Shown: positions 1-64,000 of the stretch, in pieces
Layout of the letters: each line of letters begins with the position of its first letter
Position numbering within the stretch: position 1 is the stretch's first letter
From: Paracoccus halophilus
Lineage (GTDB): Bacteria > Pseudomonadota > Alphaproteobacteria > Rhodobacterales > Rhodobacteraceae
Assembly: GCF_000763905.1 (NCBI RefSeq)
Contig: NZ_JRKN01000004.1
Span: 1-64,000, forward strand
Length of the DNA: 64,000 nt
Direction: 5' to 3'
Made by a program: the position numbers and the translations under genes
The notes under the pieces: generated by a model
Databases searched by the model: none
What the model was told of the DNA's origin: nothing
The model's input: only the letters and a program-made list of their open reading frames with translations

Positions 1-98
1 GTCCACCTCGACGCCATAGACGGCGAAGACGCCGCCTTCGCGCCCGCCCGGACGGGCGCGAAGGCGGCGTCTTCGCCGTCTATGGCGTCGAGGTGGAC
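1..98. repeat. Fold-back inverted repeat at the window start
   Basis: Bases 1-46 are the exact reverse complement of bases 53-98, with only six bases (47-52) between them. The right arm reads on naturally into the coding frame of the following beta-propeller gene, so it is the genuine copy and the left arm is its mirror image. Such a perfect long hairpin with a tiny loop is typical of an assembly or library artefact at a contig end rather than of a biological palindrome. This is inference; the complementarity itself is seen directly. Confidence 0.85.
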
Positions 99-845
99 AA
101 TGCGAACGGCAATGTCTGGGTCAGCAATACCCGCCAGGACACGATCGCGGTCTACAAGCAGGACGATCTGTCGCTGGTCAAGCAGTTCGACGTGGGCGCG
201 GTGGTCCATTCGCGCGACATCGTCGTGGACGAGGCGAACAACCGCGCCTATGCCAGCGCCACCTTTACCCCGACCATCCAGGTCTTTGACACCGCAACGC
301 TGGAACAGCTCGAGCCGATCGAGATCGAAACGCAGGTCCGGGGCGAGGAATTTTCCTCCATGTCGCTGGATCTGGACGAAAAGGGCGGCAAGCTGGTGAC
401 CGTCAGCCTGACCACGCCCGAAGCGGCGCTGATCGACCTGGCCTCGGGCGAGGTCAAGGTGATCGCGCTGCCCGGCACCAAGGGCGTTTCCGGCGCCGCC
501 TATGACCCGCAGGAGGGGCTGATCTTCGCCGCCTCGCAGGGCACCGACAATCTGCTGATCGTCAAGGCGGAAACCGGCGAGGTGCTGCATGACGTGCCGG
601 TGGGCGCGGGCGCGCTGAACGTCGCCTTCGACCCGGTCAGCCGTCTGGCCTATGTCGCCAATCGCGGCGCGGGCACGATCACCGTGGTCGACACCCAGGG
701 CCAGATCGTGGCCAATCTGGATGCCGGCAGCCTGCCCAACCAGCTGCGCGCCGATGGCAAGGGCAATGTCTGGGCCGTGAACAAGTCGCGCGGCGAAAAC
801 GACGAGGCGGGCGACCGCATCTGGCGCATCACGCCCAAGTCGTAA
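51..845 (+). CDS. YncE/beta-propeller repeat protein, 5'-truncated
   Basis: The frame ends at TAA 843-845 and is open leftward past the GTG at 93 to about base 51, where the fold-back repeat begins, so the N-terminus is missing. The visible 265 or so residues show repeating blade-like units with patterns such as NGNVWVSNTRQDTIAVY, DEANNRAYASA, PQEGLIFAASQGTDNLLIV and SRLAYVANRGAGTITVVD. This is typical of the YncE family of seven-bladed beta-propellers, usually periplasmic and of unclear biochemical role. A signal peptide would lie in the missing part. No catalytic residues can be named. A strong terminator follows, so the gene is probably the last of its transcript. The family is fairly sure; the function is not known. 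Confidence 0.75.
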   Translation, partial: DGREGGVFAVYGVEVDNANGNVWVSNTRQDTIAVYKQDDLSLVKQFDVGAVVHSRDIVVDEANNRAYASATFTPTIQVFDTATLEQLEPIEIETQVRGEEFSSMSLDLDEKGGKLVTVSLTTPEAALIDLASGEVKVIALPGTKGVSGAAYDPQEGLIFAASQGTDNLLIVKAETGEVLHDVPVGAGALNVAFDPVSRLAYVANRGAGTITVVDTQGQIVANLDAGSLPNQLRADGKGNVWAVNKSRGENDEAGDRIWRITPKS

Positions 846-869
846 GTCACGGCGATTTCAGAAAAACCG

Positions 870-901
870 GGCCCGGCGATCATGATCGCCGGGCCTTTTT
901 T
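870..901 (+). terminator. Strong rho-independent terminator
   Basis: A perfect 26-base palindrome at 870-895 (arms GGCCCGGCGAT and ATCGCCGGGCC around CATG) is followed immediately by six T residues. It lies 25 bases after the stop of the beta-propeller gene and is also preceded by an A-run, so it could work weakly in the other direction. Confidence 0.9.
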
Positions 902-1005
902 ATTGGCCGCCCGCCTGCGGAGCGCGCCGATCACGATCGGCGGCGCGTCGCTGCCCGTTAGGACTCCGTTTCCGTTCATGTCGCTATGTTACGATGCGAA
1001 TGAGG

Positions 1006-1018
1006 AACCGAATCGGTT
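1006..1018. promoter_or_regulatory. Candidate operator upstream of the RND efflux operon
   Basis: The 342-base gap between the beta-propeller gene and the efflux adaptor holds a terminator and then this inverted repeat, AACCGA-A-TCGGTT, about 170 bases before the adaptor start. Short dyads like this are typical targets of TetR- or MarR-type repressors of efflux pumps, but no regulator gene is adjacent. No coding sequence is convincing in the gap. The dyad is seen; the function is a guess. Confidence 0.25.
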
Positions 1019-1187
1019 TTGGGCAACCTGATCGAATGAAAACTGAGCAGCGCCAGAACAGGCAGCGCCAAGACGGCTTGCGGCGGCATGGAGCCCATGC
1101 GACGGCCGGTCACGCCCGGCTGCCTTGCCATGGGCCGGGAAACAAGCCACCTGCGCCAGCCGGCCGGGCCGCGACAAGGATAACGTG

Positions 1188-2318
1188 ATGCGGATCGTCA
1201 AGATCATTCTGACCCTTATCGTGGTGCTGGCCGCGGCCGGCGGCGGTATGTACCTGACCGACCGCATCCTGGCCAGGCAGGGCGAACAGACCGCGATGCT
1301 TGGCCCGGGCGGCAACCGTGATCCGCTGGTGGTGGAAACCGTTGCCGCCGGGGTCGAGACATTTGCCGAAAGGGTGCGTGCCGTCGGCACCGCCCGCGCC
1401 CGCCAGGCGCTGGAACTGGTGCCCGAATCCAGCGGCCGCATCGCGGAGATCCGGTTCGAGTCGGGCGACAGCGTCGAGGCGGGGCAGGTGCTCCTGCTGC
1501 TGGACGACCGCGCGGAACAGGCCGACCTGAAATCCGCCGAGGCGACGCTGGCCGAGGCGCAGGCCGCCTTTGCCCGGCAGGAAAAGCTCAATCGCAGCGG
1601 CAGCGCCTCGGACGCGGCCTATCAGACCGCCCGCGCGACCCTGCTGCGCGCCGAGGCCGAGCGCGACCGCGCCCGGATCGCGCTGGACGACCGCAGCCTG
1701 CGCGCGCCATTTTCCGGCATCGTCGGGCTGACCGATCTGGTCGAAGGGCAGATGGTCGAAACCTCGACCATCATCACCACGCTGGACGATCTGTCGGTGA
1801 TCGAGGTGGATTTCAGCGTCCCCGAGGCCCTGCTGCCGCGCCTGCGGCCGGGGCAGCAGGTCGATCTGACCTCGGCCGCCTGGCCCGGCCGGATCTTCCG
1901 GGCGGGGATCAGCCGCATCGACACCCGCGTCGATGCCGCCACCCGCTCGATCGCGCTCAAGGCCCGGATCGAGAATGACGACCGGGCGCTGTCCGGCGGC
2001 ATGTTCCTGCAGGCCGAATTGCTGATGGGCGAACGCCGCAACCCCGCGGTCCCGGAACGCGCCCTGACGGTCGAGGGCGCGAATACCTATGTCATGGTGG
2101 CGCAGGACGGCGTGGTCCGGCGGGTCTCGATCACCACCGGCCAGCAGCGCGACGGCCGGGTCGAGGTGACCTCGGGCCTGCCACCCTCGGCGCGGGTGAT
2201 CGTGACCAACCTGCATCGCATCGCCCCCGGCATGGCGATCGAGGAACGGCCGCAGCTACAACCGCCCGAGGTCGCGGCGACCCCGAAAGCGGCCCCCGTC
2301 ACGGGAGAAGGCGGATGA
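1188..2318 (+). CDS. RND efflux periplasmic adaptor (membrane fusion protein)
   Basis: Predicted periplasmic adaptor of a tripartite RND pump, 376 residues. I chose ATG 1188 because AAGGA sits seven bases upstream and the protein then begins with a classic membrane anchor (MRIVKIILTLIVVLAAA). After the anchor come a lipoyl-like half (SSGRIAEIRFESGDSVEAG), a coiled-coil hairpin (DLKSAEATLAEAQAAF onward), the second lipoyl half (LRAPFSGIVG) and the beta-barrel. The stop overlaps the start of the pump gene by four bases, implying translational coupling. No outer-membrane channel gene is adjacent; the TolC-type protein at 18.5-19.9 kb could be shared. The substrate cannot be read from the sequence. 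The family call is firm. Confidence 0.92.
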   Translation: MRIVKIILTLIVVLAAAGGGMYLTDRILARQGEQTAMLGPGGNRDPLVVETVAAGVETFAERVRAVGTARARQALELVPESSGRIAEIRFESGDSVEAGQVLLLLDDRAEQADLKSAEATLAEAQAAFARQEKLNRSGSASDAAYQTARATLLRAEAERDRARIALDDRSLRAPFSGIVGLTDLVEGQMVETSTIITTLDDLSVIEVDFSVPEALLPRLRPGQQVDLTSAAWPGRIFRAGISRIDTRVDAATRSIALKARIENDDRALSGGMFLQAELLMGERRNPAVPERALTVEGANTYVMVAQDGVVRRVSITTGQQRDGRVEVTSGLPPSARVIVTNLHRIAPGMAIEERPQLQPPEVAATPKAAPVTGEGG

Positions 2319-5300
2319 GCCTGCCCGATTTCTCGCTGCGCCGCCCGGTCACCGCAACGGTGCTGAACCTGCTGATCGTGCTGATCGGGGCGATGGCGCT
2401 GACCCGGCTGCCGGTGCGCGAACTGCCGCAGGTGGAATCCGCCTCGATCACCGTCTCGGTCGCCTATACCGGCGCCGCGCCGGATGTGGTGGACAGTCAG
2501 GTCACCTCGGTCATCGAGGGCGCGCTGGCCGGAATCTCCGGCATGACCTCGATGTCCAGCGAATCCGAGCGCGGCCGCATGCGCACGGTGATGACCTTCG
2601 ACCCCGGCCGCAATATCGAGACGGCGGCCAATGACGTGCGCAATGCCGTCGACCGGGTGGTCAACCAGCTGCCCGAAGCGGCCGACCGTCCGCGGGTCGA
2701 AAAGAACGACAATGAAAGCGATCCGGTCATCCGGCTGAGCCTGTCCAGCTCGGCCATGACGCCGGTCGAGCTGTCGGATTATGCCGACCGTTTCCTGGTC
2801 GACCGGCTGGGGCGGCTGCCGGGCGTGGCGAATACCGCGATCTTTGGCGAACGCTCGCCCTCGATGCGGATCTGGCTGGACCAGACCCGGATGGCCGCGC
2901 ATGGCATCACCACCGGCGATATCATCACTGCGTTGCAGGCCAACAATCTGGAACTGCCGGCGGGCGAGATCGAGACCGGCGCCCGGCAGTTGCAGGTGCT
3001 GGCGCAGACCCGTTTCACCTCGGCGGACAGCTTTCGCCAGATGGTGATCCGCAATGACGGCAGCCGGCCGCTGCGTCTGGGCGACGTGGCGATGATCGAG
3101 GAAGGCCCCGAGCAGCGCGAATCGTTCTTTCGCGCCAATGGGCTGGTTTCGCTGGGGCTGGGCGTGCAGCAGCAGGCGCAGGCCAATACCATCGCGATTT
3201 CCACAGCCGTCAGGGCCGAGCTGGATCGTATCCGCCCGACCCTGCCCGAAGGCATGGCGCTCAGGATCACCTCGGACGAGGCCATTTTCATCGAAAGCTC
3301 GATCGAGCAGGTGCTCAAGGTATTCGCCGAGGCGGTGGCGCTGGTCACGGCGGTGATCTTCCTGTTCCTGGGCTCGGTCCGGCTGTCGATGGTGCCGGTC
3401 GTGACCATCCCGATCTCGGCCCTGGGCGCGGCGCTGTCGATGATGGCGCTTGGTTATTCGATCAATATCCTGACCCTGTTCGCGCTGATCCTGGCCATCG
3501 GCCTGGTGGTCGATGACGCCATCGTGGTGCTGGAAAACATCCAGCGCCACCGCGCGATGGGCAAGTCGCGGGCCGAATCGGCGCGCGCCGGCGCTGCACA
3601 GGTCAGTTTCGCGGTCATCGCCACGACCGCGGTGCTGATCGCGGTCTTTATCCCGGTCAGCTTCATGCAGGGCGAAATCGGCCTGCTTTTCGCGGAATTC
3701 GGCATCGTGCTCGCGGTCGCGGTCGCGGTGTCCGGCTTTGTCGCCCTGACGCTCTCGCCGGTGCTTGCCGCGCGGGTCATGCCGCGCGAGGAGCGCCCCG
3801 GCCTGCTCACCCGCGCCATGGACCGGGTGATCCGCTGGCTGGAACATATCTACGGTGCGGCGCTGGAACGGATGATCGCGCGGCCGCTCGCGATCCTTGC
3901 CATTACCGCCTTTGCCGTGGCCGCCTCGGTCACCATCTATCAATACCTGCCGCGCGAGCTGACCCCGGCCGAGGATCGCGGTCAGGTGCAGATCTTCGTA
4001 TCCGCGCCACAGGGGTCGAGCCTCGATTATACTGATGCCGCAACCCGCCGGGTCGAGGCCCTGCTGGAGCCCCTGCGCGATCAGGGCATCGTCGAAAATG
4101 TCACCACCATTGTCGGCAGCTGGGGCGAAATGCGCCGCGCGATGCTGTTCATCGATCTGGCGCCATGGGACGAACGGCAGGTCTCTGCCGATGATCTGGT
4201 CGCGCAGTTGCGGCCGCAGCTGACCGGGATCTCCGAGGTCGCGACCTTCGTTCGCGCCTCGGGCGGGCTGGGCATCGGCGGCGCGGTCGGCAATATCCGC
4301 TGGATGCTGGGCGGCCCGGATATGGAGCGCACCTCGGAATGGGCCGCGCAGATGGCGGCGAGGCTCGAGGAGGACAGCCGTCTTGCCTCGGTCGAGGTCG
4401 GCTTTTCGGCCAATCAGCCCGGCGCGGATCTGTCGATAGACCGCAATCGCGCGCAGGATCTGGGGCTGGACGCGCAGACCGTCGCGCAGACACTGCAGGT
4501 GCTGTTCGCCTCGCGCGAGGTCGGGGAATATACCAGCGACGGGCGGCAATACCCGGTCATCCTGCAGGCCTCGCCCGAGGATCGCGATTCGGTGCAGGAC
4601 ATGCTGGCCGTGCTCCTGCGAAACGAGCGCGGCGATCTGATCCCGCTTTCGGCATTTGCCAGTATCGAGACCGGCGCCACCACGCCCGAGATCAACCGCT
4701 ACGACCGGCTGATCTCGGTCGAGATGGAGGCCGACCTGACCGAGGGGCTGGATCTGACCACCGCCATGGCCATTGTCGAGCAGGCGGTGCAGGAACTGCC
4801 CGCCGGCGCCGTGCTGGCATGGGAGGGGCGCGCCGCCGATTACCTGGAGAGTTCCGGCGGCATCGCGATGGTCTTTGTCCTGGCGCTGGCCATCGTGTTC
4901 CTGGTGCTGTCCGCGCAGTTCGAAAGCTTCCGCACGCCGCTGACCATCATGCTGACCGTGCCGCTGGGGCTGGGCGGCGCGGTGGTGACGCTGTATCTGA
5001 CCGGCGGCACGGTGAACATCTTTTCGCAGGTGGGCATGATCCTGATGATCGGCATCATGGCCAAGAACGGCATCCTGATCGTCGAATTCGCCAATCAGCT
5101 GCGCCTCGCCGGCCGGCCGCTGGCCGAGGCCGCCCGCGAAGGCGCGGTGACACGGCTGCGCCCGGTCCTGATGACCACCATCGCCACGGTTCTGGGCGCA
5201 GTGCCGCTGGCCACGGCCACGGGCGCCGGGGCCGAAAGCCGCAGGGCGATCGGTGCGGTGATCGTCGGCGGGCTGAGCCTGGCCTTCGTGCTGACGCTGC

Positions 5301-5395
5301 TGCTGACCCCGGTGATCTATGTCCTGATCGAGCGGCTGCGCCTGCGGTCGCTGGACGAGGACCAGCCCGCCCCGGCGCCCGCCGCCGAGGGGTGA
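2315..5395 (+). CDS. RND efflux pump, HAE1-type inner-membrane transporter
   Basis: At 1026 residues it has the usual length for AcrB/MexB-type proton-driven exporters. An N-terminal membrane helix (about residues 13-30) is followed by a large periplasmic porter region, a block of helices from about 340, a second porter region and a final helix block ending near 1010. The proton-relay pair is present in TM4 as GLVVDDAIVVLEN (D400/D401). A matching helix motif occurs late in the protein (IGIMAKNGILIVEFANQLR). The gene is coupled to the upstream adaptor by an ATGA overlap. Exported substrates could be drugs, detergents or metabolites and are not predictable. It is intact with normal codon use. 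Confidence 0.95.
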   Translation: MSLPDFSLRRPVTATVLNLLIVLIGAMALTRLPVRELPQVESASITVSVAYTGAAPDVVDSQVTSVIEGALAGISGMTSMSSESERGRMRTVMTFDPGRNIETAANDVRNAVDRVVNQLPEAADRPRVEKNDNESDPVIRLSLSSSAMTPVELSDYADRFLVDRLGRLPGVANTAIFGERSPSMRIWLDQTRMAAHGITTGDIITALQANNLELPAGEIETGARQLQVLAQTRFTSADSFRQMVIRNDGSRPLRLGDVAMIEEGPEQRESFFRANGLVSLGLGVQQQAQANTIAISTAVRAELDRIRPTLPEGMALRITSDEAIFIESSIEQVLKVFAEAVALVTAVIFLFLGSVRLSMVPVVTIPISALGAALSMMALGYSINILTLFALILAIGLVVDDAIVVLENIQRHRAMGKSRAESARAGAAQVSFAVIATTAVLIAVFIPVSFMQGEIGLLFAEFGIVLAVAVAVSGFVALTLSPVLAARVMPREERPGLLTRAMDRVIRWLEHIYGAALERMIARPLAILAITAFAVAASVTIYQYLPRELTPAEDRGQVQIFVSAPQGSSLDYTDAATRRVEALLEPLRDQGIVENVTTIVGSWGEMRRAMLFIDLAPWDERQVSADDLVAQLRPQLTGISEVATFVRASGGLGIGGAVGNIRWMLGGPDMERTSEWAAQMAARLEEDSRLASVEVGFSANQPGADLSIDRNRAQDLGLDAQTVAQTLQVLFASREVGEYTSDGRQYPVILQASPEDRDSVQDMLAVLLRNERGDLIPLSAFASIETGATTPEINRYDRLISVEMEADLTEGLDLTTAMAIVEQAVQELPAGAVLAWEGRAADYLESSGGIAMVFVLALAIVFLVLSAQFESFRTPLTIMLTVPLGLGGAVVTLYLTGGTVNIFSQVGMILMIGIMAKNGILIVEFANQLRLAGRPLAEAAREGAVTRLRPVLMTTIATVLGAVPLATATGAGAESRRAIGAVIVGGLSLAFVLTLLLTPVIYVLIERLRLRSLDEDQPAPAPAAEG

Positions 5396-5415
5396 TAGCG
5401 ACGGCGTGTCACTCC

Positions 5416-5435
5416 GCGCGGGCGTGCGCCCGCGC
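5416..5435. terminator. GC-rich stem-loop between convergent genes
   Basis: GCGCGGGC and GCCCGCGC form an eight-base-pair stem with a four-base loop just after the pump gene, overlapping the last codon of the convergent lrgB gene. There is no T-run on either side, so termination by this hairpin alone would be weak. Confidence 0.35.
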
Positions 5436-6151
5436 TACAGGAACAGGCGCAGGACCAGCGGCGCGATGATTGCCGTCAGCACGGCGTTCAGCCCCATCCC
5501 GATCCCGGCAAAGGCGCCGGCGGTTTCATTGACCTGAAAGGCGCGCGCGGTCCCGATCCCATGCGCGGCGACGCCCAGCGAAAAGCCGCGCGCCCGCCAG
5601 TCGCGTATCTTCAGCGCGTTCAGCACCGGCGTCGCGACGATGGCGCCGAAAATGCCAGTCAGCAGCACCAGAACGGCGGTGATGGTGGGATCGCCGCCCA
5701 GCCCTTCGGCGATGCCGATGGCGACCGGGGCGGTGGTCGATTTCGGCGCCAGGCTGGCCAGCATGATATCGGACAGGCCGAAGGTCCGGGCGATCAGCAG
5801 GACCGACAGGATCGCGGTCAGCGATCCGGCCAGCAGTGCCGCCACCAGCGGCAGCGCCGAGCAGCGCAGGCGCTTGAGATTGTCGTAAAGCGGCATTCCC
5901 AGTGCGACCGTCGCCGGGCCCAGCATGAAATGCACGAATTTCGCGCCCTCGAAATAGGTCTGGTAGCTGGTGCCGGTAACCCCCAGCAGCAGCGCCAGGA
6001 CGATCACCGCGGTCAGCACCGGGTTGGCCCAGCTTTGCCGGTCCATGCGGCGGAAAAACGTATCGCCCAGCCAATAGGCGACCAGCGTCGCCGTCAGCCA
6101 CAGCAGCGGCTCCTGGGTGAGATAGCTCCAGATCAGGGCGGCATCGGTCAT
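5435..6151 (-). CDS. lrgB: LrgB/CidB family membrane protein
   Basis: A hydrophobic protein of 238 residues from ATG 6151 (MTDAALIWSYLTQ). That start overlaps the lrgA stop as ATGA, which is why it is preferred over a start seven codons further out. It has six or seven predicted membrane helices and the family signature region (APKSTTAPVAIGIAEGLGG). LrgB works with LrgA; in Gram-positive bacteria the pair modulates murein hydrolase activity and pyruvate uptake. In alphaproteobacteria the role is poorly defined. The two genes form a minus-strand operon that converges on the efflux genes. Confidence 0.9.
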   Translation of the reverse strand: MTDAALIWSYLTQEPLLWLTATLVAYWLGDTFFRRMDRQSWANPVLTAVIVLALLLGVTGTSYQTYFEGAKFVHFMLGPATVALGMPLYDNLKRLRCSALPLVAALLAGSLTAILSVLLIARTFGLSDIMLASLAPKSTTAPVAIGIAEGLGGDPTITAVLVLLTGIFGAIVATPVLNALKIRDWRARGFSLGVAAHGIGTARAFQVNETAGAFAGIGMGLNAVLTAIIAPLVLRLFL

Positions 6152-6501
6152 TGCTCGGACCCTCCCGTCCACTTCAGCACGGCGCGAAAGACCAGCGCGC
6201 CGACCGCGATCGCCAGCACGGTCGAGACCATGACCGCGATGGCGATGGCGATGCCGTCCTGCCGGAACTGGCTGAGATGGGCGACGACACCCACGCCCGC
6301 CGGCACGAAGAACAGCGACAGGTTGCCCAGCAGGGTGCCGACCACCGGCCGCAGCAGATCGGCCAGCGGTGGCCGCAGGCTGCAGGACAGGACCAGCAGC
6401 AGCAGGCCCAGCACCGGGCCGGGCAGCGACAGGCCCAGGCCGCGGGCGGCGACCTCACCGATCAGCTGAAAGCTCAGGATGATGCAAAGCGCTGGAATCA
6501 T
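6148..6501 (-). CDS. lrgA: LrgA/CidA family holin-like protein
   Basis: A 117-residue protein with four predicted membrane helices and the family motifs FQLIGEVAARGLGLSLPGPVLGLLLL near the N-terminus and FFVPAGVGVV in the middle. It precedes and overlaps lrgB by four bases. LrgA proteins resemble phage holins and act as the small partner of LrgB. The upstream region toward smc contains a perfect 12-base palindrome that may be an operator for this operon. Confidence 0.9.
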   Translation of the reverse strand: MIPALCIILSFQLIGEVAARGLGLSLPGPVLGLLLLVLSCSLRPPLADLLRPVVGTLLGNLSLFFVPAGVGVVAHLSQFRQDGIAIAIAVMVSTVLAIAVGALVFRAVLKWTGGSEQ

Positions 6502-6570
6502 GGCGTCAGATTAGCAGGCGGGGGCTCTTGTGTTGATCCCTCAAATATTGTGGAAAACTGCGTTCCGTCG

Positions 6571-6582
6571 ACAATATATTGT
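6571..6582. promoter_or_regulatory. Perfect palindrome in the lrgA-smc divergent region
   Basis: ACAATATATTGT is a perfect 12-base dyad in an AT-rich patch that stands out against the GC-rich surroundings. A related half-site, AATATTGTGG, lies 27 bases earlier (6544-6553). A possible -35 element TTGACT follows at 6591-6596 reading toward smc. It could be an operator for lrgA, a promoter element for smc, or both. Only the symmetry is seen. Confidence 0.3.
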
Positions 6583-6650
6583 GGTTTCGGTTGACTCGGC
6601 TGTCCTGATCGCCAAAACTCGTGACATTTACGGCACAGGATGGACCCCCA

Positions 6651-9600
6651 TTGCGTTTCGACCGGCTGCGACTGAATGGCTTCAAGAGCTTCGTGGATCC
6701 GACCGATCTGGTCATTCACGAGGGGCTGACCGGCGTGGTCGGCCCGAATGGCTGCGGCAAGTCCAACCTGCTTGAGGCGCTGCGCTGGGTCATGGGCGAA
6801 AACCGCCCCACGGCCATGCGCGGCGAGGGGATGGAGGATGTGATCTTCGCCGGCACCTCGCGCCGCTCGGCGCGCGGCCATGCCGAGGTGACGCTGACCA
6901 TCGACAATTCGCAGCGCCTGGCGCCCGAGGCGGTGAACAATGCCGATTCGCTGGATATCTCGCGCCGGATCACCCGCGATGCCGGCTCGGCCTATCGCAT
7001 CAACGGCAAGGAGGTGCGCGCCCGCGACGTGCAGATGCTGTTCGCCGATGCCTCGACCGGGGCGCATTCGCCGGCGCTGGTGCGGCAGGGGCAGATCTCC
7101 GAACTGATCAATGCCAAGCCCAAGGCGCGGCGCCGGATTCTGGAAGAGGCGGCGGGGATTTCGGGCCTGTACCAGCGCCGGCACGAGGCCGAGCTGAAGC
7201 TGAACGGGGCCGAAAACAACCTGACCCGTGTCGACGACACGTTGGAGCAACTTTCGGCGCAGGCCGCCAGCCTCGCCCGCCAGGCCCGCGCCGCCGCCCG
7301 CTATCGCGAGATCGGCGCCGCCCTGCGTCTGGCCGAGGGGCAGTTGCTCTATCGCCGCTGGGCCGAGGCCGAGAAATCCCGCGATCTGGCCGCCGAGGCC
7401 CTGCGCGCCGCCATCGCCGCCGCATCCGGCGCCGAGGCCGCTGCCCGCCACGCCATCGCCGCCCGCGAAGAGGCCGAAGCGCATCTGCCGCCCCTGCGCG
7501 AAGAGGAACAGGTCGCCGCCGCCATCCTGTCCCGCGCCACCGTCGAGCGCGAGGCCCTGGACGAGGCCGAATCCCGCGCCGCCCAGGCAATCCAGACCCT
7601 GCTGGCGCGCATTGCCCAGCTGGACCGCGATATCGAACGCGAAGCTGCGCTGAACCACGATGCCGGCGAGGTGATCGAGCGGCTGGAATGGGAAAAGCGC
7701 GAGCTGGACAAGGCCGGGCAGGGGCATGAGGAACGCCTTGAGGCGGCCGCCGATGCCGCGGATGAGGCCGCCGAGGCGCTGCGCGAGGTCGAGGGCAAGC
7801 TGGCCGAGCTGACCGACGAATCCGCCCGTCTGGCCGCCCGCCACCAGTCGGCCGAGCGTCTGGTGCATGACCTGCGCCAGATGCTGGACCGCGCCACCCG
7901 CGCCGCCGCCGAGGCCGAGGCCACTGCTGCCCGCGCGGCCGAGGCTGGCGAGGGGGCCGAAACCGCCCGCGCCGCCGCCGAAGAGGCGCAGGACGAGGCC
8001 CGTGAGCGTGTCGAGACCGCCGAGGACGCCCTTGCCGCCGCCGAGGAATCGCGCGGCGAGCTTGAGGCCGGGGAATCCGCCGCCCGCGCCGCCCGCGCCG
8101 AGGCCGAGGGCGAGGTCTCGGCCCTGAATGCGGAAATGGCGGCGCTGCGGCGGCTGGTCGAGCGCGGCGGCAGCGGCGGCAAATCCATTCTGGACCTTGT
8201 GCGCGTGGCGCGGGGCTATGAAACGGCCTTTGGCGCGGCGCTTGGCGACGATCTTTCCGCCGGGCTGGCGCAGGATGGCTCGGGCTGGCACGCGCTGCCG
8301 GGTTATGGCTCGGTGCAGGCGCTGCCCGGGGACGCCCAGCCCTTGGCCCCGCATGTTCAGGGGCCGGATGCGCTGGCCCGCCGCCTGTCGCAGGTCGGGC
8401 TGGTCGCCGATGCCGCGACCGGCGCCGCGTTGCAGGAATCGCTGGCCCCCGGTCAGCGGCTGGTCACGCGCGACGGCGATCTGTTCCGCTGGGACGGGAT
8501 GCGAGTGATGGCGGGCGAAGCCTCGTCCTCGGCCGCGCTGCATCTGCAAAAGGTCAACCAGCTTGCCGAAATGACCGGGCAGGCCGAAGCGGCGCAGGCC
8601 CGGGCCGAGGATGCGGGCGCGACCCATCAGGCGCTGCGCGACCGGCTCTCCGCCGCGACCGAGGCCGAGAAACGCGCCCGCGACGCGCGGCGCGAGGCCG
8701 AGCGCGGTCTGTCCGATGCCGCCCGCGCCGTGACGCGCGCCGAATCGGACCTGTCCATGGCGCAAAGCCGCGCCGAATCCGCTCGCGCGGAACTGGCCCG
8801 CCACCGCGAGGATATGGGCGATGCCCGTGCCCGGCTCTCCGAGGCCGAGCGCGCGCTGGCCGATCTGCCCGACCGCGCGGCGGCGGCCGATGCCGTCGAA
8901 CATGCCCGCACCGGGGTCGAGGCGGCGCGCATCGCCACCATGACCCGGCGCGGCGCGCTGGATGAACTGAAGCGCGAGGCGAATGCCCGCATCCGCCGCC
9001 TGCAGGAAATCGCCAAGGAGGAATCCGGCTGGCGGCTGCGTCTGGATCAGGCCGGCACCCGCGCCCGCGAACTGGCCAACCGCCGCGATCAGGCCGCCGG
9101 GGAACTGGAAGAGGCCGAGGCCCAGCCCGAGATCCTGGCCGAGCGCCGCGGCATCCTGACCGAGGCCGAGGGCAAGGCCGAGGCGCGGCTGGCCGCCGCC
9201 CGCGACAGGCTTGCCGCCGCCGATCAGGCCCTGCGCGCCACCTCGGAGGCCGAACGCGAGGCCGAGCGCCGCGCCTCGGAGGCGCGCGAGACCCGCGCCG
9301 CACGCGAAGCCCGCGCCGAAGCCGCCATCGAGGCCGAGGCCGGCGCCCGCGCGCGCATCGGTGAAGAGGCCGAAACCACCCCGCAGGCGCTGCTGGAATC
9401 GCTGGGCGAGGTCGAGGAAATCGCCCCCACCGAGCTTGAGGACCGCGTCGCCCGCCTGCGCCAGCAGCGCGACGCGCTTGGCGCCGTCAACCTGCGTGCC
9501 GAAGAGGACAAGCGCGAACTGGACGAGGAACGGGGCCGCCTGGGCGGCGAGAAAGACGACCTGACCGAGGCGATCCGCAAGCTGCGCCAGGGCATTGCCA

Positions 9601-10097
9601 GCCTGAACCGCGAGGGGCGCGAGCGACTGCTGGCCGCCTTCGACACGGTGAACGCCAATTTCACCACGCTGTTCACGCATCTGTTCGGCGGTGGCGAGGC
9701 GCGGCTGGTGCTGGTCGAATCCGACGACCCGCTTGAGGCAGGTCTGGAAATCATGTGCCAGCCGCCGGGCAAGAAGCTCAGCACGCTGAGCCTGCTGTCG
9801 GGGGGCGAACAGACGCTGACCGCGCTGGCGCTGATCTTTGCCGTCTTTCTGGCCAATCCCGCCCCGATCTGCGTTCTGGACGAGGTGGATGCGCCGCTGG
9901 ACGACGCCAACGTGACCCGTTTCTGCGATCTGATGGACGAGATGACGCGCCGCACCGATACCCGTTTTCTTGTGATCACACACCACGCCGTCACCATGTC
10001 GCGCATGGACCGGCTGTTCGGCGTGACCATGGTGGAACAGGGCGTCAGCCAGCTGGTCAGCGTCGATCTGAAGCGCGCCGAGGCTCTGGTCGCCTGA
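6651..10097 (+). CDS. smc: Chromosome segregation protein SMC
   Basis: SMC ATPase that organises and separates sister chromosomes as a dimer with the ScpA/ScpB kleisin complex. From TTG 6651 it has 1148 residues, the usual size. I prefer TTG 6651 (MRFDRLRLNGFKSF) over GTG 6621 because AGGATGGA lies just upstream and the protein family starts there. The Walker A motif GPNGCGKSN is near residue 30, then long Ala/Glu-rich coiled coils, a hinge at about 510-640, a return coiled coil, the ABC signature LSGGEQ and Walker B ICVLDEVDAPLDD near the C-terminus. scpA and scpB are not nearby. The coiled-coil part uses highly repetitive GCC/GAG codons, which creates long false frames on the other strand. 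Confidence 0.95.
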   Translation: MRFDRLRLNGFKSFVDPTDLVIHEGLTGVVGPNGCGKSNLLEALRWVMGENRPTAMRGEGMEDVIFAGTSRRSARGHAEVTLTIDNSQRLAPEAVNNADSLDISRRITRDAGSAYRINGKEVRARDVQMLFADASTGAHSPALVRQGQISELINAKPKARRRILEEAAGISGLYQRRHEAELKLNGAENNLTRVDDTLEQLSAQAASLARQARAAARYREIGAALRLAEGQLLYRRWAEAEKSRDLAAEALRAAIAAASGAEAAARHAIAAREEAEAHLPPLREEEQVAAAILSRATVEREALDEAESRAAQAIQTLLARIAQLDRDIEREAALNHDAGEVIERLEWEKRELDKAGQGHEERLEAAADAADEAAEALREVEGKLAELTDESARLAARHQSAERLVHDLRQMLDRATRAAAEAEATAARAAEAGEGAETARAAAEEAQDEARERVETAEDALAAAEESRGELEAGESAARAARAEAEGEVSALNAEMAALRRLVERGGSGGKSILDLVRVARGYETAFGAALGDDLSAGLAQDGSGWHALPGYGSVQALPGDAQPLAPHVQGPDALARRLSQVGLVADAATGAALQESLAPGQRLVTRDGDLFRWDGMRVMAGEASSSAALHLQKVNQLAEMTGQAEAAQARAEDAGATHQALRDRLSAATEAEKRARDARREAERGLSDAARAVTRAESDLSMAQSRAESARAELARHREDMGDARARLSEAERALADLPDRAAAADAVEHARTGVEAARIATMTRRGALDELKREANARIRRLQEIAKEESGWRLRLDQAGTRARELANRRDQAAGELEEAEAQPEILAERRGILTEAEGKAEARLAAARDRLAAADQALRATSEAEREAERRASEARETRAAREARAEAAIEAEAGARARIGEEAETTPQALLESLGEVEEIAPTELEDRVARLRQQRDALGAVNLRAEEDKRELDEERGRLGGEKDDLTEAIRKLRQGIASLNREGRERLLAAFDTVNANFTTLFTHLFGGGEARLVLVESDDPLEAGLEIMCQPPGKKLSTLSLLSGGEQTLTALALIFAVFLANPAPICVLDEVDAPLDDANVTRFCDLMDEMTRRTDTRFLVITHHAVTMSRMDRLFGVTMVEQGVSQLVSVDLKRAEALVA

Positions 10098-10138
10098 CAT
10101 CGTTTGCGCTATCTGCGCGCTGTGGTGTGGAGGCGTGC

Positions 10139-10591
10139 ATGCGTGTCCTGATTCTTTTTCCGGTTGCGCTGATGCTGGCCAGCTCTGTCGTGGCGGCGCA
10201 GGTGCGGGGCGACCCCGACCTGATACAGCGCATGATGGCCGATACCGGTCTGCGGGTGACGCAGCTGGCCGATAACAAGGGCGATCCGATGCTGGAAAGC
10301 CGGATTGACGATGTGCTCTTTCGCGTCCATTTCTTCGATTGTCAGGCGACCTGTGCCGCGATGCAGTTTTCGGCCGGGTTTCAGCTGGACGCGCCCCTGC
10401 CGATCGAGATGGCCAATCTGTGGAACCGCGAGCGGCGCTTTGGCCGGGTCTATCTGGATCGCGACGGCGATCCCTTCATCGAGATGGATATCGGGCTGAC
10501 CGGCGAAGGTATCGGGCGCCGGAATTTCAAGGATGCGCTGGACATCTGGCGCGTTTTGCTGAACGATTTCCGCGATTTCATCGACTGGTAG
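10139..10591 (+). CDS. YbjN domain protein, exported
   Basis: A 150-residue protein starting at ATG 10139 with GGAGG five bases upstream. It begins with a signal peptide (MRVLILFPVALMLASSVVAAQV), so it is probably periplasmic. The rest fits the YbjN-like fold, with the characteristic alternating strands around VLFRVHFFDCQATCAAMQF and a C-terminal helix (NFKDALDIWRVLLNDFRDFI). YbjN proteins are linked to stress and motility regulation in enterobacteria, but exported alphaproteobacterial members have no known role. It lies 41 bases after smc and ten bases before the RidA-like gene, so it may share their transcript. Confidence 0.7.
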   Translation: MRVLILFPVALMLASSVVAAQVRGDPDLIQRMMADTGLRVTQLADNKGDPMLESRIDDVLFRVHFFDCQATCAAMQFSAGFQLDAPLPIEMANLWNRERRFGRVYLDRDGDPFIEMDIGLTGEGIGRRNFKDALDIWRVLLNDFRDFIDW

Positions 10592-10600
10592 GGGAATGGC

Positions 10601-11041
10601 ATGACAATCGAGACAAGGCTGGCCGAACTGGGGATCGAATTGCCGGACGCGCCGGCCCCTGCGGCGAATTACGTGCCCTATGTGATCTCGGGCGATCTGC
10701 TTTACGTCTCGGGGCAGATCAGCACGGTCAAGGGCCGGCTGGGCGCCGATCTGACGGTCGAGGACGGGGCCGGGGCCGCGCGCAGCTGCGGGCTGGCCCT
10801 GCTGGCACAGGCGCGCGCGGCACTGGGGTCGCTGGACCGGGTCAGGCGTGTGGTCCGGCTGGGCGCTTTCGTGAACTCGACGCCCGAATTCACCGATCAG
10901 CCCAAGGTGGTCAATGGCTGCTCGGACCTGATGGTCGAGGTGTTCGGCGACAAGGGCCGGCACGCCCGCGCCGCCGTATCCGCCCCGGCGCTGCCCCTGG
11001 GCGTGGCGGTCGAGATCGACGGCATATTCGAGATCGAGTGA
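10601..11041 (+). CDS. RidA family protein (YjgF/YER057c/UK114)
   Basis: A 146-residue protein of the RidA superfamily, whose best-studied members hydrolyse reactive enamine/imine intermediates of amino acid metabolism. The family pattern is clear: YVISGDLLYVSGQIS near the N-terminus, VVRLGAFVNSTPEFTDQPKVVNG in the middle, and HARAAVSAPALPLGVAVEID at the end, which includes the arginine that binds substrate carboxylate in RidA. It is slightly longer than the 130-residue core family, as in the AtuF/RutC-like subgroup. The stop shares one base with the start of the next gene. Confidence 0.88.
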   Translation: MTIETRLAELGIELPDAPAPAANYVPYVISGDLLYVSGQISTVKGRLGADLTVEDGAGAARSCGLALLAQARAALGSLDRVRRVVRLGAFVNSTPEFTDQPKVVNGCSDLMVEVFGDKGRHARAAVSAPALPLGVAVEIDGIFEIE

Positions 11042-11796
11042 TGCCGCTGCATCCGGGTTTTCTGCGCCTGCCGATCGCCCATCGCGGTTTGCACGGGCCG
11101 GGCGTGCCGGAAAACAGCATGGCGGCCTTTCGCGCCGCCATCGCGGCGGGTTACGGCATCGAATGCGACATCCAGCGCGCCGGCGACGGCACGGCGATGG
11201 TGTTTCACGACGATGACCTGCCGCGCCTGACCGGCGTCCGGGGCCGGCTTGCCGATCTTGACCGCGCGGCGCTGGCGGAATTGCGGCTCATGGGCACGGA
11301 TCAGCCCATCCCGACCCTGCGCGAAATGCTGGCCGAGGTGGCCGGCAGGGTCCCTCTGCTGATCGAGATCAAGGATCAGAGCCTGCGCTCGACCGAGGCG
11401 GTGGGGGACCTGCAGGACAGCGTGGCCGGCTTGCTGGCCGATTATGCCGGCCCGGTGGCGGTGATGTCCTTCAACCCGCATACGGTCGCGGCATTTCACA
11501 AGGCGGCGCCCGGCGTGCCGGCGGGGCTGGTGACCTGCGGCTATTCGGCCCTGGACTGGCCGGCGCTGGATCGGCCGAGGCGCGAACATCTGGCCCGGAT
11601 CGCGGATTTCGACCGGGTGGGCGCCGTATTCGTATCGCATGACCGCAAGGATCTGCAAAACCCGGCCCTGCTGGCGCTGAAGGCGCGCGGCGTGCCGGTG
11701 CTGAGCTGGACCATCCGCTCGCCCGGACAAGAGGCCGAGGCGCGGCGCGTGGCCGACAATATCACCTTCGAGGGCTATCTGCCGCGCCTGTCCTGA
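11041..11796 (+). CDS. Glycerophosphodiester phosphodiesterase
   Basis: A 251-residue GDPD TIM-barrel enzyme, predicted cytosolic because no signal peptide is seen. It hydrolyses glycerophosphodiesters to glycerol-3-phosphate and an alcohol. Active-site motifs are present: AHRGLHGPGVPENSMAAF with the first catalytic His, ECDIQ with metal-binding acids, FHDDDLPRLT with the second His, and LIEIKD. The start (ATG 11041) overlaps the RidA stop by one base, which argues for co-translation. A longer open frame extends upstream through the RidA gene but carries no homology there. Confidence 0.9.
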   Translation: MPLHPGFLRLPIAHRGLHGPGVPENSMAAFRAAIAAGYGIECDIQRAGDGTAMVFHDDDLPRLTGVRGRLADLDRAALAELRLMGTDQPIPTLREMLAEVAGRVPLLIEIKDQSLRSTEAVGDLQDSVAGLLADYAGPVAVMSFNPHTVAAFHKAAPGVPAGLVTCGYSALDWPALDRPRREHLARIADFDRVGAVFVSHDRKDLQNPALLALKARGVPVLSWTIRSPGQEAEARRVADNITFEGYLPRLS

Positions 11797-11820
11797 CAGC
11801 CTGTCGGGGGAGGGGAGAAT

Positions 11821-11924
11821 ATGAGCAGCGCAAGGGTCGTGACCGGCCTGCCATGTCACCGGCACAAACGTGGAAGTTACCGGCGGGCGCTGACAAAGCC
11901 GGGCGGGACGCCTATCTTGCCGGC

Positions 11925-11928
<4 letters not shown>
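11821..11928 (+). CDS. Possible 35-codon upstream ORF coupled to the acyltransferase
   Basis: ATG 11821 follows a very strong purine-rich ribosome-binding sequence (GGGGGAGGGGAG, ending three bases before it). The frame encodes 35 residues, basic and without a recognisable domain (MSSARVVTGLPCHRHKRG and onward). Its TGA overlaps the ATG of the acyltransferase gene as ATGA, the classic coupling arrangement, while that gene has no good ribosome-binding site of its own. It may be a translated leader or a coupling ORF. Conservation is unknown, so the call is tentative. Confidence 0.35.
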
Positions 11929-13051
<1,123 letters not shown>

Positions 13052-13055
<4 letters not shown>

Positions 13056-13864
13056 TTGCGCCGGAACTGCCGGAAGGCGGCCGACGCGCCCCAGCCCGCC
13101 GCAATCGCGATGGCCAGCGACATGATCCCGTAGACAAAGGGATATTCCAGCGCCAGCCGATACAACCACCGCTCCAGCCCGACCTTGCGCACCTCGATCG
13201 GCGCGCGGAATGTGTCGAGCACCTCGCCCCCGCGCAACAGGAAGATGCGCGCGCTATAGGCGCCCTCGATCAGGTTCGAGGGCAGGCGGACATCGGCCCG
13301 GAACAGCGTATTCTCGACCAGCCGCACGGCGCCGTTGTCCTGCCGGTAATAGCCCGAATTCTGGCGCAGGCGGACCAGCGCCTCGGTATAGGGAACGGCG
13401 TCCTCGACCTCCAGCGGGCCGGCAAAGCTGCGCATGACCAGCGGTACGGAAATGCGATGCACCTGATCCTGCTGCGGCGTCAGGATCAGATGCAGCGGCC
13501 GGGTCGAGGCGATGACATAGAAATTCGGTGCGGCCCCGATATCGACGCGGCCGGTATTCACCCATACGCCCAGCTTGCGTTCCTTGTGGCGCACGGTCAC
13601 CGCCTCGGACGGGCCGGCGACGGCGACGACGACGTCCAGCGGATCGTCGGCGGGAATCGGGGCCTGTCGCTTGACGGCGCCGTAGATGATGATCTCGGAC
13701 CCGTCGAAGCTGGTGGTGATGTCGATATTCTCGCGCGAAATCCCGGCCACGATCTTTTCCGGCGGTTCCTTCTCGGGCGATTCGGGCGCGGCATCCTGCG
13801 CCCGTGCCGGCAGCGCGATGGCCAGCAGGGCGGTCAGCAGCAACGGGACAAGAGGCCGGGTCAT
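13052..13864 (-). CDS. TIGR02186 family membrane-anchored protein
   Basis: A 270-residue protein with an N-terminal signal peptide (MTRPLVPLLLTALLAIALPARAQ), an extracytoplasmic domain (IVAGISRENIDITTSFDGSE, then HRISVPLVMRSFAGPL) and one C-terminal membrane helix (YGIMSLAIAIAAGWGASA) followed by a short basic tail. The family is uncharacterised and habitually paired with a TauE/SafE exporter, as here: its ATG overlaps the exporter stop by four bases. A role with that exporter is inferred only from this linkage. Confidence 0.85.
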
Positions 13865-14784
13865 TGCAGCAATCCCGTGGTGACGGAATAAAGCTCGTCC
13901 GGGCGCAGGAACAGGTCCAGCGCCAGCTTGGCGCAGACCGCCAGCACCAGCAGCGCCAGCAGGATGCGCAATTGCTCGGCCCGCAGGCGGGTGCCCAGCT
14001 GCGTGCCGATCTGCGCGCCGACGACGCCGCCGACGATCAGCAGCACCGCCAGCATGACATCCACCGTGTTCGAGGATACCGCATGCATCAGCGTCGTATA
14101 GGCCGACAGGAAGGTGATCTGGAACAGCGAGGTGCCGATGACCACCTTGGTCGGCATGCCCAGCAGGTAGATCATCGCCGGCACCATGATGAAACCGCCG
14201 CCCACGCCCATGATCGCGGCCAGAACGCCGACCGCCGCGCCGACCAGCAGCACCGGGATCGAGCTGATATAAAGGCCCGAGGCGCGGAACTTGATTTTCA
14301 GCGGCCATTTATGCACCCAGCCATGCTGATGCCGCCGCATCGGCTTGATCGGGCCGCTGACCCGCGTGCGGCGCAGGGCGCGCAGGCTTTCCTGAAACAT
14401 CATCCCGCCGATCAGGCCCAGAAAGATGACATAGCAAAGCTGCACCACCAGATCGACCTGGCCCAGCCTTTGCAGCATGTTGAACAGCAGCACGCCGATG
14501 GACGAGCCGACAAGCCCGCCCGCCAGCAGCACCCAGCCCATGCGGAAATCGACGGTCTTGCGCTTGACATGCGCCAGCACACCCGAAAAGGACGAGGCAA
14601 CGACCTGATTGGCCCCGGTGGCGACGGCAATGGGGGGCGGAATGCCGATGAAGAACAGCAGCGGCGTGATCAGAAAGCCGCCGCCGACGCCGAACAGGCC
14701 CGACATCAGACCGACGAGACCGCCCAGCCCGATCAGGGTAAAGGCGTTCACCACAACCTCGGCAATGGGAAGGTAGATCTGCAT
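13861..14784 (-). CDS. TauE/SafE family sulfite or organic-acid exporter
   Basis: A polytopic membrane protein of 307 residues from ATG 14784, which has an AGGAC ribosome-binding site. It carries the twin family repeats: GLGGLVGLMSGLFGVGGGFLITP in the first half and VLAAIMGVGGGFIMVPAMIYLLG in the second. Family members export sulfite, sulfoacetate or similar anions. No sulfur-metabolism gene is adjacent, so the substrate is open. It is co-transcribed with the downstream TIGR02186 gene and diverges from surE. Confidence 0.88.
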   Translation of the reverse strand: MQIYLPIAEVVVNAFTLIGLGGLVGLMSGLFGVGGGFLITPLLFFIGIPPPIAVATGANQVVASSFSGVLAHVKRKTVDFRMGWVLLAGGLVGSSIGVLLFNMLQRLGQVDLVVQLCYVIFLGLIGGMMFQESLRALRRTRVSGPIKPMRRHQHGWVHKWPLKIKFRASGLYISSIPVLLVGAAVGVLAAIMGVGGGFIMVPAMIYLLGMPTKVVIGTSLFQITFLSAYTTLMHAVSSNTVDVMLAVLLIVGGVVGAQIGTQLGTRLRAEQLRILLALLVLAVCAKLALDLFLRPDELYSVTTGLLQ

Positions 14785-14954
14785 GTCCTGTCCGGTCGGT
14801 TGTCTTTCCTGCTTCTGCTTTGGAAACCACGCGCTGTCAAACGCACATGGCATGCGTCCTGCGGGTTGTCGCAGGCGCGCCGCACGGATAATCATTGTCT
14901 GACGGACGGATAACGGCTGGCGGCCGGCGCGTCCATGGCCTTGCGGAGATATTG

Positions 14955-15749
14955 ATGCGAATTCTGCTTACCAATGACGATGGTATCAACGCGCCGGGGC
15001 TCGAGGCGCTCGAGGCCATCGCCACGGAACTCGCGGGGCCGGGCGGCGAGGTCTGGACCGTCGCCCCCGCCTTTGAGCAATCGGGCGTCGCGCATTGCAT
15101 CAGCTATGTCCACCCGACCCTGATCGCGCGGCTGGGGCCGCGCCGCTACGCGGCCGAGGGCTCGCCGGCGGATTGCGTGCTGGCGGCGATTGCCGACGTG
15201 CTCAAGGGCAATCCGCCCGATCTGGTCCTGTCGGGGGTGAACCGGGGCAATAATTCGGGCGAGAACGTCATGTATTCCGGCACCATAGGCGGCGCCATGG
15301 AGGCCGCCCTGCAGGGTCTGCCGGCCATCGCGCTGTCGCAATACATGGGCGAGCGCACCTCGGAACTGGACGACCCGTTCGAGGGCGCGCGCGTTCATGG
15401 CCCAGGGCTGATCCGGCAATTGCTGGACCATGGCGACTGGACCTCGGACGAGGATTTCCGCCTGTTCTACAATATCAACTTTCCGCCCTGCGATGCCGCC
15501 TCGGTCAAGGGGGTGCGGGTCGCGCCCCAGGGGCGCCGGCATGGCGTGCGCTTCGAGGTCGAGCCGTATCACGCGCCGAACGGGCGGCGCTTCATGTGGA
15601 TCATGGGCGGCTCGCAGACCGCGCCCGCGACGCCGGGCAGCGATGTCGATGCGAACATGCAGGATTACATCTCGGTGACGCCGATGCGGCCCGACCTGAC
15701 CTGCCATGCCTCGCTCGCCGCGCTGCGCGATGCGCTGGAACAGGGGTAA
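14955..15749 (+). CDS. surE: 5'/3'-nucleotidase SurE
   Basis: A 264-residue survival protein SurE, a metal-dependent phosphatase acting on nucleoside monophosphates. It begins [15 protein letters not shown] with the metal-binding DD pair at positions 8-9. [27 protein letters not shown] follows, with the conserved Asn metal ligand. ATG 14955 has GGAGA six bases upstream. It heads the surE-pcm-nlpD operon, an order shared with many Proteobacteria, and the next start is only nine bases past the stop. Confidence 0.95.
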
Positions 15750-15757
15750 GCCCGGGG

Positions 15758-16408
15758 ATGAGCGACGATCCCGATATCGCCGAGCGCAAGATGCGCTTTC
15801 TGTTCCAGCTGCGCCAGCGCGGCGTGACCGATCCGCGCGTGCTGGAGGCGATGGAGCGGATCGATCGCGGCGAGTTCGTGCGCGGCCATTTCGAGGATCG
15901 TGCCTATGAGGATACGCCGCTGCCCATCCCCTGCGGCCAGACGATCAGCCAGCCCTCGGTCGTGGGGCTGATGACGCAGGCGCTGGAGGTCGGGCCGCGC
16001 GACAAGGTGCTGGAAATCGGTACCGGCTCGGGCTATCAGGCCGCGATTCTGTCGCTCTTGTGTCGGCGGGTCTATACGGTGGACCGCCATCGTCGTCTGG
16101 TGACCGAGGCCGAGGTGATCTTTCGCCATTTCGGCCTGTCAAATATCACCGCCATGGTTGCCGACGGCTCGCGCGGATCGCCGGAACAGGCGCCCTTTGA
16201 TCGCATCATGGTGACCGCCGCGGCCGAGGATCCGCCCGGGCCGCTCTTGGCGCAGTTGAAGATCGGCGGTATCATGGTGGTGCCGGTCGGGCAGTCGGAC
16301 GCGGTCCAGACCCTGATCCGCGTTCGGCGCGGTGAGAACGGCTTTGATTATGACGAATTGCGGCAGGTTCGCTTCGTGCCGCTGGTCGAGGGGTTGGGAC
16401 AGACATGA
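15758..16408 (+). CDS. pcm: Protein-L-isoaspartate O-methyltransferase
   Basis: A 216-residue SAM-dependent enzyme that methylates isoaspartyl residues to start repair of aged proteins. It has the PIMT hallmarks: [19 protein letters not shown] before the SAM motif I ([15 protein letters not shown]), DRHRRL in motif II, and [14 protein letters not shown]. It sits between surE and the nlpD-like gene. A second PIMT-family gene lies at 19.97-20.62 kb; this one has the more canonical active-site motifs and is the likelier repair enzyme. Confidence 0.93.
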
Positions 16409-16439
16409 CCTCCGGCCGAGCAGAGTGAGGAACGGGCAG

Positions 16440-17597
16440 ATGGCGAAAATCGGGAAGCTGGCATTGGTCGCGGGCGCGGCACTGACCTTGGCGTCCTGCG
16501 GGCCGAATGGCGGGCTGGATTTCAGAAATTTCGACCCGGACCTGCGCGGTTGGGGCGGTGGCGGGCTGGACACGGCGCAGGCGGCAGCCCGCGCGGCGCC
16601 GCGACCCACGCCCGATCAGCGCGGCGTGATTTCCTATCCCGGCTATCAGGTTGCCATCGCGCGGCAGGGGGATACCGTCGCGACCATCGCCGCGCGCCTG
16701 TCTCTTGATGCGGGGGAACTGGCCCGCCATAACGCGATCGGCGAGAATACCGTGCTGAACCCCGGCGCGGTGGTGGCCCTGCCGCGCCGCGTCGCGGCCG
16801 GTGCTGCGGCGCCGGTCGTGTCATCGACCGGGCAGGTCAGCGATCCGTTCGCAGGGCAGGGGGTGAAGCAACCCACTGCCCCGGCCGGTGCCCAGGAGGT
16901 CACGTCGAGCACGCTTCCCGCCAGCAGCCAGCCCCGGCAGCATGTCGTCGCCTCGGGCGAAACAGCCTGGTCCATTGCCCGGCGATATGATGTTTCGGTC
17001 GACGATCTGGCCCAATGGAACGGGCTGTCCTCGGACATGGCGCTGCGTGTCGGCCAGCGCCTGCTGATCCCGGTCGCGGGCCAGGCGCAGCCGGCCGGCG
17101 CCACGGTGACGGCCCCGGGTTCGGGGAGTCCGACGCCGCGCCCGCCCTCGGCCGCGAAGCCGTTGCCGGCCGAAAAGACCCAGCCGGTCGCCTCGCCCGT
17201 CAACAAACCCAGCAGCCCCGATCTGGGCAAGACCCGCACCGCGGCCTCGCGCAGCGGCAATTTCCGCATGCCCGTCAGCGGCGCGATCATTCGCACCTAT
17301 GAGAAGGGCAAGAACGAAGGTATCGACATTTCCGCGACGCCTGGCAGCTCGGTCGTGGCGGCGGGCGGCGGGACCGTGGCCGCCATCACCCGCGATGTCG
17401 ACCAGGTTCCGATCATTGTCATCCGTCACGACGGCAATCTGATGACCGTCTATGCCGGGCTGGAGGATGTCTCTGTCAGCAAGGGGCAGAAGGTCAGCGC
17501 CGGCACGGCCCTGGGCAAGGTGCGCAGCCAGGGTGTCGTCCATTTCGAGGTCCGCAACGGTTTCGACAGCGTCGATCCCGAAAAATACCTTGGCTGA
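16440..17597 (+). CDS. NlpD-like lipoprotein: two LysM domains and a degenerate LytM/M23 domain
   Basis: A 385-residue predicted lipoprotein (signal ending LTLASC, Cys20). Two LysM modules bind peptidoglycan: one around IARQGDTVATIAARL, one around VASGETAWSIARRYDVSVDDLAQWNGL. A low-complexity linker follows, then a C-terminal M23/LytM domain. The first zinc-ligand motif, normally HxGxD, reads NEGID, so the histidine is missing, while the later HFEVR remains. NlpD/EnvC-type proteins with such degenerate sites activate amidases rather than cut peptidoglycan, and I infer the same here. The gene closes the surE-pcm-nlpD operon. Confidence 0.9.
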   Translation: MAKIGKLALVAGAALTLASCGPNGGLDFRNFDPDLRGWGGGGLDTAQAAARAAPRPTPDQRGVISYPGYQVAIARQGDTVATIAARLSLDAGELARHNAIGENTVLNPGAVVALPRRVAAGAAAPVVSSTGQVSDPFAGQGVKQPTAPAGAQEVTSSTLPASSQPRQHVVASGETAWSIARRYDVSVDDLAQWNGLSSDMALRVGQRLLIPVAGQAQPAGATVTAPGSGSPTPRPPSAAKPLPAEKTQPVASPVNKPSSPDLGKTRTAASRSGNFRMPVSGAIIRTYEKGKNEGIDISATPGSSVVAAGGGTVAAITRDVDQVPIIVIRHDGNLMTVYAGLEDVSVSKGQKVSAGTALGKVRSQGVVHFEVRNGFDSVDPEKYLG

Positions 17598-17705
17598 GAA
17601 CGAACGCGCCGGACGGGACGGAAAGCAGGGCTGACATGGTGCCGCGTCCGGCAGCTGTTCATTGCCGGGGCGCGGCATGCCCATGGCCGGCGCTGCGGCC
17701 GGCGA

Positions 17706-18521
17706 TCAATCCTCTTCGCACATCTGGCGCAGGGTCTGTTCGATCTCGTGCCGGATCATCTGCTGCAGGTTGCGGCTTAGCCGGTTTCCGACTTCGCCCT
17801 GCAGTTCCTGCCGGATCGCATCCCGGATCATGCCGCGCAGATGGGTGCCCTTTTGCGAATCCTTGTCGCTGCGCGAGAACAGATGCGGCTCGGCGCCGCC
17901 TGCCTGGGTGTCATCCATCTGGAGCGCAGCTTCGACCGCGGGGTTGATCGGGGTCACGGGGGTGTTGGTTTGCAGCATGGTTTCCTCATTATGCATGGTG
18001 TCGGAGTCCGAATCCTCGGCATCGGATGTGGCGAGGTCTGCCGGCCGGTCATCTTCCCGTTCCCTGTGCCGAGCCGCATCTGCGGAACGATCCACCGGTT
18101 GGGTTTCGACGGAGTATTCGATCAGGGCGCGCGGTCGCGGCCGGTCGGCCGGATCGATATCGGAACCGGCCCCCGGCGATGGATCGCGGGAGGGTGGCCT
18201 TTGGTCGGCCGCCTCGTCCGCCACTGGTCCCGGGGCGGCGGCGGCTTCTTGCGATGGTTTGTCGCTGTCGTTTTCGTGGCCGGTTCCCGGAGCGACCAGC
18301 TTGCTGCCGTCCAGCCTGAGCGGCAGCGGTTCGCCCGCAGTCGGGCCGGCCGCTTTTGCGGGACCAGCGCCGGCGAGGCCGGGCAGGCTGTTCAACAGGC
18401 GATCGGGAATTTTTGCGCCGGCTTCGTCCTGGGCGATCAATCGCCGGATCGAGGCCAGCACATCCCCGACATTGTCCGAGCCGTGTGATGGTGTCGCAGG
18501 GCGCATCATGTCATGTCGCAT
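17706..18521 (-). CDS. PopZ-like/DUF2497-related protein, function unproven
   Basis: A 271-residue acidic, mostly disordered protein. Near the N-terminus it has DNVGDVLASIRRLIAQDEAG, which resembles the N-terminal helix of the polar organiser PopZ family. A long Pro/Ala/Asp-rich linker follows. The C-terminus is a charged helical region (LRGMIRDAIRQELQ, then LSRNLQQMIRHEIEQTLRQ) that could form oligomers, as in PopZ. The layout of short helix, acidic linker and helical tail matches PopZ, but the similarity is weak and is my inference. It is the third gene of an operon after the PIMT-like and TolC genes, 26 bases after tolC. Confidence 0.6.
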   Translation of the reverse strand: MRHDMMRPATPSHGSDNVGDVLASIRRLIAQDEAGAKIPDRLLNSLPGLAGAGPAKAAGPTAGEPLPLRLDGSKLVAPGTGHENDSDKPSQEAAAAPGPVADEAADQRPPSRDPSPGAGSDIDPADRPRPRALIEYSVETQPVDRSADAARHREREDDRPADLATSDAEDSDSDTMHNEETMLQTNTPVTPINPAVEAALQMDDTQAGGAEPHLFSRSDKDSQKGTHLRGMIRDAIRQELQGEVGNRLSRNLQQMIRHEIEQTLRQMCEED

Positions 18522-18547
18522 GAGGCGCCCCCTTGTTCAGGGCGGAA

Positions 18548-19942
18548 TTATTCCTGTCCGATAGCGCGCAGCACGCGATCGAGGCTTTTGCCCTGTCTGC
18601 TGGTATAGGGTGCGTCTTGCACCGCATTGTAATAGGCCGATGGGTCATAGGTGGGAATCCCCAGTCTCAGGTTTTCTACCGTCAACAAACCCATAGCAGC
18701 CAAGAGTTGATAATGTGCTAACTGCAGATTGGCTTCCGCAGTAATCTTGCTGGCGCGTGCCGCGATCAGCGATTGTTCGGCTTCCAGGACGTCCAGGGTG
18801 GTCCGCGCGCCCAGCGTGGCCTCTTCGCGCACGCCGTTATAGGCCTGTTCCGCCGCGACGATCTGTTCGTCGATCGAGACGATCTGTGCCTGCGCGACAT
18901 CGATCGATGCCCAGGCATTCGCCACGGCGGCATTGACCTGGCGCGAGGTGTTCAGCAGCACGGCGCGCGCCGAATCGCGATTCGCCATCGCCCTGCGATG
19001 CTGCGCCGGCAGACGCCCGCCCGAATAGAGGGTCTGGGACATCTGGATCGAGGCGCTGCCCTGTGTCGCATATTCTGTCGAGAGCGTCGCGTTCGCATTG
19101 CTGCGCTGACGTTCGATGCCCAGCGTGCCGGTCAGGTTCGGGCTTCGCTCGGCCGCGGCGGCGCCGACGGCCAGTTCCGAGGCCGAGGTCTGGCGCCGCG
19201 CCTGGGTGATCGCCGGATGCGTGCGCTGCGCGACCCCGCGCGCGGCATCCAGATTCGCGGGCAGCGAGGGCAGGGGCGGCGGCGCCGCCAGCGCCGAAGG
19301 ATAGGCGCCGGTCGAGGTGTGATAGGCCTCGCGCGCGATTTCCAGATCGCCCTCGGCCGCGGACAGGTTGGCGCGCGCCTCGGCGAGCGCGGCATCGGCC
19401 TGGGCCACGTCGGTCTGGGTGATCTCGCCCACATCGAAGCGATCGGTCGCGGCCTGCTGTTCCTGGCCGATCACGCGGACCGAGTTGGTCTGCAATTCGA
19501 CCTGTTCCGTGGCGCTGCGCACGTCCAGATAGGCCTGCACCGCACCCAGCAGCACGTCCTGCTCGATCCCGACCAGGGCGGCGCGGGTCGCCAGCACGGT
19601 TTCCTTGGCGATGTCGATGGCAAAGGCGTTGCGGCCCCAGTCGTAAAGCGTGATCTGGGCCTGCAGCGCGATGCCGGTGGTCTGCGTGTCGAGACCGTCG
19701 CTATAGTTATAGGTGTGCTCGGCGACCCACTGGATGATCGGGCGCAGCTCGGCCAGGGCGGCGGCGGCGTCCTCATCGGCGGCGCGCAGCACTGCCCGGT
19801 TCTGCTCGAGCAGGGCCGAGTAGCGATAGGCGGCGACCATCGTGTCCGCCAGCGTTTGGGCCGAGGCCGGCAGGGCGGTCAGCGCCGCGAGCAGGGCGGC
19901 GGTCAGCGGGCTCCGCAGAGCCTTCAGCGATTTGCGCAACAT
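18548..19942 (-). CDS. TolC-family outer-membrane channel protein
   Basis: A 464-residue protein from ATG 19942, which has AAAGG upstream. An alternative GTG at 19969 overlaps the stop of the upstream gene. A signal peptide (ending LTALPASAQ) is followed by two OEP repeats of long helices and short strands (LRPIIQWVAEHTYNY; SPNLTGTLGIERQRS). TolC proteins form trimeric channels for type I secretion and RND pumps. It could serve the RND pair at 1.2-5.4 kb and secretion of the large repeat-bearing nucleotidase at 48-51 kb; neither link is shown by the sequence. Confidence 0.9.
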   Translation of the reverse strand: MLRKSLKALRSPLTAALLAALTALPASAQTLADTMVAAYRYSALLEQNRAVLRAADEDAAAALAELRPIIQWVAEHTYNYSDGLDTQTTGIALQAQITLYDWGRNAFAIDIAKETVLATRAALVGIEQDVLLGAVQAYLDVRSATEQVELQTNSVRVIGQEQQAATDRFDVGEITQTDVAQADAALAEARANLSAAEGDLEIAREAYHTSTGAYPSALAAPPPLPSLPANLDAARGVAQRTHPAITQARRQTSASELAVGAAAAERSPNLTGTLGIERQRSNANATLSTEYATQGSASIQMSQTLYSGGRLPAQHRRAMANRDSARAVLLNTSRQVNAAVANAWASIDVAQAQIVSIDEQIVAAEQAYNGVREEATLGARTTLDVLEAEQSLIAARASKITAEANLQLAHYQLLAAMGLLTVENLRLGIPTYDPSAYYNAVQDAPYTSRQGKSLDRVLRAIGQE

Positions 19943-19965
19943 CTGTCTGCCTTTCCGGTCGGGGC

Positions 19966-20619
19966 TCACAATACAAAACCTTGTTGCCGCGCGAAGCCCG
20001 GCAATACTGGCGCGGCGGCGTTGAAGGCGAAGCGCCAGTTGATCCGGCCATCCAGCTTGTGGCCGATCCGGACGATGCCCAGGTTCTTGTCCAGAAACAG
20101 GGCGACGACGCGGCCGCCCTCGTTCAGCTGTTCGGCCAGCGGCGCGGGAAATTCCTCGATCGCGCCCTCGATCAGCATGGCGTCATAGGGACCCTGGCTG
20201 GCGCAGCCTTCGCTGAGCGCCCCCCGGACCACCGCGACGTTGAACACATCCTGTGCGGTCAGCCGGCCTTCTGCCTCGGCCACCATGGTCTCGTCCTCCT
20301 CGACGGCCACGACCGCCTCGGCGATGCGCGCCATCAGCGCGGCACAATAGCCGTAGCCGCAGCCGACATCCAGCACCAGATCCGAGCCTTGCAGGTTCAG
20401 CAACTCGATCATCTTGCCCAGCGTTCTCGGCTCCAGCAGGACACGCCCGGCCGCCAGATCGATATTTTCGCCGGCATAGGCGATGTCCCGAAGCGAGTCG
20501 GGCACGAACTGCTCGCGCGGGACGTTCAGCATGGCCTCGATCACCGGATAGCTGGTTACATCGTTCGGGCGGACCTGGGTGTCGACCATCAAGGTGCGAC
20601 GCTGTGCGAAATCGGTCAT
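19966..20619 (-). CDS. PIMT-family SAM-dependent methyltransferase paralogue
   Basis: A 217-residue protein starting [22 protein letters not shown] at ATG 20619. The SAM-binding motif [18 protein letters not shown] is clear, with an acidic motif II ([10 protein letters not shown]). The segment [25 protein letters not shown] replaces the CGQTISQP region of true isoaspartyl methyltransferases, so the acceptor may differ. In Rhodobacteraceae this type of gene commonly precedes tolC, as here (24 bases apart). It is a paralogue of pcm at 15.8 kb; the substrate is unknown. Confidence 0.82.
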
Positions 20620-20732
20620 GTAGCGAACTCTGCTCTTGATTTGCTTTGGCGAACTATTGCCATGAAAATCCTGTGCGGGCAACGGCAGGCGCCACCATTG
20701 CCCCGGCTCTGCCGTCATGTCATGTCTGGGTC

Positions 20733-21428
20733 ATGGACGAATATCTGTTTCCGCCCCCTCCTGTCGCATCGCTGCCGGTCCTCGCCGAGAGCCGGCGTTT
20801 TCCGGTCGGGCGCATCTTTTGCGTCGGCCGCAATTACGCCGCCCATGCCGCCGAGATGGGGGCCGAGGTCGATCGCGAGGCGCCGTTCTATTTTCTGAAA
20901 TCGGCCCATGCGGTCCTGCACAGTGGCGAAACGCTGCCATATCCACCCGGGACTGGCGATCTGCACCACGAGATCGAGCTTGCCGTGGCGATCGGCGCGC
21001 CGGCTTTCCGCATTCCGGCGGCGCAGGCCGAGGCCGCCATCTGGGGTTACGGATCGGCGCTGGACATGACCCGGCGCGACCTTCAGGCCAGAGCCAAGGC
21101 CAAGCAGCGCCCCTGGGATCTGGGCAAGAATTTCGAGGGCGGCGCGGTCCTGTCGCCGCTGACCCGGGCGGCTGATTTCCGCCCCGAGGGGCAGCGCATT
21201 CACCTTGAAGTGAACGCGGCGGTGCGGCAGGATTCGGTGATTTCGGACATGGTCTGGTCGATCGGCGAGCTGATTTCCGATCTTTCGCATTATTATCACC
21301 TCGCGCCGGGGGACCTGATTCTGACCGGCACGCCAGCCGGGGTCGGGGCCGTCGTGGCGGGCGACCGGCTGAGCGGCAGCGTGCAGGGCCTGGCCGCGGT
21401 CGAACTGACCATAGGCGCGGCGGAATAG
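20733..21428 (+). CDS. Fumarylacetoacetate hydrolase family protein
   Basis: A 231-residue FAH-family enzyme of the acylpyruvase/2-keto-acid hydrolase type. Typical motifs are RIFCVGRNYAAHAAEMG near the N-terminus, FYFLKSAHAVLHSGE, HHEIELAVAIG with metal-binding acids, DMTRRDLQ, and DLILTGTPAGVGAV near the end. The preferred start is ATG 20733; the frame is open further upstream without similarity. It stands alone between divergent and convergent neighbours, so the substrate cannot be inferred from context. Confidence 0.88.
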   Translation: MDEYLFPPPPVASLPVLAESRRFPVGRIFCVGRNYAAHAAEMGAEVDREAPFYFLKSAHAVLHSGETLPYPPGTGDLHHEIELAVAIGAPAFRIPAAQAEAAIWGYGSALDMTRRDLQARAKAKQRPWDLGKNFEGGAVLSPLTRAADFRPEGQRIHLEVNAAVRQDSVISDMVWSIGELISDLSHYYHLAPGDLILTGTPAGVGAVVAGDRLSGSVQGLAAVELTIGAAE

Positions 21429-21431
21429 CGG

Positions 21432-21848
21432 CTAGTCCGGCTCCTGCCATTCCATGATCATCTGGGTCTGGGTCACGATCGCGGCAACCTTGCCATCGCC
21501 GCGGGTGATGGTGGTCTGCAGCACCATGGTCTTGCCGCCCTTGTGCAGCACGATGCACCGCGCATGCGCGACATCGCCGGTGCGGACCGGACGCAGGAAG
21601 TTGGTCTTGCTTTCGATGGTGGTGGTGGCCTCGCCGCGATGCAGGTTCATGAAGGCGGCGGTGCCGCCGGCATGGTCGGCCAGCCCCATGACCGCGCCGC
21701 CATGCAACACGCCGTTATGATTCGACAGCGCGGGCGTGGCGGTCATCCTTGCCAGCACTTCCGCCTTGCCGGCCGAGATCAGCCGGATTCCGAGTGAATC
21801 GGAAAAGGGCGATTCTTCCCGGTATTGAAGAGGTTGAGCGTCGTTCAT
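21432..21848 (-). CDS. PaaI-type hotdog thioesterase
   Basis: A 138-residue hotdog-fold protein from ATG 21848. The family signature SNHNGVLHGGAVMGLADHAGGTAAF includes the HGG motif and the catalytic acid position, and ESKTNFLRPVRTGDVAHARC follows. Such enzymes cleave acyl-CoA thioesters, often aromatic ones. The gene converges with the FAH gene with three bases between the two stop codons. Confidence 0.87.
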   Translation of the reverse strand: MNDAQPLQYREESPFSDSLGIRLISAGKAEVLARMTATPALSNHNGVLHGGAVMGLADHAGGTAAFMNLHRGEATTTIESKTNFLRPVRTGDVAHARCIVLHKGGKTMVLQTTITRGDGKVAAIVTQTQMIMEWQEPD

Positions 21849-21945
21849 GCAATGTCCCGATCCTGCCGGCATCGTGAGGTCGGCGAGCGCCACAGTCAAT
21901 CGGTAGGATTGCCCTGACCGCGCGATCCCGCGTCCGGCATCGGCG

Positions 21946-22989
21946 CTATTCGACCACGATGCCCGGCGGGCCCGCCTCGGCGCTGCCGATGATCGTGGCC
22001 AGCGGAAAGCCCGCCGCGCGCAACTCGTCCAGAAGCTGCCCCGCGGCCGGCGCGGCGCAGGCGATCAGCAGCCCGCCGGAGGTCTGCGGATCGGTCAGCA
22101 GCGCCCTTTTCCAGATGGGCAGCCCCTCGGGCAAGGTCACCTCGGCGCCATAGGCCGCCCAGTTCCGGGTCGAGGCTCCGGTGGCGAATCCCGCCTCGGC
22201 CAGTTCGGCGGCGCGCGACAGCAGCGGCAGATCGTTCAGCCGCAACCGCAGCCGCAGCCCGGCGCCACGGGCGACTTCCAGCCCATGGCCCAGAATGCCG
22301 AAGCCGGTGACATCGGTGATGGCATGGACATCGTCGCGTTTCGCCAGATCGGTGCCGATCCGGTTCAGCCGGGTGGCGCTGGCGACCATTTCGGCCAGCC
22401 CCTCGGCGTCCAGCGCGCCTTTCTTGATCGCGGCGGAATAGATGCCGATGCCCAGCCCCTTGGTCAGGATCAGCGCGTCGCCCGGTCGCGCATCGGCATT
22501 GCGGCGCAGCTCGGACGGGTGGCACAGCCCGATCACGGCAAGGCCATAGATCGGCTCGGGCGCGTCGATGGAATGACCGCCGGCGACCGGGATGCCGGCC
22601 TCGGCGCAGATCTCGCGCCCGCCCTCAAGGATCTGGCGGATCTGTTCGGGCGCCAGCTTGTCGATGGGCATGCCCAGGATCGCCAGCGCCATGATCGGCC
22701 TTCCGCCCATGGCATAGATGTCGGAAATCGCGTTGGTCGCCGCGATACGTCCGAAATCGCGCGGATCGTCGACCATCGGCATGAAGAAATCCGTGGTAGC
22801 GATGACGCAGGTCTGCGCGTCCACCTGCCAGACGGCGGCATCGTCGGCGGTCTCGGTCCCGACCAGAAGCTGCGGAAAGGCCTGTGCCACGGGCTGGCCG
22901 GCCAGCAATTCGCGCAGCACCGAGGGCGCCAGCTTGCAGCCGCAGCCGCCGCCATGGGCAAGCGATGTCAGTCTGGGGTGTTCGTTCAT
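21946..22989 (-). CDS. selD: Selenide, water dikinase SelD
   Basis: A 347-residue enzyme that makes selenophosphate from selenide and ATP. The catalytic motif GGGCGCK places Cys16 and Lys19 where the family has its Cys/Lys pair; it uses Cys, not selenocysteine. Further motifs are [33 protein letters not shown] and [13 protein letters not shown]. No selA, selB, selC or selenoprotein gene is in the window, so whether selenium goes to selenocysteine or to tRNA selenouridine cannot be said. Confidence 0.95.
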
Positions 22990-23045
22990 GGCCCTGTCCC
23001 TGCTGTTCGTCGGCCGGCGCCATGAAGGCGGCGTCCGGGCCGCGT

Positions 23046-23219
23046 TCAGAAATCGACGCAGAGGCCCTTTTTCTCGTAATCGCCGTAGCGCACCGGCTCG
23101 GGGCCGTCGCGGCCGCCCAGTTCGACCGGCAGGTTCATGGGCGCGGCGGCCCGGCGGCGGGCTTCGGCCTCGTCCAGCGCGCGCTGTGCGGCGGGCGGCA
23201 GATCCTTGCGTTCGGTCAT
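23046..23219 (-). CDS. DUF1674 small protein (SdhAF4-like)
   Basis: A 57-residue gene on the minus strand, ATG at 23219 and TGA at 23046-23048. The protein starts [20 protein letters not shown] and ends with the family's signature tail, [22 protein letters not shown]1674 proteins are related to SdhAF4, a mitochondrial assembly factor for the flavoprotein subunit of succinate dehydrogenase. The same role here is inferred from family only. It diverges from the RNA methyltransferase gene. Confidence 0.85.
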
Positions 23220-23273
23220 GGCGGTTATCCCTGCATCAGGCTAGATGGGGTCAATCTAGGCAAGGGGCGGGCA

Positions 23274-24545
23274 TTGGACAAGTCGCAGGGCAAAAAGGTC
23301 GGGAACGCCGCGCGGGCAGGGGCGCTGCAATTGCTGGCCGCGATCGACGATGGCGCGACGCTGGACGAGGCCGCTGCCCTGAACGGGCAGCTCGCGCCCG
23401 CCGACCGCGCCCGCGCCCGCCGCCTGGCGCTTGAGACGCTGCGTCGCCGCGACCGCGCCGACGCGCTGCTGGCGCCCATGCTGGCGCGGCGTCCGCGCCC
23501 CGAGATCATGCGCATCCTGCGCCTCGCCACCGTCGAGATGCTGGCGCTGGACGAGGCCGCGCATGGCGTCGTCAATACCTATGTCGGCCTCACGCGCGCC
23601 TCGGGTCGCAAGGGGCAGGCGGCGGCGGGCATGGTGAACGCGGTGCTGCGCAGGGTCGCCCAAGGGGCCGCGGCATGGGCGGATCTGCCGCCGCAGCCCA
23701 TGCCCGGCTGGCTGCGCGGGCCGGTAGTCGCGACATGGGGCGAGGCGACCGCCCTGGCCATCGAGGCCGCGCATGAGCTGGGCGCGCCGCTGGACCTGAC
23801 CCCGAATCCCGCCGGCAAGGGGCCGGTGCCGGGCACGGGTTTGCCCTCGGGCTCGCATCGCCTGCCCGCCGGGACGCAGGTCAGCGCGCTGCCGGGCTAT
23901 GACAGCGGCGACTGGTGGGTGCAGGACGCGGCCGCCGCCATGGCCGTGCCGCTGCTGGACCCGCGTCCGGGCGAGCGGATCGCCGATCTTTGCGCCGCGC
24001 CGGGGGGCAAGACGCTGCAGCTGGCGGCCGCCGGGGCGCAGGTCACGGCACTGGATATCTCCGAATCAAGGCTGGCCCGCGTGGCGGAGAACCTGGCGCG
24101 CTGCGGCTTCAGCGCGCAACTGGTGACGGCAGATGCGCTGACCTGGCGTCCGGATCGGCCGCTGGATGCGGTGCTGCTGGATGCGCCCTGTTCGGCCACC
24201 GGCACGATTCGCCGCCACCCCGAACTGCCCCGGCTGCGCGACGGCGCCGGGCTGGACGGGCTGACCGATCTGCAGGCCCGGCTGATCGATCATGCGTTAA
24301 GCATTCTGAAACCCGGAGGGCGTATGGTCTATGCCACATGTTCCCTCCTGCCGGCCGAGGGTGAAGACCAGCTTGCCGCCGCGCTTGGCCGCCACCCCGA
24401 TGTGACGGTCGAACCCTTGCGGGCGTCCTTTGTCCAGCCCGGCTGGATCACGGCGCAGGGCGGGTTGCGGTTGCGTCCCGACCTGTGGCCCGAACGCGGC
24501 GGCATGGACGGGTTCTTCATCGCGTGCTTGCGAAAATCTGCCTAA
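23274..24545 (+). CDS. RsmB/NOP-family rRNA (cytosine-5) methyltransferase
   Basis: A 423-residue protein: an N-terminal NusB-like helical RNA-binding domain (to about residue 140) and a C-terminal SAM methyltransferase. Motif I is LCAAPGGKTLQLAAAGA, motif IV DAPCSATGTIRRHPE and motif VI YATCSLLPAEGE; the last two carry the two cysteines of m5C methyltransferases. I chose TTG 23274 because AAGGGG precedes it at good spacing and no ATG fits. The likely target is 16S rRNA, as for RsmB. The downstream order (heparinase-like gene, purH, lspA) is typical of the family Rhodobacteraceae. Confidence 0.9.
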   Translation: MDKSQGKKVGNAARAGALQLLAAIDDGATLDEAAALNGQLAPADRARARRLALETLRRRDRADALLAPMLARRPRPEIMRILRLATVEMLALDEAAHGVVNTYVGLTRASGRKGQAAAGMVNAVLRRVAQGAAAWADLPPQPMPGWLRGPVVATWGEATALAIEAAHELGAPLDLTPNPAGKGPVPGTGLPSGSHRLPAGTQVSALPGYDSGDWWVQDAAAAMAVPLLDPRPGERIADLCAAPGGKTLQLAAAGAQVTALDISESRLARVAENLARCGFSAQLVTADALTWRPDRPLDAVLLDAPCSATGTIRRHPELPRLRDGAGLDGLTDLQARLIDHALSILKPGGRMVYATCSLLPAEGEDQLAAALGRHPDVTVEPLRASFVQPGWITAQGGLRLRPDLWPERGGMDGFFIACLRKSA

Positions 24546-24583
24546 CGGACCTAAGGTTGCGCCATTTCAACATTCGCCTCGCC

Positions 24584-26233
24584 ATGACCGATACGACCGT
24601 CGCGCCCAGGGGCTTTCTGCGCCGCCCCGAACCCAAGGCCATCGGCCATTCCGGCCGGGGCGAGCAGATCGTCGCGGGCGAGCTGCATCTTGGCGGCATC
24701 ACCCTGACCGGCGATTTCTTTGCCGCCGATCCGCCGCCGACCGTGGCGGCCGAACTTCACGGTTTCGGCTGGCTCGACGATCTGGCGGCGGTCGGCTCGC
24801 CCAAGGCGCGTGCGATCGCACAGGATCATGTCCTGCGCTGGCTGCGCAAATATCGCGTGCCGCATGGCGACCGCGTCGAATGGCTGCCCGAAGTGGCCGG
24901 CCGCCGTGTGCTGCGCTGGATCTTTCATGCCGGGATGGTGCTGCCGGGTCTGGATCGTGACGGGGCCGGGCCCTATTTCCGGGCGCTGGACCTGCATCTG
25001 AACCATTTGCGCGGCAGCTGGTATGACGCGGTGGACGGGATCGACCGGCTTGAGGCCCTGGCCGGGCTTGCCATCGGGGCCATGTATCTGCGCGACCGCC
25101 AGCCGGTCGCGACGCCTGCCCTGATCGCGCTGGCCGAAGAGGCCGATGCCATGGGCGTGGATACGCTGGCCGAATCGCGCGCGCCCGAAACCCTGCTCGA
25201 GGCGATGGCGCTGCTGGTCTGGGCGCAGGAGGTCGCGACCGAGATCGGGCTTGACGCGCCGCCGGAACTGGCGGCGATCATTTCCCAGATCGCGCCGATC
25301 CTGCGCGCCCTGCGCCATGCGGATGGCGGGTTGCCCAGTTTTCATGGCGGCGGGCGCGGCGCTGCGGGGCGACTGGATCGCTGCCTGCGCGCCTCGGACG
25401 GGGCGGCGCTGCCGTCGCACGGGCTGGCCATGGGTTATGCGCGCATGGCGCGGTCGCGCACGACGCTGATCCTCGATGCGGCCGCGCCTCCGGGCGGGCC
25501 GGCGGCGGTGCGCGCCCATGCCTCGACGCTGGGCTTCGAGCTGACGGTGCAGCGCCAGCCGCTGATCATCAATTGCGGCCCCGGCGATGGGTTCGGCCCG
25601 CTTTGGGCCAAGGCCAGCCGCGCCACGGCCTGCCATTCGGCGCTGTGCTTGGCGGGGCTGTCCTCGTCGCGGCTGAACCCCAACCGGCAAGAGGGTGAGC
25701 CCGATACCCTGACCGAGCGTCCCGATCTTGTCTGGGCCGGCGATTGCGATGCCTTGGGCAACCTGACCGCGCCCGATTGCGGCCCGGCCCATTCGCCCGA
25801 ACCCGCGCATCTGCTGTCGGGTCACGACGGCTGGCTGGCCAGCCACGGGCTGACCCATCTGCGCGAATTATGGCTGCAGCCGGACGGCATGTCCCTGCGG
25901 GGCGAGGATTCGCTGGCGGCGCTGGACGCGAGCGCCCAGGCCCGGCTGAACCAGATACTTCCCGAGGCGGGGCTGGCCTTCGACATCCGCTTTCACCTGC
26001 ATCCCGATATTCAGGCACGCATGCATGGGCCAGAGGCGCATCTGACCCTGCCGAATGGCGAGGAATGGCGCCTTTCCCATGACGGCGTGGGCGCCGCCCG
26101 GCTGGAGGCGTCATGCCTGCTGGATCGGGCGCTTGCGGCGCCGCGGCCGTCGCAGCAGGTCGTGATCTCTGCGGCCTTGCAGGGGCGGGCGATTCAGATC
26201 GGCTGGACCTTGGCGCGTTCCGGGGTTAGGTGA
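24584..26233 (+). CDS. Heparinase II/III family protein
   Basis: A 549-residue protein starting at ATG 24584. The N-terminal half is a helical toroid-like domain (WLRKYRVPHGDRVEWLPEVAGRRVLRWIFH; LHLNHLRGSWYDAVDGIDRLEAL). The C-terminal half is a beta-rich heparinase II/III domain (LPSFHGGGRGAAGRLD; HDGWLASHGLTHLRELWL). No signal peptide is seen, so despite the family name it is unlikely to be a secreted polysaccharide lyase. Its consistent linkage with purH in Rhodobacteraceae suggests a conserved but unknown role. Confidence 0.85.
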   Translation: MTDTTVAPRGFLRRPEPKAIGHSGRGEQIVAGELHLGGITLTGDFFAADPPPTVAAELHGFGWLDDLAAVGSPKARAIAQDHVLRWLRKYRVPHGDRVEWLPEVAGRRVLRWIFHAGMVLPGLDRDGAGPYFRALDLHLNHLRGSWYDAVDGIDRLEALAGLAIGAMYLRDRQPVATPALIALAEEADAMGVDTLAESRAPETLLEAMALLVWAQEVATEIGLDAPPELAAIISQIAPILRALRHADGGLPSFHGGGRGAAGRLDRCLRASDGAALPSHGLAMGYARMARSRTTLILDAAAPPGGPAAVRAHASTLGFELTVQRQPLIINCGPGDGFGPLWAKASRATACHSALCLAGLSSSRLNPNRQEGEPDTLTERPDLVWAGDCDALGNLTAPDCGPAHSPEPAHLLSGHDGWLASHGLTHLRELWLQPDGMSLRGEDSLAALDASAQARLNQILPEAGLAFDIRFHLHPDIQARMHGPEAHLTLPNGEEWRLSHDGVGAARLEASCLLDRALAAPRPSQQVVISAALQGRAIQIGWTLARSGVR

Positions 26234-26270
26234 CGGGCAGAATTCGCGATCCATGACGGGACCCTGACCG

Positions 26271-27860
26271 ATGACCGACCGCATTCCGCTGAAGCGCGCG
26301 CTGATTTCCGTTTCCGACAAGACGGGGCTCATCGATTTCGCCAGGGCACTGGCCGCGCGCGGGGTCGAACTTCTGTCCACCGGCGGCACCGCCAAGGCGT
26401 TGCGCGAGGCGGGTCTGACGGTGCGCGACGTTGCCGATGCCACCGGCTTTCCCGAAATGATGGACGGCCGCGTCAAGACGCTGCACCCGGCCGTGCATGG
26501 CGGCTTGCTGGCCCTGCGCGACAATGAGGAGCACATGGTGGCGGCGCGGTCGCACGGGATCGCAATGATCGATCTGCTGGTGGTGAACCTCTACCCGTTC
26601 GAGGAAACCGTGGCCAAGGGCGCGGACTATGCCGATTGCATCGAGAATATCGATATCGGCGGCCCGGCGATGATCCGCGCGGCGGCCAAGAACCACGCCT
26701 TTGTCACCACCATCGTCGATGTCGGGGATTATGCCGCCCTGCTGGCCGAGATGGATGAAAACGACGACGCGACCAGCCATGCGTTTCGTCAGCATCAGGC
26801 GCAGATCGCCTATGCTCGCACGGCGGCCTATGACGCGGCGGTCTCGGGCTGGATGGCGCAGGCGGTTGGCGAGGATACGCCCCGTCGCCGCAGCTTTGCC
26901 GGCACCCTGGCGCAGCCCCTGCGCTATGGCGAGAACCCGCATCAGGCGGCGGCCTTTTATCGCGACGGTTCGGACCGGCCGGGCGTGGCGAGCGCGAAAC
27001 AATGGCAGGGCAAGGAACTGTCCTACAACAATATCAACGATACCGATGCGGCCTTTGAACTGGTCGCGGAATTCGACCCGGCCGAGGGGCCGGCCGTCGC
27101 GATCATCAAGCACGCCAATCCCTGCGGCGTGGCGCGCGGCGCATCGGCGGTCGAGGCATATCGCCGCGCCTATGATTGCGACCGGACCTCGGCCTTTGGC
27201 GGGATCGTTGCGCTGAACACGGTGCTGGACGGCGAAACCGCCCGCGCGATCACCGAGATATTCACCGAGGTCGTCATCGCGCCAGGAGCCAGCGACGAGG
27301 CGCGCGAGGTCTTTGCCGCCAAGAAAAACCTGCGCCTGCTGACCACCGGCGGGCTGCCCGATGCCGGCGCGGCCGGTCTGGCCTTCCGCCAGGTCGCCGG
27401 CGGGTTTCTGGTGCAGGGCCGCGACAATGCCCGCATGACGCGCGCCGATCTGAAGGTGGTGACCCGGCGCCAGCCCTCGGAACAGGAGCTGGGCGACCTG
27501 CTTTTCGCCTGGAGCGTGGCGAAACACGTGAAATCGAACGCCATCGTCTATGCCCGCGACATGGCCACGGTGGGCATCGGCGCCGGCCAGATGAGCCGGA
27601 TCGATTCGACCCGTATCGGCAAGCGCAAATCCGAGGACATGGCCGAGGCTCTGGGGCTTGATCAGGCGCTGACCATTGGCTCGGCTGTCGCCTCGGACGC
27701 ATTCTTTCCCTTTGCCGACGGGATCGAGGCGCTGGCGGCCGCCGGCGCCAGGGCGGTGATCCAGCCCGGCGGCTCGATGCGCGACGATGAGGTGATCGAG
27801 GCCGCCGACCGTTTGGGTCTGGCCATGGTTTTCACCGGTCAACGCCATTTCCGCCACTGA
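26271..27860 (+). CDS. purH: Bifunctional AICAR transformylase/IMP cyclohydrolase
   Basis: A 529-residue enzyme catalysing the last two steps of IMP synthesis. The N-terminal IMP cyclohydrolase domain shows [32 protein letters not shown] and [14 protein letters not shown]. The C-terminal AICAR transformylase domain shows [38 protein letters not shown] with the catalytic Lys-His pair, and a terminal [10 protein letters not shown]. The length is standard and the gene intact. Its TGA shares one base with the lspA start. Confidence 0.97.
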
Positions 27861-28525
27861 TGACAGCGACATCCGACAAGACCCGCAAGGCCCCCGCCAG
27901 ACGCCGCAGCCGCAAGAAGCCGCCGCCGCGCATCTGGCGCAATGTCGGCCTGACCGCGGCGCTGATCTTCGTGCTGGATCAGGCGCTGAAATATCTGGTC
28001 GTGCATATGCTGCGACTGGATCAGCTGCGCGAAATCAACGTGCTGGATCCCTGGCTCAACCTGCGCATGGCGTGGAATCAGGGCATGAATTTCGGCATGT
28101 TCGCCAGCGAGCAGGACGGAACGCGCTGGATCCTGATCGGCATCGCCCTTGCGGTCTGCCTGTGGGTCGCGATCTGGGTCGGGCGCTCGAAACCTTCGGT
28201 TTTCGCGCAGATCTCTGCCGGGTTGCTGATCGGCGGAGCGCTTGGCAATGTCGTGGACCGGGTGCTTTATGGCGCGGTCGCGGATTTTCTGAACATGTCG
28301 CTGCCGAACTGGCGCAATCCCTACAGCTTCAATGTGGCCGATATCACCATTTTCCTGGGCGCAATCGGGCTGGTGCTGCAGCCCCCGGAAAAAAAGCCCG
28401 TGCCCCGCAAACGCAAGCCCGCCACCCGGACGCAGGTGGCAGCACCCCGCCCGGAACCGGCCGAGGCACAGGCCGAATTGCCGTTTGAAGACAAGACCCG
28501 TGACGAGGCCGGGAATTCGCGTTAG
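27860..28525 (+). CDS. lspA: Prolipoprotein signal peptidase (signal peptidase II)
   Basis: A 221-residue inner-membrane aspartyl protease that removes signal peptides from prolipoproteins. It has four membrane helices and both catalytic Asp motifs: GGALGNVVDRVLYGAVADFL and FNVADITIFLGAIG. The N-terminal basic extension and the long Pro/Lys/Ala-rich C-terminal tail make it longer than the 160-170 residues of most LspA proteins. The start overlaps the purH stop by one base. The next gene encodes a lipoprotein that would be a substrate. Confidence 0.95.
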   Translation: MTATSDKTRKAPARRRSRKKPPPRIWRNVGLTAALIFVLDQALKYLVVHMLRLDQLREINVLDPWLNLRMAWNQGMNFGMFASEQDGTRWILIGIALAVCLWVAIWVGRSKPSVFAQISAGLLIGGALGNVVDRVLYGAVADFLNMSLPNWRNPYSFNVADITIFLGAIGLVLQPPEKKPVPRKRKPATRTQVAAPRPEPAEAQAELPFEDKTRDEAGNSR

Positions 28526-28555
28526 AACGGCGCCACCAGAATGTGAGGGACCAAG

Positions 28556-29116
28556 ATGCGGGTGATCGCGCTGACCATGACCATGCTGCTGCTGACCGCC
28601 TGCAGCAGCGATCCCCGTCTGATGAATACCAATGCCGGCCAGGACGGGCCGGACGAATTCGGCATCGTGCCGACCAAACCCCTGCAGATGCCCGAGGATC
28701 TGAATATCCTGCCCGCGCCGACGCCGGGCGGCGGCAATATCACCGACGCCACGCCGATGGGCGATGCGGTTGCCGCGCTTGGCGGCAATCCCGAACGGCT
28801 GGCGGTGCAGGGAATCGGTGCCTCGGATGGCGGGCTGGTCAGCTATGTCTCGCGCTTTGGTCGTGATCCGGCGATCCGGCAGGTGACCGCGCAGGAGGAT
28901 GTCGAATGGCGCAGCCGCCACTCGCGCCGCCTGCTGGAGGTCTGGGCCCGCACCAATGTCTATTACCGTGCCTATGAGCCGATGACGCTGGACAGCTGGG
29001 CCGAGCTGGAGCGCTGGCGCCCGACCGGCGTGCGGCTGCCGGCAGCGCCCCCGCGCAATCGCGGCGAGCCGTTGGCGCGCCCCACCGATAACGCGCCGAG
29101 GCTTCAGGGTGACTGA
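28556..29116 (+). CDS. DUF3035 lipoprotein
   Basis: A 186-residue predicted lipoprotein; the signal MRVIALTMTMLLLTACSS gives Cys16 as the lipidation site. ATG 28556 has GAGGGA upstream. The segment GPDEFGIVPTKPLQMPEDLN is the recognisable core of DUF3035, followed by a Pro/Gly-rich linker and an aromatic-rich C-terminal part. Function is unknown. It lies between lspA and two M16 peptidase genes, an order typical of Rhodobacteraceae, and may share their transcript. Confidence 0.85.
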   Translation: MRVIALTMTMLLLTACSSDPRLMNTNAGQDGPDEFGIVPTKPLQMPEDLNILPAPTPGGGNITDATPMGDAVAALGGNPERLAVQGIGASDGGLVSYVSRFGRDPAIRQVTAQEDVEWRSRHSRRLLEVWARTNVYYRAYEPMTLDSWAELERWRPTGVRLPAAPPRNRGEPLARPTDNAPRLQGD

Positions 29117-29239
29117 TCGGGCCGCCCCGGCTTCCCGGACGATCACGCGGCGGATCACGTTTAGATGACGGGCAACGGGCTTGCGCGCCAGACCGCCTCG
29201 GGGCAGGGTCTGGCCGCGACCCGGAACCGGAGCATGCCC

Positions 29240-30643
29240 ATGATACGACCCGTCCGCCTGGCCCCCTTGGCGCTGCTGTTGGCCGCGACCCCGGCCTTGG
29301 CTGAGATGCCCAAGGGAATCAGCAGCTTTACCTTGGATAACGGCCTTGAGGCCGTGGTGATCGAGGATCGCCGCGCGCCGGTCGTGGTCCAGATGCTGTG
29401 GTACCGGATCGGTTCGGCCGACGAACAGCCGGGCAAGTCGGGGCTTGCGCATTACCTCGAGCATCTGATGTTCAAGGGCACCGACAAGCTGGAGGCCGGC
29501 GAGCTTTCCAGGACGGTGACCGCCAATGGCGGCATGGACAACGCCTTTACCAGCTATGATTTCACCGCCTATTTCCAGCGAATCGCCAGCGATCGCCTGC
29601 CGCTGATCATGGAGATGGAGGCCGACCGCATGGCCAATCTGCGGATCGGCGAAGACGACTGGCAGGCCGAGCGTCAGGTCGTGCTCGAGGAGCGCTCGCA
29701 GCGCACCGACAGCGATCCCGGCGCGCAGTTCTCCGAGGAACGCGGTGCGCTGCAATTCTACAATCACCCTTACGGCCGCCCGGTCATCGGCTGGCGGCAG
29801 GAGATGGAGGGCCTCACGCGCGAGGACGCCATCGCCTGGTATGACAGCTATTACGCGCCCAATCAGGCCGTGCTGATCATCGCGGGCGATGTGACGGCGG
29901 AACGCGCGAGGGAACTGGCCGAGGAATATTACGGCCCGATCCCGGCCCGTTCCGACACCGCCCGCCAGCCGCGCCCGCAGGAGCCGGTGAAATATGCCGC
30001 GCGCCGGATCGAGCGCAGCGACCCGCGCGTCGCGCAACCGGTCCTGACCCGCACCACCCTGGCGACCGAGCGCAATCCGGGCGATCAGACGGCCGCGGCC
30101 GCGCTGACCGTGCTGGCCGAATTGCTGGGCGGCTCGGCCCAGACCTCGGTGCTGGCGCGCGATCTGGTGCTCACCGGCAAGGCGCTTTACGTCAACGCCT
30201 CTTATGACGGGCTGACGGTCGACCCGACCAGCTTCGGCATTTCGCTGGTGCCTGCGCCGGGTGTCGCGAATGTGGATGCCGAGGCGGCGCTGGACGCGGC
30301 GCTGGCGAAATTCCTGGCCGATGGTCCCGACCCGGCGCAGTTGGAACGGGTCAAGACGCAGATCCGGGCCGCGCAAATCTATGCCCGGGATTCGGCTCAT
30401 GGCCGCGCCTATGAATACGGCCAGGGCCTGTCCATCGGCCTGTCGGTCGAGGATGTGAACTCATGGCCCGATATTCTGGCCGCCGTCACCGCCGGGGATA
30501 TCCGCGCCGCGGCCCGGGAGGTGCTGGCCGACAAGGTGAACGTGACCGGCTGGCTGCTGCCCCAGCCACCGGACGGCGGGGCGCAGGCTGCGGCCCCGGC
30601 CGGCCCGGAGCCCGTTTCCGCCAATCCGGGGGACAGTGAATGA
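29240..30643 (+). CDS. M16 family zinc metallopeptidase (active subunit)
   Basis: A 467-residue protein with a signal peptide (ALLLAATPALAEM), so probably periplasmic. The inverted zinc motif HxxEH is present as HYLEHLMF, with the distal Glu in the following helix, and the R/Y pair of the C-terminal half lies around ARDSAHGRAYEYGQGLS. I chose ATG 29240 rather than ATG 29234 because GGAG lies at proper distance only from the former. It overlaps the following M16 gene by four bases; the pair resembles mitochondrial processing peptidase and other two-subunit M16 enzymes. Confidence 0.93.
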   Translation: MIRPVRLAPLALLLAATPALAEMPKGISSFTLDNGLEAVVIEDRRAPVVVQMLWYRIGSADEQPGKSGLAHYLEHLMFKGTDKLEAGELSRTVTANGGMDNAFTSYDFTAYFQRIASDRLPLIMEMEADRMANLRIGEDDWQAERQVVLEERSQRTDSDPGAQFSEERGALQFYNHPYGRPVIGWRQEMEGLTREDAIAWYDSYYAPNQAVLIIAGDVTAERARELAEEYYGPIPARSDTARQPRPQEPVKYAARRIERSDPRVAQPVLTRTTLATERNPGDQTAAAALTVLAELLGGSAQTSVLARDLVLTGKALYVNASYDGLTVDPTSFGISLVPAPGVANVDAEAALDAALAKFLADGPDPAQLERVKTQIRAAQIYARDSAHGRAYEYGQGLSIGLSVEDVNSWPDILAAVTAGDIRAAAREVLADKVNVTGWLLPQPPDGGAQAAAPAGPEPVSANPGDSE

Positions 30644-31953
30644 TTCGCGCATTTGCCGCCTTTCTTTTCGTGGCGCTGGCCAGCCTGCCCGCCCGCGCCA
30701 TCGATATCCAGGAAATCACCTCGCCCGGCGGCATCGAGGCCTGGCTGGTCGAGGACGGCTCGATCCCCTTTACCGCGCTGACCCTGATGTTCCGGGGCGG
30801 CGCCAGCCTGGACGCGCCCGGCAAGCGCGGCGCCATCAACCTGATGACCGCCCTGCTCGAAGAGGGCGCCGGCGACATGGAATCGGTCCAGTTCGCCGAA
30901 GCGGTCGAAGGTCTGGGCGCGCGGGTCGGTTTCAGCGTGGGCGATGACGCGCTGACCGTCACCGCCCGCGCGTTGACCGAAAATCGCGATCAGGTCGCGG
31001 ATCTGCTGCGTCTGGCCCTGACCGAGCCGCGTTTCGATGCCGACGCGGTCGAGCGGGTGCGCGCGCAGGTGCAGGCCGTGATTCGGTCCGAGAGCACCGA
31101 TCCGCAATCCATCGCCGCCAAGGAACTCGCGCGGCAGGCCTGGGGCGAGCATCCCTATGCGACCTCGATCAACGGCACGGCCGAATCGGTTGCCGCGCTG
31201 ACCCGCGACGATCTGGTCGCGGCCCGGGAGCGCATCCTCGCCCGCGACCGGGTCATCGTGGCCGCCGCCGGCGACATTTCGGCCGCGGAACTGGGGCTGC
31301 TGATCGACCGGATTCTGGGCGATCTGCCGGAAATCGGCTCGGCTCCCTTGCCCGCGCAGGCCCAGCTGCAACTGACCGGCGGCGTCACGGTGATCGACTG
31401 GGACAGCCCGCAGACCGTGGTGAGCTTCGCCCAGCCCGGCCTGCCCATGTCCGACCCGGATTACTTCGCTGCCGTGGTGGCCGATCACATCCTGGGCGGC
31501 GGCGGATTCTCGTCGCGCCTGATGGAGCAGATCCGCGAAAAGCGCGGGCTGACCTATGGCGTCGGCACCGCGCTGGCCAATGGCGTCTATGGCGAGACCT
31601 GGCGCGGCGGCATGGCCAGCGCCAATGGCAAGGTGGCCGAGGCCATCGACCTGATCCGCCAGGAATGGGACCGTCTGGCCGAGGGTGGCGTGAGCGAGCG
31701 GGAACTGACCGACGCCAAGACCTATCTGACCGGCGAATATCCCTTGCGCTTCAATGGCAACAACCGGATCGCCGGCATTCTGGCGGGCATGCAGCTGATC
31801 GGGCTGCCCGCCGATTACGTCAATATCCGCAACAGCAGGGTCGAGGCCGTCACGGCCGAGGATGTCGCCCGCGTCGCCAAAAGGCTGTTGCGCTCCGACC
31901 GGATCCGTTTCGTGCTGGTCGGCCGCCCCGAAGGCATCGCCGCCAGCGAGTGA
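30640..31953 (+). CDS. M16 family peptidase partner lacking the zinc motif
   Basis: A 437-residue M16 protein with a signal peptide ([16 protein letters not shown]). Where the active partner has HxxEH this one reads [13 protein letters not shown], so it cannot bind zinc in the usual way. The C-terminal half keeps the substrate-binding features ([24 protein letters not shown]). It is best seen as the non-catalytic subunit of a heterodimer with the preceding protein, to which it is translationally coupled. This inference rests on the known two-subunit M16 pattern. Confidence 0.92.
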
Positions 31954-31996
31954 CGAATCCTTTGCCCGTCACCGGGAAACTGCTAGATATGGGGGT

Positions 31997-33844
31997 ATGA
32001 ACAGTCATGCCCCCAATATCCGCGCTGAACCGCGCCCGGTCATTCGGCAATTGGACGAATCCGCCGCCAACCGCATCGCCGCTGGCGAGGTGGTCGAGCG
32101 CCCGGCCTCGGCGGTCAAGGAACTGGTCGAGAATGCGCTGGATGCCGGCGCCACCCGGATCGAGGTCGCGATTGCCAAGGGTGGCAAGGCGCTGATCCGC
32201 GTCAGCGATGACGGCTGCGGCATGACGCCCGAGGATCTGCCGCTGGCGCTGGCCCGACATGCCACCTCGAAAATCGACGGCAGCGATCTGCTGGATATCC
32301 GCAGCTTCGGCTTTCGCGGCGAGGCCCTGCCCAGCCTTGGCGCGGTCGGCCGGCTTGTGATCACAAGCCGCGTGCAGGGCGGCGATGCCGCGCAAATCAC
32401 CGTGTCGGGCGGGCGGATCGGGCCGGTCAGGCCCGCCGCCGGCAATCGCGGCACCACGGTCGAGCTGCGCGACCTGTTCTTTGCCACGCCGGCGCGGCTG
32501 AAATTCCTGCGCACCGACCGGGCGGAAACCCAGGCCGTCGCCGATACGATCCGCCGCCTCGCGATGGCCGAGCCCTATGTCGGCTTTTCGCTGACCGACG
32601 AGGATGAGGGCCGCATCCTGTTTCGCGCCGATGCCGAACAGGGTGAGCTGTTCGGTGCCTTGCAGACCCGGCTTGGCCGGGTCATGGGCCGCGACTTCAT
32701 CGAGAACGCCCTGCCCATCGACGCCACCCGCGACGGCATCACCCTGACCGGCTTTGCCGCCTTGCCCACCTATTCGCGCGGCGCGGCGGTGGCGCAGCAT
32801 CTTTATGTCAACGGCCGGCCGGTCCGGGACAAGCTGCTGACCGGCGCCCTGCGCGCGGGCTATATGGATGTGCTGGCCCCGGGGCGGCATCCGGCGGCGG
32901 TGCTGTTCGTCACCTGCGAGCCGCATCAGGTCGATGTGAATGTCCACCCCGCCAAGGCCGAGGTCCGCTTTCGCGAGCCTGCCATCGCCCGCGGGCTGGT
33001 GGTTGCCGCGCTGCGCCATGCGCTGGCGGGGGCGGGGCATCGCGCCTCATCGACCGTGGCGGCCGCCGCCCTGGGGGCAGCGCGCCCCGAACCCGATGCG
33101 CGCCCCCGTGCCTATCAGGCGGATTACCGGCCCGGCGGATATGCCGCGCCGCGCCCCTCGGCCCCGGCCATCGCCGCGAGCCTGGCCTTTCAGGCCCCCG
33201 GTTTTGCCGAAGCCCCGACCGGCCGCGTCGAGCCCGATCCCCAGATCGCGCCCGGCCCCGATGCGCCGCTGGGCGCGGCCCGCGCGCAGTTGCATGAAAA
33301 CTGGATCATCGCCCAGACCGCGACGGGCATTGTCATCGTCGATCAGCATGCCGCGCATGAGCGGCTGGTCTATGAACGGCTCAAGGCGCAGGCGGCCGAG
33401 AACGGCATCGCGAGCCAGGCCCTGCTGATCCCCGAGATCGTCGAGCTTTCCGAAGCCGATGCCGCCCGCATCCTGTCCATCGCCGATGATCTGGCCGCTC
33501 TGGGTCTGGTGATCGAGCCCTTTGGCGGCGGCGCGATCGCGGTGCGCGAGGTGCCGGCGCTGATCAGGCAGATCGACGCGCCGCGCCTGATTCGCGATAT
33601 TCTGGACGACCTTGAGGATCAGGGGGCGTCCGACCGGCTGCGCGCGCGGGTGGATGCGGTCCTGTCCTCGATGGCCTGCCACGGCTCGGTCCGCTCGGGC
33701 CGGCGGATGAATGCGGATGAAATGAACGCCTTGCTGCGCGAAATGGAGCGCGTGCCGAAATCCGGTCAGTGCAACCATGGCCGCCCGACCTGGATCGAGC
33801 TTAAACTGGCCGATATCGAACGTCTTTTCGGACGCAGCGGTTGA
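31997..33844 (+). CDS. mutL: DNA mismatch repair endonuclease MutL
   Basis: A 615-residue mismatch repair protein. N-terminal GHKL ATPase motifs are complete: [35 protein letters not shown] and [12 protein letters not shown] Pro/Ala-rich linker (about residues 350-430) leads to a dimerisation domain carrying the endonuclease motif DQHA-x2-E-x4-E ([12 protein letters not shown]). That predicts a nicking MutL, as in bacteria that lack MutH. The start at ATG 31997 is the best by family alignment, although the G-run before it sits unusually close. Confidence 0.95.
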
Positions 33845-33919
33845 TCTGGCGCATTGACCCCGTCCTCTGACGGGGCGACAAGGAAGGGGCGCGACAACAG
33901 GGGTAAGCCGGAGGACAAG

Positions 33920-34291
33920 ATGCTGGAAATCAGCCCCGACAAGATCGCCCATGTCATCATCCGCGCGCGCGAATATGACAGCGGCGTCAACGCCTGGGCC
34001 CATAGCGGCCATCGCAAGGGTGACGGAACCCGGACCGAACTGCACGAATTCATTGCCGGCCTGAACGAGGACGAGCAGGCCAGCCTTGTCGCCGTCATGT
34101 GGATCGGCCGCGATACGTTCGGCCCCGAGGATCTTGGCGAGGCGATCGAGACCGCCAAGGCCGAGCGCAGCTCCCCCACCGAGGATTACCTGATGGGCGA
34201 GCCGCAACTGGCCGATTACCTCGAGGCCGGAATGGAGGCACTGGGCATGTCGCCGGAGGAAGCCGAGGACGATCTGCAGCGCCCGGTCTGA
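33920..34291 (+). CDS. DUF3775 domain protein
   Basis: A 123-residue acidic protein; ATG 33920 has GGAGGA upstream. The segments SPDKIAHVIIRAREYDSGVNAW and LNEDEQASLVAVMWIGRDTF are characteristic of DUF3775. No catalytic motif or membrane segment is visible; it is presumably cytosolic. It follows mutL after a small GC-rich stem-loop (33858-33875) without a T-run. Function unknown. Confidence 0.82.
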   Translation: MLEISPDKIAHVIIRAREYDSGVNAWAHSGHRKGDGTRTELHEFIAGLNEDEQASLVAVMWIGRDTFGPEDLGEAIETAKAERSSPTEDYLMGEPQLADYLEAGMEALGMSPEEAEDDLQRPV

Positions 34292-34360
34292 TCCGCCGAA
34301 GCCCCGCGCCACCCCGGCCGCGCCGCGCCCGGCTGCGGTCGTGGGAGGGGGCGGCGGCGA

Positions 34361-35575
34361 TCAGGGCTGCGCGCCGATCCGGGTCAGGCGGAACAGGGAG
34401 CCGGGGTTTTCGTCGTTCAGCACCAGCAAGGCGCCGTCGGGGGCGATCGCGACATCGCGCACGCGGCCGAGATTGTCGCCGATGCGCTGTTCGCCGGTCA
34501 CCCGGTCGCCGTCCAGTTCCAGCCGCACCACCGTGCCCGAGCGCAGGCCGCCGATCAGCGCGTTGCCGTTCCATTCCGGGAACATCTCGCCCTGATAAAA
34601 GACCATGCCGCTGGGGGCGATGACGGGATCCCAGTAATAAACCGGCTGCTCCATCCCGTCCTTGTGGGTGATGCCCTGATTGATCGGCTCGCCGCCGTAG
34701 TCCTGGCCATAGCTGATGATCGGCCAGCCGTAGTTCAGCCCGGCCTGCGGGCGGTTCAGCTCGTCGCCGCCATTCGCGCCATGCTCGACCGTCCAGAGCC
34801 GGCCCTGAGCGTCCAGCGCGGCGGCCTGGATGTTGCGATGGCCGTAGGACCAGATTTCGCGCCGCGCCTCGCTCTCGGTGAAGGGGTTGCCCGCTGCGGC
34901 CTCGCCGGTCTGCGGGTCGATCCTGAGCACCTTGCCCAGATGACCGCCCAGATCCTGCGACACAGGCTGTTCGGCCGAGTATATGCCGCGTTCGCCGGTG
35001 GTCACATAAAGATTGCCCTGCTGGTCGAAGACCAGCCGCGAGCCGAAATGAATCGGCGATTCGACCGGCGGCTCCTGCCGAAAGATGACCCGCACATCCT
35101 CAAGCGCGCTGCCGTCGTCCGACAGGATGCCGGTCCCGACCGAGGTCGAGCTTTCACGATTGCCGCGCGGCTCGGAAAAGCTGAACCAGACCTGCCGCGT
35201 CTGCGCGAAATCGGGCGCGACCGCGACATCGAGCATGCCGCCCTGACCCTCGACAAAGATCTCGGGCAGGCCCTTCAGGGGCTCGGAGAGCCGGTCGTCG
35301 CGAAACAGCCGGATCGTGCCGGGGCGCTCGGTGATCAGGATGCCGCCATCGGGCAGCACCGCCATGCCCCAGGGATATTCCAGCCCTTCGACCAGCGGGA
35401 TCCGGATCAGACGCGGTGCCCGCGGGATGACGGGCGCGCGGGTCTGCCCCTCGAATGCCGGGCTCTGGCCGCGGGCCTCGGGCGGCCGGTCGTTGAAATC
35501 TTCCTGTGCCAGTGCTGGCAGGGCGGGCGCGAGGGCCAGCGCGAAACTGGTGGCAAGGGCGCGAAGGGGCGTCAT
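34361..35575 (-). CDS. PQQ-type soluble sugar dehydrogenase
   Basis: A 404-residue glucose/sorbosone dehydrogenase-family beta-propeller. The signal peptide (LATSFALALAPALPALAQ) predicts a periplasmic enzyme. Motifs include LEYPWGMAVLPDGGILITERPG, GQGGMLDVAVAPDF, GHLGKVLRIDPQTG, YGHRNIQAAALD and NYGWPIISYG, which are widely conserved in this family (YliI-like aldose dehydrogenases). PQQ biosynthesis genes are not in the window. ATG 35575 has GGAG at good spacing. Confidence 0.92.
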   Translation of the reverse strand: MTPLRALATSFALALAPALPALAQEDFNDRPPEARGQSPAFEGQTRAPVIPRAPRLIRIPLVEGLEYPWGMAVLPDGGILITERPGTIRLFRDDRLSEPLKGLPEIFVEGQGGMLDVAVAPDFAQTRQVWFSFSEPRGNRESSTSVGTGILSDDGSALEDVRVIFRQEPPVESPIHFGSRLVFDQQGNLYVTTGERGIYSAEQPVSQDLGGHLGKVLRIDPQTGEAAAGNPFTESEARREIWSYGHRNIQAAALDAQGRLWTVEHGANGGDELNRPQAGLNYGWPIISYGQDYGGEPINQGITHKDGMEQPVYYWDPVIAPSGMVFYQGEMFPEWNGNALIGGLRSGTVVRLELDGDRVTGEQRIGDNLGRVRDVAIAPDGALLVLNDENPGSLFRLTRIGAQP

Positions 35576-35672
35576 GTCGGTCTCCGTCAACTTGGTGATA
35601 CTGGTTATAGGGTGCGGGGGCTTTGCGGGTTCTGACAATCGCGTCATGCCTGCTCCTTATCCTGCGCGCAAC

Positions 35673-36527
35673 CTAGGGGAACGCGCCCGTGGCGGCAGGC
35701 GGGGGCCGCCGCGCGCCGCGAAACGGTCCCTGGCCGGCGGCTTCGATCCGGGCCATGGCCTGCGCGATGGGTTCGACGATGACCGCCATGGCGAAGGCGG
35801 TCGCATGGATCATCCGTTCGCCATCCAGCGCCATCGCGACATGGCCGGGCCAGAACAACAGGTCATTGCGGCGAATTGCGTCCGGGACCGGGGCAAAGGC
35901 GGCCTCTTGCAGGTCACTGTCGCCGGGGCAGGGGATCGCGCAGGCGGTCAGCCCGGCCTGCACGAGGCCCGAGCAGTCGATGCCCCAGCGGCTGTTTCCG
36001 CCCCAGAGATAGGGCGTGCCGAGAAGCCGCTCGGCCATGCCGGCCGGATCCCGCGCGGCCTGGTCCGAGATGTGCTGAACCGGCACCCAGTCGCCTTGCG
36101 CCAGCCGCGCGAAATTGTTCCGCAGGGCGGTCACGGACAGGCGCGCGCCCAGCGACAGCGCCGCCGATTCCGGGCTTTTCAGATCCGGCTCGGCATAGAT
36201 ATGGGTCGCGGCCGCATCGACGCGATGGGTGATCGCGCAGGCGCGCTCGCCGATTTCTCCGGCCCTGATCCAGCCGCAATAGCCATCCAGCGCGGTCTGC
36301 ACAAAGGCCCAGCCGTCATTTTCGTCGATCACGGTCAGATCGGCGCCGAAACCGATCTGCCGGTCGCGCGCGCCGGCGGGTGCGCGGTGCAGATCGGCCA
36401 GCGGCACCGTCAGACGGGCCGGCCTGCCGGGCGTATAGGCCGGCCGCGCGATCACGCCGCGCAGGGTTTCCAGCGCGATCCGTTCGGTCGCCGGCGTCAG
36501 GCGGCGATCTGTCGGGGCCGCGTTCAT
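35673..36527 (-). CDS. NlpC/P60 family cysteine peptidase with SH3 domains
   Basis: A 284-residue protein: two bacterial SH3-like segments (residues about 40-140) precede an NlpC/P60 catalytic domain. The catalytic Cys is in WGIDCSGLVQAGL and the His in FWPGHVAMALDG, followed by HATAFAMAV. Such enzymes cleave D-Glu-containing peptide bonds in peptidoglycan. No signal peptide is visible, as in many alphaproteobacterial homologues thought to recycle murein peptides in the cytosol. It overlaps the upstream M17 aminopeptidase by four bases, which supports a joint role in peptide recycling. Confidence 0.9.
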   Translation of the reverse strand: MNAAPTDRRLTPATERIALETLRGVIARPAYTPGRPARLTVPLADLHRAPAGARDRQIGFGADLTVIDENDGWAFVQTALDGYCGWIRAGEIGERACAITHRVDAAATHIYAEPDLKSPESAALSLGARLSVTALRNNFARLAQGDWVPVQHISDQAARDPAGMAERLLGTPYLWGGNSRWGIDCSGLVQAGLTACAIPCPGDSDLQEAAFAPVPDAIRRNDLLFWPGHVAMALDGERMIHATAFAMAVIVEPIAQAMARIEAAGQGPFRGARRPPPAATGAFP

Positions 36528-37927
36528 GTCAGGATCTCCGGCAGGGCGTGCAGGATGGCGCGCATCGCCTGACCGGCACCGCCCTTGGGCCGGCCGGGCG
36601 CTGCGGTCGGCTGCCAGCCATAGATGTCGAAATGCGCGTAATGGCGGGCGCGCGTGGTGAAGCGGCGCAGAAACAGCGCCGCCGTGATTGCGCCGGCAAA
36701 GCCGCCGCCGGGGGCATTGTCCAGATCGGCGATGGCGGGCTCGATCATTGTTTCATAGGGTTCCCAGAACGGCATGCGCCAGACCGGGTCGGCATGCCGC
36801 AGCCCCGCCCTTTGCAAGGCGCCGGCCACATGATCGTCATCGCAGAAAAACGGGGGCAGATCCGGGCCAAGCGCCACCCGCGCCGCGCCGGTCAGCGTCG
36901 CGACCGAGATCAGCAGATCGGGCGCTTCCTCATCGGCCAGCGCCAGCGCATCCGCCAGCACCAGACGACCCTCGGCATCGGTATTGTTCACCTCGACCGT
37001 CAGGCCCTTGCGGCTGGTCAGGATATCGCCCGGACGGAAGGCATTGGCCGATATCGCATTCTCGACCGCCGGGATCAGCACCCGCAGCCGGATGTCCCGC
37101 GTCATTCCCAGCCGTGCCAGCATCTGCGCGAGACCCAGAACATTGGCCGCGCCGCCCATGTCCTTTTTCATCAGCGCCATCGAGGCGGCGGGCTTGATGT
37201 CCAGCCCGCCGCTGTCGAAACACACGCCCTTGCCGACCAGTGTCACGCGCGGCCCCTGACCGGGAAAGCGCAGGTCCAGCAGGCGCGGAGGCTGCGCGGC
37301 GGCGCGCCCGACGGCATGGATCATCGGGAAATTCCGCGCGATCAGCGCCTCGCCCGTCGTCACCGCGAATTCGGCACCATGCTGCGCGGCAAGATGTCCG
37401 GCCGCCTGCTCAAGCTCTCCGGGGCCCATATCCGAGGCCGGCGTGTTGATCAGATCGCGGGCGAGGAACTCGCCCTCGGCCATTGCCAGCAGCCTGTTCT
37501 CGTCCAGGGTTTCGGGGCAGAGGAGCCGCGCCTGTGGCGCTTCGGCCTTTTTATAGCGCGCAAAGCGATATTGCGCGAGCAGCCAGCCCAGTACCGCGAT
37601 TTCCGCGTCGAACCCGTCGGGCAGATTGGCAAGGCGCCAGTTTCCGGCGGGCAGGGTTTCCGCCGCGCGGGCAAGGCAATAGCGCTCGCGGGTCGGGCGG
37701 TCGGATCGCGGGCCGGTGCCATAAAGCGCGCCGGCCAGATCGCCCTTGGCGTCGGGCAACAGACAAAGCTGCCCCGCCTTGCCGGCAAAGCCCTGCGCCC
37801 TGGCCCAGCCGGCCGCGGCGCCGTCGATCCCGGCCGGCAGTTCGGGGCCTTCATCCGCCTGCCGGCACAGCCAGAGGGGAAGGGTCGGAGCGGAACGGTC
37901 GGCGAATTCGGGGGCGGGCATCGGCAT
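36524..37927 (-). CDS. M17 leucyl aminopeptidase family protein
   Basis: A 467-residue cytosolic di-metal aminopeptidase. Metal and active-site motifs are present: VGKGVCFDSGGLDIKP, MKKDMGGAANVLGL and the family signature NNTDAEGRLVLADALA. The N-terminal domain is divergent, as in the PepB/LAP-like alphaproteobacterial group. Coupling to the NlpC/P60 gene (ATGA overlap) suggests that the two trim peptides together, perhaps from murein turnover. Confidence 0.93.
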   Translation of the reverse strand: MPMPAPEFADRSAPTLPLWLCRQADEGPELPAGIDGAAAGWARAQGFAGKAGQLCLLPDAKGDLAGALYGTGPRSDRPTRERYCLARAAETLPAGNWRLANLPDGFDAEIAVLGWLLAQYRFARYKKAEAPQARLLCPETLDENRLLAMAEGEFLARDLINTPASDMGPGELEQAAGHLAAQHGAEFAVTTGEALIARNFPMIHAVGRAAAQPPRLLDLRFPGQGPRVTLVGKGVCFDSGGLDIKPAASMALMKKDMGGAANVLGLAQMLARLGMTRDIRLRVLIPAVENAISANAFRPGDILTSRKGLTVEVNNTDAEGRLVLADALALADEEAPDLLISVATLTGAARVALGPDLPPFFCDDDHVAGALQRAGLRHADPVWRMPFWEPYETMIEPAIADLDNAPGGGFAGAITAALFLRRFTTRARHYAHFDIYGWQPTAAPGRPKGGAGQAMRAILHALPEILT

Positions 37928-37994
37928 TCTCGTCTTCGGTTTCGATGCGCGCAGGGTAGCGTGCGCAGCACCGGCTGCAAGGGGCGTGGCCGGT

Positions 37995-38372
37995 TCACCC
38001 GGCTGCCGGCGGGTCCCATATCTGGGTCAGGGAGCGATTGCCGATCCGAACCAGCCGCGATGATGTCGCGATCAGCGCGCCCCGGTCCTGGCGCTCGGCG
38101 CAACTGCCGACATCGATCGCCACGCCGGCCAGCGTGACCAGCCCGACCTGCCAGGCCAGCCGCGACAAATGCTCGGCATGGTTGACCACCCCCGCCAGAT
38201 CGCCCGTTTCGACGGCCTCCAGCGTTCTGGTCAGCGCCAGTGCCAGCTGCTCCAGCGCGGCGCCGATGACTTGCGAGGCGGTTTGCTCGCCCAGTTCATG
38301 GATGATTTGCTCAAGCCTTTGCAGATCGATACGCACCGCTTCATCGACGGTGAGCAACGCAACCTTTGTCAT
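37995..38372 (-). CDS. Conserved-looking helical protein of unknown function
   Basis: A 125-residue protein with no assigned function. I start it at ATG 38372 because AAGGA lies six bases before that codon and directly abuts the earlier ATG 38378. It appears all-helical. The segment VVNHAEHLSRLAWQVGLVTLAGVAIDVGSC resembles the phospho-acceptor helix pair of histidine phosphotransfer (HPt) domains, but the match is weak. The end, LVRIGNRSLTQIWD, looks like a conserved tail. It diverges from the carbonic anhydrase gene across a 144-base region. Confidence 0.6.
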   Translation of the reverse strand: MTKVALLTVDEAVRIDLQRLEQIIHELGEQTASQVIGAALEQLALALTRTLEAVETGDLAGVVNHAEHLSRLAWQVGLVTLAGVAIDVGSCAERQDRGALIATSSRLVRIGNRSLTQIWDPPAAG

Positions 38373-38516
38373 GTTCATTCCTTAATCCGGGCTTTCCCGC
38401 GCCATCAGGAAAGCTCGCATCAATCCCTGAAAAAATGGTTATGTCACTTGTGTGAAACGCCTCGAACTTTATCGGTTTTGCGGGTATCAAACCGGCAGAA
38501 CGCCAGCGAGGAAATC

Positions 38517-39167
38517 ATGAAAGAAGCCAGTCTGCTGCCGCAATACCTTGTCCAGCGCTATCACGGTTGGCGCGCGACGACCTTTGTCGAAAATCGCGCC
38601 TGGTACCGGCGTCTGGCCGAGGACGGTCAGAGGCCACGGGCCATGGTCATTGCCTGCTGCGACTCGCGCGTTCATGTCACCTCGATCTTCGGCGCGGATA
38701 CGGGCGAGTTCTTCATTCACCGCAATGTCGCCAATCTCGTTCCCGCCTATGCCCCGGACGGCGAGCAGCACGGCACCTCTGCTGCCGTGGAATATGCGGT
38801 GAACGCGCTCAAGGTCGCGCATCTGGTCATCGTCGGGCATACCGGTTGCGGCGGGGTGCAGGGCTGTCACGCGATGTGTTCTGGCCAAGCCCCCGATCTG
38901 GAAGAAAAAAGCAGCTTTGTGGGGCGCTGGATGGATATCCTGCGCCCGGGATATGAGCGCATCTCGAACCTGCCGGCCGACGAGCAGATTCGCGGGCTGG
39001 AGCAGCAGGCGGTGCTGATTTCGCTTGAAAATCTCATGACCTTTCCCTTTGTCAAAACAGCGCTCGAAGCCGGAGAGCTGTCCCTGCACGGTGTGCTGCA
39101 TGACATCGCGCAGGGCACATTGGAGCAATATGACAGCAAGCTGGGGGTTTTCGCGCCGGTTGCCTGA
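38517..39167 (+). CDS. Beta-carbonic anhydrase
   Basis: A 216-residue zinc enzyme that interconverts CO2 and bicarbonate. The expected ligands are visible: Cys47 and Asp49 in ACCDSRV, His108 and Cys111 in VGHTGCGG. GEFFIHRNVANLVP and GTSAAVEYAVNAL are also conserved. ATG 38517 follows GAGGAA at good spacing. No signal peptide, so cytosolic. No partner gene such as a SulP transporter is adjacent. Confidence 0.95.
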   Translation: MKEASLLPQYLVQRYHGWRATTFVENRAWYRRLAEDGQRPRAMVIACCDSRVHVTSIFGADTGEFFIHRNVANLVPAYAPDGEQHGTSAAVEYAVNALKVAHLVIVGHTGCGGVQGCHAMCSGQAPDLEEKSSFVGRWMDILRPGYERISNLPADEQIRGLEQQAVLISLENLMTFPFVKTALEAGELSLHGVLHDIAQGTLEQYDSKLGVFAPVA

Positions 39168-39289
39168 AGGTCCGGATGTCGCCGGGTTGCAGCGCGGCAC
39201 GGGTCATCCCGCCGCAATTTGAATCAAACGGGTACTTCAGATGCGCGCGACCGCGGCAATCCCGGTCGCAAGGATCCGCGCGCGGTTTT

Positions 39290-39317
39290 TGATCCGGTCC
39301 CGCCCTTGCTGCGTAAG
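39290..39317 (+). promoter_or_regulatory. Predicted sigmaE (RpoE-ChrR) promoter of the fasciclin gene
   Basis: TGATCC at 39290-39295 and CGTAAG at 39312-39317 are separated by exactly 16 bases. The same arrangement occurs twice in the rpoE-FAD oxidoreductase divergent region. TGATCC with a GTAA-type -10 is the known consensus of the Rhodobacter singlet-oxygen sigma factor. Transcription would start near 39324, giving a leader of about 60 bases before the gene. The rest of the 218-base gap between the carbonic anhydrase and fasciclin genes shows nothing else convincing. Confidence 0.75.
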
Positions 39318-39385
39318 AATCGCGAAGAGACCACGGAACGGCTCTTCGGAACGACAAACCGCATCATCGCGAGGAGAACCAGAAA

Positions 39386-39871
39386 ATGCTGCGCAACTTT
39401 CTGATGGCGACGGCCATGAGTGCCGCTTTGGCAAATGGCGCGCTTGCACAGGATGCAACGACGGATATCGTCGATACGGCGGTCGCCGCGGGTGACTTCA
39501 CGACGCTGGTCGCCGCGGTCCAGGCCGCGGGTCTCGTCGAGACGCTCAAGGGAGAGGGGCCTTTCACTGTTTTCGCCCCGACCGATGCCGCCTTTTCCGC
39601 ACTGCCCGAGGGCACGGTCGACACGCTGCTGAAGCCGGAAAGCAAGGATCAGCTTGTGGCGATCCTGACCTACCACGTCGTTCCCGGCAAGGTGATGTCC
39701 ACCGATATCACCGCGGGAATGACTGCGGCAACCGTTCAGGGTGGCGAGGTGACCTTCACGCTTGAGGACGGCGTGCGCGTCAATGACGCGAATGTGGTCA
39801 CGGCCGATATCATGGCGTCCAACGGCGTGATCCATGTCATCGACAAGGTGATCATGCCTCCGGCAAACTGA
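39386..39871 (+). CDS. Secreted fasciclin-domain protein
   Basis: A 161-residue protein: signal peptide ([22 protein letters not shown]) and one fasciclin (FAS1) domain filling the rest. The H1 motif reads [15 protein letters not shown], followed by [11 protein letters not shown] and the H2 end [19 protein letters not shown]1 proteins mediate adhesion or bind matrix. A fasciclin gene is a known target of the Rhodobacter sphaeroides sigmaE response, and here a predicted sigmaE promoter lies about 70 bases upstream. A terminator follows, so the gene is a single-gene unit. Confidence 0.93.
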
Positions 39872-39905
39872 GCCGGCGGCCGATTGTTCCGACGCGGACA
39901 GGATG

Positions 39906-39931
39906 GACCCGGGCCTGTTGCCCGGGTCTTT
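39906..39931 (+). terminator. Terminator after the fasciclin gene
   Basis: Arms GACCCGGGC (39906-39914) and GCCCGGGTC (39920-39928) enclose a five-base loop and run into a short T-stretch. It ends the fasciclin unit and could also serve the convergent operon that ends at 39942. Confidence 0.75.
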
Positions 39932-39941
39932 CCATGCCGGA

Positions 39942-40655
39942 TCACCGCCGCGAGGCAGGGCGGGGCACGAGCCGGTCCAGCACTGCCAGGGCGACAATCC
40001 CGGCGGCGCAGACAAGGGCGATCAGCGTGTCGCCCGCTTGCAGGTTCGCCGCGATGACGCCGACCAGCGCCCAGCCCACGCCCAGGCGATAGGTCCAGAT
40101 ATGCAGGCGCGTGGCGGCGACCGGGATCGCCACGATCAAGGCCGCGAGGATCAGTGACACAGCCGCGACCCGTGGCGCGGCAAACCCGTATCCGGTCAGC
40201 ACGACCGACACGGCAACCGCCGAGGCCGCCGTCAGCCAGCCCGCGTAAAGGCCCAGTGGCGCCCAGCCGCGCCAATCCGGTCCCACGCGGCGCATGGCCA
40301 TGATCGCCGCCGTGGCCATCGGCAGGATCATCGCCGTGGCAAGGGGCGGCGAGCGCATCGCCGTCTCGACCCAGAACGCGCCGATGAACAGGCTGAGGGC
40401 CAGGGGCAATGCCGCACGGCTCCAGCCCGGAATTGCCGCCGGCCGCCACAGCGACCATGCGGCGGCGGCGATCAGACCCAGATAGATCACCCCCCAGATC
40501 GAGAAAGCCCAGCCCGCCGGCTGCGCCGGCCAGCGCTCGACCTGAACCGGAAAGCTTTCGCGGTAAAAGCCGCCGAAGCCCTCGGACAGCAGCGGCGATA
40601 GGGCAAAGGCGATGGCCAGCAGCAGGACGGCCAGCCGCTTGATGCGGTCGTTCAT
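39942..40655 (-). CDS. TspO/MBR-related multi-helix membrane protein
   Basis: A 237-residue integral membrane protein with about seven helices and many Trp residues, including WAFSIWGVIYLGLIAAAAWSLW and LGLYAGWLTAASAVAVS. These resemble TspO/MBR (tryptophan-rich sensory) proteins, which bind tetrapyrroles, but the protein is longer than the 150-residue core family. It is the last gene of the predicted sigmaE-driven operon, one base after the photolyase stop. A link to porphyrin photo-stress would fit but is inference. Confidence 0.65.
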   Translation of the reverse strand: MNDRIKRLAVLLLAIAFALSPLLSEGFGGFYRESFPVQVERWPAQPAGWAFSIWGVIYLGLIAAAAWSLWRPAAIPGWSRAALPLALSLFIGAFWVETAMRSPPLATAMILPMATAAIMAMRRVGPDWRGWAPLGLYAGWLTAASAVAVSVVLTGYGFAAPRVAAVSLILAALIVAIPVAATRLHIWTYRLGVGWALVGVIAANLQAGDTLIALVCAAGIVALAVLDRLVPRPASRR

Positions 40656-40656
40656 G

Positions 40657-42099
40657 TCAGTTCTCCGGTCTCAGGGCGCGAAACCGCGTCAGCGCGGCAA
40701 GCGCGGCTTTGCGGCCCGCGCTCAGCGCCGATGGCGGGCCGGGCTGCCAGCATGGTTTCACCTGCCATGCGCGCGGCACTGTGTCCAGCCAGGCGCGGGC
40801 TTCGGATGTCCCGGCGCTGCCCGTCCCCGCCAGCCAGCGCCGGCGATAGGCCGCATCGGGGTCGTATCTGCGGGCCTGAAGGTCGGGATTGAAGATGCGG
40901 AAATAGGGCGCCGCATCGGGGCCGCAGCCGGCCACCCATTGCCAGTTCATCGCATTCGAGGCCGGGTCCCAGTCGGTCAGGCAATCGGCGAAATGCGCAA
41001 GCCCCGCGCGCCAGTCGGTCAGCAGATGCTTGGTCAGCCAGCTTGCCGCCACCATGCGCACACGGTTATGCATCCGCCCGGTGACCCACATTTCGCGCAG
41101 GCCCGCATCGACCAGCGCCACCCCGGTTTCCGCCCGCCGCCATTGCGTCAGGCCGGGGCCGTCCTTTTGCCAGGGGAAACGCTGCCATTCCGGGCGCCAG
41201 CAGGTGTCCGTCATCTGCGGGAATTCGATCAGCAGGTGCCAGGCGAATTCCCGCCAGATCACCTCGGACAGGAATTTGGCGATCCCCTGCGCCTGACCGG
41301 ATATCAGCTCCGCCTGCGGCGCGGCCATGGCCCAAAGCGTGCGCGGGCCGATCTCGCCCAGGGCCAGATGCTCGGAGAGGCCCGAGGTCACATTCAGGTC
41401 GGGGCGGTCGCGCCCGTCGGCATAGTCCTCTGCACGGTCAAGGAATTCGGCCAGCCGTGCCTGCGCCGCCGCTTCGCCGGCAGGCAGGGCGAAACGTTCC
41501 AGCGCCGCGCGTCCGCGATGCAGGTCGGGCGCCAGATCCAGCCGGGCGGGGTCCGGGTCGTCCGGCAGAGCGGCGAAACCCGTGATCCGCGCGGGCGCGT
41601 CGGGCGCCGGGCGGTCGGCGCCGATGCGGCGCAGCGCGCGGGCAAAGGGCGAATAGACGCGAAAGGCGCCGCCCGATGCATTGCGCAGCGCGGCCGGAGG
41701 CAGCAGCAGATGCCCCTGATGCAGCACCAGATCGCCGCCGATCGGACGCAGGGCCGCGCGCAGCCGCGCCTGCAGCGCGCGCATGCCGGGCGTGGGCCAG
41801 TCCGACTGATGCAGGCGGCGCGCGCCAAGGCGCTGCATCAGCACCGGCAGCAGTTCATCGGCTTCGCCGCGCAGCACGCTGACGCCCCGCCCGCCGCTGC
41901 GCGCCCGCAGCGCCGCGTCAAAGGCTGCGAGCGCGCGCCCCAGACGCCAGCGGCTGGCCGCGCCCTGTTCCAGCGTCAGGCGGTCGATGATGAACACCGG
42001 CAAGAGCGGCCCGTCGGTGATCGCGGCCCGCAGGGCGGCATTGTCGGCAAGACGGAAATCGCGGGTCAGCCAGAATATGCCGGGCGGTGCGGTCGTCAC
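40657..42099 (-). CDS. phrB: Deoxyribodipyrimidine photolyase (cryptochrome/photolyase family)
   Basis: A 480-residue flavoenzyme that uses light to split pyrimidine dimers. The N-terminal antenna domain begins GIFWLTRDFRLADNAAL. The FAD domain shows EFAWHLLIEFPQM, FPWQKDGPGLTQWRRAETG, MHNRVRMVAASWLTKHLL and DWDPASNAMNWQWVAG. I chose GTG 42099 because it overlaps the methyltransferase stop as GTGA and has GAGG upstream; earlier starts add unrelated residues. Photolyase genes belong to sigmaE-ChrR regulons in related bacteria, in line with the promoter at the head of this operon. Confidence 0.95.
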   Translation of the reverse strand: MTTAPPGIFWLTRDFRLADNAALRAAITDGPLLPVFIIDRLTLEQGAASRWRLGRALAAFDAALRARSGGRGVSVLRGEADELLPVLMQRLGARRLHQSDWPTPGMRALQARLRAALRPIGGDLVLHQGHLLLPPAALRNASGGAFRVYSPFARALRRIGADRPAPDAPARITGFAALPDDPDPARLDLAPDLHRGRAALERFALPAGEAAAQARLAEFLDRAEDYADGRDRPDLNVTSGLSEHLALGEIGPRTLWAMAAPQAELISGQAQGIAKFLSEVIWREFAWHLLIEFPQMTDTCWRPEWQRFPWQKDGPGLTQWRRAETGVALVDAGLREMWVTGRMHNRVRMVAASWLTKHLLTDWRAGLAHFADCLTDWDPASNAMNWQWVAGCGPDAAPYFRIFNPDLQARRYDPDAAYRRRWLAGTGSAGTSEARAWLDTVPRAWQVKPCWQPGPPSALSAGRKAALAALTRFRALRPEN

Positions 42100-43262
42100 C
42101 TTGCCTCGCTGGCATGGGCAAGTGCAACCTGCACGACGTCGCATCTGCCGGTGGCAAAGGCGGCGGCGCAGCCCTGAAGGTAATATTGCCAGCCGCGCAG
42201 AAAGGCATCGTCATGGCCAAGCCGCAGGATTCGCCGGCGTTCTTCGTGCATGCGCGCGGACCAGATGCGGCAGGTGCGGGCATAGTCCTGTCCGAAAGCG
42301 TGGCTGGCCCGGACCCGCAATCCCGCCCGTGCGGCCTCGGTCGCGATCATCGCCTCGCAGGGCAGCATGCCGCCCGGAAAGACATGCTGGCGGATGAAGT
42401 CCGAGCGGCGGCGATAGAGCGAAAACCCGGCATCGGGCACGGTGATCGCCTGCAGGACCGCGCTTCCGCCCGCCTTGAGGCGCGATTTCAGCGTCGCGAA
42501 ATAGGTCGGCCAATAGCGTTCGCCGACGGCCTCGATCATCTCGATCGACACGATATTGTCGTAGCGGCCGGTGACCTTGCGATAGTCCTGCAGCCGCACC
42601 TCGGCGCGGCCGTCCAGACGGGCATCGGCATAGCCCATCTGCGAGGGCGAAAGGGTGATGGCGGTGACGCGCTGGCCCCGGTCCGCGGCGGTTTCGGCAA
42701 AGCCGCCCCAGCCGCAGCCGATTTCCAGCAGGCTGTCGCCGGGCGACAAAAGCGACAGGATGCGCCGGTTCTTGCGCGCCTGCGCCTGTTCCAGATCGTC
42801 GCCCGGCCCGAACATCGCCGAGGAATAGGTCATGCCGGGATCGAGCCAGAGCTGGTAGAATTCGTTTCCGACATCGTAATGCGCGCGGATATTGCGCGAG
42901 GCACCCCGCGGGCCGTTGCCGCGCAGGAACGCGTCCACCAGCCGCATCCGCCATGTCTGCAGCCGCCCGGGCGCCGACCAGCCCGAAAGCGCGCCGCTGT
43001 TGCGCATCGCCAGCGCAAGCAGGTCCTCCAGCCTGTCGCTGTGCCAGTCGCCGGCGACCCAGCCCTCGCCCAGCCCGACATCGCCGCGCAGGGCCAGCCG
43101 CGACAACAGGCGCCAGTCGCGGAGATGCATCTCCACCTCGGGGCCGGTATCGCCAAAGCGGTGCTGCCCGCCTTCGGGCGTGGTCAGGATCAGGCGCCCC
43201 CCGGCAATCCCTTCGAGCGCGGCGAGAAAGCGGGTTTTCAGGGCGCGCGTGGCCAGCGTCAT
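42096..43262 (-). CDS. Cyclopropane-fatty-acyl-phospholipid synthase-like methyltransferase
   Basis: A 388-residue SAM-dependent methyltransferase of the CFA synthase family. Motif I is LEIGCGWGGFAETAADRG; ITLSPSQMGYADARL, ISEMIEAVGERYWP-like acceptor elements (SIEMIEAVGERYW) and the N-terminal lipid-binding domain fit the family. It methylates unsaturated acyl chains of membrane lipids, giving cyclopropane or, in related sigmaE-linked systems, methylated or furan fatty acids. Overlaps of four bases with both neighbours put it inside a five-gene operon driven by the sigmaE promoter. Confidence 0.92.
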   Translation of the reverse strand: MTLATRALKTRFLAALEGIAGGRLILTTPEGGQHRFGDTGPEVEMHLRDWRLLSRLALRGDVGLGEGWVAGDWHSDRLEDLLALAMRNSGALSGWSAPGRLQTWRMRLVDAFLRGNGPRGASRNIRAHYDVGNEFYQLWLDPGMTYSSAMFGPGDDLEQAQARKNRRILSLLSPGDSLLEIGCGWGGFAETAADRGQRVTAITLSPSQMGYADARLDGRAEVRLQDYRKVTGRYDNIVSIEMIEAVGERYWPTYFATLKSRLKAGGSAVLQAITVPDAGFSLYRRRSDFIRQHVFPGGMLPCEAMIATEAARAGLRVRASHAFGQDYARTCRIWSARMHEERRRILRLGHDDAFLRGWQYYLQGCAAAFATGRCDVVQVALAHASEAR

Positions 43263-44038
43263 CGGCTGATCTCCTTGTCGGGAGGGGCGGGGCGGCGGCG
43301 ATAGGCCGCGCCTTTCAGTTTCAGGCGCAGCGCGTGCCAGTAGATCTGCGCGATCACCCGCAGCGCGCCCCCCGGCCGGCGCAGCGCGGCGGCAAGGATC
43401 GCGCGGTTGGTCAGCCCCCGCAAGGGGCCGCTCATGGCGGTATCGACCCCGGCCTTGCCGTCGATATGGCGGATGCGAATGGCGATCCGGTCCGCATGCA
43501 GGGCAAAGCTGAACCGATAGCGGCCGCTGACATCCTGAAAGGGCGAGACGTGAAAGACCTTGCGCGCGCTCAGCCGCGTGCCCTGGGTGATTGGCGCCCG
43601 GTCCGGCGCGACCAGCAGATAGCTGTGGCGCTGGCCGAAGGTGTTGTTCACCTCGGCGATGACCGCGAGCAGCGCGTCATCCTCGATCAGCATCCAGAAG
43701 CTGACCGGATTGAACCAGTAGCCCAGAAAACGCGGCTGGGTCAGCAGTGCCAGCACCAGACCGGGGCGGCGGGCGATCCCGGCGCCGCCGATCTGCTCCC
43801 ATGCCCAGGAGGCGCCGGAACCCCGGCCGCGCGGGCCGCCATGGTCGGCATCGTGAAATGCCAGCAGGTTGAAGCGGTTATGCGACATGAGCGCCGGCGG
43901 GCGGAACCCCTCGGGCGCCAGCAGCAGGTAATCCGCATCGGTGCGAAAGGCGTGGCGCAGCTGGCCGCGCCGGGCATGGGTGACCTGCGCGCGCATCGCC
44001 AGCACCTCGCCCGATCCCAGCCGCGCCGCCAGCGTCAC
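43259..44038 (-). CDS. DUF1365 family protein
   Basis: A 259-residue protein of DUF1365, nearly always found with the FAD oxidoreductase and CFA-type methyltransferase that flank it here. Typical segments are HARRGQLRHAFRTDADYLLL, LTQPRFLGYWFNPVSFW and EVNNTFGQRHSYLL. Biochemistry is not settled; a role in modifying membrane fatty acids with its neighbours is inferred from this strict linkage. Both ends overlap neighbouring genes by four bases. Confidence 0.92.
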   Translation of the reverse strand: MTLAARLGSGEVLAMRAQVTHARRGQLRHAFRTDADYLLLAPEGFRPPALMSHNRFNLLAFHDADHGGPRGRGSGASWAWEQIGGAGIARRPGLVLALLTQPRFLGYWFNPVSFWMLIEDDALLAVIAEVNNTFGQRHSYLLVAPDRAPITQGTRLSARKVFHVSPFQDVSGRYRFSFALHADRIAIRIRHIDGKAGVDTAMSGPLRGLTNRAILAAALRRPGGALRVIAQIYWHALRLKLKGAAYRRRPAPPDKEISR

Positions 44039-45318
44039 AGCGCCACCATGCCGGGCAGCAGGCGGCGCGCGATGCGCATGGCGCTGGCAAATCCGTCCTC
44101 GTGAAAGCCGTTGCGCAGCCAGGCCCCGGCGAACCAGGTGTTGTGGCGGCCGTCAAGGCGCCTGATCCGCTCCTGCGCCGCGAGCGCGGCGTGATCGAAA
44201 ACCGGGTGGCGAAAGGTGGTCTCGTCATGGATCAGCCGCTCGTCGATGCCGCCCTGCGGGTTCAGCGTCACGAAAAGCGGATCGTCCTCGGGGATGGCTT
44301 GCAGGCGGTTCATCCAATAGCTGACCGCGACGCCGTGGCCCGGTGCCGCGCCACGCGCGACCCATGAACTCCAGCAGCGCCTGAGGCGGGGCATGACCGA
44401 CGGATCGGCATGCAGCACCGCCCGGTTGGGCTGGAAACGGATCGCGGAAAGGCCGGCGGTCTCATCGGGGTCGGGATCGGCCAGCAGCGCCAGCGCCTGA
44501 TCGGCATGGGTGGCAAGCACGATCTGGTCGAATGTCTCGGCCAGCCCGCCCCGGCAGCGCAGGGATACGCGGCCTTCGTTGCGCCGGACGCTCAACACCG
44601 GGCTGCCCGGGCGCAGATCGACCCCGGCGCGCAAAAGCGCCGCCTGCAGCCGCCCGACATAGGTGACCGAGCCGCCTTCGACCGTCCACCACGGATATTG
44701 GCCGCACCGCGACAAGAGCCCGTGATTGCGCATGAAACGGACCAGCGCCCGCGCAGGAAAGGCGCCGATATCGCGATCGGGCGTCGACCAGATGGCGCCG
44801 CAGAACGGGAACAGATAATGGTCGCGGAACCGTGCGCCCAGACGCATCCCCGCGATCATCTGCGCGATGGTCAGCTGCGGCGCGGCCTCGATGGCGGCCT
44901 CGGCCCCGGCGTTGAAGCGCAGGATGTCGCGAATCATCCCGTGAAAGCGCGGATCCAGAATATTGCGCCGCTGCCCGAACAGCGCATTGGCCGAGCGCAG
45001 CGCATATTCCACACGCCCACCATCCAGAGAGACGCCAAAGCTCATGTCGCTTTTCACGACCGGCACGTCGAGGTCGCGGAACATGGCCGTCAGATGCGGA
45101 TAATTCACATGGTTGAAGACGATGAAGCCGGTATCGACCGGCCGGTCGCGATGCCGCCCGGCGATCACGGTGCGCGCGTGACCGCCCAGACGCGGCTCGG
45201 CCTCGAACAGGGTTACCCTGTGCGCGCGCGACAGAAGCCAGGCGGATGCAAGCCCGGCAATGCCACCGCCGACAATGGCGATGCGCTGCGGCGCACCTTT
45301 TGAAACGTCGAAGGGCAT
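44035..45318 (-). CDS. FAD-dependent amine-oxidase-like oxidoreductase
   Basis: A 427-residue flavoprotein with an N-terminal Rossmann motif (IAIVGGGIAGLASAWLL) and the following GG motif (EAEPRLGGHARTV). The middle carries GFIVFNHVNYPHLTAMF and the C-terminus WFAGAWLRNGFHEDGFASAM, as in the amine oxidase/desaturase-like group linked to DUF1365. It is the first gene of the left-going operon. Its start lies 27 bases after the predicted -10 element CGTAAT, so the transcript leader is short. The substrate is probably an acyl chain, inferred from context only. Confidence 0.92.
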   Translation of the reverse strand: MPFDVSKGAPQRIAIVGGGIAGLASAWLLSRAHRVTLFEAEPRLGGHARTVIAGRHRDRPVDTGFIVFNHVNYPHLTAMFRDLDVPVVKSDMSFGVSLDGGRVEYALRSANALFGQRRNILDPRFHGMIRDILRFNAGAEAAIEAAPQLTIAQMIAGMRLGARFRDHYLFPFCGAIWSTPDRDIGAFPARALVRFMRNHGLLSRCGQYPWWTVEGGSVTYVGRLQAALLRAGVDLRPGSPVLSVRRNEGRVSLRCRGGLAETFDQIVLATHADQALALLADPDPDETAGLSAIRFQPNRAVLHADPSVMPRLRRCWSSWVARGAAPGHGVAVSYWMNRLQAIPEDDPLFVTLNPQGGIDERLIHDETTFRHPVFDHAALAAQERIRRLDGRHNTWFAGAWLRNGFHEDGFASAMRIARRLLPGMVAL

Positions 45319-45344
45319 GGATTCCCGTTGCTTGTTGTTTCCTC

Positions 45345-45372
45345 ATTACGCGGCATCCCGGGGTGCGGATCA
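45345..45372 (-). promoter_or_regulatory. Predicted sigmaE promoter of the five-gene photo-stress operon
   Basis: On the minus strand TGATCC (45372-45367) and CGTAAT (45350-45345) are separated by 16 bases. The start of the FAD oxidoreductase gene follows 27 bases later. It stands back to back with the rpoE promoter, with 27 bases between the two -35 elements. Confidence 0.8.
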
Positions 45373-45399
45373 GTCGCGGCGAAAATTTTCCGCGCTTTG

Positions 45400-45427
45400 T
45401 GATCCGATCGGCCGCCTGACGCGTAGC
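45400..45427 (+). promoter_or_regulatory. Predicted autoregulated sigmaE promoter of rpoE-chrR
   Basis: TGATCC (45400-45405) and CGTAGC (45422-45427) are separated by 16 bases, facing rpoE. Autoregulation by the encoded sigma factor is the rule for this group. Transcription would start at about 45434, exactly at an in-frame ATG, so a leaderless longer form cannot be excluded. Confidence 0.75.
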
Positions 45428-45538
45428 CCCGACATGGAAACCGCGATTGTGCCCGTTGCCTGCAGAGACCATAGAGGAGTTGGGCCGCATGCCAATCCGG
45501 CGGCGCAACGCCATGGCCATGGACAGAAGGCGGAATGT

Positions 45539-46099
45539 TTGCAGTCCGGTGATGACAGCCTTTCAGAGATGACGCGCCACCTGATCGCGGTGCGGGACCG
45601 GCGCGACCGGGCGGCCTTTTGCTGTCTGTTCGACCATTTCGCGCCCCGGCTCAAGGCGATGCTGCTGCGCCGGGGTCTGCGCGACGGAAGCGCCGAGGAT
45701 GTCGTGCAGGACGTGATGCTGACGGTCTGGCACAAGGCGGCGCAGTTCGATCCGCATCGCGCCGAAGCTTCCGGCTGGATCTATGCCATCGCCCGCAACC
45801 GCCGCATCGACCTGGAGCGCCGCCGCCCCCTGTCGCAGCCCGAGGAGCTGCCGGAACCCGAAACCGCTGAGCCCGATGCCGCGCAGATCCTCGCGCTGCA
45901 GCAGGAGGCCCGCCACCTTGCCGAGGCGCTTGCCCGCCTGGCGCCCGAACAGGCCGAGGCACTGCGCGCCGCCTATTTCAGCGATCTGCCGCACCGCCGG
46001 ATCGCCGAGATGAGCGGGCTGCCGCTTGGCACCATCAAGTCCCGCATCCGCCTTGGCCTCGAACGCCTGCGCCACGAGCTGAAGAACATCGCCCCATGA
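45539..46099 (+). CDS. rpoE: ECF sigma factor of the RpoE-ChrR singlet-oxygen response
   Basis: An ECF sigma factor. Region 2 spans AAFCCLFDHFAPRLKAMLLRRG to EDVVQDVMLTVWHKAAQF and NRRIDLERRR; region 4 is LPHRRIAEMSGLPLGTIKSRIRLGLERLRHEL. I take TTG 45539 because AAGGCGG precedes it and the N-terminus then has a normal length (186 residues). ATG 45569 and a possible leaderless ATG 45434 are alternatives. The four-base overlap with chrR and the match to the ChrR-controlled group define it as the sigmaE that responds to singlet oxygen. Confidence 0.9.
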   Translation: MQSGDDSLSEMTRHLIAVRDRRDRAAFCCLFDHFAPRLKAMLLRRGLRDGSAEDVVQDVMLTVWHKAAQFDPHRAEASGWIYAIARNRRIDLERRRPLSQPEELPEPETAEPDAAQILALQQEARHLAEALARLAPEQAEALRAAYFSDLPHRRIAEMSGLPLGTIKSRIRLGLERLRHELKNIAP

Positions 46100-46728
46100 C
46101 CGAGATCCGCCACCATATCCCCGAGGACATTCTGGACGCCTATCGCGCCGGCAGCCTGTCGCATGCCTTTGCCGTGGTCGTGGCCGCGCATCTGTCGCTC
46201 TGCGACCGCTGCCGCGCCCGTCACGAGGCGGCGGACATGATCGGCGGCGCGCTTCTGGATCAGGCCGAGGCGGTGCCCCTGGCTACGGGCGCCCGGCAGC
46301 GGATGATGGCGCTGCTGGACGGGCCGCCGCCGCGCCCGCCGATGCGCGGCACGGGCATGTTTCCGGCGCCGGTGATGGCAGAGCTTGGCGGCCTCCCGCC
46401 GCGCTGGAAAATGCTGGGCGGCGGCATCCGCCAGCAGATCCTGTCGGCCGACCGGGACGGATCGCTGCGGCTTCTTTACATTCCGGGCGGCAAGGCGGTG
46501 CCGGAGCACGGCCATCGCGGGCTGGAGCTGACGCTGGTCCTGCAGGGCAGCTTTCACGACAGCGAAGGCAGCTTTGGCCGCGGCGATGTCGAGGCCGCCC
46601 ATGACGAGATCGACCATCAGCCCATAGCCGACCCGGGCGCGCCCTGCATCTGCCTCGCGGCTACGGATGCGCCGCTGCGGTTCCACGCGATGCTGCCGCG
46701 GCTGTTGCAGCCCCTTTTCCGGATCTGA
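46096..46728 (+). CDS. chrR: ChrR zinc-dependent anti-sigmaE factor
   Basis: A 210-residue anti-sigma factor. The N-terminal zinc-binding domain has His6/His7 and the HxxxCxxC motif His32-Cys36-Cys39 (HLSLCDRC), which holds the sigma factor. The C-terminal cupin-like domain has candidate metal ligands His138, His140, Glu144 and His174, spaced as in Rhodobacter sphaeroides ChrR, where this domain is needed for the singlet-oxygen signal. Translationally coupled to rpoE (ATGA). Confidence 0.95.
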   Translation: MTEIRHHIPEDILDAYRAGSLSHAFAVVVAAHLSLCDRCRARHEAADMIGGALLDQAEAVPLATGARQRMMALLDGPPPRPPMRGTGMFPAPVMAELGGLPPRWKMLGGGIRQQILSADRDGSLRLLYIPGGKAVPEHGHRGLELTLVLQGSFHDSEGSFGRGDVEAAHDEIDHQPIADPGAPCICLAATDAPLRFHAMLPRLLQPLFRI

Positions 46729-46731
46729 GCG

Positions 46732-47466
46732 GTGGATTTCGCCGGCCGCCGCATCTGGATCATCGGTGCCAGTGCGGGGATCGGCGCGGCGCTTGCCCGC
46801 GCGCTGGCGGATCGCGGCGCGCGGCTGGTCCTGTCCGCGCGCGATGCGGGCGCGCTGGACCGGCTCGCGACGGAATGCGGCGGGGCGCGGGTGCTTGCCC
46901 TCGATCTCGCGCGGGCCGAAGCGCTGGCCGAGGCCTGCGACGCCCTTGCCGCCGATGCGCCGCTGGATGCGGTGATCTGCACCGCCGCGCTTTATGATCC
47001 GGGCCGGGTGGCCGATCTCGACCCCGCCCGGGCCGAGGCGATGGTACGCGTCAACATCCTCGGCATGATGGAAGTGGCGCGGCTCTGCCCGCCGCTCTTG
47101 CGCGATGGCGGGCAATTGCTGCTGTTCGGCTCGGTCGCGGGCTATCTTGGCCTGCCGGGCGGTCAGCCCTATTCCGCGACCAAGGCGGCGGTGAACAACC
47201 TGGCCGAAAGTCTTGCGGTGGAACTGGCCCCCCGCATCGAGGTTAAGCTGGTCTGCCCCGGCTTCGTGCGCACGCGGCTGACGGCCAAGAACCGCTTCAC
47301 CATGCCCGCGATCATCACGCCCGAAGAGGCCGCCGGGCACGTCCTGCGCGGCATGAGCCGTCGCGGGTTCGAAATCCACTTTCCGCGCCGCTTCACCCTG
47401 GCGGTGAAGCTGCTGCGGATCCTGCCCTATGCCCTGTCGCTGCGCATCACCGGGCGCATGGGCTGA
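46732..47466 (+). CDS. Short-chain dehydrogenase/reductase
   Basis: A 244-residue SDR starting at GTG 46732, three bases after the chrR stop, so it belongs to the rpoE-chrR transcript. The cofactor motif is IWIIGASAGIGAALARAL, the catalytic Tyr-Lys is YSATK, and the Ser is likely in LLLFGSVAGYLG. The C-terminal extension is basic and hydrophobic (FTLAVKLLRILPYALSLRI), which suggests membrane association. SDR genes of this kind occur in sigmaE regulons of related bacteria; the substrate is probably lipid-derived (inference). Confidence 0.92.
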   Translation: MDFAGRRIWIIGASAGIGAALARALADRGARLVLSARDAGALDRLATECGGARVLALDLARAEALAEACDALAADAPLDAVICTAALYDPGRVADLDPARAEAMVRVNILGMMEVARLCPPLLRDGGQLLLFGSVAGYLGLPGGQPYSATKAAVNNLAESLAVELAPRIEVKLVCPGFVRTRLTAKNRFTMPAIITPEEAAGHVLRGMSRRGFEIHFPRRFTLAVKLLRILPYALSLRITGRMG

Positions 47467-47470
47467 GCGC

Positions 47471-47875
47471 TCAGGCCAGCCGGCCGGTCAGCGCGACCAC
47501 CCCCGCCCATGCGGAAAACCCGGTCAGCACCGTGCCCCAGAGCGTATCCGCGACGACCTGCTGCCAGGACCAGTCGGCAAGCGTGGCGTAATTGGTCATC
47601 TCATAGGTTCCGTAGCAGAGAAATCCCAGCACGAGCCCGCCAAGAAGCGCCTGCACCGGCTCGCCGGTTCTGAGCGCCGACCAGGACACCATCCACAAGA
47701 GCCCCGCGACATAGACCAAGTAGAACACCGCCGCCGGCCCGAGCCGCAGCGGCTCGGCCAGCAGGTGGCCGACATGGCGATCAAAGACCGGGCGTATCAG
47801 GAACCGGATGCCGATGATGTCGAGCCCGAGGAACACCCCGGCGGTGATCAGATAGAGGAGCAGGGCTTGCAGCAT
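47471..47875 (-). CDS. DUF2177 family membrane protein
   Basis: A 134-residue protein with four predicted membrane helices. Recognisable family segments are YLITAGVFLGLDIIGIRFLIRP near the N-terminus and YGTYEMTNYATLADWSW in the third part. Function is unknown. DUF2177 genes often accompany sigmaE-ChrR loci. No TGATCC-N16-CGTA match was found upstream of this one, so its regulation is open. It converges with the SDR gene. Confidence 0.88.
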   Translation of the reverse strand: MLQALLLYLITAGVFLGLDIIGIRFLIRPVFDRHVGHLLAEPLRLGPAAVFYLVYVAGLLWMVSWSALRTGEPVQALLGGLVLGFLCYGTYEMTNYATLADWSWQQVVADTLWGTVLTGFSAWAGVVALTGRLA

Positions 47876-48234
47876 CTCGTATCCTTGTCCTCATGGTGTC
47901 GATCGCATGTGTCACGCTCGATGGATCTGTGCCCACCCGGACGGCGTGTCCGCCGGAGGCCGGTTCAGGTATCGCGCGGCGGAGGCCCGGCCCATCGCAG
48001 CATTCTTTCGTGCTATACGCCCGCGCCGTCACCCCGGATCATTCGACAGCCGAAAAATGGATGAGATTCCGATTTTGCCCGACGCTCGGCGGGGGACCTT
48101 TCCCGGACCAGCGCTCGCGCCGGTTCGGCGGTGGAATGGATGAACCGGTCCCGCCCGTCGGGGGGCCAACCCCTTCGACGCTGAGCCGGCGTCTTTCCGG
48201 AACAGGCCCAGCCGCGCGGCCGCGCCGGGCCAAT
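47876..48234. other. Gene-free stretch between DUF2177 and the nucleotidase
   Basis: About 360 bases with no convincing coding frame. A plus-strand frame that crosses it runs on into the antisense of the nucleotidase gene and has no recognisable protein content. The promoter of the DUF2177 gene must lie at the left edge; a weak AGATCC is present but lacks a matching -10 element. At the right edge is the terminator of the nucleotidase gene. I see nothing else. Confidence 0.5.
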
Positions 48235-48263
48235 GAAAAAACAGCCGGGCCAGCCGGCTGTTT
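48235..48263 (-). terminator. Terminator of the nucleotidase gene
   Basis: AAACAGCCGG and CCGGCTGTTT (48239-48248 and 48254-48263) form a ten-base-pair stem with a five-base loop. On the minus strand it is followed by a run of T residues (48235-48240), which makes a good intrinsic terminator 28 bases after the stop codon. Confidence 0.88.
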
Positions 48264-48290
48264 CGATTGTTGCCGCTGCTGCGTCTGCGA

Positions 48291-50903
48291 TCAGCCCAGC
48301 AGGAATTCGTCCACCGCCGCATCCAGCGCCGCGCCGTCCTGATAGCCCAGGTTCACGATCCGAACGTCCATATCGCGGCCGGTATCGGCCTCGTCATAGG
48401 CGGTGTCCGCCGTGGCATGATTGTCCAGCAGATATTCGGCCAGCGCGTCCTGCTCGGTCCCGTCATCGGCAAAGGTCGCGTCGCCGCTCTGCACGCCGAG
48501 ATTCTCGATCGAGACAAAGTCGAATTCGTCGCCCGTCGGGAAGGGGTAGCCATCGCCGCCGGTGGACAGGAAGTCCAGCGTGACGACGCCGTATTCGCGC
48601 GTGGCATCGACCACCTCGCCGTCATCGACCAGAACCGCGCGCACCGCGCCGGTTTCGGGATCGACAAAGACCGCATCCTCGATCCGGTCGCCGGCTGCGG
48701 CGGTGGGGTCGAAGCTGAACTGGATCCCCGAAATCTGCGGAAAGCGGCCGTTGACATCGGGCAGCGCGCTGATGCCGTATTCCAGCAGTTCGACGATCTC
48801 GGCGGCGGTCAGCGTGCCGACGGCCAGATCGTTGTTGAAGGCCAGTGCGGTCTGGATGTCGTTCTGGCTGATGCCGCCCTCGGGGCGGATCTCATTGCCC
48901 TCGGCATCGTAGATCGCGGAATTGACGCCGCGCACGGCCTCGGTCTCGCCGGCGGGCACGGTGATCTCGCCGATCGAGGCGCGGATGCCGCCGCCGTTCT
49001 TGATCGACATCCAGACCTCGACATCGTCCTGGATCTCGTTGGCATAGGCCAGGTTCGCATCCGCCGTCAGGTTGCCCAGGTTGGTTTCCTGCACGCGCAC
49101 CCCGTCGGGATCGTCCGCCGCATCGGTGCCCGAGCGGTTGCCGTTCAGATAGACGTTCGAGATGCCGAAGACATTGCCCTGGGTCTCGACGATCTCGGCC
49201 AGGATATTGTCGGCGATCTCCTGGATCTCGGGGTCCACGAGATCCTCGGCGCCCAGATCGACCACGCCCTGATCGTCGGTCGCGAACACGCCCGAGACAT
49301 CCGCGTCATAGCTGGCCGGGATGATATTGCCATCCTCGTCGAAATCGACCACCAGACGGCCGACATAGCTGTAATTGCCGTCGGTATTGACGATCGCCGT
49401 GGTGGTGCCGCCGGCATTCTCGACAAAGATCGGATAGGTGCCCTGCGCGCTGTCGCCGTCGCGCAGGCGGTCGTTTTCATCGACCAGACGCGTGTTCGAG
49501 CCGCCGGCGACGATGACATCGACGTTTTCCAGCAGCGGCGCCAGCGCCTCTTCGATGCTGAGTTGCTGCATATGCGTGGCCAGCACCACCTTGTTCAGGT
49601 CGGGATTCGCGGCCAGCAGCGCGTCCACCTCGGCCTGGATGATTTCGGCCAGGGCGGCGATTTCCTCGGCGGTCGGAATGGTGTCGGCCCAGACCGGCAT
49701 CACGGTCACCTCGCCCGAGCTGGAGATCCGGCTCAGCGTGGGCGTGGTCGCGCCGATCACGGCGACCTGTTCACCGCCGGTCTCGATGATCACCGATGAG
49801 GTCACCGAATTGCCCTGCGGCGCCTGACCGCCCTCGACGGCCAGCGGCGCCAGATTGGGATCGGTCGAGAAATCCAGATTGGTCGAAAGATAGGGGAAGG
49901 CGGTGCCCCCGAAGCCTTCGGCGGCCGCGCCCGAGATCAGATCGGCCAGTACCTCGGTGCCCAGGTCGAAATCATGGTTGCCAAGCGCGATGGCGTCGAT
50001 GCCCAGTTCGTTCTGGATCAGGATGTCGGCGATGCCCGGCGCGCCATAGACGGCGGTCGAGGCGTCGAAGAACAGCCCCGGAATGAGCGCGTCGCCCGAG
50101 GTCACGGTCAGCACGCCATCGGCGCCCAGATCCTGATCGCGCAGCGCGTTCAGAACCGCCGACAGGTTCGGCGCGTCCTCGGTCGAGCTGGCATTGGCTT
50201 CCTGATCGGAAAAATGCAGCAGGTTCAGGCGGAAGGTGGTATCCTGATCGGCCACGGTCAGGGTCGCCTCATCCTCGCCGCCCTTGCCGTCCGAGACGGT
50301 ATAGGTCAGCTGGATCTCGCCGGCATCGTCGTATTTCTTGACGACGATCTCGCCATCCTCGTTGACCTTGGCCCAGCCCTGGACGTCGCCATCGTCGTCG
50401 CGCAGGATGACCTTGCAGTTCTTGTCGACCTTGATGCCGTTGATCTCGGTCACCTCAAGGCGGTTGCCGTCGGCATCGCTGTCATTGGCCAGCACATCGA
50501 CGGTGACCTTCTTGCCGTCGGCCAGCACGTAATCGTCGGCGGCGACCGGGTTTTCGTTCGTGGGCTCGGGGCGGTCGCAGCCGTCCTTGCCGCCGTGGCC
50601 CCATTTGTCGCGGCCGTGGCCGTCATGCCCGCCATGACCATTGTCCCGGCCATGGTCGTCATCCCGGCCGCCCCATTTGTCGCGGCCGTCATCCTTGTCG
50701 CGGCCGTGGTCGTCACGCCCGCCACGGCCCTTGTCCCGGCCGTGGTCGTCATCCCGGCCGCCCCATTTGTCGCGACCGTCATCCTTGTCGCGGCCGTCCC
50801 ATCTGTCCCTGCCGTGCCCGTCATCGGACCGGCGCCCGTCGCCTTTTCCGAAGTTTCCGCGACCGGTCCAGTCCCCGCCGAAAGCGCCGAATTTTGCAAA
50901 CAT
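48291..50903 (-). CDS. Large secreted metallophosphatase/5'-nucleotidase with GRD-rich repeat
   Basis: An 870-residue acidic protein from ATG 50903 (GGGGA upstream). Residues about 20-110 are a Gly/Arg/Asp/His-rich repeat region including two 30-residue tandem copies. A cadherin/VCBS-like domain follows (NPVAADDYVLADGKKVTVDVLANDSDADG to TYTVSDGKGGED, about 115-205). The phosphoesterase domain has LLHFSDQEANASS, VTSGDALIPG, ALGNHDFDLG, ATHMQQ and GGSNTRL, as in atypical extracellular alkaline phosphatases. The 5'-nucleotidase C-terminal domain has KNGGGIRASIG and STGGDGYPF. There is no N-terminal signal; acidity and the Ig-like domain suggest type I secretion (inference). Confidence 0.88.
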   Translation of the reverse strand: MFAKFGAFGGDWTGRGNFGKGDGRRSDDGHGRDRWDGRDKDDGRDKWGGRDDDHGRDKGRGGRDDHGRDKDDGRDKWGGRDDDHGRDNGHGGHDGHGRDKWGHGGKDGCDRPEPTNENPVAADDYVLADGKKVTVDVLANDSDADGNRLEVTEINGIKVDKNCKVILRDDDGDVQGWAKVNEDGEIVVKKYDDAGEIQLTYTVSDGKGGEDEATLTVADQDTTFRLNLLHFSDQEANASSTEDAPNLSAVLNALRDQDLGADGVLTVTSGDALIPGLFFDASTAVYGAPGIADILIQNELGIDAIALGNHDFDLGTEVLADLISGAAAEGFGGTAFPYLSTNLDFSTDPNLAPLAVEGGQAPQGNSVTSSVIIETGGEQVAVIGATTPTLSRISSSGEVTVMPVWADTIPTAEEIAALAEIIQAEVDALLAANPDLNKVVLATHMQQLSIEEALAPLLENVDVIVAGGSNTRLVDENDRLRDGDSAQGTYPIFVENAGGTTTAIVNTDGNYSYVGRLVVDFDEDGNIIPASYDADVSGVFATDDQGVVDLGAEDLVDPEIQEIADNILAEIVETQGNVFGISNVYLNGNRSGTDAADDPDGVRVQETNLGNLTADANLAYANEIQDDVEVWMSIKNGGGIRASIGEITVPAGETEAVRGVNSAIYDAEGNEIRPEGGISQNDIQTALAFNNDLAVGTLTAAEIVELLEYGISALPDVNGRFPQISGIQFSFDPTAAAGDRIEDAVFVDPETGAVRAVLVDDGEVVDATREYGVVTLDFLSTGGDGYPFPTGDEFDFVSIENLGVQSGDATFADDGTEQDALAEYLLDNHATADTAYDEADTGRDMDVRIVNLGYQDGAALDAAVDEFLLG
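50613..50792 (-). repeat. Two tandem 90-base coding repeats in the nucleotidase gene
   Basis: Two head-to-tail copies of a 90-base unit (50792-50703 and 50702-50613) encode the 30-residue block beginning RDKDDGRDKWGGRDDDHGRD. The first 20 residues are identical in both copies. Shorter degenerate GRD/GHD units flank them on both sides. The period of 90 is a multiple of three, so copy number can change without breaking the frame. Confidence 0.85.
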
Positions 50904-51139
50904 CCGTTTTTCCCCAAAAAACAAGAAATCAGCCCGTTTCTGAGAGGCAGCCTCATCAGAAGGACATGGTGGCGGTCACTCTGCGACACGCCGATGAACC
51001 GGACATGAAGATTATGTAACCGGATCATGGGGCCGGGCGGTGTTCGGGCGCCCGCGTCCCGGATATCGAAACATGGGTCCCAGATCGGCCGAAGCCGCCA
51101 TGTCATTTGTCAGTCAGGAGGATGGAGAGGCGGGGGTAT

Positions 51140-52324
51140 TCAGTAAGTCTCGATATGCAGCCGACCCTCGTCGCACATCTGCAGGCGCAGCGCCGGCCAG
51201 TCCAGATCATGGCGGGCGCAGATCTCGGCCATGGCGGTCTCGACCCCCTCTTCCAGCCCGCGCAACCCGCAGACATAGATATAGGTCTTGGGGTTGCGCA
51301 GCGCGTCGGCGACCAGGTCATGGCGCTGCAGCAGCCGGTCCTGGACATATTCGCGCTCAGCCGCCGGCTGCCGCGAATAGACCAGTTCGCGGTGCAGTTG
51401 CGATTGCAGCAGGCGCTGCAGCGGACCGAAATAGGGCAGTTCCTCGGGCGTGCGGGCGCCGAAGAACAGATACATGCGGCCCGGCTCGGGCGCGGTGCGG
51501 CGGCGGCGCAGCGAAAAGGCCCTAAAGGGCGAGACGCCGGTGCCGGTGCAGATCATCAAGAGATCGGTGGTCGGGTCGTCCGGCATCAGATAGGTCGAGC
51601 CGAAAGGCCCGATCACGTCCAGCCGGTCGCCTACGGCCATGTCGCACAGCCAGTTCGAGGCCAGCCCGGGTTGCCCGTCCGACCGCATCACCCGCTTGAC
51701 CGTCAGGCTCATATTGTTGGTATTGGGCTTTTCGCCGTCGCGCGGGCTGGCCACGGAATAGAGCCGCATCGCATGGGGCCGGCCCTCGGCATCGGTGCCG
51801 GGGGGAAGGACGCCGATGCTCTGCCCCTCCAGATAGGGAAAGTATTCAGAGCCGAAATCCAGAATGATGTGATGCACGTCGCTGTCGGTGCCGCTTTCGG
51901 TGATGCGGGCATTGCCGGTCACGGTGGCATGGGCCGGATCGGCGCGGGTATAGACATTGACCTGCGGATGCGCGGCGCTGGCGGGGGCGCGGGCGGCGCC
52001 GCCCATGGCGCCGGCGGCGCGGGCAAGAAGGTCGGCGGCCTCGTCGTCGAAGGCATCGGGCGGCGCCACATCCGCCGCAGCCGGGCGCGGGGGCAGAAAC
52101 TGCCAGCCATGCTGTTCGTCCAGCGTAAAGGGCGTCTCGACATCGAACCAGTTGTCGATGGCGCCGGTCGGGCAGGGCCGCACGCATCTCATGCAGAAAT
52201 TGCAGATATCGACATTCACGACATAGTTGCGGTCATGGCTGATCGCCCCGGTGGGACAACGCGTTTCGCAGGTGTTGCACCGGATGCAGATTTCGGGATC
52301 GATCAGATGCTGGCGGATGGTCAT
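51140..52324 (-). CDS. boxA: BoxA: reductase component of benzoyl-CoA 2,3-epoxidase
   Basis: A 394-residue iron-sulfur flavoprotein. Two ferredoxin clusters lie at the N-terminus (CIRCNTCETRCP and CNFCMRCVRPCP). A linker of about 70 residues follows, then an FNR-type FAD domain (MRLYSVASPR) and an NADPH domain (MICTGTGVSPFRAF; YIYVCGLRGLEEG). BoxA passes electrons to the di-iron epoxidase BoxB in aerobic benzoate degradation. boxB, boxC and the benzoate-CoA ligase are all absent here, so the gene is an orphan in this window. It looks intact. Confidence 0.9.
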   Translation of the reverse strand: MTIRQHLIDPEICIRCNTCETRCPTGAISHDRNYVVNVDICNFCMRCVRPCPTGAIDNWFDVETPFTLDEQHGWQFLPPRPAAADVAPPDAFDDEAADLLARAAGAMGGAARAPASAAHPQVNVYTRADPAHATVTGNARITESGTDSDVHHIILDFGSEYFPYLEGQSIGVLPPGTDAEGRPHAMRLYSVASPRDGEKPNTNNMSLTVKRVMRSDGQPGLASNWLCDMAVGDRLDVIGPFGSTYLMPDDPTTDLLMICTGTGVSPFRAFSLRRRRTAPEPGRMYLFFGARTPEELPYFGPLQRLLQSQLHRELVYSRQPAAEREYVQDRLLQRHDLVADALRNPKTYIYVCGLRGLEEGVETAMAEICARHDLDWPALRLQMCDEGRLHIETY

Positions 52325-52385
52325 GGCCCAGTGCCCGCGCCGGCCCGTTGAACGAGGTCAGCAGGCCGGCGCGGCCGTTTCCCGG

Positions 52386-52871
52386 TCAGGCCGCCACGGC
52401 GCTGTCATGGATTGCGGCGGCCAGATCGTCCAGCGTCGCATGCTGCGCATTGGCCATGTCCAGCGCGCCCTGCAGATGCGATGCGGCCGGCAACCCCTTG
52501 GCCCTGGCCCATGCGCCAAGCGTGTTGAAACGCGCGATCTCGTAATGCTGGATCGCCTGCAGACAGGCCAGCAGGCCCGCATCCTGCAACGCCCCCTTGC
52601 CCTGACCGTCATTCAGCACGTCCTCGGTCTCCTGCAGCAGGCCCAGGATCGCCTCGCAGGTCACGCCCTCGGGCTTCTGGTCAAGCGCCTTGAAGGCCTC
52701 TTCCAGACGGGCGATCTGCTGCCGGGTCTCGTCCGCGCGGCCCTGAAGCACCGCCCCTAGCCTGCCGTCATCGGCGGCGGCGGCCAGTTCCGGCAGCATC
52801 TTCAGGATCGACTGCTCGGCGAAATACATGTCCTTGAGGAAATGCATGAACAGGTCGTTGAATGTCTTCAT
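52386..52871 (-). CDS. DUF892 (YciE/YciF-like) ferritin-like protein
   Basis: A 161-residue four-helix protein from ATG 52871, which has GGAGGAG upstream. The start KTFNDLFMHFLKDMYFAEQSILKMLPELA and the later QAIQHYEIARFNTLGAWAR carry the acidic and His residues of the ferritin-like di-metal site. The family is linked to general stress protection; exact function is unknown. It lies 61 bases from boxA on the same strand and may be co-transcribed with it. Confidence 0.88.
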   Translation of the reverse strand: MKTFNDLFMHFLKDMYFAEQSILKMLPELAAAADDGRLGAVLQGRADETRQQIARLEEAFKALDQKPEGVTCEAILGLLQETEDVLNDGQGKGALQDAGLLACLQAIQHYEIARFNTLGAWARAKGLPAASHLQGALDMANAQHATLDDLAAAIHDSAVAA

Positions 52872-52907
52872 GGGTTCTCCTCCCCCGTGGCTGGGCACGA
52901 CCGGACG

Positions 52908-52953
52908 CCGCCCTGAAGGCGCCGCCATGCCCCGGTGTCAGGCTTCAGGGCGG
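52908..52953. other. Eleven-base-pair stem-loop between cupin and DUF892 genes
   Basis: CCGCCCTGAAG (52908-52918) and CTTCAGGGCGG (52943-52953) are perfect inverted arms separated by 24 bases. The stem-loop follows the bicupin stop and precedes the DUF892 start. No T-run follows, so it may be a weak terminator, a processing site or an operator. Confidence 0.4.
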
Positions 52954-52997
52954 TAAGGCCGGGGCGGAGCGGATCCGCCTCGGCCCGTGTCATGACC

Positions 52998-53945
52998 TTA
53001 CGCGGCCTCGAACTTGACCAGTTCGGGCGAGCCGGAACCTACAATGTACCACACCGTCGCATGGCCCGCACCATTGTTGCGGAACCAGTGCTTGCGTCCG
53101 GCCGGCGTCTTGACCAGATCGCGCGGGCCAAGCTCGATCTCGACCTTCTCGCCGTTTTCCTCCCAGCCGACGGTCAGGCTGCCTTCCAGCACCAGGAACG
53201 CGTCTTCGACATCGCGGCTGAAGGGCTTGACGCCGACGCGCGAGGGGATGCCCAGCATCTCCTTGCGGCAGGTATCGACCTCGACCCCGCCCGGGCCGCA
53301 ATAGATCTTGCGGCTGAAGCCGGCATCGTCCCAATGGGTCTTCAGCTCGGAATGGCGGACGACATATTTCGCTATCAGCTGCTGTAGCGGATGGCTGCTG
53401 GTGCGGTCGAAGACCTGGGTCCTGCCGGGCTGGGCGCCGAAGGCGCGGGCCAGTTCCGGGGGATGCTCCTTGGGGTGGTAGTGATAGACCGGCGGCAGCG
53501 GCTTGCCGACATCGACCGAGATCGACATCATCACCGGCTCGACCCCGTCCACGCGAAAGCCGTGGCCGATCTCGCGGACGTTCAGGATCATGTCCTTGGG
53601 GCCCAGATTGACCTCGACCACATCGCCGTCCTTTTCCCAGCCGACGATCAGCGCGCCGTCGATGATCAGAAAGCTTTCCTCGATCTCGTGGCTGTGGCAG
53701 GCGGCGTATTTGCCCGGCTCCTTGTAGATCAGCGACAGGGTGAAATTGTCGGGCTTCAGCGTGGTGTTGTCGCCCACCTTGGGCGAGCCGCCGGCGCCGA
53801 TATAGCGCATCTGAGCGCGCGACAATTCGTCGAAGCCGACATTGGAGGGGAAGGCCTTCCAGTCGAACTGCTTATCGGTAAAGCGTCCGGTATGGGCCCT
53901 CAGCTCATCGGCAAGGGTCTGAAGTTTCGTGTCCTGTACGGTCAT
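52998..53945 (-). CDS. Bicupin protein
   Basis: A 315-residue protein with two cupin domains. The first is centred on GKYAACHSHEIEESFLIIDGALIVGWEKDG (residues about 75-110); the second is centred on VKPFSRDVEDAFLVLEGSLTVGWEENG (about 235-270), where fewer metal-binding His are left. It begins MTVQDTKLQTLADELRAHTGRFTDKQ, with AAGGTG upstream. Bicupins include ring-cleaving dioxygenases, but this one lacks the gentisate dioxygenase pattern, so I do not assign an activity. Its place among aromatic-type genes suggests a catabolic role. Confidence 0.8.
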   Translation of the reverse strand: MTVQDTKLQTLADELRAHTGRFTDKQFDWKAFPSNVGFDELSRAQMRYIGAGGSPKVGDNTTLKPDNFTLSLIYKEPGKYAACHSHEIEESFLIIDGALIVGWEKDGDVVEVNLGPKDMILNVREIGHGFRVDGVEPVMMSISVDVGKPLPPVYHYHPKEHPPELARAFGAQPGRTQVFDRTSSHPLQQLIAKYVVRHSELKTHWDDAGFSRKIYCGPGGVEVDTCRKEMLGIPSRVGVKPFSRDVEDAFLVLEGSLTVGWEENGEKVEIELGPRDLVKTPAGRKHWFRNNGAGHATVWYIVGSGSPELVKFEAA

Positions 53946-53982
53946 GGTTCACCTTTTTTCAGAAGGGTTGCGGATAATTTCG

Positions 53983-54945
53983 TCACGCCGCCGGGGCGGC
54001 ATCGGGGATCGGGACGGACCAGGCGTCATAGCCATAGACCCAGTCGGCATTGCCGCCCTCTTTCAGCCATTCATTGGCCAGCGAGCGCTCTTGCACGCGG
54101 CTGGTGCGCGGGATGCGCACCGCCTGGTAATGCCGCAGCGCGGCGGGGATGCCTTGGGCATCGACGCCCCCGAGGGCCCGCGAGAGCACGACCGCATCCT
54201 CGATCGCCATGCAGGCGCCCTGTGCCATGAAGGGCACCATCGGATGCGCCGCATCGCCCAGGAGCGCGACCGAACCGCGCGACCATTCGGCCATCGGCTC
54301 GCACACATGCAGGGCCGAGCGGGTGACCTCGGTGCAGGCGGCCAAAAGCGCCCGCGCCTCGGGGTGGAAATCGGCGAATGCCGCGCGCAATTCGGCCACA
54401 TCGCCGGGCAGGGTCCAGCCCTCTTCGGTCCAGTCGTCCTGCCCGGTGGTGGCAAAGACAAAGATCTCCTCGCCCCGGCTCAGCGGGAAGGTGACGATCT
54501 GCCGGTCCGGCGTCGGCCCCCACCATTTGGTAAAGCTGTCCAGATTGGGCAGATCGGCCACCGCCGCGCGCGGCACCACCGCGCGCCACGAGATCAGGCC
54601 GGTAAAGCGTGGATCGTCCTCGCCGAACAGCGCCCGGCGCACCGGCGAATGGATGCCGTCGGCCTCGCCCAGACCGTGATCGCGGTCCCCGGCCAGCCCG
54701 GCGGCCAGCACGACGGCGTCATAAGCCCCGCGCAGCGCCTCCAGCGTGACGTCGCGCCCCAGCGAGACATTGCCAAAGAACCGCGCGCCCTGACGTTCGA
54801 AGATACGCTCGAACTGGCGGGTGATGGCCTTGCTGCCCTGATGGTCGGCGGCCACGCCATAGCGCACGAGGCCAAAGGGAACCGGCAGCGAATCATAGAC
54901 ATCCACGGCCCAGTCGGGACGCGCCTTCAACAGGCCCTGTGCGGT
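53983..54945 (-). pseudogene. Chimera: ferredoxin-NADP reductase fragment fused to FAD-monooxygenase C-terminus
   Basis: A continuous frame joins two unrelated flavoproteins. Its first part (about 54945-54690) matches adrenodoxin/FprA-type reductases: LLKARPDWAVDVYDSLPVPFGLVRYGVA, GNVSLGRDVTLEALRGAYDAVVLAAG; the N-terminal FAD fingerprint is missing, cut by an IS fragment. From about GIHSPVRRALFG (near 54670) it becomes the C-terminal half of a salicylate-hydroxylase-type monooxygenase, with GDAAHPMVPFMAQGACMAIEDA. The splice falls where both families have a GIHS-like segment, which suggests recombination at short homology. Neither enzyme is complete, so I call it a pseudogene. Confidence 0.75.
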
Positions 54946-55125
54946 AAAGCGATCCGCAAGATCAAGCGTGACTACGACAGACACGTCTACAGATGGCGGC
55001 ATCTGATCGAAAAATTCTTCGCAAAGATCAAGGAATTCCGGGCCATAGCCACGCGCTGCGAAAAGACGACCTGCAGCTATGCCGCCAACTGGCATCTCGC
55101 CGCGACCATGATCGCATCACGCTGA
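54946..55125 (+). mobile_element. Truncated IS5-type transposase (C-terminal remnant)
   Basis: The last 55-60 residues of a DDE transposase remain: KIKRDYDRHVYRWRHLIEKFFAKIKEF then RAIATRCEKTTCSYAANWHLAATMIASR, ending at 55125. The catalytic Glu region is present but the first two acidic motifs and the left end are gone. The left breakpoint, about 54945, coincides with the start of the broken reductase fragment on the other strand. A right-hand terminal repeat was not confirmed. Confidence 0.8.
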
Positions 55126-55243
55126 ATGTCCACGGGGCCCAAGGGGCAGGGCGCGGTGCAGGGCTTCGCCGGAACCTGCTTGGAGGCCGTGGGTTATTGT
55201 TCATTATAGAAACATTCGTTCCAAATTTTGCAGGCCGTTGCAG

Positions 55244-56062
55244 ATGACCCGTCCGTCACAGCCGTCAGCCGTCGAAGCAGTCGATGACACAAGTCGCAGC
55301 TATGATGTCCCGCCGGTGACGCGGGACTTCAGCCTGTTGCGCTATATCAGCGAGGGGAACCGCTGCCGGAACATGTCGCGGGCCGCATCGGCGCTGGATA
55401 TCAACAGAACGACCCTGCTGCGTCTGCTGCACACGCTGGAACGCGAAAACATGATCGAACGCGACGAGGGTGACGGCGGCTATCGGCTGTCCTATGGCCT
55501 TCTGGAACTGGCGTCGAGCATGCTGTCCTCGCGCGATGTGGCGCGCCTGGCGCGGCCGCTTCTGGCGCGGCTCGCCTCGGATGTGGGGCTTTCCGCGCAT
55601 CTGGGGGTGCTGTCCGGGGCGGATGTCATCGTCCTGGTCCGCGAGGCGCCCGAGGTGCGGCTGGTCAGCAATATCCGCGAAGGCAGCCGGCTGCCCGCCT
55701 ATGCGACCGTCATGGGCCGGATCATCCTTGCCAATATGTCGACCGACGAGGTGCACGCGACCCTCTCGGCCCAGAAGCTGACGGCGATCACCCAGCATAC
55801 GGCGGTGACGCTGGAACAGCTGGACGAGCAGCTTGCAGCAGACCGCGCCGAGGGGCTGGCATGGTCGGCCGGAAATTATGAATCCGGCATCGGCTCCTGC
55901 GCGGCAGTGGTGCTGGACCACTCGAACCGGCCGGTTGCCGCGATCAGCGTGGCCGGGCAGCAAAGCACGTTCGAACCCGAAAGCGAGGCGCGCCAGCTTA
56001 TCGCCGACCGCCTGCGGGGAACGGCGCAGCAGCTTTCCTCGCTGATGGGGGCGCAGCGCTGA
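55244..56062 (+). CDS. IclR family transcriptional regulator
   Basis: A 272-residue regulator. The N-terminal winged helix reads FSLLRYISEGNRCRNMSRAASALDINRTTLLRLLHTLERENMI, and the C-terminal effector domain has LGVLSGADVIVLVREAPEVRLVSN, AYATVMGRIILANMS and YESGIGSCAAVVLD. IclR proteins often control aromatic or short-acid catabolism. The dyad GAAACATTCGTTCC (55209-55222) lies just upstream of its start, and a cluster of TGAAC half-sites lies upstream of the following transporter gene, both possible targets. It appears intact in an otherwise damaged neighbourhood. Confidence 0.9.
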   Translation: MTRPSQPSAVEAVDDTSRSYDVPPVTRDFSLLRYISEGNRCRNMSRAASALDINRTTLLRLLHTLERENMIERDEGDGGYRLSYGLLELASSMLSSRDVARLARPLLARLASDVGLSAHLGVLSGADVIVLVREAPEVRLVSNIREGSRLPAYATVMGRIILANMSTDEVHATLSAQKLTAITQHTAVTLEQLDEQLAADRAEGLAWSAGNYESGIGSCAAVVLDHSNRPVAAISVAGQQSTFEPESEARQLIADRLRGTAQQLSSLMGAQR

Positions 56063-56194
56063 ACTGCCCCGAATTGCGGCCTGGGCGGCTTTGCAACCGG
56101 GGCTGCAGGCCATGTTTGCGGCCGGATGCGCCCTCCCGCTGACGAGACGGCAATGCTGTTCTTGTCCGACTCGCGAAACTTCGCCATCAAAATT

Positions 56195-56219
56195 TGAACA
56201 ATAAGTTCATATTTGAACT
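56195..56219. promoter_or_regulatory. Overlapping TGAAC inverted repeats before the transporter remnant
   Basis: TGAAC-AATAA-GTTCA (56195-56209) overlaps AGTTCA-TATT-TGAACT (56204-56219), giving three evenly spaced half-sites in an AT-rich patch 12 bases before the binding-protein start. The arrangement fits a regulator operator, most simply that of the adjacent IclR protein. Binding is inferred from position and symmetry only. Confidence 0.5.
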
Positions 56220-56231
56220 GTAAGGGGAGAA

Positions 56232-57734
56232 ATGCACTTGACGAGACGCGATTTCATGCTGGGTACGGCCGGCGGCGCGGCGATGCTGTCGCTGGCGGGG
56301 ACCGGACAGGCATAAGGTAAGGCTTTCAACTTCATCACGCCCTTCACCCTGTCGCTGGCCTTCGCCCCCGTCCTTTATGCGGATGCCGCCGGCTACTATG
56401 CCGATGAGGGGCTGGAGACGAATGTCCAGGCCGGCAAGGGGGCGGCGCTGGCGGCGCAGATGACCATCGCGGGGCAGATGGATGCCGGGCGCACCGGCGG
56501 CACGAATTACATGATCTCGCGCATCGAGAACGACGCGCCGCTGATCTCGATCGCCACCATCGCGCAGCTGTCGCCGTTCTATGTGCTCTCCTCGGCGGAA
56601 AACCCGGTCAACAGCATCGCCGATCTGGCCGGGCGCACGGTCGGCATGGCCACGCTGGGCGGCTCGATGGAGGGGACGCTGAACATGATGCTGGCCGGTG
56701 AAGGCATCGCCGCCGAATCGGTCGAAAAGGTGAAGGTGGCGGATTCGGCCGCCTCTTTTGCGCTGATCGAGGCCGGTCGCGCGGGCGCCTTTCTGGGCAA
56801 TACCTCGTCCATGGTGATCGCAAGTTCGGCCCGCGACGACGTGGTGGTGATGCCCATCGACGACGGCATGCCGGGTCAGGTCTATGTCGCCCGCCCCGAC
56901 CAGATCGCCGCCGATCCCGACCGGTTCATCGCCTTCCTGCGCGCCACCCATCGCGCCGCCAGCGAAATCGTGCAGGCCGGCGATCTGACCCCGATCCTGA
57001 CCCGCATCGGCGAAAAGCACGATGTCTCCAGCCTCAAGAACACCGAGACGGCCACCAGGGACCTGCGCGCCAATGCCGAAAACTGGGCCGCCAAGGGCCA
57101 GCAGAACATCCTGCGCAACGTGCCCGAAATATGGGAACGCGCGACGAAACTGCTGGTCGATGGCACGCACGGCACGCGCGCCCTGGCCGAAGGCCTTGCC
57201 ATGGCGCGGGTCGAGATGCTGGAATGGGCCTTCAAGCCGTTTATCGTCTGCCTGCAGCTGATCCCCAAGATCGCGCTGGCACCCCTGTTCATCCTGTGGT
57301 TCGGCTTCGGCATCGAATCCAAGATCGTGATTTCGGCGGCCCTGTCCTTCTTTCCGGTCTTTTCCAATTCGCTCGTCGCCTTCCGCTCGGTCGAGCCGGG
57401 CGACCGCGACGTGTTCACCATGCTGCAGGCGAATCCGCTCCAGCGCTTCCTGATGCTGGATCTGCCGACCGCGCTGCCGGTGGTCCTGGCGGGGATGGAG
57501 GTCGCGGTGGTCATGTCGATGATCGGCGCCATCGTCGGCGAGTTCATCGGCGGCAACGAGGGGCTGGGCTATCTGGCCGTGGCCATGCTGCAGGAATTGC
57601 AGGTGCCGGGACTGTTCGCGGTGATCGTGTTCCTGACGCTGATCGGGCTGTCGCTCTATACGCTGATCTCGAAGCTGCGCGGCTGGCTGACGCCCTGGCA
57701 TGCCTCGGTCACCGGCCGGGCGCCGGATCACTGA
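56232..57734 (+). pseudogene. Broken NMT1/SsuA-type binding protein fused to a truncated ABC permease
   Basis: ATG 56232 starts a Tat signal peptide (MHLTRRDFMLGTAGGAAMLSLAG) that meets an in-frame TAA at 56313-56315, just where cleavage is expected; CAA to TAA would explain it. The same frame then continues as a nitrate/sulfonate/taurine-type binding protein (FTLSLAFAPVLYADAAGYYADEGLE; DLAGRTVGMATLGGSMEGTLN) to about residue 310. From about GLAMARVEMLEW (near 57200) it becomes the C-terminal two-thirds of an ABC permease (LQLIPKIALAPLFILWFGFG; EFIGGNEGLGYLAVAM). The permease N-terminus and the ATPase gene are missing. Nonsense plus fusion make function unlikely. Confidence 0.8.
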
Positions 57735-57887
57735 GGCCGGGAAGCAGGGGGAGGGGGCTTCGCCGGCGACCCGACGCCGAGGTTCGGGCGGCCAGCCTGC
57801 GCATTCAGCAAGCGCTTTCGCATCATCGGCGGATTGAACCCGCCTGGCGGCGCGATCCTCAGCCTGTTGGCGGCGCCCCGGACAGCT

Positions 57888-58970
57888 TCACCGGCTCAAC
57901 CCGCCCGCCACGCTTGGCACATCCCCTGCGGCGAAGCCGTAATGCCGCAGCCAGCGCAGGTCGCTTTCGAAAAAGGCGCGCAGGTCCGGGATGCCGTATT
58001 TCAGCATCGCCAGACGGTCGATGCCCATGCCGAAGGCGAAGCCCTGGAATTTCTCGGGGTCGATGCCGCCGGCGGCCAGGACCTTGGGGTGAACCATGCC
58101 CGAGCCGAGGATCTCCATCCAGCTGTCGCCCTGGCCGATGCTCAGCTTGCCACCTTCCCACGAGCAGCGGATATCGACCTCGGCCGAGGGTTCGGTAAAG
58201 GGGAAATGGCTGGCGCGGAAACGCAGCTCGACCTCATCGACCTCGAAAAAGGCGCGGCAGAATTCCTCGAGCACCCATTTCAGGTTGGCCATGGAAATGT
58301 CGGGGCCAAGGGCCAGCCCCTCGACCTGATGAAACATCGGCGTATGGGTCTGGTCCATGTCCATGCGATAGACGCGGCCCGGGCAGATCACGCGGATGGG
58401 CGCGCCGCTGTCCTGCATGGCGCGGATCTGCACCGGCGAGGTATGGGTGCGCAGCACATGCGGCGGGCGGTCGTCGCCCGCCGCGCGGGCCATGAAGAAG
58501 GTGTCGTGTTCCTGCCGCGCGGGATGTTCGGGCGGGATGTTCAGCGCGTCGAAATTGTACCAGTCGCTTTCGATCTGCGGCCCCTCGGCCACGGCGAAAC
58601 CCATATCGGGGAAGATCGTGGTGACCTCCTCGGTGACCTGGCTGACCGGGTGGATCGAGCCCTGCGGACGCGGCCGCCCGGGCAGGGTCACGTCCAGCCA
58701 TTCGTCGCGCAGCCGGACGTCCAGCGCCGCATCCTCAAGCCCCTGCTTGCGGGCGCGCAGGGCGGCGTCGATCTCGTCCTTGAGGCGGTTCAGGGCGGCG
58801 CCGGTGGTCTGGCGCTCCTCGGGGGGCATGCGCCCCAGTTCCTTCATCTTGCCGCTGATCTCGCCCTTCTTGCCAAGGGCGGCAAGGCGCACTTCCTCCA
58901 GCGCCTCGGTATCGGCGGCGCCCGAGATGCGGGTCAGATAGGACTGGCGAAGCGTTTCGATGTCGGACAT
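57888..58970 (-). CDS. pheS: Phenylalanyl-tRNA synthetase alpha subunit
   Basis: A 360-residue class II synthetase subunit. The N-terminal coiled coil (residues 1-90, [21 protein letters not shown]) binds tRNA. The class II motifs are [19 protein letters not shown] (motif 1), [27 protein letters not shown] (motif 2) and [22 protein letters not shown] (motif 3). The length is normal. pheT is not adjacent; the downstream neighbour is the convergent transporter remnant across 153 bases in which I see no gene. Confidence 0.97.
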
Positions 58971-59029
58971 GGCGGTCTTCCCTGCGGTTCGGGCAGCCGA
59001 TTAGCATGCGGGACGCGCGGGGAAAAGCC

Positions 59030-59374
59030 TCAGCGGGTCAGCGTCTCGGCCACCAGTTCCACGGGCCGGCACAGGCGCACGCCGCCGGGGCCGCAGACGA
59101 TCGGGCGTTCGACCAGCAGCGGGTTTTCGACCATGGCCGCCAGGATCGCCTCGTCATCCGCCGCCTCGAGGCCGCGTTCCCTTGCATCGGTGCCCTTGAC
59201 GCGCAGCGCCTGCCGGGGGGTCAGCCCGGCCGCCGCGAACAGCCCCAGCAACTGGGCGCGGCTCCAGCCCGCCCTGGCATAGTCGATGACGCAGGGCTCA
59301 TGCCCGGCATCGCGGATCATCTGCAGCACCTTGCGCGAGGTGCTGCAGGTCGGCTTGTGATGGATGACGATCAT
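59030..59374 (-). CDS. arsC: ArsC family arsenate reductase-like protein
   Basis: A 114-residue thioredoxin-fold protein from ATG 59374 (GGAG eight bases upstream). The catalytic motif HHKPTCSTSRKVLQMI has the active-site Cys11-type position. NPLLVERPIV near the C-terminus carries the Arg-containing ERPIV motif of glutaredoxin-dependent arsenate reductases. Spx/YffB-like relatives share the fold, but the RPIV motif favours ArsC. No arsenite exporter or ArsR is adjacent, so the physiological role is open. It lies downstream of, and four bases from, the symporter gene. Confidence 0.85.
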   Translation of the reverse strand: MIVIHHKPTCSTSRKVLQMIRDAGHEPCVIDYARAGWSRAQLLGLFAAAGLTPRQALRVKGTDARERGLEAADDEAILAAMVENPLLVERPIVCGPGGVRLCRPVELVAETLTR

Positions 59375-59378
59375 GCGT

Positions 59379-60788
59379 TCAACTCCAGATCGTTTTGCTG
59401 ACGCCCGGGGCAAGCTCGGGGTGGTCGGCGATGCGGAAGGTCGGGTTGCGGCCTTCGCGGCGCTGGCGCAGGTAATCCTGCGTGACATAGGCGATGGTGC
59501 CCGACAGCGCCACGATGGCGACCAGGTTGATCGTGGCCATCAGCCCCATCGAGGCATCGGCAAAGTCGAACACCGTCTGCACCTTCTGGATCGCGCCCCA
59601 GACGACCATCGCCATGACCGCGGCGCGCAGCGCGATGACCGGCGTCTGGCTGCCATGGCCCAGAAAGATCATGGCGTTTTCCGCATAGGCGTAATTGCCG
59701 ATGATCGAGGTAAAGGCAAAGAAGAAGATCGCGATCGCCACGAAATAATGGCCAAAGGCGCCGAAATGTTCGCCAAAGGCGTTCTGGGTCAGCACCACGC
59801 CGGTATTCGTCTCGGACGGGATGGCGCCCGACAGCAGGATCATGATCGCGGTCGCGGTGCAGACCAGCAGCGTGTCGATGAACACGCCAAGCGCCTGCAC
59901 GAAGCCCTGGCTTGACGGGTGATGCGGATCGGGCACGGCGACAGCGGCAATATTGGGCGCCGAGCCCATGCCCGCCTCGTTCGAGAACAGGCCGCGCTTG
60001 ACCCCGTTCATCAGCGCCGCCATGACGCCGCCGGTGACGCCGCCGGCGGCCTCCTGCAGGCCGAAGGCCGAGCCGATGATCGAACCCAGCACGGCCGGCA
60101 CCTCGGCGATATTGGTGATCAGCACCCAGAGCGCGGCCAGCAGATAGGCGCCGGCCATGAAGGGCACGACGAATTCCGCGACACGCGCGATCTGCGGGAT
60201 GCCGCCAAAGATGATGATGCCCGAAAGGGCGGCCAGGCCGAGGCCGATCCAGACCTTGTTGATCGCCAGTGTGCCGGCGGCGGCCTCAGCGATGGAATTG
60301 GCCTGCACGGCGTTGAAGATCAGCCCGAAGGCCAGGATCAGCGCGACGGCGAAGATCGCCGCCAGCCAACCCTGTCCCAGCCCTTTCTGGATATAGATGG
60401 CCGGGCCGCCGCGATACATGCCGTCGGGGCCGTGTTCCTTGTAAAGCTGGGCCAGCGTCGATTCCGCATAGGCCGTGGCCATGCCGACCAGCGCCACCAT
60501 CCACATCCAGAAGATCGCCCCCGGGCCGCCCAGCGTGATGGCGACCGCGACGCCCGCGATATTGCCGGTGCCGACGCGGCTGGCCAGCGAGACGGTCAGC
60601 GCCTGAAAGGGCGAGATCCCGTCCCTGTCCCCCTCGCGCGAGCCGAAGACGCAGCGAAACATCTCGCCGAAATGGCGGAACTGGAGGAAGCCCAGCCGAA
60701 AGGTGAAATAGATCCCGACCGCCAGCAGGCCATAGATCAGCACATAGCCCCAGAAGATGGTGTTGAGAAAACCGATTATGGCGTTCAT
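59379..60788 (-). CDS. Alanine/glycine:sodium symporter (AGCS family)
   Basis: A 469-residue integral membrane transporter with about eleven helices, importing alanine or glycine with sodium. Family motifs include LTVSLASRVGTGNIAGVAVAITLGGPGAIFWMW, GGPAIYIQKGLGQGWLA, FSNEAGMGSAPNIAAVA and TSIIGNYAYAENAM. ATG 60788 has GGGGAG upstream. Alanine dehydrogenase and its likely Lrp regulator lie 2 kb away, which suggests alanine use as a carbon or nitrogen source. Confidence 0.95.
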   Translation of the reverse strand: MNAIIGFLNTIFWGYVLIYGLLAVGIYFTFRLGFLQFRHFGEMFRCVFGSREGDRDGISPFQALTVSLASRVGTGNIAGVAVAITLGGPGAIFWMWMVALVGMATAYAESTLAQLYKEHGPDGMYRGGPAIYIQKGLGQGWLAAIFAVALILAFGLIFNAVQANSIAEAAAGTLAINKVWIGLGLAALSGIIIFGGIPQIARVAEFVVPFMAGAYLLAALWVLITNIAEVPAVLGSIIGSAFGLQEAAGGVTGGVMAALMNGVKRGLFSNEAGMGSAPNIAAVAVPDPHHPSSQGFVQALGVFIDTLLVCTATAIMILLSGAIPSETNTGVVLTQNAFGEHFGAFGHYFVAIAIFFFAFTSIIGNYAYAENAMIFLGHGSQTPVIALRAAVMAMVVWGAIQKVQTVFDFADASMGLMATINLVAIVALSGTIAYVTQDYLRQRREGRNPTFRIADHPELAPGVSKTIWS

Positions 60789-60846
60789 TGCGACGCTCCC
60801 CTTGTTTCGGGGATTGTGTAACGGTTTCGTGATGGGGGCAAGCCGT

Positions 60847-62208
60847 CTAGCGGGCGGTGACGCCCAGCCAGACGCCGCCATGGGGCCGCAAGGTCAGGAT
60901 CATGCGCGGCTGCGGCGCCCGGTCGGTCAGGGCAAAGCGGAACCGCGCCAGCAGCGTGGCCAGAATGATGACCGCCTCTTGCAGGGCGAAGCTGGCGCCG
61001 ATGCAGATGCGCGGCCCGGCGCCAAAGGGCAGAAAGGCAAAGCGGTCGCGCGGCGGTGCCTCGGGGGCAAAGCGATCCGGGTCGAAACGGTCGGGATCCT
61101 CCCATAGCAGGTGATGGCGATGCAGCGCATAGATCGGCAGCACGATGGTATCGCGGGGGCGCACCTCGCGCCCGCAAAGCGTATCGGGGCTGCGCGCCGT
61201 GCGCGACAGGAACGCCGCCGGCGGGTAAAGGCGCAGCGTCTCCTCGACGATCTGGCGGATATAGGTCAGGCGCGGCAGGTCCGCGACGCCGGCGGCATCA
61301 TCGCCCAGGGCGGCGCGGGCCTCGGTCGCGGCGCGGTCCTGCACCTGCGGGTCAAAGGCCAGCAGATAGAGCGCCCAGGCCAGCGTCAGCGCCGTCGTCT
61401 CGTGCCCGGCGACGATGAAGGTCAGCAGATTGTCGCGCAGCTCGGCCCCGTTCATGCGGCGGTGGGTCTCGGGGTCCTCGCCCGCGCGCAGCAGGTCCAG
61501 CAGGTCCGGCACCGGGCGCGGCCCCGCGCGGGCGCGGGCGAGGATCGCCTCGTCCGCGAAGCGCTTCATGCGGCGCAGATCGCCGCCCGCAAACAGGCGG
61601 CCGGGGCGCGGAATCCAGCCCGGCAGGCCCATGATGTCCAGAACCGAGACCCGCGCCGCGCCGGCGATATAGTCGTCGATGGCGTGATGCACGGCGTCCC
61701 GGTCAAAGCCCTCATCGCCGGAAAAGGTCACGTCCGAGATCACCTCGAATGTCGCGGCCACGGTTTCCTCGAAGATATCGACCGGGCCGGTCGCGGCAGC
61801 CAGACGGCGGCTGCTGGCCTCGGCGGCGGCGGTCATCACCGGGGCCAGCGCCTCGACATTGCGCTGCGCGAAGGCGGGCGCGGCGGCCAGCCGCTGCCAG
61901 CGCCAATGCGCGCCCTCGGCGACAAAGAGCGACTGGCCGATGGCGGGCTCGAGGATCAGGCGGGTGACCAGCGATTTCGGATAATCCTCGACCTGGTCCT
62001 TGAGGATGCGGCGCAGCGCGCCCGGGTCCATCACCATGTGCCAGCGCGCGCCGGTCCGCCCCGAGACCATCGGCTGACGCGTCGCAAGCTCGGGGATCAG
62101 TTCCAGCACATTGCGCCGCGCCGCCACCGCGCTGGCGATCACCCCCATCATCCGCGTGTTCAGGCGGACGCGGGCGGGGTAATGCGATGCGGAATCGTCG
62201 GTGGGCAT
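60847..62208 (-). CDS. Cytochrome P450
   Basis: A 453-residue soluble P450. The I-helix oxygen-binding motif is [15 protein letters not shown], the K-helix ExxR is [17 protein letters not shown], and the haem loop [14 protein letters not shown] places the axial Cys at about residue 402. No membrane anchor. It resembles bacterial P450s with fatty-acid-hydroxylase-like K-helix regions, but the substrate cannot be read. Redox partners are not adjacent. It lies between the symporter and the Lrp gene on the same strand. Confidence 0.95.
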
Positions 62209-62280
62209 GGCAGGGAACGGGCAGGGGGGCGTGGGTTCCGCCCAGCATGCGCCAGATGCCGGCCGATCTCAACGCCCTGT

Positions 62281-62742
62281 CTAGACCGGCAGCGCTGTGG
62301 TCTGCGCCACCGTCCGCAGCGAGAACGAGGATTGCATCTGCGCGACCCCGGGCAGTTTCGCCAGCCGCTGGCGGTGGATGCGGGCGAAATCGTCGGTATC
62401 CTGCGCCACCACCTTGAGCAGGTAATCGGCCGAGCCGGCCATCAGGTGGCATTCCAGCACGTCCGGGATGGTGCGCACCGCGCGCTCGAATGCCTCGAGC
62501 AATTCGTCCGCCTGACCCGACAGGGTGATCTCGACAAAGACCGTGGTCGGGCGCTCCAGCTTGCGGGCGTCGAGCAGCGCGACATAGCCGCGGATGACGC
62601 CGATTTCCTCCAGGCGCTGCACCCGGCGGTGGCAGGCACTGGGCGACAGGTTGATCTCGGCGGCCAGGTCGGCATTGGTCATCCGCCCGTCGCGTTGCAG
62701 CACCGACAGGATGCGGCGATCCGTTGCGTCCATCTCGATCAT
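62281..62742 (-). CDS. Lrp/AsnC family regulator
   Basis: A 153-residue regulator: N-terminal helix-turn-helix (ILSVLQRDGRMTNADLAAEINLSPSACHRRVQRLEEIGVI) and C-terminal RAM ligand-binding domain (VFVEITLSGQADELLEAFERAV; LMAGSADYLLKVVAQD). It is divergent from ald with 132 bases between the starts. Lrp-type activation of an adjacent ald by alanine is known in several bacteria and is the likely arrangement here. ATG 62742 has AGGGA upstream; ATG 62733 is an alternative. Confidence 0.93.
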   Translation of the reverse strand: MIEMDATDRRILSVLQRDGRMTNADLAAEINLSPSACHRRVQRLEEIGVIRGYVALLDARKLERPTTVFVEITLSGQADELLEAFERAVRTIPDVLECHLMAGSADYLLKVVAQDTDDFARIHRQRLAKLPGVAQMQSSFSLRTVAQTTALPV

Positions 62743-62874
62743 CGGCGAACATCCCTGCCTGGCCGGTTCCCGCGTGGGAATTTTCTTCGACCATAACGGT
62801 TGAAAAAGCGCAGCTTAAGCAGAAAATGCGAAAATCGCTGTGTCTCCATCCAGGCGCAACATAGGAGGATGACC

Positions 62875-63993
62875 ATGAAGATCGGATGCCCAACCGAAAT
62901 CAAATCCCAGGAGTTCCGCGTCGGCATGACCCCCGAGGCCGCGCAGGAGGCGGTCGCGCATGGCCATGACGTGCTGATCCAGACGGGCGCGGGCGTCGGC
63001 TCGGGCTTTGCCGATGAGGATTATTCCGCCGCCGGAGCGCGTATCCTGCCCGATGCCGCAAGCGTCTTTGCCGAGGCCGAGATGATCGTGAAGGTCAAGG
63101 AGCCGCAGGCCGATGAACGCGCCATGCTGCGCAAGGGGCAGGTGCTGTTCACCTATCTGCATCTGGCACCCGATCCCGACCAGACCCGCGAATTGCTGGC
63201 CAGCGGCGTGACGGCCATCGCCTATGAGACGGTGACCGATACGCGCGGCGGGCTGCCGCTTCTGGCGCCCATGTCCGAGGTGGCCGGCCGTCTGGCGCCG
63301 CAGGTGGGCGCCTGGACGCTGCAAAAGGCCAATGGCGGCTCGGGCGTGCTGCTGGGGGGCGTGCCGGGGGTGCGGCCGGCGAATGTGCTGGTGGTCGGCG
63401 GCGGCGTCGTCGGTACGGCGGCGGCGCGCGTGGCGGTGGGCATGGGGGCGAATGTCACCGTGCTGGACCGCTCGGTCGCGCGGCTGAGCTATCTGGACGA
63501 TGTCTTCATGGGCCGGCTGACCACGCAATACGCGACCGAGGGCGCGATCACGGAATTGCTGCCCGGCACGGATATGGTGATCGGCGCGGTGCTGGTGCCG
63601 GGCGCGGCCGCGCCCAAGCTGGTGTCGCGCGCGCAGCTTGCCCTGATGAAGCCCGGCTCGGCGCTGGTCGATGTCGCCATCGACCAGGGCGGCTGTTTCG
63701 AGACCTCGCGCGCCACGACCCATCAGGACCCGATCTATGAGGTGGACGGGATCATGCATTACTGCGTGGCGAACATGCCGGGCGCGGTGGCGCGGACCTC
63801 GACCCGGGCGCTTGGCAATGCCACGCTGCCCTTCGTGCTGGCACTGGCGGGCAAGGGCTGGCGGCAGGCGCTGCGCGACGACGCCCATCTGCGCGCCGGG
63901 CTGGCCACGCATGAGGGCGCGCTGACATCCGGCCCGGTGGCGCAGGCGCAGGGTCTGGACTGGGTCCGGGCCGACAGCTTTCTGGACGCCTGA
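62875..63993 (+). CDS. ald: Alanine dehydrogenase
   Basis: A 372-residue NAD-dependent enzyme that converts L-alanine to pyruvate and ammonia. The N-terminus [46 protein letters not shown] with a catalytic His, the NAD motif [22 protein letters not shown], and [23 protein letters not shown] are all family-typical. I chose ATG 62875 because AGGAGG lies six bases upstream and directly touches the earlier ATG 62869. With the AGCS symporter and the Lrp regulator it forms a likely alanine-use module. Confidence 0.97.
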
Positions 63994-64000
63994 CGTGGAT

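What the first reader, a model, noticed from the sequence alone, without database searches (positions are those of the whole stretch)
45345..45427. Back-to-back sigmaE promoters with identical spacing
The two -35 elements stand 27 bases apart and both have 16-base spacers to CGTA. A single sigma factor can thus fire both arms of the response at once and amplify itself. The rpoE start site would coincide with an in-frame ATG, raising a possible leaderless mRNA.
Basis: partly seen in the sequence, partly recalled or inferred. Interest (0 to 1): 0.6.

Follow-up and report, generated by a model that had tools for sequence, protein, structure and literature searches.

The report
Leaderless start of stress sigma factor
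The two back-to-back stress promoters are real and common in this bacterial family, and the one that drives the regulator's own gene appears to start its RNA right on a start codon, which predicts a longer, so far overlooked form of the stress regulator.

Summary
Confirmed: TGATCC-N16-CGTA promoters stand back to back at 45347-45372 (-) and 45400-45425 (+), -35 boxes 27 bp apart. The genes mark an RpoE-ChrR (ECF11, singlet-oxygen) locus, divergent from furan-fatty-acid-type genes and a photolyase. The exact arrangement occurs in 76 of 394 family genomes. The 27-bp distance is not conserved (2-87 bp) and 16-bp spacers are the consensus.

The leaderless suggestion is the strong part. Of 140 distinct family rpoE loci with a promoter, 135 have an ATG 8 or 9 nt after CGTA in frame with RpoE; in 40 loci fetched afterwards as a check, 34 do. 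The frame is open in 172 of 173 such loci while other frames seldom are, and the base before the ATG is C/T in 168 of 169. On the opposite arm, 2 of 73 have an ATG there. Most (110 of 173) also keep an internal Shine-Dalgarno start. R. sphaeroides uses a GUG with the RNA start at -96, a multiple of three (PMC8307010). I infer two RpoE isoforms, resembling Streptomyces SigR'. No 5' end or protein was measured.

The parts
45347..45372 (-). sigmaE (ECF11) promoter of the ufaD arm: TGATCC-N16-CGTA
   Evidence: same arrangement in related loci
45338..45338 (-). predicted +1 of the ufaD arm (8 nt after CGTA), giving a 20-nt leader before ATG 45318
   Evidence: inferred; purine at this offset in 63 of 73 minus arms, but offsets 9 and 10 are also purine-rich
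45381..45390 (.). A/T tract GAAAATTTTC in the middle of the 27-bp gap; candidate shared UP element
   Evidence: A/T 0.81-0.95 at 11-17 nt upstream of TGATCC in 21 loci with gap 24-30, some of them closely related
45400..45425 (+). sigmaE (ECF11) promoter of rpoE (autoregulation): TGATCC-N16-CGTA
45434..45436 (+). ATG whose A is the predicted +1: leaderless start codon of the long RpoE
   Evidence: in-frame ATG at +8/+9 in 135 of 140 loci and 34 of 40 later loci; pyrimidine before it in 134 of 135 and 34 of 34
45434..46099 (+). rpoE, long form (221 aa): N-terminal extension plus sigma regions 2 and 4
   Evidence: (PF04542, PF08281); residues 1-40 modelled with low confidence as coil
45525..45533 (+). 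purine-rich AGAAGGCGG, candidate Shine-Dalgarno of the internal start
45539..46099 (+). rpoE, short form (186 aa) from internal TTG
   Evidence: SD plus start codon in this codon window in 89 of 139 loci (controls 15, 4, 11) and 21 of 34 later loci (controls 4, 3, 0)
46096..46728 (+). chrR, anti-sigma factor; its start overlaps the rpoE stop (ATGA)
   Evidence: TIGR02451 8.2e-57 above its cut-off; PF12973, PF13490
46732..47466 (+). short-chain dehydrogenase, third gene of the rpoE arm
   Evidence: PF00106
44035..45318 (-). ufaD-like FAD oxidoreductase, first gene of the opposite arm
   Evidence: PF01593; UfaD/RSP1091 in PMC7380195; equated by domain and order
43259..44038 (-). ufaO-like DUF1365 protein
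   Evidence: PF07103 2.9e-60
42096..43262 (-). ufaM/cfa-like SAM methyltransferase
   Evidence: PF02353 6.1e-74
40657..42144 (-). DNA photolyase, overlapping the methyltransferase gene
   Evidence: PF03441, PF00875
39290..39315 (+). further exact sigmaE promoter, 70 nt before the start of a fasciclin-domain gene (39386)
48016..48041 (-). further exact sigmaE promoter upstream of the DUF2177 gene (47875-47471)

Best explanation
This is the autoregulatory, divergent promoter of an ECF11 RpoE-ChrR stress locus. When ChrR releases RpoE, the sigma factor fires two back-to-back promoters: leftward, a normal leadered set of genes for furan fatty acids and photolyase; rightward, its own rpoE-chrR operon. 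The rightward RNA begins on the A of ATG 45434 (inferred), so RpoE is translated leaderless as a long form with a probably disordered extension of 35 residues. The same RNA carries an internal Shine-Dalgarno start (TTG 45539; mostly GTG in relatives) that gives a short form like the one used in R. sphaeroides. Shown here: conservation of promoter, ATG position, frame, preceding base and internal start. Inferred: the 5' end, translation from both starts, and the role of the long form, most likely a stress-only, self-limiting isoform as in Streptomyces SigR'.
For: In-frame ATG at +8/+9 in 135 of 140 family loci with a promoter (L066 counted as a miss) and 34 of 40 loci fetched later as a check. 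ATG in any frame: 128 at offset 8 and 9 at offset 9 of 139 loci, against a mean of 2.8 at other offsets, the largest being 27 at offset 42. Frame to RpoE open in 138 of 139 and 34 of 34; other forward frames open in 4 and 31 of 139, and 0 and 6 of 34. Base before the ATG C/T in 134 of 135 and 34 of 34, against 90 of 234 for other ATGs. The ufaD arm has ATG at 8/9 in 2 of 73, so the ATG is not a demand of the promoter. Internal SD plus start: 89 of 139 (controls 15, 4, 11; other frames 8, 4) and 21 of 34 (controls 4, 3, 0; other frames 2, 1). L101, L104 and L190 have no usable long frame but keep a GTG. R. sphaeroides: GUG start, TSS at -96 = 32 codons (passages of PMC8307010). Outside the family 19 of 44 loci with a promoter show such an ATG.
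Against: No 5' end, peptide or reporter was measured. The published R. sphaeroides work counts from the GUG, and I could not read that DNA (no near-identical RpoE in the sampled genomes); that -96 is in frame assumes usual numbering. The rule is not universal: in the later check 6 of 40 miss it (L274 and L284 ATG at 10, L276 at 11, all in frame; L283 has ATA; L275 no ATG there; L298 out of frame). Loci were taken from the best-scoring end of the 316 matching genomes. The extension's residues change almost freely (differences at codon positions 1/2/3: 142/181/214; RpoE core 216/155/857). No SD-led start was found in 50 of 139 and 13 of 34 loci. Outside the family 25 of 44 lack the ATG. On the ufaD arm offsets 9 and 10 are purine-rich too, and the base before offset 8 is a pyrimidine in only 47 of 73, so that arm fixes +1 only loosely.
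Confidence: 0.7

Rival explanations
1. Only the internal SD-led GTG/TTG is used; the stretch before it is a plain 5' UTR of about 100 nt, as in the working annotation of R. sphaeroides.
For: GUG start, TSS at -96 and a lacZ fusion numbered from that GUG in R. sphaeroides (PMC8307010 passages); SD plus start in 89 of 139 and 21 of 34 loci; L101, L104, L190 and L298 do without the long frame.
Against: Does not explain an ATG at the predicted +1 in 135 of 140 and 34 of 40 loci, nor an open in-frame extension in 172 of 173 when other frames are open in 4 and 37 of 173.
Confidence: 0.1
2. Only the long leaderless form is made; the internal SD-like motif is a by-product of coding for Arg/Lys/Gly-rich residues.
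For: 50 of 139 and 13 of 34 loci show no SD-led start in the window searched; that window was chosen after seeing the histogram.
Against: SD plus start is enriched only in that codon window and frame, also in the later loci (21 of 34 against 0-4); natural breaks of the long frame keep GTG; R. sphaeroides work uses GUG.
Confidence: 0.1
3. The leaderless frame is translated for its effect on the mRNA (shielding from RNases, opening the internal start), and the long product itself is irrelevant.
For: Residues evolve almost freely while the frame is kept; rpoE mRNA is short-lived, 0.55 min, and RNase E sites were mapped near the start (PMC8307010 passages).
Against: In-frame reading runs through the internal start and necessarily makes the long protein; a stop in the extension would shield as well, yet is seen in 1 of 173.
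Confidence: 0.15
4. The 27-bp distance is a device for simultaneous or cooperative firing of both arms.
For: An A/T tract sits midway (0.81-0.95 A/T at 11-17 nt upstream of TGATCC in 21 loci with gap 24-30), so one UP element could serve both polymerases.
Against: The gap ranges from 2 to 87 bp in 85 loci, with peaks near 4 and 27; 58 loci with no minus promoter found nearby show an A/T peak too.
Confidence: 0.1

Closest known systems
Rhodobacter (Cereibacter) sphaeroides rpoE-chrR with the RSP1091-1087 operon (ECF11)
   Same: Sigma and anti-sigma pair, sigmaE promoter type, furan-fatty-acid genes as targets (PMC6852236 and PMC7380195 passages)
   Different: Its translation start is given as GUG with the RNA start at -96 (PMC8307010); no long or leaderless form is described in the passages I saw
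Streptomyces coelicolor SigR' from sigRp2
   Same: ECF sigma factor whose autoregulatory promoter yields an N-terminally extended form (55 or 58 residues) from an upstream ATG; the short form has a weak non-ATG start (PMC4921905, PMC5472188 passages)
   Different: Different anti-sigma factor (RsrA) and lineage; not described as leaderless in the passages seen; a separate promoter p1 serves the short form; Clp-dependent instability is reported there, untested here
Mycobacterium tuberculosis sigE promoter P2
   Same: ECF sigma gene with a SigE-dependent promoter giving a leaderless mRNA (PMC10027907 passages)
   Different: Its shorter isoforms arise from an internal promoter P3, not from two starts on one autoregulated RNA; different sigma group
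Shewanella oneidensis rpoE2-chrR and Pseudomonas syringae PSPTO_1043
   Same: Same TGATCC-N16-CGTA promoter; mapped rpoE2 start is an A downstream of it (PMC4336711, PMC5507510 passages)
   Different: Gammaproteobacteria; leaderless start not mentioned in the passages seen

Membership tests
ECF11 RpoE-ChrR system | ECF sigma factor with regions 2 and 4, close to R. sphaeroides sigmaE | tested here: met
   PF04542, PF08281; 2q1z_A 4.1e-47
ECF11 RpoE-ChrR system | Adjacent ChrR anti-sigma factor with zinc-finger and cupin domains | tested here: met
   TIGR02451 above cut-off; PF12973, PF13490
ECF11 RpoE-ChrR system | TGATCC-N16-CGTA promoter before the sigma gene | tested here: met
ECF11 RpoE-ChrR system | Response to singlet oxygen | not testable with these tools
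   needs expression data
Leaderless mRNA | AUG at the very 5' end of the primary transcript | tested here: inconclusive
   Only predicted: ATG 8 nt after CGTA, pyrimidine before it; no 5' end measured
SigR'-like sigma isoform pair | Extended form in frame, started from the autoregulated promoter | tested here: met
   open in 138 of 139 and 34 of 34, by sequence only
SigR'-like sigma isoform pair | Separate start for the short form | tested here: met
   SD plus start in 89 of 139 and 21 of 34; TTG 45539 in the window; by sequence only
SigR'-like sigma isoform pair | Extension makes the protein unstable (Clp substrate) | not testable with these tools
   Only low model confidence, pLDDT 46-57 over residues 1-40

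The most novel reading that the evidence does not exclude
In most Rhodobacteraceae (and part of other alphaproteobacterial families) the singlet-oxygen sigma factor is made as two proteins from one autoregulated RNA: a leaderless, disordered-tailed, stress-only form and an SD-led form. This would be an independent counterpart of Streptomyces SigR/SigR' that couples amplification to self-limitation and to leaderless initiation, overlooked because the leader was taken for a 5' UTR.
Probability: 0.45. Interest if true: 0.75.

Novelty: new variant of a known kind. Interest (0 to 1): 0.62.

Why it matters
RpoE-ChrR of R. sphaeroides is a leading model for bacterial singlet-oxygen sensing. If the RNA is leaderless and codes a longer sigma factor, start annotations, reporter fusions and protein constructs made from the GUG describe only one isoform, and feedback models lack a component. 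The comparison gives a direct test with existing data: the mapped R. sphaeroides start at -96 should be the A of an in-frame ATG.

Tried and rejected
Distance of 27 bp as a conserved device: rejected, gap 2-87 bp. A regulon beyond the cluster: of the two other exact N16 sites of the genome, C56:8294 lies inside a long ORF and C1:224146 inside a short one with no clear gene behind it; treated as chance, and inexact sites were not followed. Finding the R. sphaeroides genome: no near-identical RpoE in the sampled sets (the sample looks like a part of that). RpoE on plasmids: no match at 1e-30. A motif K-x-D-A seen by eye in the extension: only 10 of 89 R. sphaeroides-type loci, dropped. A second ATG peak, 27 loci at offset 42, out of frame: mostly context GGATGC, that is GAT-GC codons for Asp-Ala at residues 12-13, so no start. 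Literature: the listings showed no title or abstract opening on a leaderless or extended RpoE of this group; subscription papers on the R. sphaeroides rpoE promoter were not available.

Dropped before counting: L062, L071, L077, L078, L083, L086 and L093 had no usable RpoE hit; 19 of 184 RpoE hits under 110 bits; 7 near-identical loci; 7 loci without a recognised promoter (L007, L008, L012, L047, L063, L137, L189). In some searches I had put L066 (Oceanicella) outside the family; NCBI places it in Rhodobacterales, Paracoccaceae, so I count it as a family miss (135 of 140), while the counts leave it out. L032 and L037 carry Sphingomonad labels and were counted in the family by gene similarity. 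L039 counts as a miss although its ATG stands at +8; the rpoE of that metagenome contig aligns only in part and seems frameshifted. The 25 pairs of the codon-position test are not independent, and the internal-start window was chosen.

Full report
What is there. Leftward lie an amine-oxidase-like FAD protein, a DUF1365 protein, a cyclopropane-synthase-like methyltransferase and a photolyase; rightward rpoE, chrR and a short-chain dehydrogenase. UfaD, UfaO and UfaM of R. sphaeroides make furan fatty acids, and RSP1091 and RSP1090 are UfaD and UfaO (passages of PMC7380195); furan-fatty-acid genes belong to the core sigmaE-ChrR regulon (passages of PMC6852236). I equate the window genes with these by domain and order. 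Two more exact promoters stand at 39290 (+) and 48016 (-); four of the six exact N16 sites of the 4.0-Mb genome lie in this 9-kb cluster.

How general. The exact back-to-back pattern with a gap of 2-32 bp occurs in 76 of 394 genomes of the family. The reversed-pattern control is zero in the rows printed, but it contains CTAG and is weak; by uniform base use about 0.04 matches would be expected in all 394 (my arithmetic), and 30 of 30 fetched pairs lie beside a ufaD-like gene, 24 of 30 beside rpoE. In 151 distinct rpoE loci with a promoter, 85 have a minus-strand partner within 120 bp; the gap runs from 2 to 87 bp with peaks near 4 and 27. The 27 bp are therefore not a constraint. In 21 loci with gap 24-30, some closely related, an A/T tract lies midway; the window has GAAAATTTTC there. 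A shared UP element is possible but untested.

Leaderless start. RpoE loci came from four searches, with 60 more places taken by hand; these are the best-scoring ones, not a random draw from the 316 matching genomes. After the drops listed under Tried and rejected, 158 distinct loci remained, 151 with a recognised promoter: 140 in the family, 11 outside. An ATG in frame with RpoE stands 8 or 9 nt after CGTA in 135 of the 140: 3 of 3, 27 of 29, 23 of 23, 28 of 30 and 54 of 55 by source group (L066 added). As a check on a rule fixed beforehand I fetched 40 further places: 40 of 40 have the promoter, 34 of 40 the ATG. Together 169 of 180.

Controls. ATG in any frame is found at offset 8 in 128 and at 9 in 9 of 139 loci, against a mean of 2.8 at other offsets. 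Among loci with such an ATG the frame to RpoE is open in 138 of 139 and 34 of 34; the other forward frames are open in 4 and 31 of 139, and 0 and 6 of 34 (the 139 include 4 loci outside the family). The base before the ATG is a pyrimidine in 134 of 135 and 34 of 34, against 90 of 234 for other ATGs: the usual pyrimidine-purine initiator (recalled). The opposite arm is an internal control: ATG at 8/9 in only 2 of 73, an ATG 20-49 nt downstream in 69 of 73, and a purine at offset 8 in 63 of 73. Its offsets 9 and 10 are also purine-rich (53 and 56 of 73) and a pyrimidine precedes offset 8 in only 47 of 73, so it supports +1 at offset 8 only loosely.

Exceptions. First set: L101 ATG at 10 out of frame, L116 at 11 in frame, L190 ATG followed at once by a stop, L039 ATG at 8 in a metagenome contig whose rpoE seems frameshifted, L066 ATG at 27. 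L104 has the ATG but a stop in the extension. L101, L104 and L190 all keep a GTG in front of the RpoE core. Later set: L274 and L284 ATG at 10 and L276 at 11, in frame; L283 ATA at 8; L275 none; L298 ATG at 8 out of frame. Outside the family, 44 of 74 loci examined have a recognised promoter and 19 of the 44 show the ATG; some of these also count among the 11 above, and a few score low as RpoE.

Second start. An ATG, GTG or TTG preceded by a Shine-Dalgarno-like motif lies 14-23 codons before the conserved RD residues in 89 of 139 loci; control codon windows give 15, 4 and 11, and other frames 8 and 4. In the later loci: 21 of 34; controls 4, 3, 0; other frames 2, 1. In the 89 it is GTG in 66, TTG in 16 and ATG in 7, and stands 75-120 nt after the 5' ATG, most often 105. 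In the window it is TTG 45539 behind AGAAGGCGG. In R. sphaeroides the translational start is given as GUG and the transcription start as -96 (passages of PMC8307010). Ninety-six is 32 codons and falls in the range seen here, but I could not read that DNA.

The extension. In the window it is 35 residues before the internal start. Residues 1-40 are modelled, mostly as coil, with pLDDT 46-57 by block (the model lacks the last residue). Across loci it is rich in Ala, Pro and Arg, with Leu, Phe, Met or Ile as second residue in 104 of 139. Among 25 close pairs, differences fall 142/181/214 on codon positions 1/2/3, against 216/155/857 in the RpoE core. The residues are hardly constrained apart from weak preferences (Asp-Ala at 12-13, Tyr at 20 in the R. 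sphaeroides type), but the frame is kept. That suits a tail or degron better than a folded domain.

Mechanism. Most likely ChrR loss frees RpoE, which fires both arms; the rpoE RNA starts on its own AUG and yields a long form, while ribosomes entering at the internal SD yield the short form. The nearest parallels are Streptomyces SigR' (extended, unstable form from the autoregulated promoter; passages of PMC4921905 and PMC5472188) and M. tuberculosis sigE P2 (leaderless, SigE-dependent; passages of PMC10027907). Shown: positions, frames, conservation. Inferred: the RNA 5' end, use of both starts, any difference in stability. Leaderless mRNAs with AUG are known in alphaproteobacteria (171 in S. 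meliloti, PMC3616915 abstract and passages), so such translation is plausible here. The literature listings showed no leaderless or extended RpoE of this group; subscription papers were not searched.

Noticed in passing
39290-39315 (+) and 48016-48041 (-): Two further exact sigmaE promoters in front of a fasciclin-domain gene and a DUF2177 gene; with the pair they make a four-promoter cluster holding 4 of the 6 exact N16 sites of this genome.
   Followed up: partly
L071, L077, L078, L083, L086, L093: Back-to-back sigmaE promoters beside a ufaD-like gene, with no rpoE found in the fetched stretch (L083 is cut short); another gene may share the divergent promoter there.
   Followed up: no
G000-G036 (same genus): Close RpoE homologues occur in only 3 of 37 genomes of the genus (G000, G004, G032), which suggests gain by transfer or repeated loss.
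   Followed up: no
L037, L044, L045, L046, L048: Identical minus promoter TGATCCAAGGCCAGGTTCCACGCGTA in four Paracoccus records and in a contig labelled Sphingomonadaceae: recent shared ancestry, transfer or a mislabelled bin; their plus promoter reads TGATCT.
   Followed up: no
codon 2 of the long RpoE, 139 loci: Second residue is Leu, Phe, Met or Ile in 104 of 139: a possible N-terminal degron, or an effect of initial transcription or leaderless initiation.
   Followed up: no
45381-45390 and the same place in related loci: A/T tract centred about 14 nt upstream of the -35 box, also in 58 loci where no divergent partner was found; looks like an UP element of ECF11 promoters.
   Followed up: partly
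L101, L104, L190, L298: rpoE loci in which the long frame is absent or broken, while a GTG in front of the core is kept in the first three: natural short-form-only cases for comparison.
   Followed up: partly
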